Shown one piece after another: positions 1 through 46,117 of a stretch of DNA of 46,117 nt. The stretch spans positions 1 through 46,117 of the forward strand of contig CANGYP010000004.1 in the NCBI GenBank assembly GCA_947458235.1, given 5' to 3'. The first letter of the stretch is position 1. Every line of letters begins with the position of its first letter. The notes under the pieces are model-generated. The model was not told the DNA's origin. It did not search any database and saw only the letters and a list, made by a program, of their open reading frames with translations. Origin of the DNA: Alphaproteobacteria bacterium. Lineage in GTDB: Bacteria > Pseudomonadota > Alphaproteobacteria > JAJTHO01 > CANGYM01. The position numbers were made by a program, and so were the translations under genes.

Positions 1-2045
1 GCTCAACGTACCAATCACAAAATTCATGCCAAACAAAGGCATACAGGGCCTGCGCGGCATCATCAAAGGCATAGGTTTCCAGCGCGGTTTGCACGGTGGC
101 CAACGTTTCGGTAAGTTTAACAATGATCCAGCGATTTTCATCCAACGTCACCGTTTGTGGGTCAAAAGTCGCATCCCACACACACCCGTTCATCTCCCCA
201 AAACGGGCGGCGTTCCACAGTTTGGTGGCGAAATTGCGATAGCCCTCGATACGGGCTGTGTCCAGTTTCACATCACGCCCTTGGGCCGCCATGATGGCCA
301 AGGTAAAGCGCAAAGCATCCGCGCCGTAACGGTCCATCAAATCCAGCGGGTCCACAACATTGCCCTTGGACTTTGACATTTTGTGTCCGTGTTTATCCCG
401 CACCAGCGCATGAATATACACATCCTTAAAGGGCACTGCCGCCGCCAAAGCTTCCGTGGGAATGGGCTGGCCCGCCATCAGGGCGTCATGATAACCGCCC
501 TCTTTGGCATGAGCATAAATCCCCATCATCATCATGCGGGCCACCCAAAAGAAAATGATATCAAACCCCGTCACCAAAACAGAGCTAGGGTAGTGTCCCT
601 TGAGTTCATCAGAGATATGGGGCCATCCAAGGGTCGAAAACGGCCACAATCCCGAGGAAAACCATGTATCCAGAACATCGGGATCTTGGGTGAGGGGCTT
701 GCCGCCAGCCATGGATTTGGCGTCCGCCTCTGTTTCCGCCACATAAACCACACCATCTTCGTCATACCACGCGGGGATGCGGTGACCCCACCACAGTTGA
801 CGGGAAATGCACCACGGCTGAATATCCTCCAGCCAGCGGTCATAAGTGTTTTTCCACGATGGAGGCACAAAACGCACAATCCCTTGCTCCACCGCTTGCA
901 GGGCGGGTTTGGCCAGAATATCGGCGCGAACGTACCATTGTTCTGTTAAAAACGGCTCGATCACCGTGCCAGAGCGATCCCCGTAGGGCACCGCGTGGCG
1001 CGTGGGTTCAATGTTGACCAAAAACCCTTCATCTTCCAAGGCCTGAATCACCACCTTTCGGGCGGCGAAACGCTCTAGTCCCTGAAATCTCTGCGGCACA
1101 GCATCGTTCAGGGCTCCATCGGCGTTTAGGATATTGATCAAAGGCAAACCATGCCGCCGTCCCACATCAAAATCGTTAAAATCATGGGCGGGGGTGATTT
1201 TTACGGCCCCCGTCCCTTTTTCAGGGTCGGCGTACGTATCCGCAATCACGGGAATGATGCGATCTGTTAAGGGCAAACGCAGATGATGACCAATGGCAAA
1301 TTTCAGGCTGGGATTGTCAGGATGCACCGCCACCGCCACATCCCCCAGCAACGTTTCCGGCCGCGTGGTGGCCACGGTGATGCCCCCCGCGCCCTCCACA
1401 AACGGGTAATGGATATGATAATAGGCCCCATCCACCTCCTGCGACACCACCTCAAGATCCGATAATGCCGTTTGCAGCTTCACATCCCAGTTGACCAGTC
1501 GTTTATCCTTATAAATCAATCCATCGCGGTACATGGACACAAACAGGGTCCGCACGGCTTGGCTTAACCCCTCATCCAAGGTAAAGCGCTCCCGCGACCA
1601 ATCGGCGGAGGCCCCCAGACGTTTCAGTTGCGAAACAATCGTGCCACCAGAAGAGTCTTTCCATGCCCAAACCCGCTGCAAAAACGCATCGCGGCCTAGG
1701 GCTTGGCGGGTGGTGCCCTCGGCATTGACCATGCGCTCCACCACCATTTGGGTGGCAATGCCCGCATGATCCGTCCCTGGTTGCCACAACACCGCGCGGC
1801 CCCGCATACGGTGATAGCGCACCAGAATATCTTGCAACGTAAAGGTCAAGGCATGCCCCATATGCAGGGCCCCTGTGACATTCGGGGGGGGCATCATAAT
1901 GGTATAGGGTGCCCCGTTGCCCCGCAGAGCGAAGGCATCCGCCTTCAGGGAACGATCATACTGCTTGCCCTCAAACACCGCAGGGGAAAAGGTTTTATCC
2001 AGCATGCAAAGACCCAAATTGCGGGGACGAGTTCATAGTGTCCAT
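1..2045 (-). CDS. valS: Valyl-tRNA synthetase (C-terminal part runs off the left edge)
   Basis: Minus-strand reading from ATG at 2045 gives MDTMNSSPQFGSLHAGKTFSP...PPPNVTGALHMGHAL (HIGH-type motif) ... [31 protein letters not shown] (KMSKS motif). No stop before base 1, so it is missing from the ORF track. Start overlaps the upstream stop (TAATG). Confidence 0.95.
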
Positions 2046-5000
2046 TATCCCACCATGGCCTTTAAAAACCGCATCAACACCACCAGATTGGAAAGCCGAA
2101 CGTTGGAATCCATCTGACTCAGCATCCCCAAAAACTGTTTTCTTTGGGATTCTGTTTGCTCCATCCACGCCGCTTGGGCCTGTTGCGGGGTTCCCGACAG
2201 GGCCAAAAGTCGCGCCGAAAGGTCACGGTGGGCCGCATACAGATCCGTGCGCAAGGCATCCCGCGCTTGCTGATCCCACAAAGTCGGGGAGGGCAAACGG
2301 GACAACAAATGGTGCACCTGATGCAACGACAGGGCATCGTAAACCGCCATATAGGTCTGGGCCGCTCTGGACAGGTCCGCACTGGCTTGCTCGGCCAAGG
2401 CAATGACATCCAAAACCCCCATCATGGGGCGCAACATGGCGATACGCTGAGCCAAACTGTCAGGAACTTTTTCATCCAGCAGGGCCTTTTGGGTTTTTTC
2501 CACAACGGCCCGCTCTTCCCCAATCAAAAGTTGCGGCCAAATGCGGCTGCATTCCTGAATCAAAGGACGAAACTTTTTGACCAACTCCGTCACCGCAAGG
2601 GTGCCCTGGGTATGCTGACGCAGCAACCACGCAATGGCATTGTCCGCAAGACGGGTTGTATAAAAAAGCATTTTGTGCTGGGTGGTGGCGGAAACCTTGT
2701 TGTCCAAGGCCTCGATGTCATGCCAGAGGGATCGCAGATGGAACGCCTCCCGCACGATGGTATAGGCCCGAACAACGTCACACAGTTCACATCCCACCGC
2801 CTGTTGCATGGAAAAGGCAAAATGGGGCCCCATACGATTGATCATGCTGTTGGCCGTAAAGGTGGCGATGATGTCTTTTTTCAGGGGATGGGTTTTCATA
2901 TCCTCCGAAAACCGATCGCGCAGGCGCGAGGGGAAATAGAGGGCCACATCCTCCAGCATGCGCTCTTCTTCCAGAAGATTGGTGCCTTGCAGGTCTTTTT
3001 TCAGGGCAATTTTGCTGTGGGCCAACAAAACCGCCAGCTCCGGCCGCACAAAACCCAACCCCTCCTCCAGCCGCGCATCCAACGTGGCCTCGGTGGGCAA
3101 GCCCTCCAGCGCGGGATTGAGCTGTCCCCGGTCCTCAAGATGACGCATGAGTTTTTTTAAGGGGTGCACCAACGCCGTGCCCTGATGCTCTAACGAAGAT
3201 AGGGCCTGCGTTTGCAGATAATTGTTCCTTAACACCAAATGGGCCACATCATCCGTCATGGAGGCCAAAAGGTCATTGCGCTCTGCCAGCGTCATGTCGC
3301 CGCGGCGCACAGGGCCAGTTAGCAAAATTTTGATGTTGACTTCATGGTCTGAACAATCAACACCCCCTGAATTATCGATGGCATCGGTGTTTAACTTCAC
3401 ACCCGCCAAAGCTGCCGCAACACGGGCGGCTTGGGTCATGCCAAGGTTCGCCCCCTCTCCGATCACGGACGCACGCACTTGGTCCGCAGCAATCCGCAGG
3501 CTGTCGTTGGCTTTGTCCATAACGTCCCTATCGGTTTCATGGGGCGCCCGAATAAACGTCCCAATCCCCCCAAACCACAACAGATCCACCGTGTGTTTCA
3601 GCAGAGTTTGAATCAGGAAATCTGGATGCACAACATCATCTTTGATGCCAAAGCACGCTTTGATTTCAGGGGTTAGGGTGATTTCTTTAACATTACGTTC
3701 ATAAACACGGCCCCCAGCAGATAAGGCCTCGGCCCGATAATCCGTCCACTGCGTGCGGGGGGTTTCAAACAGACGTTTACGCTCTTCAAAACTAACAACC
3801 ACATCAGGGTTGGGATCCACAAAAATGTGTTGGTGGTTAAACGCCCCAAGCAAGCGAATGTGACGGGACAACAACATCCCGTTACCAAACACATCCCCCG
3901 ACATGTCCCCAACACCAATCACCGTGAAATCTTGGGTTTGGATATCCCGTCCCAATTCGCGGAAATGACGTTTAACGGCTTCCCACCCACCTTTGGCGGT
4001 GATGCCCATGGCTTTGTGGTCATAGCCCACACTGCCGCCCGAGGCAAAGGCATCATCCAACCAAAAATGCCGCGCTTGGGCGCACCCGTTGGCCAAATCA
4101 GAAAAGGTCGCCGTGCCCTTGTCCGCCGCCACCACCAAATACGGATCATCGGCATCCCGACGGATCACGTCAACGGGATGAACAATGGTTTTGTCCGCAG
4201 CAATGCTGTCAGTCATATCCAGCATGCTGTGCATCATCATTTGATAGGCGGCCTCAACAGCGGCTTTTAACGTTTGGGGCGTGGCGTCCGCAGGGCGTTT
4301 CACAATAAAGCCCCCCTTGGATCCTGTGGGCACAATCAGGGCGTTTTTCACCAGCTGCGCTTTAATCAGGCCAAGGATCTCTTGACGGTAATCCTCTGGC
4401 CTTTCTGACCAACGAATTCCCCCACGCGCCACAGGCCCCCCACGCAAGTGCACGGATTCCATTTGGGTGTTGTAAACGAAAATTTCCGCAAAGGGCCGTG
4501 GCTCTTTTAAGAAGGGAATATCCGTAGAACGGAGCTTAACGCTGAGAGCGGAGCGGGGCTGACCACCGTCATCCCGCTGAAAAAAATTGGTGCGCAAGGT
4601 GGCACGGAGCAGAATCGTCAGGGCGGAAAGCACACGGTCCTCATAAACACCCGTGACTTTATTCAAGACCGCCGCTAGCTCTTGTTCTGCCCTTGCGGTG
4701 TCTTCACGCGCAGTCATGGGATCAAAATAACAATAAAAAAGTTTTATAAAACAAGACACAAAATCCACATTATGATGCAAAACATCAACAGCTGTGGCGT
4801 ATTGAACCGCATGGCCCGATTGCATCAGGTATTTTAAATAGGTGCGAAGAATGTTCACATCCCGCCAAGGCAACCCCAAGCGCACAACAAAACCATTCAG
4901 GGCATCCAAATCACATTCGCGGCGCCAAATGGCCTGAATTGCAGCTTTAACATTTTGCTCTATTGATTTGATATCAATGGGATATTTATCTGTTTTATAA

Positions 5001-6805
5001 ACCTCAAGATCGTGGATCCAGCAGCCAGTTTCATGGTGAATGGGCAAGATATTATGCGCCTGCTCCGTCACAGCCGACAGGCCCAAAGATTCCAAAACTG
5101 GCAACATTTCCGAAAGGGACAGGGGGTTGTCGATGGTGTAAAGACGCACATGGAAATGGTGCAACTGCATGTACGCGTGGCGATACAAATGCACATCCAA
5201 CTGGCCCTGTGCGTATAGGGTTTCCAGTCTGAAAATATCCTCGATGGCTTCCTTGGCGGAGAAGGTATCCGTATAACTCAAGGGAAAAGCATCCCCATAA
5301 TGTTTCAGCAAATCATGGGTTTTTTCGGGGGATGAAGAGGACAACAGGGAAATTTTCAAATTATCCACCCACCGACGGGACGCATTTTGCAACTCTGTTT
5401 CAAGGGCCTTCACATCGTAAGCGGGCCAGCGAGAGGGGTCCGTTTCGATAACAAAATAAAGGCGGGTGAGCATGGACTCTTCCACCGCCACATGGCTGGT
5501 TTTTAAATGGCCGTGAAACGTTGAACACAGAATAGACTCAATTTTTTTCCGAACCTCTAAGGTATAGCGATCATGGGGAACAAAGACGATGGTGGCGATG
5601 AAACGTTTAAAGACATCCTCTCGCAAAAACAGGGATACCCGCTGTCTTTCTTGAAGATTTAAAATCCCAAGGATCATGGTCAACAGATCATCTGATGCAA
5701 TTTGATACAATTCATCCCTAGGGAATGTGCGAATGACGTGCAGCAGGGCCTTTCCATTATGGCTACTGGGGTCCATTTTCGCCTTTTCAATGACATGCTG
5801 GACTTTTTGACGCAAAATGGGGACGGTTTCGGGGGCAGCATAATAGGATTGGGACGTAAACAAACCCACAAAACGCTCTTCCCCAGCCACCTGACCATTG
5901 GGGTGGAAGCGCTTGATACTGACCACATCCATGGACGTGGCGCGGTGAACTTGGGATTTATGGGATGATTTTCCAAAATGAATGGTGCGGGCCCCATCCC
6001 GAAGAAAATCCACAATGGCATCTGGCAAATGAGAACCATAACGACGAATATCAAACAGGGAATACGCTGGATCTTTCAGAACCCCCAAGCTTTTTTCGTG
6101 CTTGATGACCAGATCCACAGATCCCCCATCCCCCTCCACAAGGTCCATACTGCGATAGCCCAAAAAGGTGAAATTGTTGGCCAGCATCCAATCGATAAAA
6201 TGCCGTGTTTCTTCAGCGGCCCCACCTTGGGCGGCCGTGACGTGATCGGCGGCGGCTTTGGCGCGATCACGCATGGGTTTCCAATCAGAAACGGCCTCTT
6301 TCACGCGTTGCAAAACCTGATGCAAGGCGGACTCTAGGGCCGTCACATCACTGGCCCCCGGAATAAAGGGCAAATGCACCTGCATCACAGATTCCAGAGA
6401 CCCACCCGCAGTGAGGGTTTCTTCAATACTTTCCAAATGTCCAGATGGGCTGCGCTTGACGGATAAAACGGGATGAATCAACAGTTCAACGGGATAACCA
6501 AAGGTGTTGATGGCCGCCGTGACGGAATCCACCAAAAACGGCATGTCATCGTTGACAATGTTGACACATGTCAAGCTGGTGCCCACAGGATAGGTCTGAA
6601 TGCGCGGGCCAGAATGGGTGGGACGATCCTGTATCAAGGCCCATAAAGCATCCACATGATTCTGTAGGGTCGTGGTCGAAATGCCTTTCAAATCCTCTGG
6701 CGGCACATGAGACAGGTAGGCACGATAAAGGCGAATGTAACTGGGCTGGGTGTGCAGAGAATCCTGCGGCAAAAGACCGATGTACTCTTGAAAATGGGTC
6801 ATCAC
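2045..6805 (-). CDS. gdhB: NAD-specific glutamate dehydrogenase, large (~180 kDa class)
   Basis: 1586-aa ORF with GGPVARGGIRWSERPEDYRQEILGLIKAQLVKNALIVPTGSKGGF and VIGVGDMSGDVFGNGMLLS, characteristic of the large bacterial NAD-GDH family. Confidence 0.93.
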   Translation of the reverse strand: MMTHFQEYIGLLPQDSLHTQPSYIRLYRAYLSHVPPEDLKGISTTTLQNHVDALWALIQDRPTHSGPRIQTYPVGTSLTCVNIVNDDMPFLVDSVTAAINTFGYPVELLIHPVLSVKRSPSGHLESIEETLTAGGSLESVMQVHLPFIPGASDVTALESALHQVLQRVKEAVSDWKPMRDRAKAAADHVTAAQGGAAEETRHFIDWMLANNFTFLGYRSMDLVEGDGGSVDLVIKHEKSLGVLKDPAYSLFDIRRYGSHLPDAIVDFLRDGARTIHFGKSSHKSQVHRATSMDVVSIKRFHPNGQVAGEERFVGLFTSQSYYAAPETVPILRQKVQHVIEKAKMDPSSHNGKALLHVIRTFPRDELYQIASDDLLTMILGILNLQERQRVSLFLREDVFKRFIATIVFVPHDRYTLEVRKKIESILCSTFHGHLKTSHVAVEESMLTRLYFVIETDPSRWPAYDVKALETELQNASRRWVDNLKISLLSSSSPEKTHDLLKHYGDAFPLSYTDTFSAKEAIEDIFRLETLYAQGQLDVHLYRHAYMQLHHFHVRLYTIDNPLSLSEMLPVLESLGLSAVTEQAHNILPIHHETGCWIHDLEVYKTDKYPIDIKSIEQNVKAAIQAIWRRECDLDALNGFVVRLGLPWRDVNILRTYLKYLMQSGHAVQYATAVDVLHHNVDFVSCFIKLFYCYFDPMTAREDTARAEQELAAVLNKVTGVYEDRVLSALTILLRATLRTNFFQRDDGGQPRSALSVKLRSTDIPFLKEPRPFAEIFVYNTQMESVHLRGGPVARGGIRWSERPEDYRQEILGLIKAQLVKNALIVPTGSKGGFIVKRPADATPQTLKAAVEAAYQMMMHSMLDMTDSIAADKTIVHPVDVIRRDADDPYLVVAADKGTATFSDLANGCAQARHFWLDDAFASGGSVGYDHKAMGITAKGGWEAVKRHFRELGRDIQTQDFTVIGVGDMSGDVFGNGMLLSRHIRLLGAFNHQHIFVDPNPDVVVSFEERKRLFETPRTQWTDYRAEALSAGGRVYERNVKEITLTPEIKACFGIKDDVVHPDFLIQTLLKHTVDLLWFGGIGTFIRAPHETDRDVMDKANDSLRIAADQVRASVIGEGANLGMTQAARVAAALAGVKLNTDAIDNSGGVDCSDHEVNIKILLTGPVRRGDMTLAERNDLLASMTDDVAHLVLRNNYLQTQALSSLEHQGTALVHPLKKLMRHLEDRGQLNPALEGLPTEATLDARLEEGLGFVRPELAVLLAHSKIALKKDLQGTNLLEEERMLEDVALYFPSRLRDRFSEDMKTHPLKKDIIATFTANSMINRMGPHFAFSMQQAVGCELCDVVRAYTIVREAFHLRSLWHDIEALDNKVSATTQHKMLFYTTRLADNAIAWLLRQHTQGTLAVTELVKKFRPLIQECSRIWPQLLIGEERAVVEKTQKALLDEKVPDSLAQRIAMLRPMMGVLDVIALAEQASADLSRAAQTYMAVYDALSLHQVHHLLSRLPSPTLWDQQARDALRTDLYAAHRDLSARLLALSGTPQQAQAAWMEQTESQRKQFLGMLSQMDSNVRLSNLVVLMRFLKAMVG

Positions 6806-6871
6806 AGCTATTCCTTATGGTTTTTCAGGCCCCTTGTTAGGGAGAAACCCAAACATATACCTATTGTCCCT

Positions 6872-7066
6872 ATGGCAGGTCGCGATTATCAAGAGGCGCG
6901 TCTCATGGCTAGGGAGCGATGGTCGCGACTAAAGCGGAACGAAGATGAACGCACAGCCAAAGACAATTTTCATAATGGGATAGGTATACCTGAAGGGTCG
7001 GAAGGATATTATCAAAGCCTGCGAACACGTCAACAACTGAAACAAGACCTGAAACAAGGCCTGTAA
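6872..7066 (+). CDS. Small hypothetical protein (64 aa)
   Basis: In-frame ATG at 6872 within the 6707-7066 ORF: MAGRDYQEARLMARERWSRLKRNEDERTAKDNFHNGIGIPEGSEGYYQSLRTRQQLKQDLKQGL; not antisense to another gene from this start. No family recognised. Confidence 0.4.
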   Translation: MAGRDYQEARLMARERWSRLKRNEDERTAKDNFHNGIGIPEGSEGYYQSLRTRQQLKQDLKQGL

Positions 7067-7090
7067 GAGCAACGGGATAAGGTCCAATTC

Positions 7091-7104
7091 ACAAATTGAT
7101 TTGT
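7091..7104. promoter_or_regulatory. 14-bp palindrome ACAAATTGATTTGT upstream of the R-M operon
   Basis: Arms ACAAAT/ATTTGT around TG, 57 bp upstream of the mod ATG; a TATATA stretch follows before the start. Confidence 0.3.
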
Positions 7105-7160
7105 TGCCCCCTCTTCGCTAAGGTGTATGACGTATATATAAACCATAACAGAGTCACACC

Positions 7161-8777
7161 ATGCCCACGTTGGATTTTAAGGGAAAACACTACGTTTACG
7201 CCCATCATTTGTCCGTGCCGTTTCGCACGTTATCCGTTGATGTGGAAAAATCCCTGTCTGATGCCCCCAATTTGGATGATAACCTGATTATTCACGGGGA
7301 TAATTTGCATGGGCTAAAGGCCCTGTTGCCCCAGTATGCGGGGAAAATCAAATGTATTTATATTGATCCCCCCTATAACACGGGGAACGAGGGATGGTGT
7401 TACAACGACAAAGTCAACAGCCCCCTGATACGCGAATGGTTAAAAAAAGAAGCCAACCCCGTGGATAAAGAGGACATGGAACGCCACGACAAATGGCTGT
7501 GCATGATGTGGCCCCGTTTGCAGTTATTGCGGGAACTTTTGGCCGATGACGGGGTGATTTTTATCAGTATTGATGATAACGAGGTTCACCACCTGCGGTG
7601 TCTCATGGATGAGATTTTTGGGGAGGGGAATTTTGTAAACGAATTTGTTTGGAGAAAGAATAACAGTGGAAAAACAGTATCAAAGGAATTTCCTGTTAAT
7701 ATTGAGTACATTCTTATGTATTCAAAGTCATATGAATTTAAATTAAATGTAGTTTTTAAGCCATTGGCAGAGTCAACAGTGGCTACGTACAATAGAAATG
7801 ATAATGATGGGCGAGGTAACTATTGTACTGTTTCTTTGCAGAAAACTAAATCTCCCGGCCCAGAAACCACGTATGATTATATTGACAATAATGGTAGATT
7901 ATGGCCTTGCCCAGCTAAAGGTTGGCGCATGACAAGAGATAAAGTTAAAAAACTAGAAAATGATGGACGGCTTTATCTTGAGGGTAACACGATAAGAGAG
8001 AAATCTTATTGGAATGAACGTGAGAATACTGGAAAAATAGCGGATAATCTGTGGGATGATCTTTCAGAAAATCATATTGCCACTGTACAAATAAGAAAAA
8101 TTTTGGGCGATAATGTTTTTGATAATCCCAAACCTATTGATTTAGTGGAACGTTGTTTGAAAATTGGAATGGACAAAAACGCCATCATCCTCGATTCCTT
8201 CGCGGGCAGTGGCACCACCGCCCATGCGGTGTTGGCGTTGAATCAGGAAGACGGCGGCAATCGCAAGTTTATTTTGATTGAATGCGAAGATTACGCCGAC
8301 ACCATCACGGCGGAACGTGTGCGGCGTGTGATACGGGGCGTGCCCACGGCCAAGGATGCGGCACTCAAAAATGGATTGGGGGGCAGCTTTACCTATTGCA
8401 CCTTGGGCGGGGACATGGACATTGAAAACATATTATCGGGGGAACATTTGCCCGATTACAATGCCCTGTCCCAGTATGTGTTTTATACGGCCACGGGGCG
8501 CAGCTTGCCCCGCACCATCACGCCGCAGCCTGATTTTTTTGTGGGGGAAACCGATGTTTACGCCGTGTATGTCATTTACCGCCCCGATTTGGGATATTTA
8601 CGCAGCAATCAATCGGCATTAAACGATGAAAAGGTGGACATTATTCAGGCCCACCCCAGCCAAAAGAAAAAATTGGTGTTCGCCACCGCCAAATTCATGT
8701 CGGGGGAGGATTTAAAGGACCGCAACATCACCTTTTGCCAAATCCCCTATGCCATTCATAATTTTGTGGGGGCGTGA
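7161..8777 (+). CDS. mod: Type III restriction-modification system DNA methyltransferase (Mod)
   Basis: IYIDPPYNTGNEGW (catalytic DPPY) followed by C-terminal ILDSFAGSGTTAHAVLALN (AdoMet-binding FxGxG), i.e. beta-class motif order; paired with res. Confidence 0.93.
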   Translation: MPTLDFKGKHYVYAHHLSVPFRTLSVDVEKSLSDAPNLDDNLIIHGDNLHGLKALLPQYAGKIKCIYIDPPYNTGNEGWCYNDKVNSPLIREWLKKEANPVDKEDMERHDKWLCMMWPRLQLLRELLADDGVIFISIDDNEVHHLRCLMDEIFGEGNFVNEFVWRKNNSGKTVSKEFPVNIEYILMYSKSYEFKLNVVFKPLAESTVATYNRNDNDGRGNYCTVSLQKTKSPGPETTYDYIDNNGRLWPCPAKGWRMTRDKVKKLENDGRLYLEGNTIREKSYWNERENTGKIADNLWDDLSENHIATVQIRKILGDNVFDNPKPIDLVERCLKIGMDKNAIILDSFAGSGTTAHAVLALNQEDGGNRKFILIECEDYADTITAERVRRVIRGVPTAKDAALKNGLGGSFTYCTLGGDMDIENILSGEHLPDYNALSQYVFYTATGRSLPRTITPQPDFFVGETDVYAVYVIYRPDLGYLRSNQSALNDEKVDIIQAHPSQKKKLVFATAKFMSGEDLKDRNITFCQIPYAIHNFVGA

Positions 8778-11389
8778 TGTTGCACTCTTTGCCATTGAAG
8801 GATTATCAGCAAGGGGTTTTGGATACGCTGGATACCTATTTACAGGCCCTGAAGGGTGAATGGATACAGGCCAAGGATTTTTACGATTTTCAAAAATCCC
8901 GTGGCCATGATGATGCCACATTGCCCGAAAAATCCGATTACCCCGCGAAAGCATGGCAGGCCATAAAAAAAACCGTGGACCTTCCCCGTGTTGTGGACAA
9001 AAAAGGCCGTGAATTTTCACCCCCGTATCATCCCCGCCATGACGGTATGGGGCGTGAAATTCCCAATCTGTGTCTTAAAATCCCCACGGGCGGGGGAAAA
9101 ACCCTGCTGGCGGCGTGTGCTTTGGGGCGCATCAGCCGCGATTATTTCAAAACACAACGGGGGTTGGCCCTGTGGATTGTCCCCAGCAAAACGATTTATA
9201 ATCAAACGGTAAAGGCGTTATTAAACCGCGAACACCCCTATCGCAGGCAACTGGATTTGGAATCAGGCGGGCGAACAAAGATTTTAGAGCGGGGCGATAA
9301 CCTGTGCCAAGATGACGTGGATCATTATCTGTGCGTTATGGTGTTGATGTTGCAGTCCTTTAATGTGTCTGCCAACCGTAAGGATGCCCGTAAAATCTAC
9401 AGCGATACAGGGCGTTATGCGTCATTTTTTCCGCCCGTGGATGATTATCAGGCCAACAATGCCCTGATGAACGCCGTCCCCAACCTGATGGAGGCGGATA
9501 TGCTGGAACGCAACGTGATTCAGGGTGTTTCGGTGAAGCAATCCTTGGGCAATGTGTTTCGCCTGTGTCGTCCCATCGTGATTATCGATGAAGAACACAA
9601 AGGCAACGCCACCGAAAAAGCCATTGATAATATCAATCAATTTAACCCACTGTTTATTTTGGAATTTTCCGCCACCCCCCGTGAAAAAACCAACCGTTTG
9701 GTGGATATTGGCGGGCAAAGTTTGAAAAAAGAGCAAATGATAAAACTCCCCATTCATGTTCATGCGGATGATAAGGAAACGTGGCAAACAACCCTGATGC
9801 TGGCCCATGATCAATTAACCCAGTTATCGACAGACGCCGATCAACTCCACGCCCGCGAGGGAACCTATATCCGCCCGATTATGGTGATTATTGCAGAATC
9901 CAAAAAATCAGGGGATGATTACGATCAGGTTGTTGAAATCAAAAATTATCTCATCAATCGCTGCCAAGTCCAAGAGCGCCAAATCCGAATCAAGTTATCC
10001 GAAAACGACGAAATCAAAAACGAAGACTTGCTGGATAAGCTGTGTCCCGTGCAGTACATCATCACAAAAGATGCCCTGCGAGAGGGGTGGGATTGCCCCT
10101 TTGCCTATGTTCTGGCCATTTTGGCCCCAAAGCATAGTGAAACCGCCTTGACCCAGTACACAGGGCGGGTTTTGCGCCAACCCTACGCACGATCCACATC
10201 AATACAATCCCTGAACGAATGTTATGTGTATTGCAGCCAACAGGATGTTAACCAAACCGTCAACCATATAAAAAACGGCTTGGAAAATGAGGGCCTAAGG
10301 GATATAGCATCCCATATTCACGCAAATGATGGTCCCCCCGATAAACAGAAACGGACCCAAAAACGACACCCTGATTTTCAAGATAAAATTTTTCTGCCCA
10401 TCTTGTCATCCGTGGGGGCGGACGGCAAACCCCGTGTCTTTGATTATTATCGGGATATTTTATCCGATATTGAATGGCAGGATTATTCTTGCGAGGATAT
10501 TCCTATTTTGGCCGATCAATCCGTCATCGGGGTGAATGAACATAAAATCGATTATGTCCCAACGTTAGAGGGGGAATTGCAATGGGATACCATTGGACGC
10601 AGGAAACGAACGGTTGAACAGCACAATGCTTTAAATGTACCATTATTAACCAGTTACTTAACAGATGTTATTTTCAACCCTTTTCAGGCACACCGCGTTT
10701 TGACAGAGGTGATCTCGGCAGCAAAAAAAATCAACCCCGATGAACGGGTGATTGCCAACGCCCAGTTGGACTTGGTGCGTCAAATCATCGAGGATGCCAA
10801 AAAATGGTTGTTTGGCGACAAGGAGAGTAACATATTGATTGGCAAAGCCGAACAGCTTTTTATCAAAAAGCTGGAAACTGGCCAAATCATGCTAAAACTC
10901 GTGGCATCCCCGTGGGATCAAAGAATCAATTGGGATATGGGCGAAACCCGTACCGTTGAACAGGCCCCAAACGATAGCCACGCCCCGTATGATAAAAACC
11001 TGTTTCGGCCCCCATTAAACAGCCAGTACAACGGACTGGAAAGAGACGTCGCAGGGTACATCAACGACAGTGAAGCCGTCAAATGGTGGCATCGTCTGGG
11101 GACAAAGGGCACAGAGTATTATGTTCAGGGCTGGAAAAAAGAGAAAATCTATCCTGATTTTCTGATCCTGAAACAAAATGGCCAGTATTATTTTGTGGAA
11201 ACTAAAGGCAACCACCTAGACAATCCAGACAGTGCCTATAAAGCCAAGGTTTTGGAGTATCTTTCGACCCTTGCCTCTAAACCCGCTGTTGGTGAGTTTT
11301 GTTTGCGTGCCGATCACCAAAAAGACATCTCTTTTGATTTGATCTATGCGGACAAGTGGCAACAACGTTTGATACAACAGGGCGTATAA
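8774..11389 (+). CDS. res: Type III restriction endonuclease (Res), helicase plus nuclease
   Basis: PTGGGKTLLAA (Walker A), IVIIDEEHKGNA (DEAH-like), LEFSATP, and C-terminal PDFLILKQNGQYYFVETKGN (PD-(D/E)xK-like). Start overlaps mod stop (GTG 8774 or ATG 8777). Confidence 0.92.
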   Translation: MMLHSLPLKDYQQGVLDTLDTYLQALKGEWIQAKDFYDFQKSRGHDDATLPEKSDYPAKAWQAIKKTVDLPRVVDKKGREFSPPYHPRHDGMGREIPNLCLKIPTGGGKTLLAACALGRISRDYFKTQRGLALWIVPSKTIYNQTVKALLNREHPYRRQLDLESGGRTKILERGDNLCQDDVDHYLCVMVLMLQSFNVSANRKDARKIYSDTGRYASFFPPVDDYQANNALMNAVPNLMEADMLERNVIQGVSVKQSLGNVFRLCRPIVIIDEEHKGNATEKAIDNINQFNPLFILEFSATPREKTNRLVDIGGQSLKKEQMIKLPIHVHADDKETWQTTLMLAHDQLTQLSTDADQLHAREGTYIRPIMVIIAESKKSGDDYDQVVEIKNYLINRCQVQERQIRIKLSENDEIKNEDLLDKLCPVQYIITKDALREGWDCPFAYVLAILAPKHSETALTQYTGRVLRQPYARSTSIQSLNECYVYCSQQDVNQTVNHIKNGLENEGLRDIASHIHANDGPPDKQKRTQKRHPDFQDKIFLPILSSVGADGKPRVFDYYRDILSDIEWQDYSCEDIPILADQSVIGVNEHKIDYVPTLEGELQWDTIGRRKRTVEQHNALNVPLLTSYLTDVIFNPFQAHRVLTEVISAAKKINPDERVIANAQLDLVRQIIEDAKKWLFGDKESNILIGKAEQLFIKKLETGQIMLKLVASPWDQRINWDMGETRTVEQAPNDSHAPYDKNLFRPPLNSQYNGLERDVAGYINDSEAVKWWHRLGTKGTEYYVQGWKKEKIYPDFLILKQNGQYYFVETKGNHLDNPDSAYKAKVLEYLSTLASKPAVGEFCLRADHQKDISFDLIYADKWQQRLIQQGV

Positions 11390-11454
11390 AAACATCAATC
11401 TCCCCCACAATGTTGCCCCGATCCCGCAAGCCCGTCTTCAAAAAGGGACTCACT

Positions 11455-11483
11455 GGGTGTTCACAAAAAAAACATCCCTTCTT
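11455..11483 (+). terminator. Possible weak terminator after res
   Basis: GGGTGTT-CACAAAAAA-AACATCCC followed by TTCTTT; imperfect stem with one bulge. Confidence 0.25.
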
Positions 11484-11561
11484 TAAACAGATTATGATAA
11501 AGTCTGATTTTTCCTTGCCTTTTTAAGGGATCTGCTGTGAAAGAGACGTTTTGAACGCCCT

Positions 11562-13157
11562 ATGATCGATGCCAGCCGTGTCTTTGTGTATGATACCAGC
11601 CTGCGTGATGGGGGCCAGATGCGGGGCATCAGTTTTGGGGTGCGCGACAAACAGATCATTGCAGCCCTGCTGGATACTTTGGGGGTGGATTACATCGAGG
11701 CTGGCTTTCCAGGGGCCAACCCCGTAGACACCGATTTTTTTGCAGACTTGCCCCCCCTCAATCATGCCCGTTTTGTGGCCTTTGGCATGACCCGTCGGGC
11801 GAAGCTGGCTGCCTCTGACGACGCCTCTTTGCAGGCGGTTTTGGGATGCAAGGCCCCCGCCGTTTGCCTCGTGGGAAAAGCGTGGGATTTTCAGGTTACC
11901 GAAGCACTGGGCATTGCGCTGGAAACCAACCTGCGCATGATCGAGGACAGCATCCGCGCCGCCATCGCGGCAGGCAAAGAGGTGATTTTTGATGCCGAAC
12001 ATGCCCTGGATGGATTTAAAAACAATCCGGCGTATATGATCGATGCCCTAATCACCGCCCACCGCGCCGGTGCCCGCTGGATTGTGCTGTGTGACACCAA
12101 CGGGGGCAGCCTGCCCACGGACATTCGCAGGGCCGTGGAGAGCCTTTCGGCCCACATCCCCCATCACAACCTTGGTATTCATTGTCACAACGATGCGGAT
12201 CTGGCGACGGCCAACTCTCTGGCGGCGTTGGAGGCGGGCGCCCGCATGGTGCAGGGCACCATCAACGGCATTGGGGAGCGTTGTGGCAATGCCAACCTGA
12301 TCCCCATTCTGGCCAACGTGGCCTTTAAATATCCCCATTTAACCTTGGGGGCGGCGGGGGAGCATCTGGAACAGCTCACCCCCATAGCCCGCAGTTTTGA
12401 GGATGTGATTAACCGCATCGCCAACCCCCACGCAGCCTATGTGGGCAGCGCGGCCTTTGCACACAAGGGGGGCTTGCACATTTCTGCCATCCAGAAAAAC
12501 AGCACCCTGTACGAACATATCGACCCTGCGCGGGTGGGCAATCAGCGGGATTTGGTCATGTCCCAACAGGCGGGACGCGCCGCCATTATGGCCCGCTGTC
12601 AAAGTCTGGGCATCACGGTTGAAGCCCCAGCCATGGAGGCGTTTTTAGAGGAACTGAAACGGTTGGAATCTTTGGGGTATAGCTTTGATGGGGCCGATGC
12701 CAGTTTTGATTTGCTCGCGCGGCGGCGTTTGTGCCCTTTCCCGCCGTTTTACACCCTGCGCAGTTTTCGCGTTATTGACGAACGCCGCTGGAACGCCAAA
12801 GGGGAACTCATCACCCTATCCGAAGCCACGGTGAAAATGGACGTGGGCGACACTCATCATATGGCGGTGGCGGAGGGCAATGGTCCTGTGAATGCCTTGG
12901 ATCGGGCCCTGCGGACCGTTTTATCCCCATTTTATCCCGAGGTGAATGAAATCCGTTTGATTGATTACAAGGTCCGGATCCTCACCCCTACAGCAGGGAC
13001 CGAGGCCGTGACCCGTGTGACCATAACATCCAAAGATCATGACGATCACGTCTGGACCACGGTGGGGGTTTCTGGCAACGTTATTGATGCATCGTGCCAC
13101 GCGTTGCAGGACAGCCTGATGTACTTTTTGATGCGTGCGGAGGGGGGATGCTCGTAA
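11562..13157 (+). CDS. cimA: (R)-citramalate synthase (isopropylmalate/homocitrate synthase family)
   Basis: VFVYDTSLRDGGQMRGISF...DYIEAGFPGANPVDTDFF...LGIHCHNDADLATANSLAALEAGARMVQGTINGIGERCGNANL...FAHKGGLHISAI; CimA-type HMGL-like domain with LeuA-type C-terminus. Confidence 0.9.
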   Translation: MIDASRVFVYDTSLRDGGQMRGISFGVRDKQIIAALLDTLGVDYIEAGFPGANPVDTDFFADLPPLNHARFVAFGMTRRAKLAASDDASLQAVLGCKAPAVCLVGKAWDFQVTEALGIALETNLRMIEDSIRAAIAAGKEVIFDAEHALDGFKNNPAYMIDALITAHRAGARWIVLCDTNGGSLPTDIRRAVESLSAHIPHHNLGIHCHNDADLATANSLAALEAGARMVQGTINGIGERCGNANLIPILANVAFKYPHLTLGAAGEHLEQLTPIARSFEDVINRIANPHAAYVGSAAFAHKGGLHISAIQKNSTLYEHIDPARVGNQRDLVMSQQAGRAAIMARCQSLGITVEAPAMEAFLEELKRLESLGYSFDGADASFDLLARRRLCPFPPFYTLRSFRVIDERRWNAKGELITLSEATVKMDVGDTHHMAVAEGNGPVNALDRALRTVLSPFYPEVNEIRLIDYKVRILTPTAGTEAVTRVTITSKDHDDHVWTTVGVSGNVIDASCHALQDSLMYFLMRAEGGCS

Positions 13158-13903
13158 CCTTCCTATCGCAGGAGGTGTTTGCCCACCTGTGGGTGTTCGC
13201 CCGTTTGGGCACGGCCCTGATGCTGATGATTGGGATCGGGGATAGTTATGTTTCCCCGCGGATTCGTCTGGCCTTTGCGTTGCTGTTATCCTTTGTGATT
13301 CGGCCTGTGGTGGATGTGCCCGTGTATCCAGACAGCCCCGCCATGATTGTGGTGGTGATGGCCAAAGAGGTTTTAATTGGCCTGTTTTTTGGCATGATTG
13401 CCCGATTGATTATCGGGATTATGGACGTGGCGGGTTCGGTGATTGGGGCGCAAATCGGTTTGGGCAGTGCCATGTTGTTTAACCCAGCCATGATTCAACA
13501 AACGGGGATTATCACGGTTTTTATGACGGTGGTGGCCGTTACGGCGGTGATGGTGACGGATTTGCATCATCTTGGCCTTATTGCCTTGGTGGACAGTTAT
13601 CATTTGTTTCACCTGAAAGCCCCCTTGATGATGGGGGATATGAGCTCTTCCTTGCTTAAGCTGGCGGATCACACTATGATGATTGGCCTGCAACTGGCAG
13701 CGCCCTTGGTGGTGATGGGCTTGATTTTTAACTTGGGCGTTGGGATTCTGGCCCGTTTGATGCCGCAGATTCAAATCTTTTTCATTTCCGTACCCATGCA
13801 AATTATATTCGGGTTCTTGGCCCTGATGATGGCGGCCTCTGTCATTTTGCAGGTTTTTTTGGGGGGGTACGAGGATATTTATCAGAGTGTGGGGGAGTTC
13901 TAA
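13148..13903 (+). CDS. fliR: Flagellar biosynthesis protein FliR
   Basis: MLVTFLSQEVFAHLWVFARLGTALMLMIGIGDSYVSPRIRLAFALLLSFVIRPVV...: hydrophobic export-apparatus protein matching the FliR pattern; ATG overlaps the cimA end by 10 bp. Confidence 0.85.
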   Translation: MLVTFLSQEVFAHLWVFARLGTALMLMIGIGDSYVSPRIRLAFALLLSFVIRPVVDVPVYPDSPAMIVVVMAKEVLIGLFFGMIARLIIGIMDVAGSVIGAQIGLGSAMLFNPAMIQQTGIITVFMTVVAVTAVMVTDLHHLGLIALVDSYHLFHLKAPLMMGDMSSSLLKLADHTMMIGLQLAAPLVVMGLIFNLGVGILARLMPQIQIFFISVPMQIIFGFLALMMAASVILQVFLGGYEDIYQSVGEF

Positions 13904-14009
13904 GGTGTGTCATCATTTAAGCGAGAAAGATGGATTTTTCTGGATGCTGAGGCGGCGATCATAGGCTCTTTAATTTATGATTTGCTTTAACACTTTTATT
14001 TGATAAAAA

Positions 14010-15353
14010 TCAGACCACAACCCCAATCAAGCTGTTGGCGTATCCCCCTGTAATGCGGACGGTTTTAAGGGTGTTTAGCCATGTTTCAGGCCCTTGCACC
14101 AGAACGGATTGCATGTGGGGGCTGCGACCCATGATCTGGCCTGCTTTTTTTCCCCGTGATTCCAACAAAACGGGTAGGGTTTTGCCGATGCTGGCTTGAT
14201 TAAAGGCTTGTTGTCCCTCTGTGATGAGGGCCTGTAAGCGGTGAAGCCTCTCCCGTTTAACATCCTCGGGCACTTGCAGGGGCTCTAGGGATGCGGGGGT
14301 GCCAGGGCGGGGGCTATAGGCAAAGGAATAGGCTTGGGCGTACCCCACGGCCTTAACAAGGGAGAACGTATCTTCAAAATCCGCCTCTGTTTCCCCTGGA
14401 AATCCCACAATAAAATCAGAGGAAAAAGCAATATCGGGGCGGGCCTGCCGCAGGCGCTCTATGATGGAGAGATACTCTGCCTGTGTATGTTTGCGGTTCA
14501 TGGCCCGTAATATTTTGTCTGACCCTGATTGCACAGGCAAATGCAAAAAGGGCATCAAAACACGCAGGTCTCGATGGGCGGCGATTAAATCATCATCAAC
14601 ATCACGGGGATGGGATGTGGTGTAGCGTATGCGTTGCAAGCGGGGTAGCTCTGCCAAAGCAAACAACAGTCTCCCCAGCCCCCAAACCGTTCCATCGGGC
14701 CCTTGTCCGTGATAGGCATTGACATTTTGCCCCAAAAGGGTGATTTCCACAACGCCTTGATCAAGGGCGTTTTGAACTTCCTCAAGGATTTCTGTCACAG
14801 ACCGAGAGTATTCCGCCCCCCGTGTATAGGGGACGACACAAAAGGAACAGAATTTATCGCACCCTTCTTGAATGGTGACAAAGGCACTGGCGCGACCATG
14901 GGCCACATCGGGCATGGCGGCATCGAACTTGGTGACTTCGGGGAAATCGGTCAGCAAGGCTGTGCCTTTTTGACGCAGCACTTTGGTGATCAGCTCGGGC
15001 AGGTGATGATAAGACTGGGGGCCCACGATCATGTCCACAAAGGGAGCGCGGCGGGCCATTTCTTCGCCCTCGGCTTGCGCCACGCATCCTGCCACGGCAA
15101 TCAAGGTGTCCGATCCCTGTTTGCGGCGGCGATTGCGGATGGTTTTGATGCGACCCAATTCGGAATAAACTTTTTCTGCAGCCTTTTCCCGAATATGACA
15201 GGTGTTTAGCAACACCAAATCGGCCTGATGCATGTCATCCGTTTCCTCGAAATTCAGGGGTTTTAATAACGCAGCCATACGCTGGCTGTCATAGACATTC
15301 ATCTGGCACCCATAGGTTTTCAAAAACAGTTTACGGACAGGGGAATCAGGCAT
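14010..15353 (-). CDS. miaB: tRNA-2-methylthio-N6-dimethylallyladenosine synthase
   Basis: [41 protein letters not shown] (radical SAM CxxxCxxC), [21 protein letters not shown]-like C-terminus. Likely start [10 protein letters not shown] at 15353 rather than 15425. Confidence 0.95.
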
Positions 15354-16146
15354 GGCGACGACGCAGGGGTTTGGGTTCATGGTCCATAAAGGCGTTTCGG
15401 TATCGTTGCCCCAGACCCTGTTCAATCAGGGCATGGGCCTTTTTGGCAATATCTTTGCGGGACGGAAAGGTCGCAGGATCCAGCGTTTCATGAAAAACAA
15501 CATCCACCTGCAAGGTCCCCATGCTCAAAACGGTCCACAAATGGGAAAACAAATCCATATCCCCATACCATGCGGTCAAGGGACGCAGCCCTCTATGGAT
15601 GGGCATACCATCCAGCAGGGAATAGACCACCGTCACGGGTTGGATCACCAAGTTTTCTTGTTCCGCCATGTGAAACAAGGTGGGTTTAAAGGGATAAACG
15701 CGATTGCCATCGTTGCTGGTGCCCTCAGGAAACAAAATCAAATTGCGTTTGTCGTGCAAAAACAGGGTGAGATCATCCAGCTGTTCTTGTGCATGACGGG
15801 GTTTTCTATCCACAAAATAGGTTTTTTGTAGCTTGGCCAGAAAACTGATGACTGGCCAGCTGGCGATTTCTTTTTTGGCAATGAAAGATCCTTCGATGAG
15901 CGACCCCAAAACCATAATGTCCCAATACGAGCTATGATTACTGGCAAACAGCGTAGGTGTGACGGCACTGGGGGTTCCCACAATATGAACCCGCAGGCCT
16001 GAAATGGCTAAAACGCCCCTGTGCCAGTAGAGGGGAATTTTATGGGTGTTCAGGCGAAACACAATGGCCAGAACAAACATCCCCATGGCAAATCCTGTGA
16101 TCAGAAGGATACCACTTAAACGAAAAAAAGCCACAATGTGACGCAT
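15346..16146 (-). CDS. plsC: 1-acyl-sn-glycerol-3-phosphate acyltransferase (PlsC family)
   Basis: [15 protein letters not shown] (HX4D) and [15 protein letters not shown] (FPEGT). Confidence 0.88.
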
Positions 16147-16256
16147 AAAACATCAATTACCAATGCGCGATGCTTGGGTTATAAGTCAAAGACGAAAGGC
16201 TGTCCAGATATACCCTTAGGGTTATACACACTCAGTTTTGGCGTGATAAGGACTTG

Positions 16257-17162
16257 TTAAGCCCATGCTATCAAATTCTTAGGGGCATGACGAAGAATAT
16301 CGCTGGCCACAGTGTCCATATCGGCCATATTGGGGGCTGGATAGCGACGATACCACCGAGCCCCACTCTGGGGATGAACCAGCGACACATGTAGCGTGAG
16401 GGCAGATGTACCAACATTTTCTACATACACCCCAATGGGGGTTTTGCATGTGGCGCCTAGGGCCGAAAGCAAAGCCCTCTCCAACGTCACACGAAGGCGC
16501 GTAGGGGCATGATCCAAAACAGCCCAAGCCTCTGACCAGCGGGACATCTCATCCCGTCGCACCACAACGCCAATGACCCCTTGGGCCACGGCGGGTGTTA
16601 TCACATCGCCATCAAGGGGAATATAGGCCTGCTGAATCCCCAGACGATTCAGGCCCGCACGGGCCAAAATCACAGCATCAAACCCGTTATGCAGCGCCTT
16701 TAAACGCGTGGGCACATTCCCACGCAACGACTGAATCACCCAATCACCCCGAACGGCCCGCAAATGGCCAGCGCGACGCAGCGAGCTTGTGCCCACAGAG
16801 GCCCCCCAAGGGACATCTGCCAATGTCCGCCAAGCAGGATCCCGCACCACCAGCACATCTCTGGGGTCTTCCGCAGGCAAAACCGCAGCCAAGGCCAAAT
16901 CAGGGGCCAAATCCGATTCCACATCTTTCAGGGAATGCACAGCCCAATCGATGACGCTTTGGCGCAAGGCTAAGTCAATCTCTTTGCAAAATAAATTTTT
17001 CCCGCCAACCTCATACAGGGGTCGATCCGTTATGCGGTCCCCCGTGGTGGTGATATCTGTTTTGACAAAATCATATCCCAAAGGGTCACAGGCAACTTGC
17101 ACCAAAGCCGCCTGGGCTTTGGCTAAATCACTGCTGCGGCATCCGAGACGCACCAATGTCAT
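16257..17162 (-). CDS. hemC: Porphobilinogen deaminase (hydroxymethylbilane synthase)
   Basis: LVRLGCRSSDLAKAQAALV, DWAVHSLKDVESDL, GTSSLRRAGHLRAVRGDWVIQSLRGNVPTRLKAL. Confidence 0.94.
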   Translation of the reverse strand: MTLVRLGCRSSDLAKAQAALVQVACDPLGYDFVKTDITTTGDRITDRPLYEVGGKNLFCKEIDLALRQSVIDWAVHSLKDVESDLAPDLALAAVLPAEDPRDVLVVRDPAWRTLADVPWGASVGTSSLRRAGHLRAVRGDWVIQSLRGNVPTRLKALHNGFDAVILARAGLNRLGIQQAYIPLDGDVITPAVAQGVIGVVVRRDEMSRWSEAWAVLDHAPTRLRVTLERALLSALGATCKTPIGVYVENVGTSALTLHVSLVHPQSGARWYRRYPAPNMADMDTVASDILRHAPKNLIAWA

Positions 17163-17171
17163 GCAGGGGGC

Positions 17172-17426
17172 TTAAGCCTCTTGGGGCAAATCAGCCTCGT
17201 CATCCGTGTCAAACAGTTTAACAGGATTTAGGGGCATGATGGTAGAAACGGCATGTTTATACACCAGCTGGGTATAGGCATCCCGACGTAGCAAGATACA
17301 AAAGTTATCAAACCACGTCACGCTACCCTGCAGTTTAACCCCATTGACCAGAAAAACCGTGACGGCGATTTTGTTTTTCCGGATATGGTTTAAAAAGATA
17401 TCTTGTAAATTGTTTTTATCGGCCAT
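17172..17426 (-). CDS. hfq: RNA chaperone Hfq
   Basis: [59 protein letters not shown]: Sm1/Sm2 motifs. Confidence 0.96.
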
Positions 17427-17491
17427 GGTCCACGTTATCCCAATGTTGTTGCAATGTTGGTTGTTTTGTTGTTCAGGTTCTGTTGTTGTGT

Positions 17492-18169
17492 TTAACCTAA
17501 TTTTTGTAGTAAACCAAGACTTTCTAAAAGTTGGGTTAAATCATCTGCACAAGACACATAAAGATTTGGCGTACAATCGTCAAACTCTTTGTGTTGCGGG
17601 GGAACATCCCGCAACAATAAACCCGTAACACCAGCGTGACGGGCGGCCAGCATATCCGTGGTGGAATCCCCAATCATCCACACATCGGGGGCGCATGCTA
17701 TATCCGTCCCCAATAGGGCGTAATCTAGGGGGGCCCGATCTGGCTTGTCTCGCACCGCATCGCCAGCCCCCACAATGGTATCAAAAAAAGACGTCCACCC
17801 AAATTGGGCAACTTCATCCCGCAAATAGGGTCCAGTTTTGTTGCTAACCACCGCCATAAATAGCCCCAAGGGGCGCAGGCGGCGTAGCATATCTTCACAT
17901 CCCTGCAGGGGCGCGATATGCGTTAGATGCATGTCTTTAAAAGCTTTGTAATAGGCCTCCCGTGCCACAGGCCATTGATCCCCGAATAACGCGGGAAAAG
18001 TATCTCGGCCCGAGCGTGTTTGTTTAAAACGCACATCCTCCATACTGATGGGTGGAGCCCCAACGGCGGCGGTGGCGGCGTCATAACAATGCTTAATCAC
18101 TGCCGCACTATCAGCCAAGGTGCCATCCCAATCAAACAACAAAGCGCGTGGTGTCGGCAAATCGACCAT
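17492..18169 (-). CDS. HAD-family phosphatase (phosphoglycolate phosphatase-like)
   Basis: [17 protein letters not shown] (DxDxT), [32 protein letters not shown]. Start could be 18196; overlaps the end of the upstream aminotransferase. Confidence 0.85.
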
Positions 18170-19022
18170 GTTTTTGTTCCTGAACAAAGGTTTCATAAAG
18201 CGAAAGAAGATTGTGTGTGACAGGCCCAGGATGACCTGTCCCTATAGAATACTTATCCACCCATGTCACTGGAATTATAAACCCTGTGGTGCGGGTGATA
18301 AAGGCCTCTGCCGCTTCTTTTAATTCAGAAACTGCAAAGGGGCGCTCTGTCACTTTCAGCCCCGCATCTCGGGCCAAGGCGATAAGGCGTGTGCGTGTGA
18401 TGCCCTTTAAAATGGCGTGGCTGGGGGGGCGGGTGAGAATCTCCCCCGTTGGCGTGACGATAAAGGCATTGCAAGAAGATCCCTCGGTGATGCATCCCTG
18501 TGTATCCACCATCCACACATCATCCGCTCCTGCCTCTGTTGCGGCCTGTTTCGCCAGCGAGGGAGCCAGCAGCGCAATGGCCTTAATATCACACCGGCCC
18601 CATCGTTGGTCTGGGGCAGTGATGATGGTCATGCCTTTGGTGCGTAATCTCTCCGCGACAGGCTTGTGGCGATAGGGAATCATGGTCAAAACGGGGGCAC
18701 AGGGTGTTTTGGGAAACGCAAAATCCCGTGTGGCAGGCACGCCCCGCGTGATGGAAATATAGATATTCACGGTGCTGAGCTTATTCAAAAGCCTAACGTG
18801 ACGGATGCATTGCCGCAGCGCGTTGGCAGACATGGGCCAAGGAATCTGAAGTTGGGTCAAGGAATAGTCCAAACGGTCCAGATGCCAATCCTCATCAACG
18901 CCGTGATGGTCTGTGTAATGAATCACTTCGTAAGCGCCATCCCCAAACTGGTAGCCGCGGTCCTGAACAGAAACTGCAGCTTGACTCAGGCGACAATACA
19001 CGCCGTTATTATAAACAATCAT
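18132..19022 (-). CDS. PLP-dependent class IV aminotransferase (D-alanine transaminase-like)
   Basis: MIVYNNGVYCRLSQAAVSVQDRGYQFGDGAYEVIHY..., IKAIALLAPSLAKQAATEAGADDVWMVD...ITEGSSCNAFIV. Confidence 0.85.
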   Translation of the reverse strand: MIVYNNGVYCRLSQAAVSVQDRGYQFGDGAYEVIHYTDHHGVDEDWHLDRLDYSLTQLQIPWPMSANALRQCIRHVRLLNKLSTVNIYISITRGVPATRDFAFPKTPCAPVLTMIPYRHKPVAERLRTKGMTIITAPDQRWGRCDIKAIALLAPSLAKQAATEAGADDVWMVDTQGCITEGSSCNAFIVTPTGEILTRPPSHAILKGITRTRLIALARDAGLKVTERPFAVSELKEAAEAFITRTTGFIIPVTWVDKYSIGTGHPGPVTHNLLSLYETFVQEQKHGRFADTTRFVV

Positions 19023-19142
19023 GAAACACCCACATAAAAGGAGTCTTTAAAAAGCCTTATTTTCAAAGGGGCGTCAAGGTGTTTCTTGATCCTGTTTCTT
19101 AGGGCTTTGTCAGGTTCGTATCCTTTCCTGTCTTCGCCGAGA

Positions 19143-19418
19143 TCAGGCCACATCCTCTTGGCTAACGGTCCCTAAAACCTCTTTTAATTCCGCTGGAAGA
19201 TCATGGGGCAAGGGGATATGCCCAAAAACCATGGCCATCAGCTCAGGCTCTGGACGTTTTAGAAAAGCCTGTAAAGCAGGCAACAGATCATCGGGAAGAT
19301 CGGGTAAAGCCTCTCTGCGAATCCGATTCATCACATGGTCTAGCTCTTTTGTTCCGCGATAGGTCAACTGATAGGCTAGTTTTTTTCTAAGAATATCCAT
19401 GGAATCCATGATGATCAT
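19143..19418 (-). CDS. sdhE: Succinate dehydrogenase assembly factor 2 / SdhE (flavinator) family
   Basis: MDSMDILRKKLAYQLTYRGTKELDHVMNRI: RGxxELD signature of the SdhE/Sdh5 family. Confidence 0.8.
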   Translation of the reverse strand: MIIMDSMDILRKKLAYQLTYRGTKELDHVMNRIRREALPDLPDDLLPALQAFLKRPEPELMAMVFGHIPLPHDLPAELKEVLGTVSQEDVA

Positions 19419-19813
19419 GCCGCAGCGCGTTTCATTTGCGCATCGAGGCGACCTAAACGCACATAAATATCATTGCTGCGTTTTAAAAGAATCCGCAAAC
19501 CGTCGGGTAGTGTTTCCGATGCCTCTTCATCCTGAAAACGACAAATGTCATCGTTGGTGATGGTAAACCCCATGGCGGTGGCATCCTCGCCGCTCATTTC
19601 TCCTTTTTGAATGGCGCGCTGGGCCAACAACCAAGACATCATTTCCAAAAGACGTGATGTCAAACGGGTGGCGTGATAGGTCATGGCCAAACGGTCTTGG
19701 ACTTTGGCATTCTGACGCAAACCTGGCAGAACAAATTTAATATAGTTTTTGGCCTCACAAAGTAGATCATGAACATCTTTGTATGTATTATCCAAAAGAA
19801 AAGCGACGGTCAT
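19415..19813 (-). CDS. rcdA: DUF1465 family protein, RcdA (regulator of CtrA degradation)-like
   Basis: YKDVHDLLCEAKNYIKF...TYHATRLTSRLLEMMSWLLAQRAIQKGEMSGEDA...: matches the alphaproteobacterial RcdA/DUF1465 pattern as I know it; stop/start overlap (ATGA) with sdhE. Confidence 0.75.
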   Translation of the reverse strand: MTVAFLLDNTYKDVHDLLCEAKNYIKFVLPGLRQNAKVQDRLAMTYHATRLTSRLLEMMSWLLAQRAIQKGEMSGEDATAMGFTITNDDICRFQDEEASETLPDGLRILLKRSNDIYVRLGRLDAQMKRAAA

Positions 19814-19852
19814 GCAAAAGTCTCCAGACGGGTGTTTTTGAAAGATATCCTC

Positions 19853-19881
19853 ATTAAATCATTTTTTAACTAAAATGTCAA
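19853..19881 (-). promoter_or_regulatory. Sigma70-like promoter for rcdA-sdhE
   Basis: On the minus strand TTGACA (19881-19876), 17-nt spacer, TTTAAT (19858-19853), about 40 bp upstream of the rcdA start. Confidence 0.6.
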
Positions 19882-19975
19882 CACTTTTTTAACGTATCGG
19901 TGGATCATGCCATCCCCCATTTTTCGCCATCTGCTATACCTTGAGCCGTATGTGCCAGTATGTGGAGGGGGGGGC

Positions 19976-20356
19976 TTAGGCGTTGTCCTCATCTCTGTCC
20001 CCCTTTAAATCGCGAGCCACGCGGGGGTTTTCAAACAAATCTTGGATCAGGGACACGTGATCCAGCGTACGATCTTCACAAAACTTGAGACGGGGTAAAT
20101 GGCGTGTGGCCAAGTAGGGACGCAGGGCATTTTGGAGGGGAACACGGGCTTGTTTTAACGTTTCCCGCAGTTGCATTCCATCCCCTCCACCCATAAAATA
20201 GACGCGAGCCGATCGCAAATCGGGGGCCATATCCACCTGCGTGATGCTGATCAGGGGCAGATCAAAATCCCCACGGGCCAAAATGTCCGACAAGGCACGA
20301 CGAACGGCCTCCCCCACACGGTATTGACGGGTACTCGGAAGAGAGGGGGGCGCCAC
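19976..20356 (-). CDS. rbfA: 30S ribosome-binding factor A
   Basis: RQYRVGEAVRRALSDILARGDFDLPLISITQVDMAPDLRSARVYF. Probable GTG start at 20356, just after the lon stop; the annotated 20458 start would overlap lon. Confidence 0.87.
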   Translation of the reverse strand: MAPPSLPSTRQYRVGEAVRRALSDILARGDFDLPLISITQVDMAPDLRSARVYFMGGGDGMQLRETLKQARVPLQNALRPYLATRHLPRLKFCEDRTLDHVSLIQDLFENPRVARDLKGDRDEDNA

Positions 20357-20370
20357 AACGTTACCCGTTT

Positions 20371-22818
20371 TTAATGATGCAACACTGGGGGAGAATCTGG
20401 CAAAGGGGCACCCTGTACATGGGGCACATAATCCACTGTAATTTGGGTTTCTGGCCAAGCCATGGGGGTTAGGGGCTTGGTAAACGCATGCACCAAAACC
20501 TCACTCATGTTAGCCACGGGAATAATGGTCAGGCGTTCCTGAACGTCCGATGGGATATCTGCCAAATCCTTCTCATTTTGTTTCGGAATCAAAACGGTTG
20601 TGATGCCGCCTCGCAGAGCGGCCAGCAGCTTTTCCTTCAGCCCTCCGATGGGTAGAACCCGCCCACGCAGGGTAATCTCTCCCGTCATGGCCACGTCGCG
20701 GCGCACAGGAATGTTGGTGAGCATGGAAATCAACGCCGTGGCCAGCGCAATGCCCGCCGATGGTCCATCTTTGGGCGTGGCGCCTTCAGGCAGATGCAGA
20801 TGTATATCGCGCTTGTCCAGCATGTCATAGGCAATACCCAGCGTCAGGGCTTGAGAGCGCATATACCCCATGGCGGTCTGCAAGGATTCTTGCATAACAT
20901 CGCCCAATTTCCCCGTGGCCTTGACTTTGCCCTTGCCAGGCCACATCACCGTTTCAATGGTCAGCAGATCCCCGCCCACCTCGGTCCAAGCCAGACCTGT
21001 GGCCACGCCAACCTGATCCTGTTCCTCTGCCAAACCAAAACGATACTTGGGAATACCAAGGTATTCTGTAAGAGTCTCAGGAGTTAGCGCAATGGGTTTG
21101 GTTTTAGGATTCACCAAAAGCTGCTTGACAATTTTTCGGGCAATTTTGGCCAAGGCACGCTCCAGATGGCGCACACCAGCTTCGCGCGTGTAATAACGGA
21201 TGATGTCCCGCAAAGCAGGCTCTAAGATGCTCCATTCTTTGGCCGAAAGTCCGTGGACCTCCCTCTGACGGGGGACCAAATGATTTTGGGCAATGGTGAC
21301 CTTTTCATCTTCGGTGTAGCCAGACAAACGAATGACTTCCATACGATCCAGCAGCGGCAGGGGCAATGATAACGTATTGGCCGTGCACACAAACATGACG
21401 TCAGAGAGATCATACCCAACCTCAAGATAGTGATCCTGAAAATGGGTATTTTGTTCGGGGTCCAGAACCTCCAGCAGGGCACTGGCGGGGTCTCCGCGAT
21501 GGTCGTGGCCCATTTTGTCAATTTCATCGATCAAAAACAAGGGGTTGGACGTTCCAGCTTTTTTCATGCCCTGCAACAGCTTCCCAGGCAGCGACCCAAT
21601 GTAGGTGCGGCGGTGGCCTCGAATTTCCGCTTCGTCCCGCATACCCCCCACCGATAGGCGCACAAACTCCCGCCCCGTGGCGTGCGCAATGGATTTGGCC
21701 AAAGAGGTTTTTCCCACTCCAGGGGGGCCCACAAAACACAAAACGGTCGCTGGGGTTTTGCCCGTGCGTTGTTGCACGGCCAGATATTCCGCGATGCGGT
21801 CTTTGATGGTGTCAAGGCCATCATGGTCCTGATTTAAAATCTCAACAGATCTTGATAAGTCATTATTTAATTTTGATTTTTTCTGCCAAGGCAAGTCCAC
21901 AATCCAATCCAGATAATTACGGATTACGGTAGCCTCTGCGGACAAGGGGGGCATGAGTTTAAGTTTTTTCAAATCGTTCAGGGCCTTCTCACGGGCCTCT
22001 TTGGTTAATTTCAGGGTTTTGATTTTGTTTTCAAAAACCTCGAATTCATTTTTGCCCTCTTCGGTATCGCCCAGTTCCTTTTGAATGGCGCGGATTTGTT
22101 CGTTCAGGAAGTATTCCCGCTGGTTTTTTTCAATTTGTTTTTTCACACGGTTGCGAATGCGCCGCTCTACGGTCAGCAGGCTAATTTCTGCCTCCATCAG
22201 GGCAAAAACCTTTTGCAGACGTTCGGCCACATCCTGCGTTTTCAGAAGATCCTGCTTTTCGGCCAGCTTGTTGGAGAGATGGGCGGAAATGGTGTCGGCG
22301 AGGCGTTCGGGATCCTCAATTTTATTCAAACCCACCAAAATTTCGGGGGGGATTTTTTTGTTCAGCTTAATGTAATTTTCGAACTGGGACAGCACAGCGG
22401 CGGATAAGGAAGCAATTTCCTTTTTATCGCTCATGTCGGACGTCAACGGCTCAGCTACGGCCTGCAAGAATTCACGATTGTCCAAAAACTCGATGGCGTG
22501 GGATCGACCCAAACCTTCAACCAGAACTTTAACGGTACCATCGGGCAGTTTCAGCATTTGCAGAACCTTGGCCACGGTGCCCACCTCATAAAGCTCCGCA
22601 GGATCAGGATTTTCATCAGAGGTATTTTTTTGGGCCATTAAAAAGACCATTCCATCATCCTGAACGGCCTTTTCCAGAGCTGCAATGGATTTGGTACGAC
22701 CAACGAACAGCGGGACAATCATAAAAGGAAACACAACAATATCCCGCAGTGGCAAAACGGGATAGGCCCGAATGGGGATGGTTGGGCGTTTGGATTTAGT
22801 TTTTTTGGGGGCGGCCAT
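20371..22818 (-). CDS. lon: ATP-dependent protease La (Lon)
   Basis: [92 protein letters not shown] (catalytic Ser). Confidence 0.98.
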
Positions 22819-22868
22819 GAACACTCCTGATGAAATCCGATGCTTTTTCTAAAGAACCTTTGGTGTTT

Positions 22869-22897
22869 ATATAGGTCACTATACGTGTTTTTACAGG
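22869..22897 (-). promoter_or_regulatory. Candidate heat-shock (sigma32-type) promoter of lon
   Basis: Minus strand CCTG (22897-22894), 18-nt spacer, CCTATAT (22875-22869), compared with the alphaproteobacterial RpoH consensus CTTG-N17/18-CYTATNT. Confidence 0.4.
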
Positions 22898-22913
22898 GTG
22901 CCGCCATGGATTT

Positions 22914-22936
22914 TTTGCAAATGGATTGTTTGCAAA
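22914..22936. repeat. Two copies of the palindromic octamer TTTGCAAA
   Basis: TTTGCAAA at 22914-22921 and 22929-22936, 15 bp apart, between the lon promoter region and the tolC-family stop. Confidence 0.7.
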
Positions 22937-22985
22937 GGTTGCGGGTGGCAAGCGGGGTTTTGCATCCGTTGCCATGCTCACCCCC

Positions 22986-24359
22986 TCACTCCTGCCACCA
23001 ACCATAGCTTAGGCCCTTGACCCGTTCAAAATGATCTTTTGGGTTATAGGGTTTTGTTTTTTTGGAAATTGTTCTAATATCTAATGCCCCCATGGCCGCC
23101 AAGAGGGTGTATTCAGCCACCAGTTTTTGGGCTTTGGTTGCGGTGAAACGGCGTTGGGCCCCCAGCAGGTCTTGCTCGGCATCAAGGAAATCTAAGGTGC
23201 TGCGAAAGCCCATATCCAATTCTTCCTGCATCCCTTCGGAGGCCTTCAGGGCCGATGTGACCTCTAACGCTGTGGTTTCTAAATCCAGTGTGGCGGTTTC
23301 CAGATCCCGCCATGCCAGCGTCACATCCCGAATCACATCCCGATAAACACTGTCTTTTTGATAGGACGCCCGTTGACGGTCTTTCTTGGCCTGTCGCGTC
23401 CACGCAGACACCATGCCCCCATCATACAAGGGAATGGTTAAAACCACCTTGGTCTCCGCCCCTTCTCGGCGTTGATCGTCAAAGGAAGGATCCTCTTGAC
23501 GGTAGATTTGGGATTCCACGGACAACTCGGGACGATACCCACTGCTGATGCGATCTACATCGGCATCTTTGGCCTCGATGGTGCGATAGGCCGCCTGCAA
23601 CAAGGGGTTTTTGCCCAAGGCGCGCTCTGTGGCCGCCGCTAAGGTTTTTGGGGTTTTGGGGCTTTTGGGAAAATCCCGCAGCAATCCTGGTAACGTTCCC
23701 ACCATGGCCATGAAATCGGCCCGATGGGCGGCCAGCGTGCGTTCCGCTTGACGCAATGCTGTGCGGGCCCGTGCTGCGCGGGATTTTGACAGGGCAACAT
23801 CCGTCATGGTGACATCATCAGCCTGAAAACGGGCCTCTGTGATGGTAACATTTTCCTCTAAGATGTGTTGATACTCACGATGAAACGTCACAATCTCTTG
23901 CGCTGTCACCACACCCACGTAGGCTTTGATGGTGTCTAGCAATACCTGTTGGGTTTGATGGCGCAGGTTTTCTCGGCCCACCGCAATCTGGGCCAAGGCC
24001 AAATCCATTTCGGCCAATGTCTTCCCCCCGCGATACAGGGGTTGTTTATGTGCAACCCCTAAAGTGTAGGGATCCCGTGCGTCAACCCGATCCCCTTTGT
24101 TATCATCCCCAAACCGTTTATCTACCTTTTCATCCACATAGCCCTTGTCCCCAAAAACCTTAACTGTGGGGCGAAACCCTGAAAGGGCTTTGTTGTAGTC
24201 TTCATCGAGGGCCTCAACCTGCAAACGGGCGGCCTTGAGTTGGGGGTGGGTTTGATAGGCAAGGGTGCAGGCCTCTTCCAAGGTCACAGGCAAAGTCTCC
24301 GCCGCCACAGCCCACGGGGCGCAGCATAAAAATACGGCAAACCAGACTCTGGCTGTCAC
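22986..24359 (-). CDS. tolC: TolC-family outer membrane efflux protein
   Basis: Signal peptide-like MTARVWFAVFLCCAPWAVA, LEEACTLAYQTHPQLKAARLQVEALDEDYNKALSGFRPTVKV, repeated internal architecture, LDFLDAEQDLLGAQRRF. GTG start at 24359. Confidence 0.88.
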   Translation of the reverse strand: MTARVWFAVFLCCAPWAVAAETLPVTLEEACTLAYQTHPQLKAARLQVEALDEDYNKALSGFRPTVKVFGDKGYVDEKVDKRFGDDNKGDRVDARDPYTLGVAHKQPLYRGGKTLAEMDLALAQIAVGRENLRHQTQQVLLDTIKAYVGVVTAQEIVTFHREYQHILEENVTITEARFQADDVTMTDVALSKSRAARARTALRQAERTLAAHRADFMAMVGTLPGLLRDFPKSPKTPKTLAAATERALGKNPLLQAAYRTIEAKDADVDRISSGYRPELSVESQIYRQEDPSFDDQRREGAETKVVLTIPLYDGGMVSAWTRQAKKDRQRASYQKDSVYRDVIRDVTLAWRDLETATLDLETTALEVTSALKASEGMQEELDMGFRSTLDFLDAEQDLLGAQRRFTATKAQKLVAEYTLLAAMGALDIRTISKKTKPYNPKDHFERVKGLSYGWWQE

Positions 24360-24367
24360 ACTACCCC

Positions 24368-24381
24368 CCTAAAGCTTTAGG
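24368..24381. promoter_or_regulatory. 14-bp perfect palindrome CCTAAAGCTTTAGG before the tolC-family start
   Basis: Perfect dyad between the stop of the 24385-24882 ORF and the tolC GTG; adjoins the purine-rich ribosome-binding region. Confidence 0.4.
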
Positions 24382-24384
24382 AGA

Positions 24385-24882
24385 TTAGTCGAAGCGGCGT
24401 CCTGTGCGCCCCTCGTCACCAAAGGACCGTTTGCGGGGGGCGGCATCCCGATCCCGATCAGGGCGAAAACCACGGGGACGGTCGCCACGATCACGGTCGC
24501 CGCCTTCGCCACCACCAAAACGGGGCTCGCGACGGGGTCGATCATCATCACGACGATCACCTCGGGGGGTAAAATCACGCTTGCCTTCGGCCTCGGGGGT
24601 TAAGCTCAGGCGAAACTTAATACGGCTGGGACCGGGGGCCGCCACCAACGGCACCGAAGGATGGTCCGAAGACATGGACCCCAGAACAATAATTTTGGTT
24701 TTGTCTTCTGCGGGGTCCACCGCCACCGCCAGATCAAAATCGATGGCAGGCAAGGCATCCTTGCTGCCAAAAAGGGAGGCTTTGTTGGGATTGGCCGCGC
24801 GATCCCGACGCACGGATTCAATGGCATCACAAACATCTTTGACAGTTTGCGCAATAAAATCTTTTAAAGGAGGTGTGGCCAT
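24385..24882 (-). CDS. Uncharacterised protein: Trypco-like N-terminal region plus Arg/Asp/Gly-rich low-complexity tail
   Basis: N-terminus MATPPLKDFIAQTVKDVCDAIESVRRDR...IDFDLAVAVDPAEDKTKIIVLG...RIKFRLSLTPE, then TPRGDRRDDDRPRREPRFGGGEGGDRDRGDRPRGFRPDRDRDAAPRKRSFGDEGRTGRRFD. Confidence 0.75.
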   Translation of the reverse strand: MATPPLKDFIAQTVKDVCDAIESVRRDRAANPNKASLFGSKDALPAIDFDLAVAVDPAEDKTKIIVLGSMSSDHPSVPLVAAPGPSRIKFRLSLTPEAEGKRDFTPRGDRRDDDRPRREPRFGGGEGGDRDRGDRPRGFRPDRDRDAAPRKRSFGDEGRTGRRFD

Positions 24883-24969
24883 ATGAATATACTTTCAAGT
24901 ATTTTTGAAGAAAAGGCACTATGACAGGTTTTGCCTGTCTTTGAAAGCAAAAAAATCAGCTGTATGAGT

Positions 24970-24993
24970 ACAATGGAAATACATTTACATTGT
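24970..24993. promoter_or_regulatory. 24-bp near-perfect dyad ACAATGGAAATACATTTACATTGT (candidate operator)
   Basis: 10 of 11 arm positions pair (ACAATGgAAAT/ATTTaCATTGT), in the intergenic region between the divergent 24385-24882 gene and the carboxynorspermidine operon. Confidence 0.45.
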
Positions 24994-25066
24994 GAAGGAT
25001 GATGGTATATGACTTTAGATTGAAAAGAGACACTACCTATAGGATAACCCATAGAAAGAGATACAC

Positions 25067-26281
25067 ATGACATCCATGAACCGTGTTTTGATCATCGGCG
25101 CAGGGGCGGCCGGATCGGTTGTGGCCAAAAAATGCGCCATGAATATGGATGTTTTTAAGCATATTCACTTGGCCTCTCGCCGTTTGGAAAGCTGCGTAGC
25201 CGTTCAAAAAGAATGCGTATCCCCCATCACTATCTCTGAGGTGGATGCGGACGACACAGCCCAAGTCATTGCCCTGATTGAACAACAAAAGCCCGATTTG
25301 CTGATTAACATGGCCCTGCCCTATCAGGATTTAACCCTGATGGATGCCTGTTTGGCCACGGGCGTGCATTATATGGACACCGCCAACTATGAACCCCGCG
25401 AGGAGGCCAAGTTTGCCTATCACTGGCAGTGGGCCTATCAAGAACGATTCAAAGACAAGGGCCTGATGGCCATTTTGGGCTGCGGTTTTGATCCCGGGGT
25501 GACCAACGTCTTTTGTGCCTACGCCCGCGATCATCTGTTTGATAGCATTGAATTCATTGATATTATTGATTGCAATGATGGCAACCATGGCAAAGCCTTT
25601 GCCACCAATTTCAATCCGGAAATCAATTTACGGGAAGTCACCCAGCGTGGAAAATACTGGAAAAACGGTCAATGGATCGAGGTTGATCCCGTCAGCCTGT
25701 CCCGCATGATTGATTATCCTGAGGTCGGACCCCGAAAATCCTATTTAATCTATCACGAAGAAGAAGAATCCTTGGTGCAAAACATTCCGGGCCTGAAACA
25801 GATCCGTTTCTGGATGACCTTTTCGGATAACTATATCAAACATATGGAGGTCCTTCAGAACGTGGGCCTAACGCGCATTGATCCGGTGATGTATAACGGG
25901 ACGCCTATTGTGCCCATTCAATTTTTGAAACACCTGTTGCCAGCCCCGTCGTCGCTGGCGGAAAACTATACGGGCAAAACCTCCATCGGGTGCGTCATTC
26001 AGGGGCACAAGGACGGAAAGCCCAAAACCATTGTGATTTATAATGTATGCGACCATGCGGCCTCTTTCCGTGAGGTCAAGGCGCAGGCCGTGTCCTACAC
26101 CACAGGCGTCCCCCCCGTTGTTGGGGCCATGATGCTGTTTTCTGGACAATGGCAGGGCAAGGGAGTCTTTAACGTGGAACAACTGCCCGCCAAACCGTTT
26201 TTGGATGAATTGGCACGTCAGGGCCTGCCGTGGCATGTGCGGCAGATTGAGGGGCCCCAGACTTTGGGGCTTTTGCCTTAA
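25067..26281 (+). CDS. Carboxynorspermidine/carboxyspermidine dehydrogenase (saccharopine dehydrogenase-like)
   Basis: VLIIGAGAAGSVVAKKCAMN, DLLINMALPYQDLTLMDACLATGVHYMDTANYEP, GCGFDPGVTNVFCAYA; directly followed by a NspC-like decarboxylase. Confidence 0.88.
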   Translation: MTSMNRVLIIGAGAAGSVVAKKCAMNMDVFKHIHLASRRLESCVAVQKECVSPITISEVDADDTAQVIALIEQQKPDLLINMALPYQDLTLMDACLATGVHYMDTANYEPREEAKFAYHWQWAYQERFKDKGLMAILGCGFDPGVTNVFCAYARDHLFDSIEFIDIIDCNDGNHGKAFATNFNPEINLREVTQRGKYWKNGQWIEVDPVSLSRMIDYPEVGPRKSYLIYHEEEESLVQNIPGLKQIRFWMTFSDNYIKHMEVLQNVGLTRIDPVMYNGTPIVPIQFLKHLLPAPSSLAENYTGKTSIGCVIQGHKDGKPKTIVIYNVCDHAASFREVKAQAVSYTTGVPPVVGAMMLFSGQWQGKGVFNVEQLPAKPFLDELARQGLPWHVRQIEGPQTLGLLP

Positions 26282-27417
26282 TGCCTGCCAAGCCTTGGTA
26301 TACATCCATCAATACGCCCGCTTATGTTGCCGATATCGCGGCCCTCAGGCGGAATCTGGATCGCATTGCCACGCTCAAGGACAAAACAGGCTGTCAGGTT
26401 TTGCTCGCCACCAAGGCCTTTGCCCGTGTGGATCTGTTCCCCCTGATGGCCGAGGTTCTGGATGGCACAACGGCCAGCGGCCTTTACGAGGCGCGGTTGG
26501 GCTATGAAACTTTCGGCAAACAGGTCCATGTTTATGCACCAGCCTTCAGAGATCAGGATATGCTAGACATCCTGCGCTATGCGGATCATATCTATTTTAA
26601 TGCACCTGCCCAGTTGAATCATTTTCGCCACACAATCGGGGCTGATAAACACATCGGCCTGCGGGTCAATCCGGGGTATGGCCTCAGCACCGTGGGGGGG
26701 GATCTTTACAATCCCTGCGCCCCCCATTCCCGTTTTGGCACACTGGCAGACCAGCTGGGCGATGTGGATTGGGATGGGGTGGCTATTTTTCATGTGCACG
26801 CCCTGTGTGAATCCCTTCATGATGGATCTTTGGGGTTAATCCAGCATGTTTCTAAAGCCTTTGCCCCCTATCTGAAATCCGTCAAAACAGTCAATTTCGG
26901 CGGGGGACATCTTTTGAATCATCCTGACTATGATCTTTCTGCCCTTGGGGATGCCCTCAACCGTTTTCAGGATCAACACGGGGTGTCTGTGATTTTAGAA
27001 CCCGGGGGCGGGATTGTCTACAACGGCGGCTATCTGGTGGCCACGGTGTTGGACATTCATCATAATGGGATGCCCATTGCCATTTTGGATGCCTCGGCCA
27101 GTTGCCACCATCCCGACGTGATCGAGGCTGGCTATCGCGCCCCCGTCATCGGGGCGGGCCAAGCTGGTGAACATCCCTATGATTATATCTTGGCAGGCAA
27201 CACCTGTATGACAGGGGATATTTTTGGAACATACAGCTTTCCTGAACCTTTGAAGCAGGGGGATGCTCTTCTGTTCGGGGATGCACTGCATTATACCTTT
27301 GTCAAAAGCACAGTGTTTAACGGCACCCCCCTGCCCGATTTTGGAACCCTGCACGCAAACGGGGTTTACGAGGTTGTGAAACGCTTTGACGACAAAGTCT
27401 TTCGGGGGCGACTGTGA
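26281..27417 (+). CDS. nspC: Carboxynorspermidine decarboxylase
   Basis: TPAYVADIAALRRNLDRIATLKDKTGCQVLLATKAFA, HIGLRVNPGYG, FHVHALCE, VNFGGGHLL, VILEPGGGIVYNGGYLVATVLDI: fold type III PLP decarboxylase of the NspC type. Confidence 0.9.
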   Translation: MPAKPWYTSINTPAYVADIAALRRNLDRIATLKDKTGCQVLLATKAFARVDLFPLMAEVLDGTTASGLYEARLGYETFGKQVHVYAPAFRDQDMLDILRYADHIYFNAPAQLNHFRHTIGADKHIGLRVNPGYGLSTVGGDLYNPCAPHSRFGTLADQLGDVDWDGVAIFHVHALCESLHDGSLGLIQHVSKAFAPYLKSVKTVNFGGGHLLNHPDYDLSALGDALNRFQDQHGVSVILEPGGGIVYNGGYLVATVLDIHHNGMPIAILDASASCHHPDVIEAGYRAPVIGAGQAGEHPYDYILAGNTCMTGDIFGTYSFPEPLKQGDALLFGDALHYTFVKSTVFNGTPLPDFGTLHANGVYEVVKRFDDKVFRGRL

Positions 27418-27476
27418 CAGCCTCTGTATTGTTCATGAATTCATGATTTATGGTCAGGTTTTGACGTGACGGAGTC

Positions 27477-27782
27477 TTAAAATTTCGACGGCCGAAACAC
27501 CATGACATCGCTGACGGTGCAGATGGCCTGATGCTTGTCCAAAAAGGGCGGCAGGATGGTTTCCAAAACGGATAGCTTGGCGGCATCCAAAATGGACAGA
27601 ATCACAACCATTTGGCCCACATCGGCAATCAGCCCCTCCCCCCGCCATGCGCCTTCGGGGCCTTCGCCAGACAGGGCGGGCAAAATGGTGTATCCCGTGA
27701 CGCCGTGGGTTGCCAGCAGTTTCAGAACCTTGTCCTGTAGGGCCCCATCCACGATAATTTCCAGACGTTTTTTGGGGGTCAT
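27477..27782 (-). CDS. PII-like protein, SbtB-like
   Basis: MTPKKRLEIIVDGALQDKVLKLLATHGVTGYTILPALSGEGPEGAWRGEGLIADVGQMVVILSILDAAKLSVLETILPPFLDKHQAICTVSDVMVFRPSKF: PII-like small fold; ATGA overlap with the SbtA-like gene. Confidence 0.75.
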   Translation of the reverse strand: MTPKKRLEIIVDGALQDKVLKLLATHGVTGYTILPALSGEGPEGAWRGEGLIADVGQMVVILSILDAAKLSVLETILPPFLDKHQAICTVSDVMVFRPSKF

Positions 27783-28747
27783 TGGGATCCTCCAGTGAAG
27801 GCTTGGGCAAGGGCAATCCAAAGGGGAATGCCGACGATCAGATTAAAAGGAAACGTAATCCCCATGGCCAGCGTCAGGGAAATGGCGGGCTTGGCCTGTG
27901 GCAGAGCCAAACGCATGGCCGCAGGGGCGGCAATATAGGACGCACTGGCGGCGCACACCATCAACAGAGCAGCATTCCCCGCACTTAGGGACAGCACAGC
28001 CGCCAAGCCCCCTGCCATCAAGGCCCCCAGAAAAGGCATATACAGCCCAAAGGCCAGCAAACTGCCCCGCAGCAGGTGGCGGCTTTCCATCAAGCCCCGT
28101 CCAGCCACGAGGCCCATATCCAGCAAAAACAGACACAAAACCCCTTTAAACGGGGACACAACAAAGGATTCCAAGGTGTTCATGCCCTCTTGGCCCGTGA
28201 TCATGCCGATAAAAAAGGCCCCCGCCAGCAACACCACCGATCCGTTGGCCAGAATGTGGTGCCACGGCGTGGCCTCTGTTTCTGGATCATAGCGTGAGGC
28301 TAGACGCAGGGCCGTAAAAATGGCGGGGGCCTCCATCAGCGCGGCCACGGCAATCATATAGCCTTCAAAGGGAATGCCAGCGGTTTTCAGGGCTTGGGTC
28401 GCGGCAATAAAGGTGACAATACTGATGGATCCATAATGGCCCGCGATGGAGGCCGTATCCGCGGCTGGCAGTGTTGTGGTTTTGCGCAGCGCAAAAAAGG
28501 CAACAAACGGCATACATAAACTTAGCAGGAATCCTGCAAGTCCTGTCCACGCCAAATCGGGGGTGAATCCAGCGGTGCTGACTTGAACGCCCCCTTTAAA
28601 GCCAATGGCCAGCATCAAATAAAGCGACATACCCTTGGCAATGGCCGAGGGCACGGACAAATCCGATTTCATAAAAGCTGCACCCAATCCCAGCACAAAA
28701 AACAGGATCATGGGCGAAAGGAGCGTTTGCAGGGCAAGGTCCATCAT
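27779..28747 (-). CDS. sbtA: SbtA-family sodium-dependent bicarbonate transporter-like permease
   Basis: LLSPMILFFVLGLGAAFMKSDLSVPSAIAKGMSLYLMLAIGFKGGVQV...TASIAGHYGSISIVTFIAATQAL...GYMIAVAALMEAPAIFTALRLA: conserved SbtA pattern. Confidence 0.88.
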   Translation of the reverse strand: MMDLALQTLLSPMILFFVLGLGAAFMKSDLSVPSAIAKGMSLYLMLAIGFKGGVQVSTAGFTPDLAWTGLAGFLLSLCMPFVAFFALRKTTTLPAADTASIAGHYGSISIVTFIAATQALKTAGIPFEGYMIAVAALMEAPAIFTALRLASRYDPETEATPWHHILANGSVVLLAGAFFIGMITGQEGMNTLESFVVSPFKGVLCLFLLDMGLVAGRGLMESRHLLRGSLLAFGLYMPFLGALMAGGLAAVLSLSAGNAALLMVCAASASYIAAPAAMRLALPQAKPAISLTLAMGITFPFNLIVGIPLWIALAQAFTGGSQ

Positions 28748-29043
28748 GACACAACAGGCCTGTTACGGGTAAAGTTGGCGGCGTAGGATTTCGGGCGCAT
28801 GGTGCGCGGATGATCGGGCAATACGGTATAGGTCCAGCCGCGCTGCTGGGCGTAGTGGATGGCATCCTCTGGGGTGTCGAAAAACAGGGTGATTTGCTCG
28901 GTGGTGTCCCCCGTGCTGATCCATCCCATCAGGGCGTTGGGGGTTTTGGGGGTTTGGGCATGGGGGTGAAGGCACCACGCCCCCCTTCCCCCTTGGCCAG
29001 ATTGCATAGCGTTTTTGGTGGGCTTGAAAATGCGAACGTGCAT
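28744..29043 (-). CDS. NADH dehydrogenase ubiquinone Fe-S subunit 4 (NDUFS4)-like, ETC complex I subunit conserved region
   Basis: VRIFKPTKNAMQSGQGGRGAWCLHPHAQTPKTPNALMGWISTGDTTEQITLFFDTPEDAIHYAQQRGWTYTVLPDHP. Confidence 0.85.
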   Translation of the reverse strand: MHVRIFKPTKNAMQSGQGGRGAWCLHPHAQTPKTPNALMGWISTGDTTEQITLFFDTPEDAIHYAQQRGWTYTVLPDHPRTMRPKSYAANFTRNRPVVS

Positions 29044-29059
29044 GGGGGGTCCTTTGAGG

Positions 29060-29554
29060 TTAGGCGGCGTTCATCATTTCCTCTAATTTCATGGCCGCCA
29101 TATCTTCGTCGATGTTTTCAACGGCGGCCAATTCACGGGCCAAGCGATCCAGCGCGGTGCGGTAAATCTGGCGTTCGCTGTAGGATTGATCGGGCTGCTG
29201 GGAATTTTTGTACAGGTCCCGAACGACCTCGGCAATGGCGGAAGGATCGCCAGAGTTGATTTTCATTTCGTATTCCTGCGCCCGACGCGACCACATGGTT
29301 TTTTTCACGCGGGAGCGGCCTTTGAGTTTTTTCAGGGCCAAATTCATTTTATCCTCGGTGCAGACGGGGCGCAGGCCAGAGCTTTCGAGGCGGTGCATGG
29401 GCAAACGTAGCACCATGCGATCATGAGTAAAGTGAATCACGATTAAATCCACGGAGGTTCCCGCCACCTGTTGCTTTTCAATGCCCTTGACTTGTCCCAC
29501 ACCGTGGGTGGGGTAAACAACGTAATCACCGTTTTTGTAGTGTGCCTGAGCCAT
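29060..29554 (-). CDS. carD: CarD family transcriptional regulator
   Basis: YKNGDYVVYPTHGVGQVKGIEKQQVAGTSVDLIVIHFTHDRMVLRLPMHRLESSGLRPV...WSRRAQEYEMKINSGDPSAIAEVVRDL. Confidence 0.93.
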   Translation of the reverse strand: MAQAHYKNGDYVVYPTHGVGQVKGIEKQQVAGTSVDLIVIHFTHDRMVLRLPMHRLESSGLRPVCTEDKMNLALKKLKGRSRVKKTMWSRRAQEYEMKINSGDPSAIAEVVRDLYKNSQQPDQSYSERQIYRTALDRLARELAAVENIDEDMAAMKLEEMMNAA

Positions 29555-29651
29555 AGTCTGTCCTCATGGTTTGTTGTTATGATTGTGAACGAAGAAAAAA
29601 CATTTGTCTGTGCGAAATGTTACATCCTGCAAAGAGGAATCCGTGCTTGGC

Positions 29652-29990
29652 TTATGACCCCTCCCCTGCCCCTTCGTCAAAGTGGTTTTGGAATTTATCG
29701 GGGATGCCTTTCCACATGTCGGCATCATCGGGGCGCTCGCCCTTTTGCGTGATGGTGGGCCATTGGGCGGCGTAGGTTCGGTTCAGCTCCAGCCACGCTT
29801 CGGCTCTGTCGTCGGTGTCGGGCAAAATGGCCTCGGCGGGGCATTCAGGCTCGCACACGCCGCAGTCGATGCATTCTTCGGGATCAATGACCAGCATGTT
29901 GATGCCTTCGTGAAAACAATCCACGGGGCAAACGTCCACACAGTCCATGTATTTACAGCGAATACAGTCCTCAGTGACTACAAACGTCAT
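29652..29990 (-). CDS. fdxA: Ferredoxin FdxA (7Fe/8Fe type)
   Basis: [55 protein letters not shown]: cysteine clusters. Confidence 0.95.
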
Positions 29991-30025
29991 ATGTTTTGCC
30001 TTTCTTTATATCATTTATCATGCGT

Positions 30026-30487
30026 TCAAGACGGTTTGTCCAGCCCCGACATAACCAGAACGCTCTGGCGGATTTCGGCGGAGCGTTTATCAGACACATA
30101 TAACATGCCCGCAATTTTGCGCATCAGGGTGGACTCATGGTTGTCAATATGATTGTTGACGCACACAATCTGCCACAGCATTTCTATGATGCCTTCGCGC
30201 CCGCGTTCGTCCAGATGATCTTTCAGAACTTTGGTGGCTTTGTAGAAGTGATCGCGGCCGTCCAGACGTTCCTCGGCTTGTTGAATCAACACGTGGGCCT
30301 CGGCCAGTGTGCAGCCGAATTTTTGGGACAACAAATCCACAATGGTTTTCATTTCTACGGCATCCAGCCCCTCGTCTCGCATGGACAATTCCAGCAAGAT
30401 CATGGCGGTGGCAAGGGGAATGTCGTTGCGATCAATGCTCTGGGACGATCCCCCAAACAGTTCCTTCAGCCGATCCAACACAGACAT
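30026..30487 (-). CDS. TerB-like (tellurite resistance TerB family) protein
   Basis: IPLATAMILLELSMRDEGLDAVEMKTIVDLLSQKFGCTLAEAHVLIQQAEE...IIEMLWQIVCVNNHIDNHESTLMRKIAGMLYVSDKRSAEIRQ. Confidence 0.8.
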   Translation of the reverse strand: MSVLDRLKELFGGSSQSIDRNDIPLATAMILLELSMRDEGLDAVEMKTIVDLLSQKFGCTLAEAHVLIQQAEERLDGRDHFYKATKVLKDHLDERGREGIIEMLWQIVCVNNHIDNHESTLMRKIAGMLYVSDKRSAEIRQSVLVMSGLDKPS

Positions 30488-30571
30488 GGTTTATGTACAC
30501 CCTTCATCCAAACGGGGGGTACCTTAGCACATTTTTTTGGGGGGGGATAGGGGGTTTGTCACTCGGAATTT

Positions 30572-31114
30572 TTAAAGAGCGAGGTCTTGGACACGTGGCA
30601 AGAGCATGGTGCGGAAATGAGTTAGAAATGCATTCATTTTTTGTGAGGATACGGCAAGTGCACTATCCGTAGTTTTGTTGAAATGCGCAACGAGTGCTGC
30701 TGTCATCTCAGGACAACGGACAAATGCATCGGTGATGTGGCGAAGGGCTTCCTTAGTGCACTTCAAGGCCTCGCCATTGGAGAAAAGAGAGAAAGGCGTA
30801 TCAAAACCCGAGTTTTCTGGATTTTGCAAGTTCAGTAAGATCAAAAGCCCAACTGTTTCTTTTAAGTTTTTGATGGCATCGGTTGCGATGCCCAGCGGTC
30901 CATTAAGGTCAAATCGGTTAGCTTCTAGTCCGAGGAGCTGTTTAAAAGGTGCTATCACGGCCTGCCACGGCCCCTTCGCCAGTTCTTGGAAAAAACGTGC
31001 AAATCTGGTGTCTGCTGCTGGGCTGTTGGCAGCGGCGCACGACGCGGCTACAATTGCTGCTGCCAAAAAACCAAAGGCAACGGGCACCATAAACTGTGAA
31101 CTCCAATTCCCCAA
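30572..31114 (-). CDS. Hypothetical exported protein, possible lipoprotein
   Basis: N-terminal hydrophobic stretch MVPVAFGFLAAAIVAASCAAANS with a lipobox-like AASC; remainder unrecognised. Divergent from secY. Confidence 0.55.
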   Translation of the reverse strand: MGNWSSQFMVPVAFGFLAAAIVAASCAAANSPAADTRFARFFQELAKGPWQAVIAPFKQLLGLEANRFDLNGPLGIATDAIKNLKETVGLLILLNLQNPENSGFDTPFSLFSNGEALKCTKEALRHITDAFVRCPEMTAALVAHFNKTTDSALAVSSQKMNAFLTHFRTMLLPRVQDLAL

Positions 31115-31272
31115 TAATCAATCAAATCTTCCTTAGATTCTAACCGATTTTTCCTGTTGTGCCAAGGGGATTTTCATTGTTTATTTATTGGGTCGTAAAT
31201 CCGATTCTTAAATTCTTGACATCGTCGGGGACTGCTATACAAAAGGGTCTTTCGCTTGTTTGGGAATATGTC

Positions 31273-32607
31273 ATGGTTTCTGCTGCTGAACAGCTGTCTG
31301 CCAGTTTAACACTGAGTAATTTCAGTCGCGCCACGGAATTAAAAGCCCGCATTTGGTTTACCTTGGGGGCCTTGATCATTTATCGTTTGGGGACCTATAT
31401 CCCTGTGCCTGGGCTGGATGCCAGCGTTTTAAAAGGCGTTTTTGAAAGCTATTCTGGCAGCATTCTGGGGGTTTTTGATGCCTTTGCGGGGGGCGCTTTG
31501 GGGCGGATGTCGATTTTTGCCCTGAACATCTTTCCGTACATTTCCGCATCCATCATCATCCAACTGATGACGGCCGTATCCCCCCAGTTAGGGCAATTGA
31601 AAAAAGACGGCGATTATGGTCGCACGAAATTGATTCAGTACACCCGTTATTTAACGGTGATTTTGACGGCGATTCAGGGCTATGCCATTGCCGTGGGGCT
31701 AGAGGGGATGGGCGGCTCGGCCGTTCATAATCCGGGTCTGTTTTTCCGCTTAACCACGGTGATTACCTTGGTGGGCGGCACGGTGTATCTGATGTGGCTG
31801 GGGGAGCAAATCACCATCCGCGGCATCGGCAATGGGATTTCCCTGATTATTTTTGCGGGGATTGTGGCCCATTTGCCCGTTGGCCTTAGTTCTCTGCTAA
31901 CTTTGGGCTGGACGGGGCAGATATCGTCCCTGTCCGTTTTGATGTTCGTTTTGCTGGCCGTTGGCGTGATTGTGGCCGTGGTGTATATGGAACGCGCCCA
32001 GCGCCGCATCACCATCCAATATCCCAAACGTCAGGTGGGCCAGCAGGTTTATGGGGCCCAGAGTTCTCACTTGCCCCTGAAATTGAACACGGCGGGGGTG
32101 ATTCCCCCCATTTTTGCCAACGCTTTGTTGGTGATTCCAGCCTCGATTCTGCAGTTTAGCGGCGGACAGAGTTCTATGTCTTGGGTGAATGATGCCGTGG
32201 CGATGCTGGGGCATGGGCAGCCGCTGTATATGTTGGTGTATGCATCCTTGATTATCTTTTTCTGTTTTTTCTATACGTCCATTGTGTTTAATCCAGTGGA
32301 GGTTGCGGACAATTTGAAAAAGAACACGGCCTTTATCCCAGGCATTCGTCCGGGGAAGGCGACGGCATCTTATATTGATAGTTTATTAACCCGTTTGACG
32401 GTTTTTGGGGCGGGTTATCTGGTGTTGGTGTGTTTGCTACCCGAGTTTTTGATGGCCGAATATAGCATTCCCTTTTATTTTGGGGGGACAAGTTTGCTGA
32501 TTGTGGTGACGGTGGTGATGGATACCATCAACCATATCAATTCCCATCTGCTGGTCCACCAATACGATGGATTGATGAAAAAAAACAAGCTGGTTAAGGG
32601 ACGGTGA
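31273..32607 (+). CDS. secY: Preprotein translocase subunit SecY
   Basis: ELKARIWFTLGALIIYRLGTYIPVPGLD, FAGGALGRMSIFALNIFPYISASIIIQLM. Likely start MVSAAEQL at 31273. Confidence 0.97.
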   Translation: MVSAAEQLSASLTLSNFSRATELKARIWFTLGALIIYRLGTYIPVPGLDASVLKGVFESYSGSILGVFDAFAGGALGRMSIFALNIFPYISASIIIQLMTAVSPQLGQLKKDGDYGRTKLIQYTRYLTVILTAIQGYAIAVGLEGMGGSAVHNPGLFFRLTTVITLVGGTVYLMWLGEQITIRGIGNGISLIIFAGIVAHLPVGLSSLLTLGWTGQISSLSVLMFVLLAVGVIVAVVYMERAQRRITIQYPKRQVGQQVYGAQSSHLPLKLNTAGVIPPIFANALLVIPASILQFSGGQSSMSWVNDAVAMLGHGQPLYMLVYASLIIFFCFFYTSIVFNPVEVADNLKKNTAFIPGIRPGKATASYIDSLLTRLTVFGAGYLVLVCLLPEFLMAEYSIPFYFGGTSLLIVVTVVMDTINHINSHLLVHQYDGLMKKNKLVKGR

Positions 32608-33281
32608 AGATGCGTATCGTTTTATTTGGTCCACCAGGGGCGGGTAAGGGTACCCAAGCGGATGCTCTCTCTGCCCATTATGGCATTCCCAAGTTGGCCA
32701 CGGGAGATATGCTGCGTGCGGCGGTAAAAGCTGGCACAAAGGTAGGTCTGCAGGCCAAAACTCTGATGGATCAGGGGGCCTTTATTCCCGATGACGTGAT
32801 GATTGATTTGGTGTCCGAGCGCTTGGATGCCCCCGATTGTCAGACGGGGTTTATTTTGGATGGGTTTCCTCGGACGCTGTCTCAGGCGGAATCTTTGCAT
32901 AACATTCTGGACACAAAGCACACCCCCCTAACGGCAGTCATTGTGTTTGATGTGGATGAAAAAGCCCTCATCGAAAGAATCGAGGGCCGTTTCAGCTGCG
33001 CCACTTGCGGCGCGGGCTATCACCAGATGTTTCATCCCCCTAAAATTGAGGATGTGTGTGATGTTTGCGGCGGGACGTCCTTTACCAGACGTTCTGATGA
33101 TCGGGGGGAGGTGGTGATTTCCCGTCTGCGTCTGTATCACGATCAAACGTTGCCCATTTTGCCGTTTTATAAAACGCTGGGATTGCTGCGCACCGTTGAC
33201 GGTATGGCCCCCATAGAATCCGTGCGCCGTTCTATTTTTGAAGAACTTGAAGAAAGAGCGTTGACAACGGCGGCAAAGTAA
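32604..33281 (+). CDS. adk: Adenylate kinase (zinc-type lid)
   Basis: RIVLFGPPGAGKGTQADAL, GFILDGFPRTLSQAE, lid CATCGAGY...CDVCGG. Confidence 0.97.
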   Translation: MKMRIVLFGPPGAGKGTQADALSAHYGIPKLATGDMLRAAVKAGTKVGLQAKTLMDQGAFIPDDVMIDLVSERLDAPDCQTGFILDGFPRTLSQAESLHNILDTKHTPLTAVIVFDVDEKALIERIEGRFSCATCGAGYHQMFHPPKIEDVCDVCGGTSFTRRSDDRGEVVISRLRLYHDQTLPILPFYKTLGLLRTVDGMAPIESVRRSIFEELEERALTTAAK

Positions 33282-33343
33282 CTAATATGCTTTCTCTTTT
33301 CACGTGTTGTGATGATTGTTTTTAAATAAGGAGTTTTAAGCCT

Positions 33344-33718
33344 GTGGCCCGTATTTCCGGTGTTAACATTCCTACAGCAAAGCGTCTGGTGATTGCTTTG
33401 ACGTACATTCACGGCATCGGCCCTGCCGTTGCCCGATCCATCTGCACAGCCGTGGGCGTTGACCCCTCGGTGCGCGTTCATCAGCTTAGTGATGCGGATA
33501 TTTTGAAGATCCGTTCCTATATTGACGAAAACGTGGTTGTGGAGGGTGACCTGCGCCGCGAGGTTTCCATGAACATCAAGCGATTGACGGATCTGGCCTG
33601 CTATCGTGGCCTGCGTCACCGCAAGCGTCTGCCCGTTCGGGGCCAGCGTACATCCAGTAATGCCCGTACCCGCAAAGGGAAAGCCGTGGCCATTGCCGGT
33701 AAGAAGAAAACATCATAG
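33344..33718 (+). CDS. rpsM: 30S ribosomal protein S13
   Basis: [29 protein letters not shown]...[29 protein letters not shown] start after GGAG. Confidence 0.97.
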
Positions 33719-33731
33719 TGGATTTTAGCAT

Positions 33732-34130
33732 ATGGCCAAAGCAAAGCAGCAAACGGCGCGTCTGAAGCGTTCGGAGCGTAAAAATATCTCTGTGGGTGTG
33801 GTTCACGTGAATTCCACCTTTAACAACACCATCATTACCATCACCGATCAGCAGGGCAACACCATTGCGTGGTCCACATCGGGTGCCAATGGCTTTAAAG
33901 GGGCGCGGAAATCCACCCCCTACGCCGCGCAGGTTGCCGCCGAAAAGGCCGCCCGCGATGCCATGGAGCACGGCATGAAAACCGTGGATGTTCAGGTCAA
34001 TGGTCCGGGTTCGGGTCGCGAATCGGCTTTGCGTGCATTGCAGACGGCTGGTTTTATTGTGTCTTCCATTCGTGACGTGACGCCGATTCCCCACAATGGG
34101 TGTCGTCCTCCGAAGCGTCGTCGTGTTTAA
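33732..34130 (+). CDS. rpsK: 30S ribosomal protein S11
   Basis: [46 protein letters not shown]...[18 protein letters not shown]. Confidence 0.97.
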
Positions 34131-34154
34131 TATTCAGGGCTAAAGGTGAAAAGT

Positions 34155-35174
34155 ATGCTGCAAGAAAACTGGCAAGCGTTGATTAAGCCCACGTCGATGA
34201 AAATCGCTCGGGATGCCTCTAATAAAAATGCCGCTACCATCGTGGTGGAGCCTCTGGAGCGGGGCTTTGGTGTGACGTTGGGCAATGCCCTGCGTCGTGT
34301 ATTGCTTTCCTCTTTGCAGGGGGCTGCCATTACCAATGTGACGTTTAAAAATGTTTTGCATGAATTCTCCTCCATCAACGGCGTGCGGGAAGATGTGACG
34401 GACATTATTTTAAACCTGAAAACCATTGCCGTGTCCGTGCTCAGCGAGGGTCGTAAAAAACTTTCCTTAAAAGCCAAGGGCCCTTGTGTCGTTACTGCGG
34501 GCATGATTTCCCTGCCCCACGATGTTCAGATTAAAAATCCTGAGATTGTGATTTGCACACTGGATAAAGACGCCGAGCTGGATGCCGAATTGTTGGTGGA
34601 AACTGGCAAAGGGTATGTGCCTGCCAATGAAAACCTGCCTAAGGATGCCCCTTTGGGTCTGATTCCCATTGATGCCATCTACAGCCCCGTACAGCGCGTA
34701 GCCTTTCGCGTTGAAGGGGCTCGGGTGGGTCAGGTCACCGATTATGACAAACTGTTGCTAAGTGTGGAAACCAACGGAACCCTTTCCCCAGAAGACGCCG
34801 TGGGTTTGGCCAGTCGCATTATTCAGGATCAGCTTCAGCCCTTTATTGCCTTCGAAGAGCCAGCCCGTGGTCATGCCCGCCCAGATGATCACCCCGATAT
34901 TCCTTTTAACAAAAACCTTTTGCGTAAAGTGGAGGATCTAGAATTATCCGTTCGTGCTGCGAACTGTCTGCGCAACGATAACATTGTGTATATCGGGGAT
35001 TTGGTTTTAAAAACGGAATACGAAATGCTGCGCACGCCTAATTTTGGCCGTAAATCCTTGAATGAAATCAAAGACGAGCTGGAAAAGCTAGGTTTGGGTC
35101 TGGGTATGGAAATTCCCGACTGGCCCCCAGAAAACATCGAAGATTTATCCAAGCGCATAGAAGAACCCTTCTAA
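34155..35174 (+). CDS. rpoA: DNA-directed RNA polymerase subunit alpha
   Basis: [31 protein letters not shown]-terminal [23 protein letters not shown]. Confidence 0.97.
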
Positions 35175-35211
35175 GCCCAGCATAAAGCCCAACCCATAAA
35201 GGTGATGTGTC

Positions 35212-35652
35212 ATGAGACATGGTATTAAAGGTCGTAAACTCAACCGAACATCCTCCCATCGTTCGGCCATGCTTGCCAATTTGGCATGTGCTTTGGTTAA
35301 GCACGAGCAGATCAAAACAACGCTGCCTAAGGCACGGGAACTGCGTCCTTACATCGAAAAAATGGTCACACGGGCCCGTGGTGCTACGTTGCATGATCGC
35401 CGTATTTTGTTCTCTCTGTTGCGGGATGATGTCATTGTTGAAAAACTTATCAGCACTTTGGGTGCCCGTTATCAAGATCGCCCCGGAGGATATACCCGCA
35501 TCATCAAGGCTGGCTTTCGTTATGGTGACGCTGCTCCCTTAGCGTATATTGAATTTGTGGATCGGGATATTAACGCCAAGGGTCAGGACTCTGGTCCCGA
35601 TCAAAAAGCTCTGTCCCACGACGCGTTGAATCCATTTGATCAAGCTCTGTAA
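35212..35652 (+). CDS. rplQ: 50S ribosomal protein L17
   Basis: [55 protein letters not shown]. Confidence 0.97.
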
Positions 35653-35701
35653 TAGGGGTTGTGCCTTGAAGGCCTTGTGGTGTAGGTATAGAGTATTCTC
35701 T

Positions 35702-35747
35702 CTACGTTACATTCCTTTGTGATGGGCCGTGCAACGTAGCCTTTTTT
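35702..35747 (+). terminator. Terminator-like hairpin after rplQ
   Basis: CTACGTT (35702-35708) pairs with AACGTAG (35733-35739), followed by CC and T6 (35742-35747); 24-nt loop is long. Confidence 0.45.
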
Positions 35748-35770
35748 AGCGAAGCAACACAGGGATCCTT

Positions 35771-36949
35771 ATGGAACCTTCTTATCGCGTTTTGGCCAGA
35801 AAATACCGACCCCAGATGTTTCAGGATCTGGTGGGGCAGGACGCTTTGGTGACCTTGTTACAAAATGCCATCCGTTTGAAACGCATTCCCCATGCCATCT
35901 TGCTCACAGGTGTACGGGGGGTGGGCAAGACTACCACGGCCCGCATTTTGGCCAAAGCCGTCAACTGTGTAGGGCCTGATGGAGAGGGCACAGAACCCGC
36001 TCTAGAGCCCTGCGGCGTGTGCCCCCATTGTTGTGATATTGTGGCAGATAAGCATTTGGATGTTTTGGAAATGGATGCTGCCAGCCGAACAGGGGTTGAG
36101 GATATTCGGGAACTGATTGATAGTGTCAAGTATCGCCCCGTGCGCAGCCGGTTTAAAGTGTATATTATTGATGAAGTCCATATGCTCAGCCGCAATGCGT
36201 TCAATGCGCTGTTGAAAACGCTGGAGGAACCCCCGCCCAGCATTCTGTTTATTTTTGCCACCACAGATGCCCATAAAATTCCCATCACCGTGCGATCCCG
36301 TTGCCAGCGGGTGGACTTGCCCCGTGTGTCTGTGGCCACGTTGGCACCTTTCTTACAAGGGATTGCTCAAAAAGAGGGGGTATCTTTAAGTGAATCAGCC
36401 AGTCGCCTTTTGGGCCATGCTTCCGAAGGTTCGGTGCGGGATAGTCTTTCGCTGCTGGATCAAGCCATTGCGCTGGCTGATGAAACGGGGGTTTCGGAGG
36501 GGTTGGTCACCCAGATGTTGGGTCTGTGTGATGTACAGCCTTTGCTCACCCTCATGGGGCACCTGTTTGCGGGGGAAGTGGCACAGGCCTTGGATGCCTT
36601 TGCGGGCTTGTATGCCAAAGGGATGGACCCCCTGATGCTGCTAGAAGACATGCTTCGCCTGACCCATCTTCTGTCCCGCGCCGCCTGCCGCGAAGCCGAG
36701 GTGATGAGTGAGCAGGAATCCGCTTTTTTTGAGACCTTTGCCCCCCGTTTGTCCGTGCCTATGCTGACCCGCACATGGCAGATTCTGCTGAAAGGCCAGA
36801 GTGAACTGACCCTTAGCCCTCACCCTGAGCGGGCCATGGAAATGCTGATCATTCGTTTGGGGTATGTATCCCAGATTCTGGACATACCCCCAACCGCTGA
36901 GGGGGAACACCAAGACGGGGCAAAAAAAAAAGTCCTGATGACATCGTAG
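35771..36949 (+). CDS. dnaX: DNA polymerase III subunit gamma (zero-frame product of dnaX)
   Basis: YRVLARKYRPQMFQDLVGQDALVTLLQNAI...LLTGVRGVGKTTTARILAKAVNC...DVLEMDAASRTGVEDIREL...LLKTLEEPP; ends shortly after an A10 run. Confidence 0.95.
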   Translation: MEPSYRVLARKYRPQMFQDLVGQDALVTLLQNAIRLKRIPHAILLTGVRGVGKTTTARILAKAVNCVGPDGEGTEPALEPCGVCPHCCDIVADKHLDVLEMDAASRTGVEDIRELIDSVKYRPVRSRFKVYIIDEVHMLSRNAFNALLKTLEEPPPSILFIFATTDAHKIPITVRSRCQRVDLPRVSVATLAPFLQGIAQKEGVSLSESASRLLGHASEGSVRDSLSLLDQAIALADETGVSEGLVTQMLGLCDVQPLLTLMGHLFAGEVAQALDAFAGLYAKGMDPLMLLEDMLRLTHLLSRAACREAEVMSEQESAFFETFAPRLSVPMLTRTWQILLKGQSELTLSPHPERAMEMLIIRLGYVSQILDIPPTAEGEHQDGAKKKVLMTS

Positions 36950-37368
36950 CCTCTTTGGGAGGTTTGCCCACATCGTTGCCCCTTCAAAACCAGACCCCTG
37001 TGCCCCCGCAAAGTGAGGATGATTTTGTGGCTGCCGTGCGAGCGTGCAAAGAAGGATTGTTGGTCGATGCCTTGCTGAATGATTGGGTTCTTGTGGATTA
37101 TGGCCATGGCCGTTTGCACATCAAGGTTAAGAACAGCGAGAAAAAGCATCTTTTGCCTGCCTTGCGTACGGTGGTGGCCCAGATTTGCGGGGCCAGCTGG
37201 CAAGTGATTGTTACAGAAGACAGCAAGGCCATGCCCCCCACGCTGGCTGAGCGGTATCAACAAGAGGCGTTGGACCAAAGGGAAGCCCTGAAAACGGATC
37301 CTCTCTTGTGTCAGGCACTGGATGTTTTTAATAATTGTCTTTTGACGCAGGTGTTGCCCCATGATTAA
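35771..37368 (+). CDS. dnaX: DNA polymerase III subunit tau-like product via -1 frameshift at A10 (36922-36931)
   Basis: Frame +2 (mod 3) ORF reads GAKKKVLMTS*; a -1 shift in the A run gives GAKKKSPDDIVASLGGLPTS... and continues open to 37368 (about 532 aa), absorbing the separately listed 36955-37368 ORF. Confidence 0.72.
36922..36931 (+). promoter_or_regulatory. A10 slippery run (candidate programmed frameshift / transcriptional slippage site)
   Basis: GC A AAA AAA AAA GTC in dnaX; zero-frame TAG at 36947-36949; possible hairpin AGCCTC-TTTGG-GAGGTT at 36948-36964. Confidence 0.65.
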
Positions 37369-38146
37369 GGCCATTGTGATTCCCGCCCGTTACGGGTCCC
37401 AGCGATTCCCTGGAAAACCCTTGGCCCCTGTTGCTGGCGTCAGCATGATTCAGCGGGTGTGGCACAGTGCCCAGAAGGTTCAAGGGGTTCATTGTTGTGT
37501 TGTGGCCACCGATGATGAGCGGATTGCGGACCATGTGCGCGCCTTTGGCGGGCATGTGGTGATGACCGATCCTGCCTGTGAAAACGGAACTGCGCGGGTT
37601 CAGGCCGCTTTAACGGTGCTAGATCAAGAGGGCCTCCGCGTGGATGCCGCCCTGAACGTGCAGGGGGATGCGGTGTTGACGCCCCCGTGGGTGATGCAAG
37701 CCTTGGTGGATCAGTTGGGGGTGTATCCCGTTGTGACGCCAGCGGTGCAACTCTCTCCCGCGCAGCTGGCAATGTTGCAAGAGAGCAAAAAAACAAAGCC
37801 CAGCAGCGGTACCCTCGTGACGTTTGATCAAAACCACCGCGCGTTGTATTTCTCAAAAACCATCATTCCCTATTTACGAACCATCCCTGATTCAGGGGCA
37901 ATCCCCGTTTATCGTCATATTGGGCTTTATGGCTACACGCGGGAAGCGCTGTCATCTTGGCTGAAAACCCCGCCCACAGCCTTAGAGCAAGCGGAGCAAC
38001 TGGAACAACTGCGTTTGTTGGAAACAGGTGTGCCCATTCAGGTGGTCGTGGTGGATTATCGGGGGCGGACTCATGCCTCCATCGATCACCCGTTGGACGT
38101 GGCGGAGGTTGAGGCCATTATCCAGCGGGAAGGAGAATTGAAATGA
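37361..38146 (+). CDS. kdsB: 3-deoxy-manno-octulosonate cytidylyltransferase
   Basis: IVIPARYGSQRFPGKPLAPVAGVSMIQRVW, VVATDDERI, MTDPACENGTARV, NVQGDAVL; ATG overlaps the tau-frame stop by 8 bp. Confidence 0.94.
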   Translation: MIKAIVIPARYGSQRFPGKPLAPVAGVSMIQRVWHSAQKVQGVHCCVVATDDERIADHVRAFGGHVVMTDPACENGTARVQAALTVLDQEGLRVDAALNVQGDAVLTPPWVMQALVDQLGVYPVVTPAVQLSPAQLAMLQESKKTKPSSGTLVTFDQNHRALYFSKTIIPYLRTIPDSGAIPVYRHIGLYGYTREALSSWLKTPPTALEQAEQLEQLRLLETGVPIQVVVVDYRGRTHASIDHPLDVAEVEAIIQREGELK

Positions 38147-38183
38147 TAAAATGTTTCCATTGGGGGGAACGCATACAACACTC

Positions 38184-38210
38184 CCAAAAAAACTTGTTCC
38201 AAAAAAACTT
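38184..38210 (+). repeat. Direct repeat CCAAAAAAACTT x2 (15-bp period) upstream of cysT
   Basis: CCAAAAAAACTT at 38184-38195 and 38199-38210. Confidence 0.7.
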
Positions 38211-38265
38211 TGACGATTGAGGCAAATTCTATCAAAGTAGCCCCGACCTCAGCAATGATGCTTTC

Positions 38266-39090
38266 ATGAAGCCTTTTGTTAAACCCTCTGTCATTCCTGG
38301 ATTTGCCTTGGCCTTGGGCTTTACCCTGTTGGCGTTGACGTTGGTGGTGCTGTTGCCCCTTTCGGGATTATTTGTGAAAACGGCGACCCTCTCTTTTGCT
38401 GAATTTTGGGATACTGTGACCGATCCGCGGGCCCTACATGCCTATTACATCAGCTTTACCACGGCGTTGGTGGCCGCGTTGTTTAATATGGTGTTTGGAT
38501 TGATCGTCGCGTGGGTTTTGGTGCGGTACGATTTTCCGCTGAAATCGTTGTTTGATGCCATGGTGGATTTGCCCTTTGCCTTGCCCACGGCGGTGGCGGG
38601 GATTGCCTTAACGGCCCTGTATGCCCCAACGGGATGGATTGGACAGATGCTGCCGTTTAAGGTTGCCTTTACCCCGCTGGGCATCACCATTGCCCTGATT
38701 TTTATCGGCCTGCCCTTTGTGGTGCGCACCGTGCAACCGGTGTTAGAGGATATGGAACGCGAATGGGAAGAGGCCGCCACCAGTCTGGGCGCCAACCGTT
38801 TCCAGGTGTTTCGTTACGTCATTTTTCCCCACATCACCCCTGCCCTGATGACGGGCTTTGCCATGGCCTTTGCGCGGGCGCTGGGAGAATATGGGTCTGT
38901 GATTTTTATTGCCGGCAACATGCCCATGGTGTCAGAGATCGTTCCCCTGCTGATTGTCATGAAATTGGAACAATATGATTATGCTGGCGCCACCGCGCTG
39001 GCGTTGGTGATGTTGGTGTTTTCCTTTTTTATGCTGTTGACCATCAACTGGCTTCAAAAATGGAGTCAAAACCGCGCGTTTCCACGATAA
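38266..39090 (+). CDS. cysT: Sulfate/thiosulfate ABC transporter permease CysT (CysU)
   Basis: PGFALALGFTLLALTLVVLLPLSGLF, DLPFALPTAVAGIALTALY, GEYGSVIFIAGNMPMVSEIVPLLIV. Confidence 0.93.
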   Translation: MKPFVKPSVIPGFALALGFTLLALTLVVLLPLSGLFVKTATLSFAEFWDTVTDPRALHAYYISFTTALVAALFNMVFGLIVAWVLVRYDFPLKSLFDAMVDLPFALPTAVAGIALTALYAPTGWIGQMLPFKVAFTPLGITIALIFIGLPFVVRTVQPVLEDMEREWEEAATSLGANRFQVFRYVIFPHITPALMTGFAMAFARALGEYGSVIFIAGNMPMVSEIVPLLIVMKLEQYDYAGATALALVMLVFSFFMLLTINWLQKWSQNRAFPR

Positions 39091-39093
39091 GTT

Positions 39094-39921
39094 ATGCCCC
39101 AGCCCCTTCGCCCTCTTCAGGAATCCCCCGTTTTGCGCTTTGCGTTGGTAGGGATTGCCTTGACCTTTTTGGGGGTTGTGGTGGGATTGCCCGTTGTGGC
39201 GGTGTTTGTTGAGGCCCTACGCAAGGGCTTTTCTGCCTACGCTGAGGGCATCATGGACCCCTACGCCCTGTCCGCCATCCGCCTGACTCTGTTGGTGGCG
39301 GCCATTGCGGTGCCGTTTAATCTGATGTTTGGCGTTGCAGCCAGTTGGGCGATCACAAAATTTGACTTTTGGGGAAAGCGCTTCCTCACAACCCTGATCG
39401 ACCTGCCGTTTTCTGTATCCCCTGTGATTTCGGGGATGATTTATGTGTTGCTGTTTGGGGTCCATTCGGCGTTGGGGGCATGGCTGATGGACAACGGGGT
39501 GGAAATTTTGTTTGCCGTGCCGGGGTTGGTTATTGCCACCATTTTTGTCACCTTTCCCTTTGTGGCCCGTGAATTGATCCCCCTGATGGAGGAACAGGGC
39601 ACCGAAGAAGAAGAGGCTGCCTTGCTGCTGGGGGCCAGTGGCTGGCAAACGTTTTTCAGTGTGACATTGCCCAACATCAAATGGGGCTTGCTGTATGGCG
39701 TGCTGTTGTGCAACGCCCGCGCCATGGGGGAATTTGGCGCCGTGTCGGTGGTGTCGGGACATATCAAGGGGGAAACCAACACCATTCCCCTGCACGTTGA
39801 AATTTTGTATAACGAATACAATTTTGTGGCGGCCTTTGCCGTGGCGTCTCTGTTAACCCTGTTGGCCTTGGTCACGCTGATTCTCAAGCGGATCATCGAG
39901 GCCCGAACAGCCCATCATTAA
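39094..39921 (+). CDS. cysW: Sulfate ABC transporter permease CysW
   Basis: [53 protein letters not shown]. Confidence 0.93.
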
Positions 39922-39931
39922 GGATTTTGTC

Positions 39932-41119
39932 ATGGCCATCCATGCGCGAAACATCAACAAGCGTTTTGGGCCCTTCGTGGCCCTGAAAGACGTCAACCTA
40001 GAGGTTCAAAGCGGCGAGCTGGTGGCCCTGTTGGGTCCATCGGGCTCGGGAAAAACCACGTTGCTGCGGATCATTGCGGGTTTGGAATTTGCCGATTCTG
40101 GTACGGTGTATCTGGACGGCGACCCCATGCACGACAAAGATGTGCGGGACCGCGGCGTGGGCTTTGTGTTCCAGCATTACGCCCTGTTTAAACATATGAC
40201 GGTTTTTCAAAATGTGGCCTTTGGATTGCGCGTGCGGCCCAAAGACACCCGCCCCAGCGAGGAAGAAATTCGCGACAGGGTCATGAAACTGCTGCAACTG
40301 GTGCATCTGGATGCCTTTCACAACCGCTATCCCCAGCAACTTTCGGGAGGCCAGCGGCAACGGGTGGCGCTGGCGCGGGCCTTGGCCGTAGAGCCCAAGG
40401 TGCTGCTGCTGGATGAACCCTTTGGGGCCTTGGATGCCAAAATCCGTAAAGAACTGCGCCGCTGGATGCGCCGTTTGCACGATGACATGCACATCACCAG
40501 CCTGTTTGTCACCCACGACCAAGAAGAGGCCATGGAGGTATCCGACCGCGTGGTCGTCATGAGCCACGGCCGCATCGAGCAAACTGGCACCCCCGCCGAG
40601 GTCTGGAAACAGCCCAAAAATGCCTTTGTGTACGACTTTTTGGGGAACTATAACGAATTTGACGGGTGGAAAGACAGCCACGGCACCGTGCATCTGGCCG
40701 AAACGGATATCATCGAAATCCCCCTGCCCCCAGACGGCAAAAAAACCGCAGGGTGGCTGGGGCGCTATCCCGAATTTTCCAGTCTGGTGGGACGGGTTTT
40801 GCCTGGATTGATTGAGTCCACCGCCCCCATTTTACCCATGCAAAAAAAGACCGTGCGTAAACCCACCAGCGGCACGCCCGTCAAAATTTACGCCCGTCCC
40901 CACGAAATGTGGATCACCAAAACCCCCGATAAAGACCACGAATACATCGCCGCCAAGGTTGTCCACATCAACCCCGCTGGATCCCTGATCAAACTGGAAC
41001 TGGAACGCGCAGGCGGACAATTCCTGCAAGTGGAAGTCCCCCAAAGCGTCATGGATACCTGCGCCATCGTCAAGGGCGACACCCTGTATGTCCGCCCCAC
41101 GGAAACACGGGTGTTTTAG
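39932..41119 (+). CDS. cysA: Sulfate ABC transporter ATP-binding protein CysA
   Basis: [87 protein letters not shown]. Confidence 0.95.
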
Positions 41120-41204
41120 GGCTTTTGGTCATGCTATCATCACAGATAAACTGTGCTTGGAAGGCTGGCTATACCAAAGCCGATCTATCAAAGAGAACGT
41201 CCCT

Positions 41205-42068
41205 ATGACATCTTTTCCTTTGTTGTTAAAGGACTTTGCTGAGAATCTTGATGCTTTTATGGGGCAAATTTTGTCAAGGCCATCACGATTGGATCAGGCG
41301 ATGCGGTATAGTGCTGTGCCCTCAGGCAAAGCCATACGGGGGTTTTTGGCGGGGGAAAGCTTGCATTTGGCGGGATTTTCACAGGATACGGTTTGGGGTG
41401 TTGCCGCAGCATTTGAGCTCTTTCACACCTATTCTCTGATTCACGATGATTTGCCATGCATGGATAATGCGGACCTGCGGCGAGGACGGCCCACCTGTCA
41501 TTTGGCCTTTGATGAGGCCACCGCAGTTTTGGCAGGCGATGCGTTGCAGGCCGAGGCCTTTGCGTTGCTTTCTGCCCCAACACCCCTGTTTCCTATCCAA
41601 GGTCAAATGCGCCTGATTCACCGCTTGGCCCTATCCGCAGGACATTGCGGCATGGCTTTGGGACAGGCCATCGATATTGCTGGCACGGTGACGACACTAC
41701 AAGATTTAAAAACCATGCACCATTTAAAAACGGGTGTTTTGATTCAAACAGCCGCCATGGCGGGGGGATTGCTGAGAGGGGATGAGGCCTTGACCCGCAC
41801 CATGGAAACCTTTGGCGCTTTGTTGGGACTGGCATTTCAAGTCCGCGATGACCTTTTGGATATTGACGGATGCCCACAAGAAACAGGCAAAACCGCTGGC
41901 CAAGATCACCATAATCAACGCGTGACCTTTGTGAGCGTTTTGGGGGCCGCAGGTAGCCGAGACTTGCTGTATGATCTAGAACAACAGGCGGGGGATTGCC
42001 TGAAATCCCTTCCCAACGCTGGGCACTTGCCAGATTTATTGTCTTTTGTCATCCGCAGACAGTGGTAA
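41205..42068 (+). CDS. ispA: Polyprenyl synthetase (farnesyl diphosphate synthase-like)
   Basis: SLIHDDLPCMDNADLRRGRPTCHLAFDEATAVLAGDAL (first Asp-rich motif) and FQVRDDLLDIDG. Start ATG 41205 (MTSFPLLLKDF). Confidence 0.88.
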   Translation: MTSFPLLLKDFAENLDAFMGQILSRPSRLDQAMRYSAVPSGKAIRGFLAGESLHLAGFSQDTVWGVAAAFELFHTYSLIHDDLPCMDNADLRRGRPTCHLAFDEATAVLAGDALQAEAFALLSAPTPLFPIQGQMRLIHRLALSAGHCGMALGQAIDIAGTVTTLQDLKTMHHLKTGVLIQTAAMAGGLLRGDEALTRTMETFGALLGLAFQVRDDLLDIDGCPQETGKTAGQDHHNQRVTFVSVLGAAGSRDLLYDLEQQAGDCLKSLPNAGHLPDLLSFVIRRQW

Positions 42069-42140
42069 ACGCCCGAACACGCATCTGTCAAAGTCAATGA
42101 GATATGTCCCCAAGGACTCACACACCCTGAAAATCATCCC

Positions 42141-42168
42141 TTGACCTCAGGCATCCAAAGGGTATTCT
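42141..42168 (+). promoter_or_regulatory. Sigma70-like promoter upstream of hisI
   Basis: TTGACC (42141-42146), 16-nt spacer, TATTCT (42163-42168). Confidence 0.35.
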
Positions 42169-42189
42169 AAGCGAGAATGTTTTAGGACT

Positions 42190-42681
42190 ATGCTATGCTT
42201 TATGACTGTTTTTTTTGAACCCCGCCGCAGTGTTGAACAGGTTGAAGAAGGGCATGATTTGGCCCCAAAGTTTGACGAACACGGCCTGATACCCGTGGTA
42301 ACAACCTCCGCCATAACGGGCGATGTGTTGATGCTGGGCTATATGAACGCCGAAGCCCTACAAAAAACTATTGAAACAGGACAAGCCCACTATTACAGCC
42401 GCAGCCGAAAGGTCCTTTGGCACAAAGGGGCCAGCAGCGGATTGGTCCAAAACGTCACAGACATGCGCATTGATGATGATCAAGACGCTGTATGGCTTAG
42501 GGTCACCATCGGGGGAGATTTGGGGGAGGCCAGTTGCCACGTTGGATATCGAAGCTGTTTTTACCGCAGCATCCCCCTGAAGCCAACGGGCACAAAAGTC
42601 ACCCTGACCTTTGAGGAAACTGAAAAAACCTTTGACCCCGTTGCCATTTATGGTGACGTTCCCAATCCCACCATTTTATAA
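42190..42681 (+). CDS. hisI: Phosphoribosyl-AMP cyclohydrolase
   Basis: DEHGLIPVVTTSAITGDVLMLGYMNAEALQKTIETGQAHYYSRSRKVLWHKGASSGLVQNV...CHVGYRSCFYR. Start may be ATG 42202. Confidence 0.93.
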   Translation: MLCFMTVFFEPRRSVEQVEEGHDLAPKFDEHGLIPVVTTSAITGDVLMLGYMNAEALQKTIETGQAHYYSRSRKVLWHKGASSGLVQNVTDMRIDDDQDAVWLRVTIGGDLGEASCHVGYRSCFYRSIPLKPTGTKVTLTFEETEKTFDPVAIYGDVPNPTIL

Positions 42682-42692
42682 AGACTGCCCCT

Positions 42693-44147
42693 ATGCCCCA
42701 CCAAGGTTTGAATTTTGATGAACCCTTGCTGTTTGAATTATCAAAGGAATCCTGCGGTGTGGATCTGCCCACGCCCCCTAAGGTGCGGGACCGTCTGGGG
42801 TCCATGGCTCGCCTGAACCCTGCCGCCCTGCCCAATGTTTCAGAGCCTCGGGTGATACGCCACTTTACCCGTTTGTCCCAAAAAAATTTTTCTATTGATT
42901 CTGGGTTTTATCCTCTGGGATCGTGCACCATGAAACACAATCCCCGACTGAATGAACAAACCGCCCGTTTGGCTGGATTTTCCAACATTCACCCTTTGCA
43001 AGATATCCAGAGCGTCCCTGGCGCGGTCGCTCTGATGGGAGAATTGTCTGATTTCCTGAAAAATTTAACGGGCCTAGCGCATGTCGCCCTGTCCCCTGCG
43101 GCGGGAGCGCACGGGGAGTTGTGCGGCATGATCACCATCCGCAATGCTCTGCAACACCATGGCCACCACGAAAAAACCGTTGTGTTGGTGCCTGAATCGG
43201 CCCATGGTACAAATCCAGCAACGGCGGCGGCGTGTGGCTTTACCGTACGTCCTCTGCCCGCTGATCAGAGGGGGCGTTTGGATTTACAGACGTTTTACAA
43301 TGCCCTAACAGACAATGTGGCCGCCATTATGCTGACCAATCCCAATACCTGTGGGTTGTTTGAAGATGATATTGTGAACATAGCAGCTGCCTTGCATACC
43401 AAAGAGGGTTATGTCTATTGTGATGGGGCCAACTTTAATGCTTTGGCTGGTGTGGTGCGCTTAGGGGATCTGGGTGTGGATGCCATGCACATCAACCTGC
43501 ATAAAACCTTTTCCACGCCCCACGGCGGGGGGGGGCCTGGGAGTGGTCCCGTGGTGTTTTCCGAGGCTCTGGCCCCTTTTGTGCCTTTGCCTTGGGTCGT
43601 GGGCAACCGTCATGATGGCTATCGCGTACTTGATACGCGCACAGCTGAAGCCCCCTATGCCACAGGCCGCATTAAAGCTTTCTGGGGCCAATTTGCCACC
43701 TTTGTCCGCGCTTTGACCTATATGAAAAGTTTTGGTACTATGGGCATTGCTCAGGCCTCCAAAGATGCCGTTTTGAACGCCAATTATATCCGCGCAGGGC
43801 TTTCAGATGTGTTGCATCCCTCCTTTGATGGCCCTTGTATGCACGAAGTTTTGTTTGATGAATCTAACCTGAAACCCCTAGGCCTGACCACCATGGACGT
43901 AGCCAAAGGATTGATCGACAAAGGATTTCACCCAATGACAATCTATTTCCCGTTGGTTGTGCAGGGGGCGATGTTGATCGAGCCCACCGAAAGCGAATCT
44001 CAACAAACCCTCGATGAATTCATGGTTGCCATGCGGGATGTGTTGACCATGTCACCAGAAACTCTGAAAAATGCCCCCCAACACACCCCACGGCGACGCT
44101 TGGATGAAGTCCGCGCCGCCCGAACCCCTGTTTTAACAAGCCCTTAA
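42693..44147 (+). CDS. gcvPB: Glycine dehydrogenase (decarboxylating) subunit 2
   Basis: HFTRLSQKNFSIDSGFYPLGSCTMKHNPRLNE, SAHGTNPATAAACGF, YCDGANFNALAGVVRLGDLGVDAMHINLHKTFSTPHGGGGPGSGPV (PLP Lys). Confidence 0.96.
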   Translation: MPHQGLNFDEPLLFELSKESCGVDLPTPPKVRDRLGSMARLNPAALPNVSEPRVIRHFTRLSQKNFSIDSGFYPLGSCTMKHNPRLNEQTARLAGFSNIHPLQDIQSVPGAVALMGELSDFLKNLTGLAHVALSPAAGAHGELCGMITIRNALQHHGHHEKTVVLVPESAHGTNPATAAACGFTVRPLPADQRGRLDLQTFYNALTDNVAAIMLTNPNTCGLFEDDIVNIAAALHTKEGYVYCDGANFNALAGVVRLGDLGVDAMHINLHKTFSTPHGGGGPGSGPVVFSEALAPFVPLPWVVGNRHDGYRVLDTRTAEAPYATGRIKAFWGQFATFVRALTYMKSFGTMGIAQASKDAVLNANYIRAGLSDVLHPSFDGPCMHEVLFDESNLKPLGLTTMDVAKGLIDKGFHPMTIYFPLVVQGAMLIEPTESESQQTLDEFMVAMRDVLTMSPETLKNAPQHTPRRRLDEVRAARTPVLTSP

Positions 44148-44250
44148 GGTGCCATACACTTGTGGACACAATCCATTAACCACAATGTCTATTTCATGCC
44201 ACCGTTGTCCGTTGTAAGGTGTGTGTCATGATCAACCCAAGTCCCTCTGC

Positions 44251-45315
44251 ATGACAGCATACCTTCTTAAGCGTTTTTTGTGGATGATTCCCACGTTGCT
44301 TGGGATTATGGTTTTGAATTTTGTGTTGATTCAGGCGGCCCCTGGGGGTCCCGTGGATCAGATGCTGCACCGGCATCAGGGGATGGATGCCACGGCGCGG
44401 TTGACTGGACAGGGCTTTGCGGAAGGGGGCGGGAATGCCACGCAAGGTCTGCGCTATGACCAAGAGTTGCGGGATGAATTAACGAAACAATTTGGCTTTG
44501 ACCAACCCCTTTCCACACGTTTTTTGCGGATGATGGGGCAGTTTTTGACTTTTGATTTTGGCACCAGTTATTTTTCGGATCGTCCGGTGTGGGATTTGAT
44601 TGTGGAAAAACTGCCAGTGTCGTTGTCCTTGGGGTTGTGGGGCACGTTGATTATGTACGGCTTTTCCATTCCTTTGGGCATTTACAAGGCCCGCCATGCG
44701 CACAGCACAGGGGATATCATCAGCAGTGTGGTTTTGGTGGCGGCGTACGCCCTGCCGTCCTTTTTGGTGGCGGTGTTTTTGATTGTGGTGTTTGCTGGTG
44801 GGCAGTTTTTCAGTTGGTTCCCCCTGCGGGGCTTGGCATCCGAGGGATCGGCGGACTGGCCGTTTTGGGATCGGGCATTGGATTATCTGTGGCATATGGT
44901 GCTGCCCATGATTGCGTTGTCTTTGGCCAGTTTTGCCAGCTTGACGTTGCTGACCCGCAATTGTTTTTTGGATTATCTGCGCAAGCCCTTTGTGTTAACC
45001 GCGCGGGCCAAGGGCGCCAGCGAGGGGCGCATTTTGTGGCGTCACGTGTTTCGCAACGCCATGTTGCTGGTGATCGCGGGCTTTCCCGCCACGGTGATTC
45101 ATATGCTGTTTACGGGGGCGTTGTTGATTGAAATTCTGTTTTCGCTGGATGGTTTGGGCCTGCTGGGGTACGAAGCCGCCCTGAACCGGGATTATCCCGT
45201 GGTGTTTGCCACGTTATTTTTGTTTAGTTTGCTGGGCTTGCTGCTGAATATCCTGAATGATCTGATGTACGTTCTGGTGGACCCACGGATTGATTTTGAG
45301 ACCTCCACCCCATGA
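44251..45315 (+). CDS. yejB: Microcin C/oligopeptide-type ABC transporter permease YejB
   Basis: MTAYLLKRFLWMIPTLLGIMVLNFVLIQAAPGGPVDQML...; long linker and C-terminal DLMYVLVDPRIDFE typical of the YejB group. Confidence 0.87.
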   Translation: MTAYLLKRFLWMIPTLLGIMVLNFVLIQAAPGGPVDQMLHRHQGMDATARLTGQGFAEGGGNATQGLRYDQELRDELTKQFGFDQPLSTRFLRMMGQFLTFDFGTSYFSDRPVWDLIVEKLPVSLSLGLWGTLIMYGFSIPLGIYKARHAHSTGDIISSVVLVAAYALPSFLVAVFLIVVFAGGQFFSWFPLRGLASEGSADWPFWDRALDYLWHMVLPMIALSLASFASLTLLTRNCFLDYLRKPFVLTARAKGASEGRILWRHVFRNAMLLVIAGFPATVIHMLFTGALLIEILFSLDGLGLLGYEAALNRDYPVVFATLFLFSLLGLLLNILNDLMYVLVDPRIDFETSTP

Positions 45316-46117
45316 CCGCATCCCCCCCAAAAACCCTTTTTTCCCTTTATTACGGGGCCTTTCGCCGGAATCGTCTGGCGTTGTGGTCGGGGCGGTTGTT
45401 GTGTGTGTTGATCCTGCTTTCCTTGGGGGCGAATGTCATTGCCAATGACAAACCGCTGGTGATGCAACATCAGGGCCGCATCCTGTTTCCCATGATGGTG
45501 TCCTACACCGAAAAGGATTTGGGGGGCACCTTTGAAACGCCCGCGGATTTTCATGATCCCTTTGTGCAGGGGTTGATTCATGACGGCGGCGGGTGGATGG
45601 TGTGGCCGCTGGTTCCCTTTTCCTATGATACGTTGGATATGGAGCTCACCCAGCCCGTCCCCGCACCCCCCAGCGCCCGTCACCTGCTGGGCACCGATGA
45701 TCAGGGGCGGGATGTTTTGGCGCGTTTGCTGTATGGGATGCAAATGGCGCTGGTTTTTGCCCTGACCTTAACGGCCATCAGCAGTGTGGTGGGGATCGTT
45801 TTGGGGGGGATACAGGGATATTTTGGCGGCGCGGTGGATATGGTGTTGCAGCGGATGATTGAAATTTGGTCCAGTTTGCCGATTTTGTATATTTTGATCA
45901 TTCTATCGGGGCTGGTGGTGCCGTCGTTTGGGTGGATTTTGTTGATTATGCTGTTGTTTAAATGGATAGCGCTGGTGGCGGTGGTGCGGGCAGAGTGTCT
46001 GAAGGTCCGCAAGCAACCCTATATCGTGGCCGCCGTGACGCAGGGCCATGCGCCGATGAAAATTTTATTTTCCCACGTTTTGCCCAATGCCTTGGTGGCG
46101 GCCTTTACGTTTTTGCC
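45312..46117 (+). CDS. yejE: ABC transporter permease YejE (truncated by window end)
   Basis: Reading from ATG 45312 (ATGA overlap with yejB): MTASPPKTLFSLYYGAFRRNRLALWSGRLLCVLILLSLGANVIANDKPLVMQHQGRILFPMMVSYTEKDLGGTFETPADFHDPF...HLLGTDDQGRDVLARLLYGMQMALVF; open to the end. Confidence 0.88.
   Translation, partial: MTASPPKTLFSLYYGAFRRNRLALWSGRLLCVLILLSLGANVIANDKPLVMQHQGRILFPMMVSYTEKDLGGTFETPADFHDPFVQGLIHDGGGWMVWPLVPFSYDTLDMELTQPVPAPPSARHLLGTDDQGRDVLARLLYGMQMALVFALTLTAISSVVGIVLGGIQGYFGGAVDMVLQRMIEIWSSLPILYILIILSGLVVPSFGWILLIMLLFKWIALVAVVRAECLKVRKQPYIVAAVTQGHAPMKILFSHVLPNALVAAFTFL

Follow-up and report, generated by a model that had tools for sequence, protein, structure and literature searches.

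A putative stand-alone Trypco2-type domain with a genus-confined Arg/Asp/Gly-rich tail, encoded directly ahead of tolC in an alphaproteobacterium

A small gene lies directly ahead of a tolC-family gene on the minus strand of the 46,117-nt alphaproteobacterial stretch analysed here (contig CANGYP010000004.1, positions 1 to 46,117; hereafter the window). The features of the locus are listed below.

24385..24882, minus strand: gene for a Trypco2-like protein of 165 aa, ATG start (ORF and translation; congener orthologue at L031:281-790; purifying selection)
24592..24882, minus strand: putative Trypco2-like domain, residues 1-97 (leave-out profile; hhalign; AF2 topology at low confidence)
24388..24591, minus strand: R/D/G-rich polyampholyte tail, residues 98-165, predicted to be disordered (composition; pLDDT; found only in the genus)
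24470..24518, no strand assigned: short imperfect direct repeats in the DNA coding for the tail, at the site of the congener's 18-nt insertion (repeat search, alignment)
24360..24384, minus strand: 25-nt gap to tolC with a G-rich ribosome-binding stretch (sequence, congener alignment)
22986..24359, minus strand: tolC-family outer-membrane channel gene, GTG start at 24359 (OEP 4e-55; TIGR01844)
24918..24946, minus strand: candidate promoter TTTCAA-17 nt-CATAGT (congener alignment, by eye)

The sequence-only reading of this locus had placed a small ORF 25 nt ahead of a tolC-family GTG. Both genes are confirmed, the first by its ORF and translation (the stop codon occupies 24385-24387) and the second by models of TolC proteins, with 249 bits against a cut-off of 225 for TIGR01844 (NCBIfam) and 4e-55 for OEP (Pfam). 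The small gene has tolC, lon and a divergent dehydrogenase-like gene as its neighbours in the window, and a long antisense ORF (24404-24886, +) lies opposite to it. The divergent genes on the + strand at 25067-27417 appear, from translations only, to encode saccharopine-dehydrogenase-like and carboxynorspermidine-decarboxylase-like proteins of polyamine synthesis. Read directly, the N-terminus of the Trypco2-like protein has no evident signal peptide.

The sole other genome of the genus that was compared, the alphaproteobacterial MAG RE-18aug17-138 (L031), encodes an orthologue of 169 aa directly ahead of tolC, with a gap of 26 nt, and the GTG start of tolC and its spacing are kept. The two proteins are 94% identical overall and 97% identical in the N-domain, compared with 82% for TolC. 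The N-domain codons carry 23 synonymous and 3 non-synonymous changes (dN 0.018, dS 0.40), and those of the tail 14 and 6, respectively (dN 0.055, dS 0.38). Conservation in the congener and the excess of synonymous over non-synonymous changes in the N-domain demonstrate that the ORF is a real gene under strong purifying selection, and not a chance ORF. One insertion of 18 nt and one deletion of 6 nt separate the tails of the two congeners, the composition being kept but not the length, and the arrangement of the tail with tolC is known from these two genomes only.

Approximately 70 nt upstream of the start codon are also kept between the congeners, including the candidate promoter, the hexamers and spacing of which are identical in the alignment, as read by eye; further upstream the loci diverge. 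The match of this element to the consensus is weak and it is absent from the list returned by a consensus promoter scan. At the contig end upstream of the congener orthologue, a direct repeat, GCGGACATTTCTAATTTGC, is present in two copies approximately 25 nt apart (L031:95-145) and resembles the end of an insertion element. A terminator scan between the Trypco2-like gene and tolC found none. Co-transcription is plausible, given the gap of 25-26 nt, the lack of a terminator and the retention of the pair in both congeners, and most likely the two genes share a bicistronic message that starts from a promoter just upstream of the Trypco2-like gene. The tie to TolC is one of gene linkage, and any functional link to the channel would be hypothetical.

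Direct searches with the window protein gave no match in Pfam at E<=10 and nothing above threshold in NCBIfam, PADLOC or PHROG. A PDB sequence search gave no credible relative, and a plasmid tblastn gave no match. Whole-protein searching returned many weak hits in relatives, mostly in the tail, which resemble composition noise; the later profiles were built without the tail. AlphaFold (AF2) with three sequences predicted, at low confidence, a helix (residues 6-30) followed by strands at residues 46-56, 61-68 and 86-93, together with a low-confidence tail. The two models, with pLDDT values of 52 and 53, are too poor for proof of the fold, and Foldseek with the poor model (pLDDT ~52) found no significant fold match.

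Relatives of the N-domain were obtained with profiles. With the profile of the two congeners, a search of 385 genomes of the class detected a single relative of almost full length (L071, 1e-4), and a Trypco2 search over the phylum gave a protein (L066, identical to L086) above the Pfam gathering cut-off for Trypco2 (PF19631), with 26.5 bits against 24.2, a value that the window protein does not reach. This protein has in common with both L071 and the window protein the LKDF start and the SRIKF end. Stepwise profiles led to 19 proteins, encoded in proteobacterial genomes, on an IMG/VR contig and by annotated phages of Bacteroides and Riemerella (including L071, L086, L088-L090, L045, L036, L106, gp45 of phage BS-TP2, Riemerella phage proteins and L137 of genome G002, amongst others), and single-protein scans of viral contigs detected one contig with a family member. 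The family is sporadic and consists mostly of stand-alone proteins of 100-140 aa with the pattern "LKDFI...FDxAVTV...SRIKF"; it shares the LKDFI helix, the FDxAV strand and the SRIKF strand with the window protein over approximately 100 residues. Its members have no R/D/G tail and the loci inspected never adjoin tolC, unlike the window gene.

When both the window protein and its orthologue were left out, a profile from five relatives still picked out the N-domain of the window protein from 5245 sequences, at 7e-6. With a profile from ten relatives, from which the window protein was again left out, the N-domain scored 24.5 bits (7e-6; residues 6-94 on model positions 3-100), whereas the best of 2000 shuffled N-domains scored 7.2 bits. 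In hhalign, the window pair aligned with the relatives at 96% (score 51; maximum of 59 column shuffles, 15) and the relatives aligned with canonical Trypco2 at 94% (score 44; maximum of 59 column shuffles, 17.4), or at 95.5% when all 19 members were used. The observed score was never reached in the 59 column shuffles of each comparison, and the probability never rose above ~2%. Eleven of the 19 members have a Pfam match to Trypco2 at E<=1, mostly weak and in one case above the curated cut-off, and no other Pfam family matches more than one of them. Among named NCBIfam models, only NF033533 (lone7_assoc_B, type VII secretion-associated) gives any hit to the window protein, at 13.7 bits and E 0.078, which is far below the cut-off of 35 bits and is not counted as evidence of membership. 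With one other member of the family, this makes two weak hits for the model (E 0.055-0.078), which may represent another distant branch of the superfamily.

These comparisons argue that residues 1-97 are a Trypco2-type domain that has diverged strongly and belongs to a stand-alone branch of the superfamily, with homology that is transitive through the bridging family; membership is by descent through this branch and not by the Pfam criterion. A resemblance to Trypco domains had been noted in the sequence-only reading, and it holds as remote homology to Trypco2, although only via the bridging family: the profile comparison succeeds in two steps (96%, then 94-95%), but made directly between the window pair and canonical Trypco2 it gives only 32%, with no Pfam match. 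The window protein is like Trypco2 PF19631 in its predicted order of a helix and then three strands, in its alignment through the bridging family and in being a small protein without a signal peptide, and differs in lying below Pfam detection, in lacking a trypsin, MoxR or vWA neighbour and in its long R/D/G tail. On the strength of these alignments, Trypco2 ancestry can be regarded as established, but as that of a new variant within a poorly understood family and not of a new system.

Trypco2, or trypsin-co-occurring domain 2, was described from trypsin/MoxR conflict systems (eLife 2020, PMC7159879), and Trypco domains have been called adapter domains (PNAS 2024, PMC10907252). A canonical locus (L097:202-7033) contains Trypco2, a 513-aa trypsin-like protein, an AAA ATPase and a 1280-aa protein that ends in a sulfatase-modifying-factor-like domain. 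The trypsin-like protein was identified from its translation and is not recognised by Pfam, and the layout agrees with the published description (PMC7159879). Next to the window gene, neither a trypsin-like peptidase of a MoxR-vWA/VMAP system nor a MoxR or vWA gene is present, and the Trypsin_2 matches of the window genome, one DegP-like and two others, are all on other contigs. The neighbours of stand-alone members vary, and comprise gat genes, a suf cluster, a restriction locus with Fic, plasmid- or phage-like replication genes and phage repressor regions (mostly from translations). In the loci inspected, no neighbouring gene recurs throughout the family, so that context points to no binding partner of the domain. 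The suggestion of a conflict or effector role for the window gene is unsupported, given the lack of a trypsin, MoxR or vWA neighbour and the varied contexts of the relatives.

The linkage to tolC is found in both congeners and is absent at every locus inspected outside the genus. The nearest taxon with a relative is G002, of the same order, in which the gene (L137) adjoins a HipA-like gene and not tolC (from translations); the tolC of G002 sits among apparent pcm, rhodanese, DUF2497 and valS genes, without a Trypco2-like gene.

A further possibility, albeit a doubtful one, is that a stand-alone Trypco2-like gene of phage or defence origin was captured and domesticated beside tolC, its original role having been in phage-host conflict and its linkage being incidental. 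This explanation concerns origin and can hold together with an adaptor function. Relatives are present in Bacteroides and Riemerella phages and on a viral contig, some of them beside repressor-like genes, and another has hsdR-like, Fic-like and specificity-subunit-like genes at its locus (from translations). In addition, the canonical Trypco2 of L097 adjoins a trypsin-like protein and an AAA ATPase, and the family is sporadic in the class, occurring in 15 of 385 genomes. Nevertheless, other relatives are placed among housekeeping genes, for example with gatA and gatB on either side or within a cluster of suf genes (from translations), and the window copy has been kept vertically in both congeners under strong purifying selection. 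Within the phage relatives, gp45 of Bacteroides phage BS-TP2 (L107:4001-4390; PQ571275.1 28049-28438; 129 aa) is annotated as phosphonate diphosphatase PhnM; it belongs to the stand-alone family and the PhnM label is probably a misannotation. At L105:6573-7626, the gene directly after that of a weak family member (the L034 region) encodes a protein of 204 aa that resembles it in the pattern of strands and has no match in Pfam; the two are possibly a related pair.

The C-terminal tail had been described as dominated by Arg, Asp and Gly, and these residues do make up 66% of it (20 R, 13 D and 12 G of 68), compared with 41% in the next-richest 68-residue stretch among 39 non-overlapping ORFs of the window. 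The pLDDT is <50 across most of the tail, which is predicted to be disordered. The short internal duplications reported in the 3' DNA are likewise present, GGTCGCCACGATCACGGTCGCC occurring once, at 24480-24501, amid weak, imperfect repeats of 13-15 nt. The tail is confined to the genus among the relatives found: the 17 relatives outside it end within approximately 40 residues of the last strand and none is R/D/G-rich, and a search of both congeners for a second gene with a DRGDR tail motif gave none that was convincing. It follows that any function of the tail is recent. The expectation that homologues would share the tail thus fails outside the genus, yet the homology of the domain stands.

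An RNA-binding regulator of its own bicistronic message, which would tune the translation of tolC and make the linkage functional, is an unlikely explanation of this architecture. The tight, conserved spacing to tolC, the abundance of Arg and Gly in the tail and the stronger conservation of the N-domain than of TolC are all consistent with it. However, no RNA-binding fold or motif was found in the window protein, the charge of the tail is near balance (22 positive and 17 negative residues), and in G002 the surroundings of tolC are different and lack the gene, the relative sitting at another locus. RNA-binding proteins with RGG/RG tails have densely repeated RG or RGG motifs, whereas the 68 residues of this R/D-mixed tail contain only three RG dipeptides and two GR dipeptides, so that RNA binding of the classical RGG type does not suggest itself. 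By composition, weak multivalent contacts with RNA or charged proteins would be a better fit.

It is improbable that the Trypco2 resemblance is convergent, arising from a common helix-plus-hairpin pattern and not from shared descent, as the domain's shortness and the weak direct alignment might suggest; in none of the three comparisons did shuffled or reversed controls come near the observed scores, and the LKDFI start and SRIKF end are common to independent relatives. A spurious ORF, or a leader ORF serving solely for translational coupling to tolC, is hardly credible despite the short gap and the long antisense ORF, with dN/dS far below 1, a conserved protein sequence and remote homologues in the same frame; the spurious and antisense readings were both rejected on the codon evidence.

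The explanation favoured here, with modest confidence, is that of a small cytosolic two-part protein, in which a Trypco2-type adaptor-like domain is joined to a genus-specific disordered tail and the gene for which is probably co-transcribed with tolC. The N-terminal ~97 residues, with one helix and three strands, would form the folded adaptor-like domain, and the C-terminal ~68 residues, in which Arg is intermixed with Asp/Glu and with Gly, would be disordered. Both genes would be expressed from one bicistronic message, from the promoter just upstream. On the model proposed for Trypco domains in conflict systems, the folded domain may act as a protein-protein adaptor, to which the tail may add weak multivalent contacts with RNA or charged partners; the adaptor role is proposed by analogy, and the contact with nucleic acid from composition. 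A bolder version, in which a domain of conflict systems has taken on a housekeeping role as a cytosolic adaptor, has gained a new polyampholyte tail and, through operon coupling, serves in this genus as a physical scaffold or a regulator for the biogenesis of TolC or the localisation of its message, is considered very improbable.

The Trypco2 superfamily extends well beyond the trypsin/MoxR conflict systems behind its name, with a stand-alone branch that is mostly missed by Pfam and occurs in both bacteria and phages. In the tail, an old domain has acquired a disordered region within a single lineage, and the case is both clean and recent. Moreover, if the adaptor role is true, the stand-alone members would be simple, one-gene cases in which to find the binding targets of the domain.
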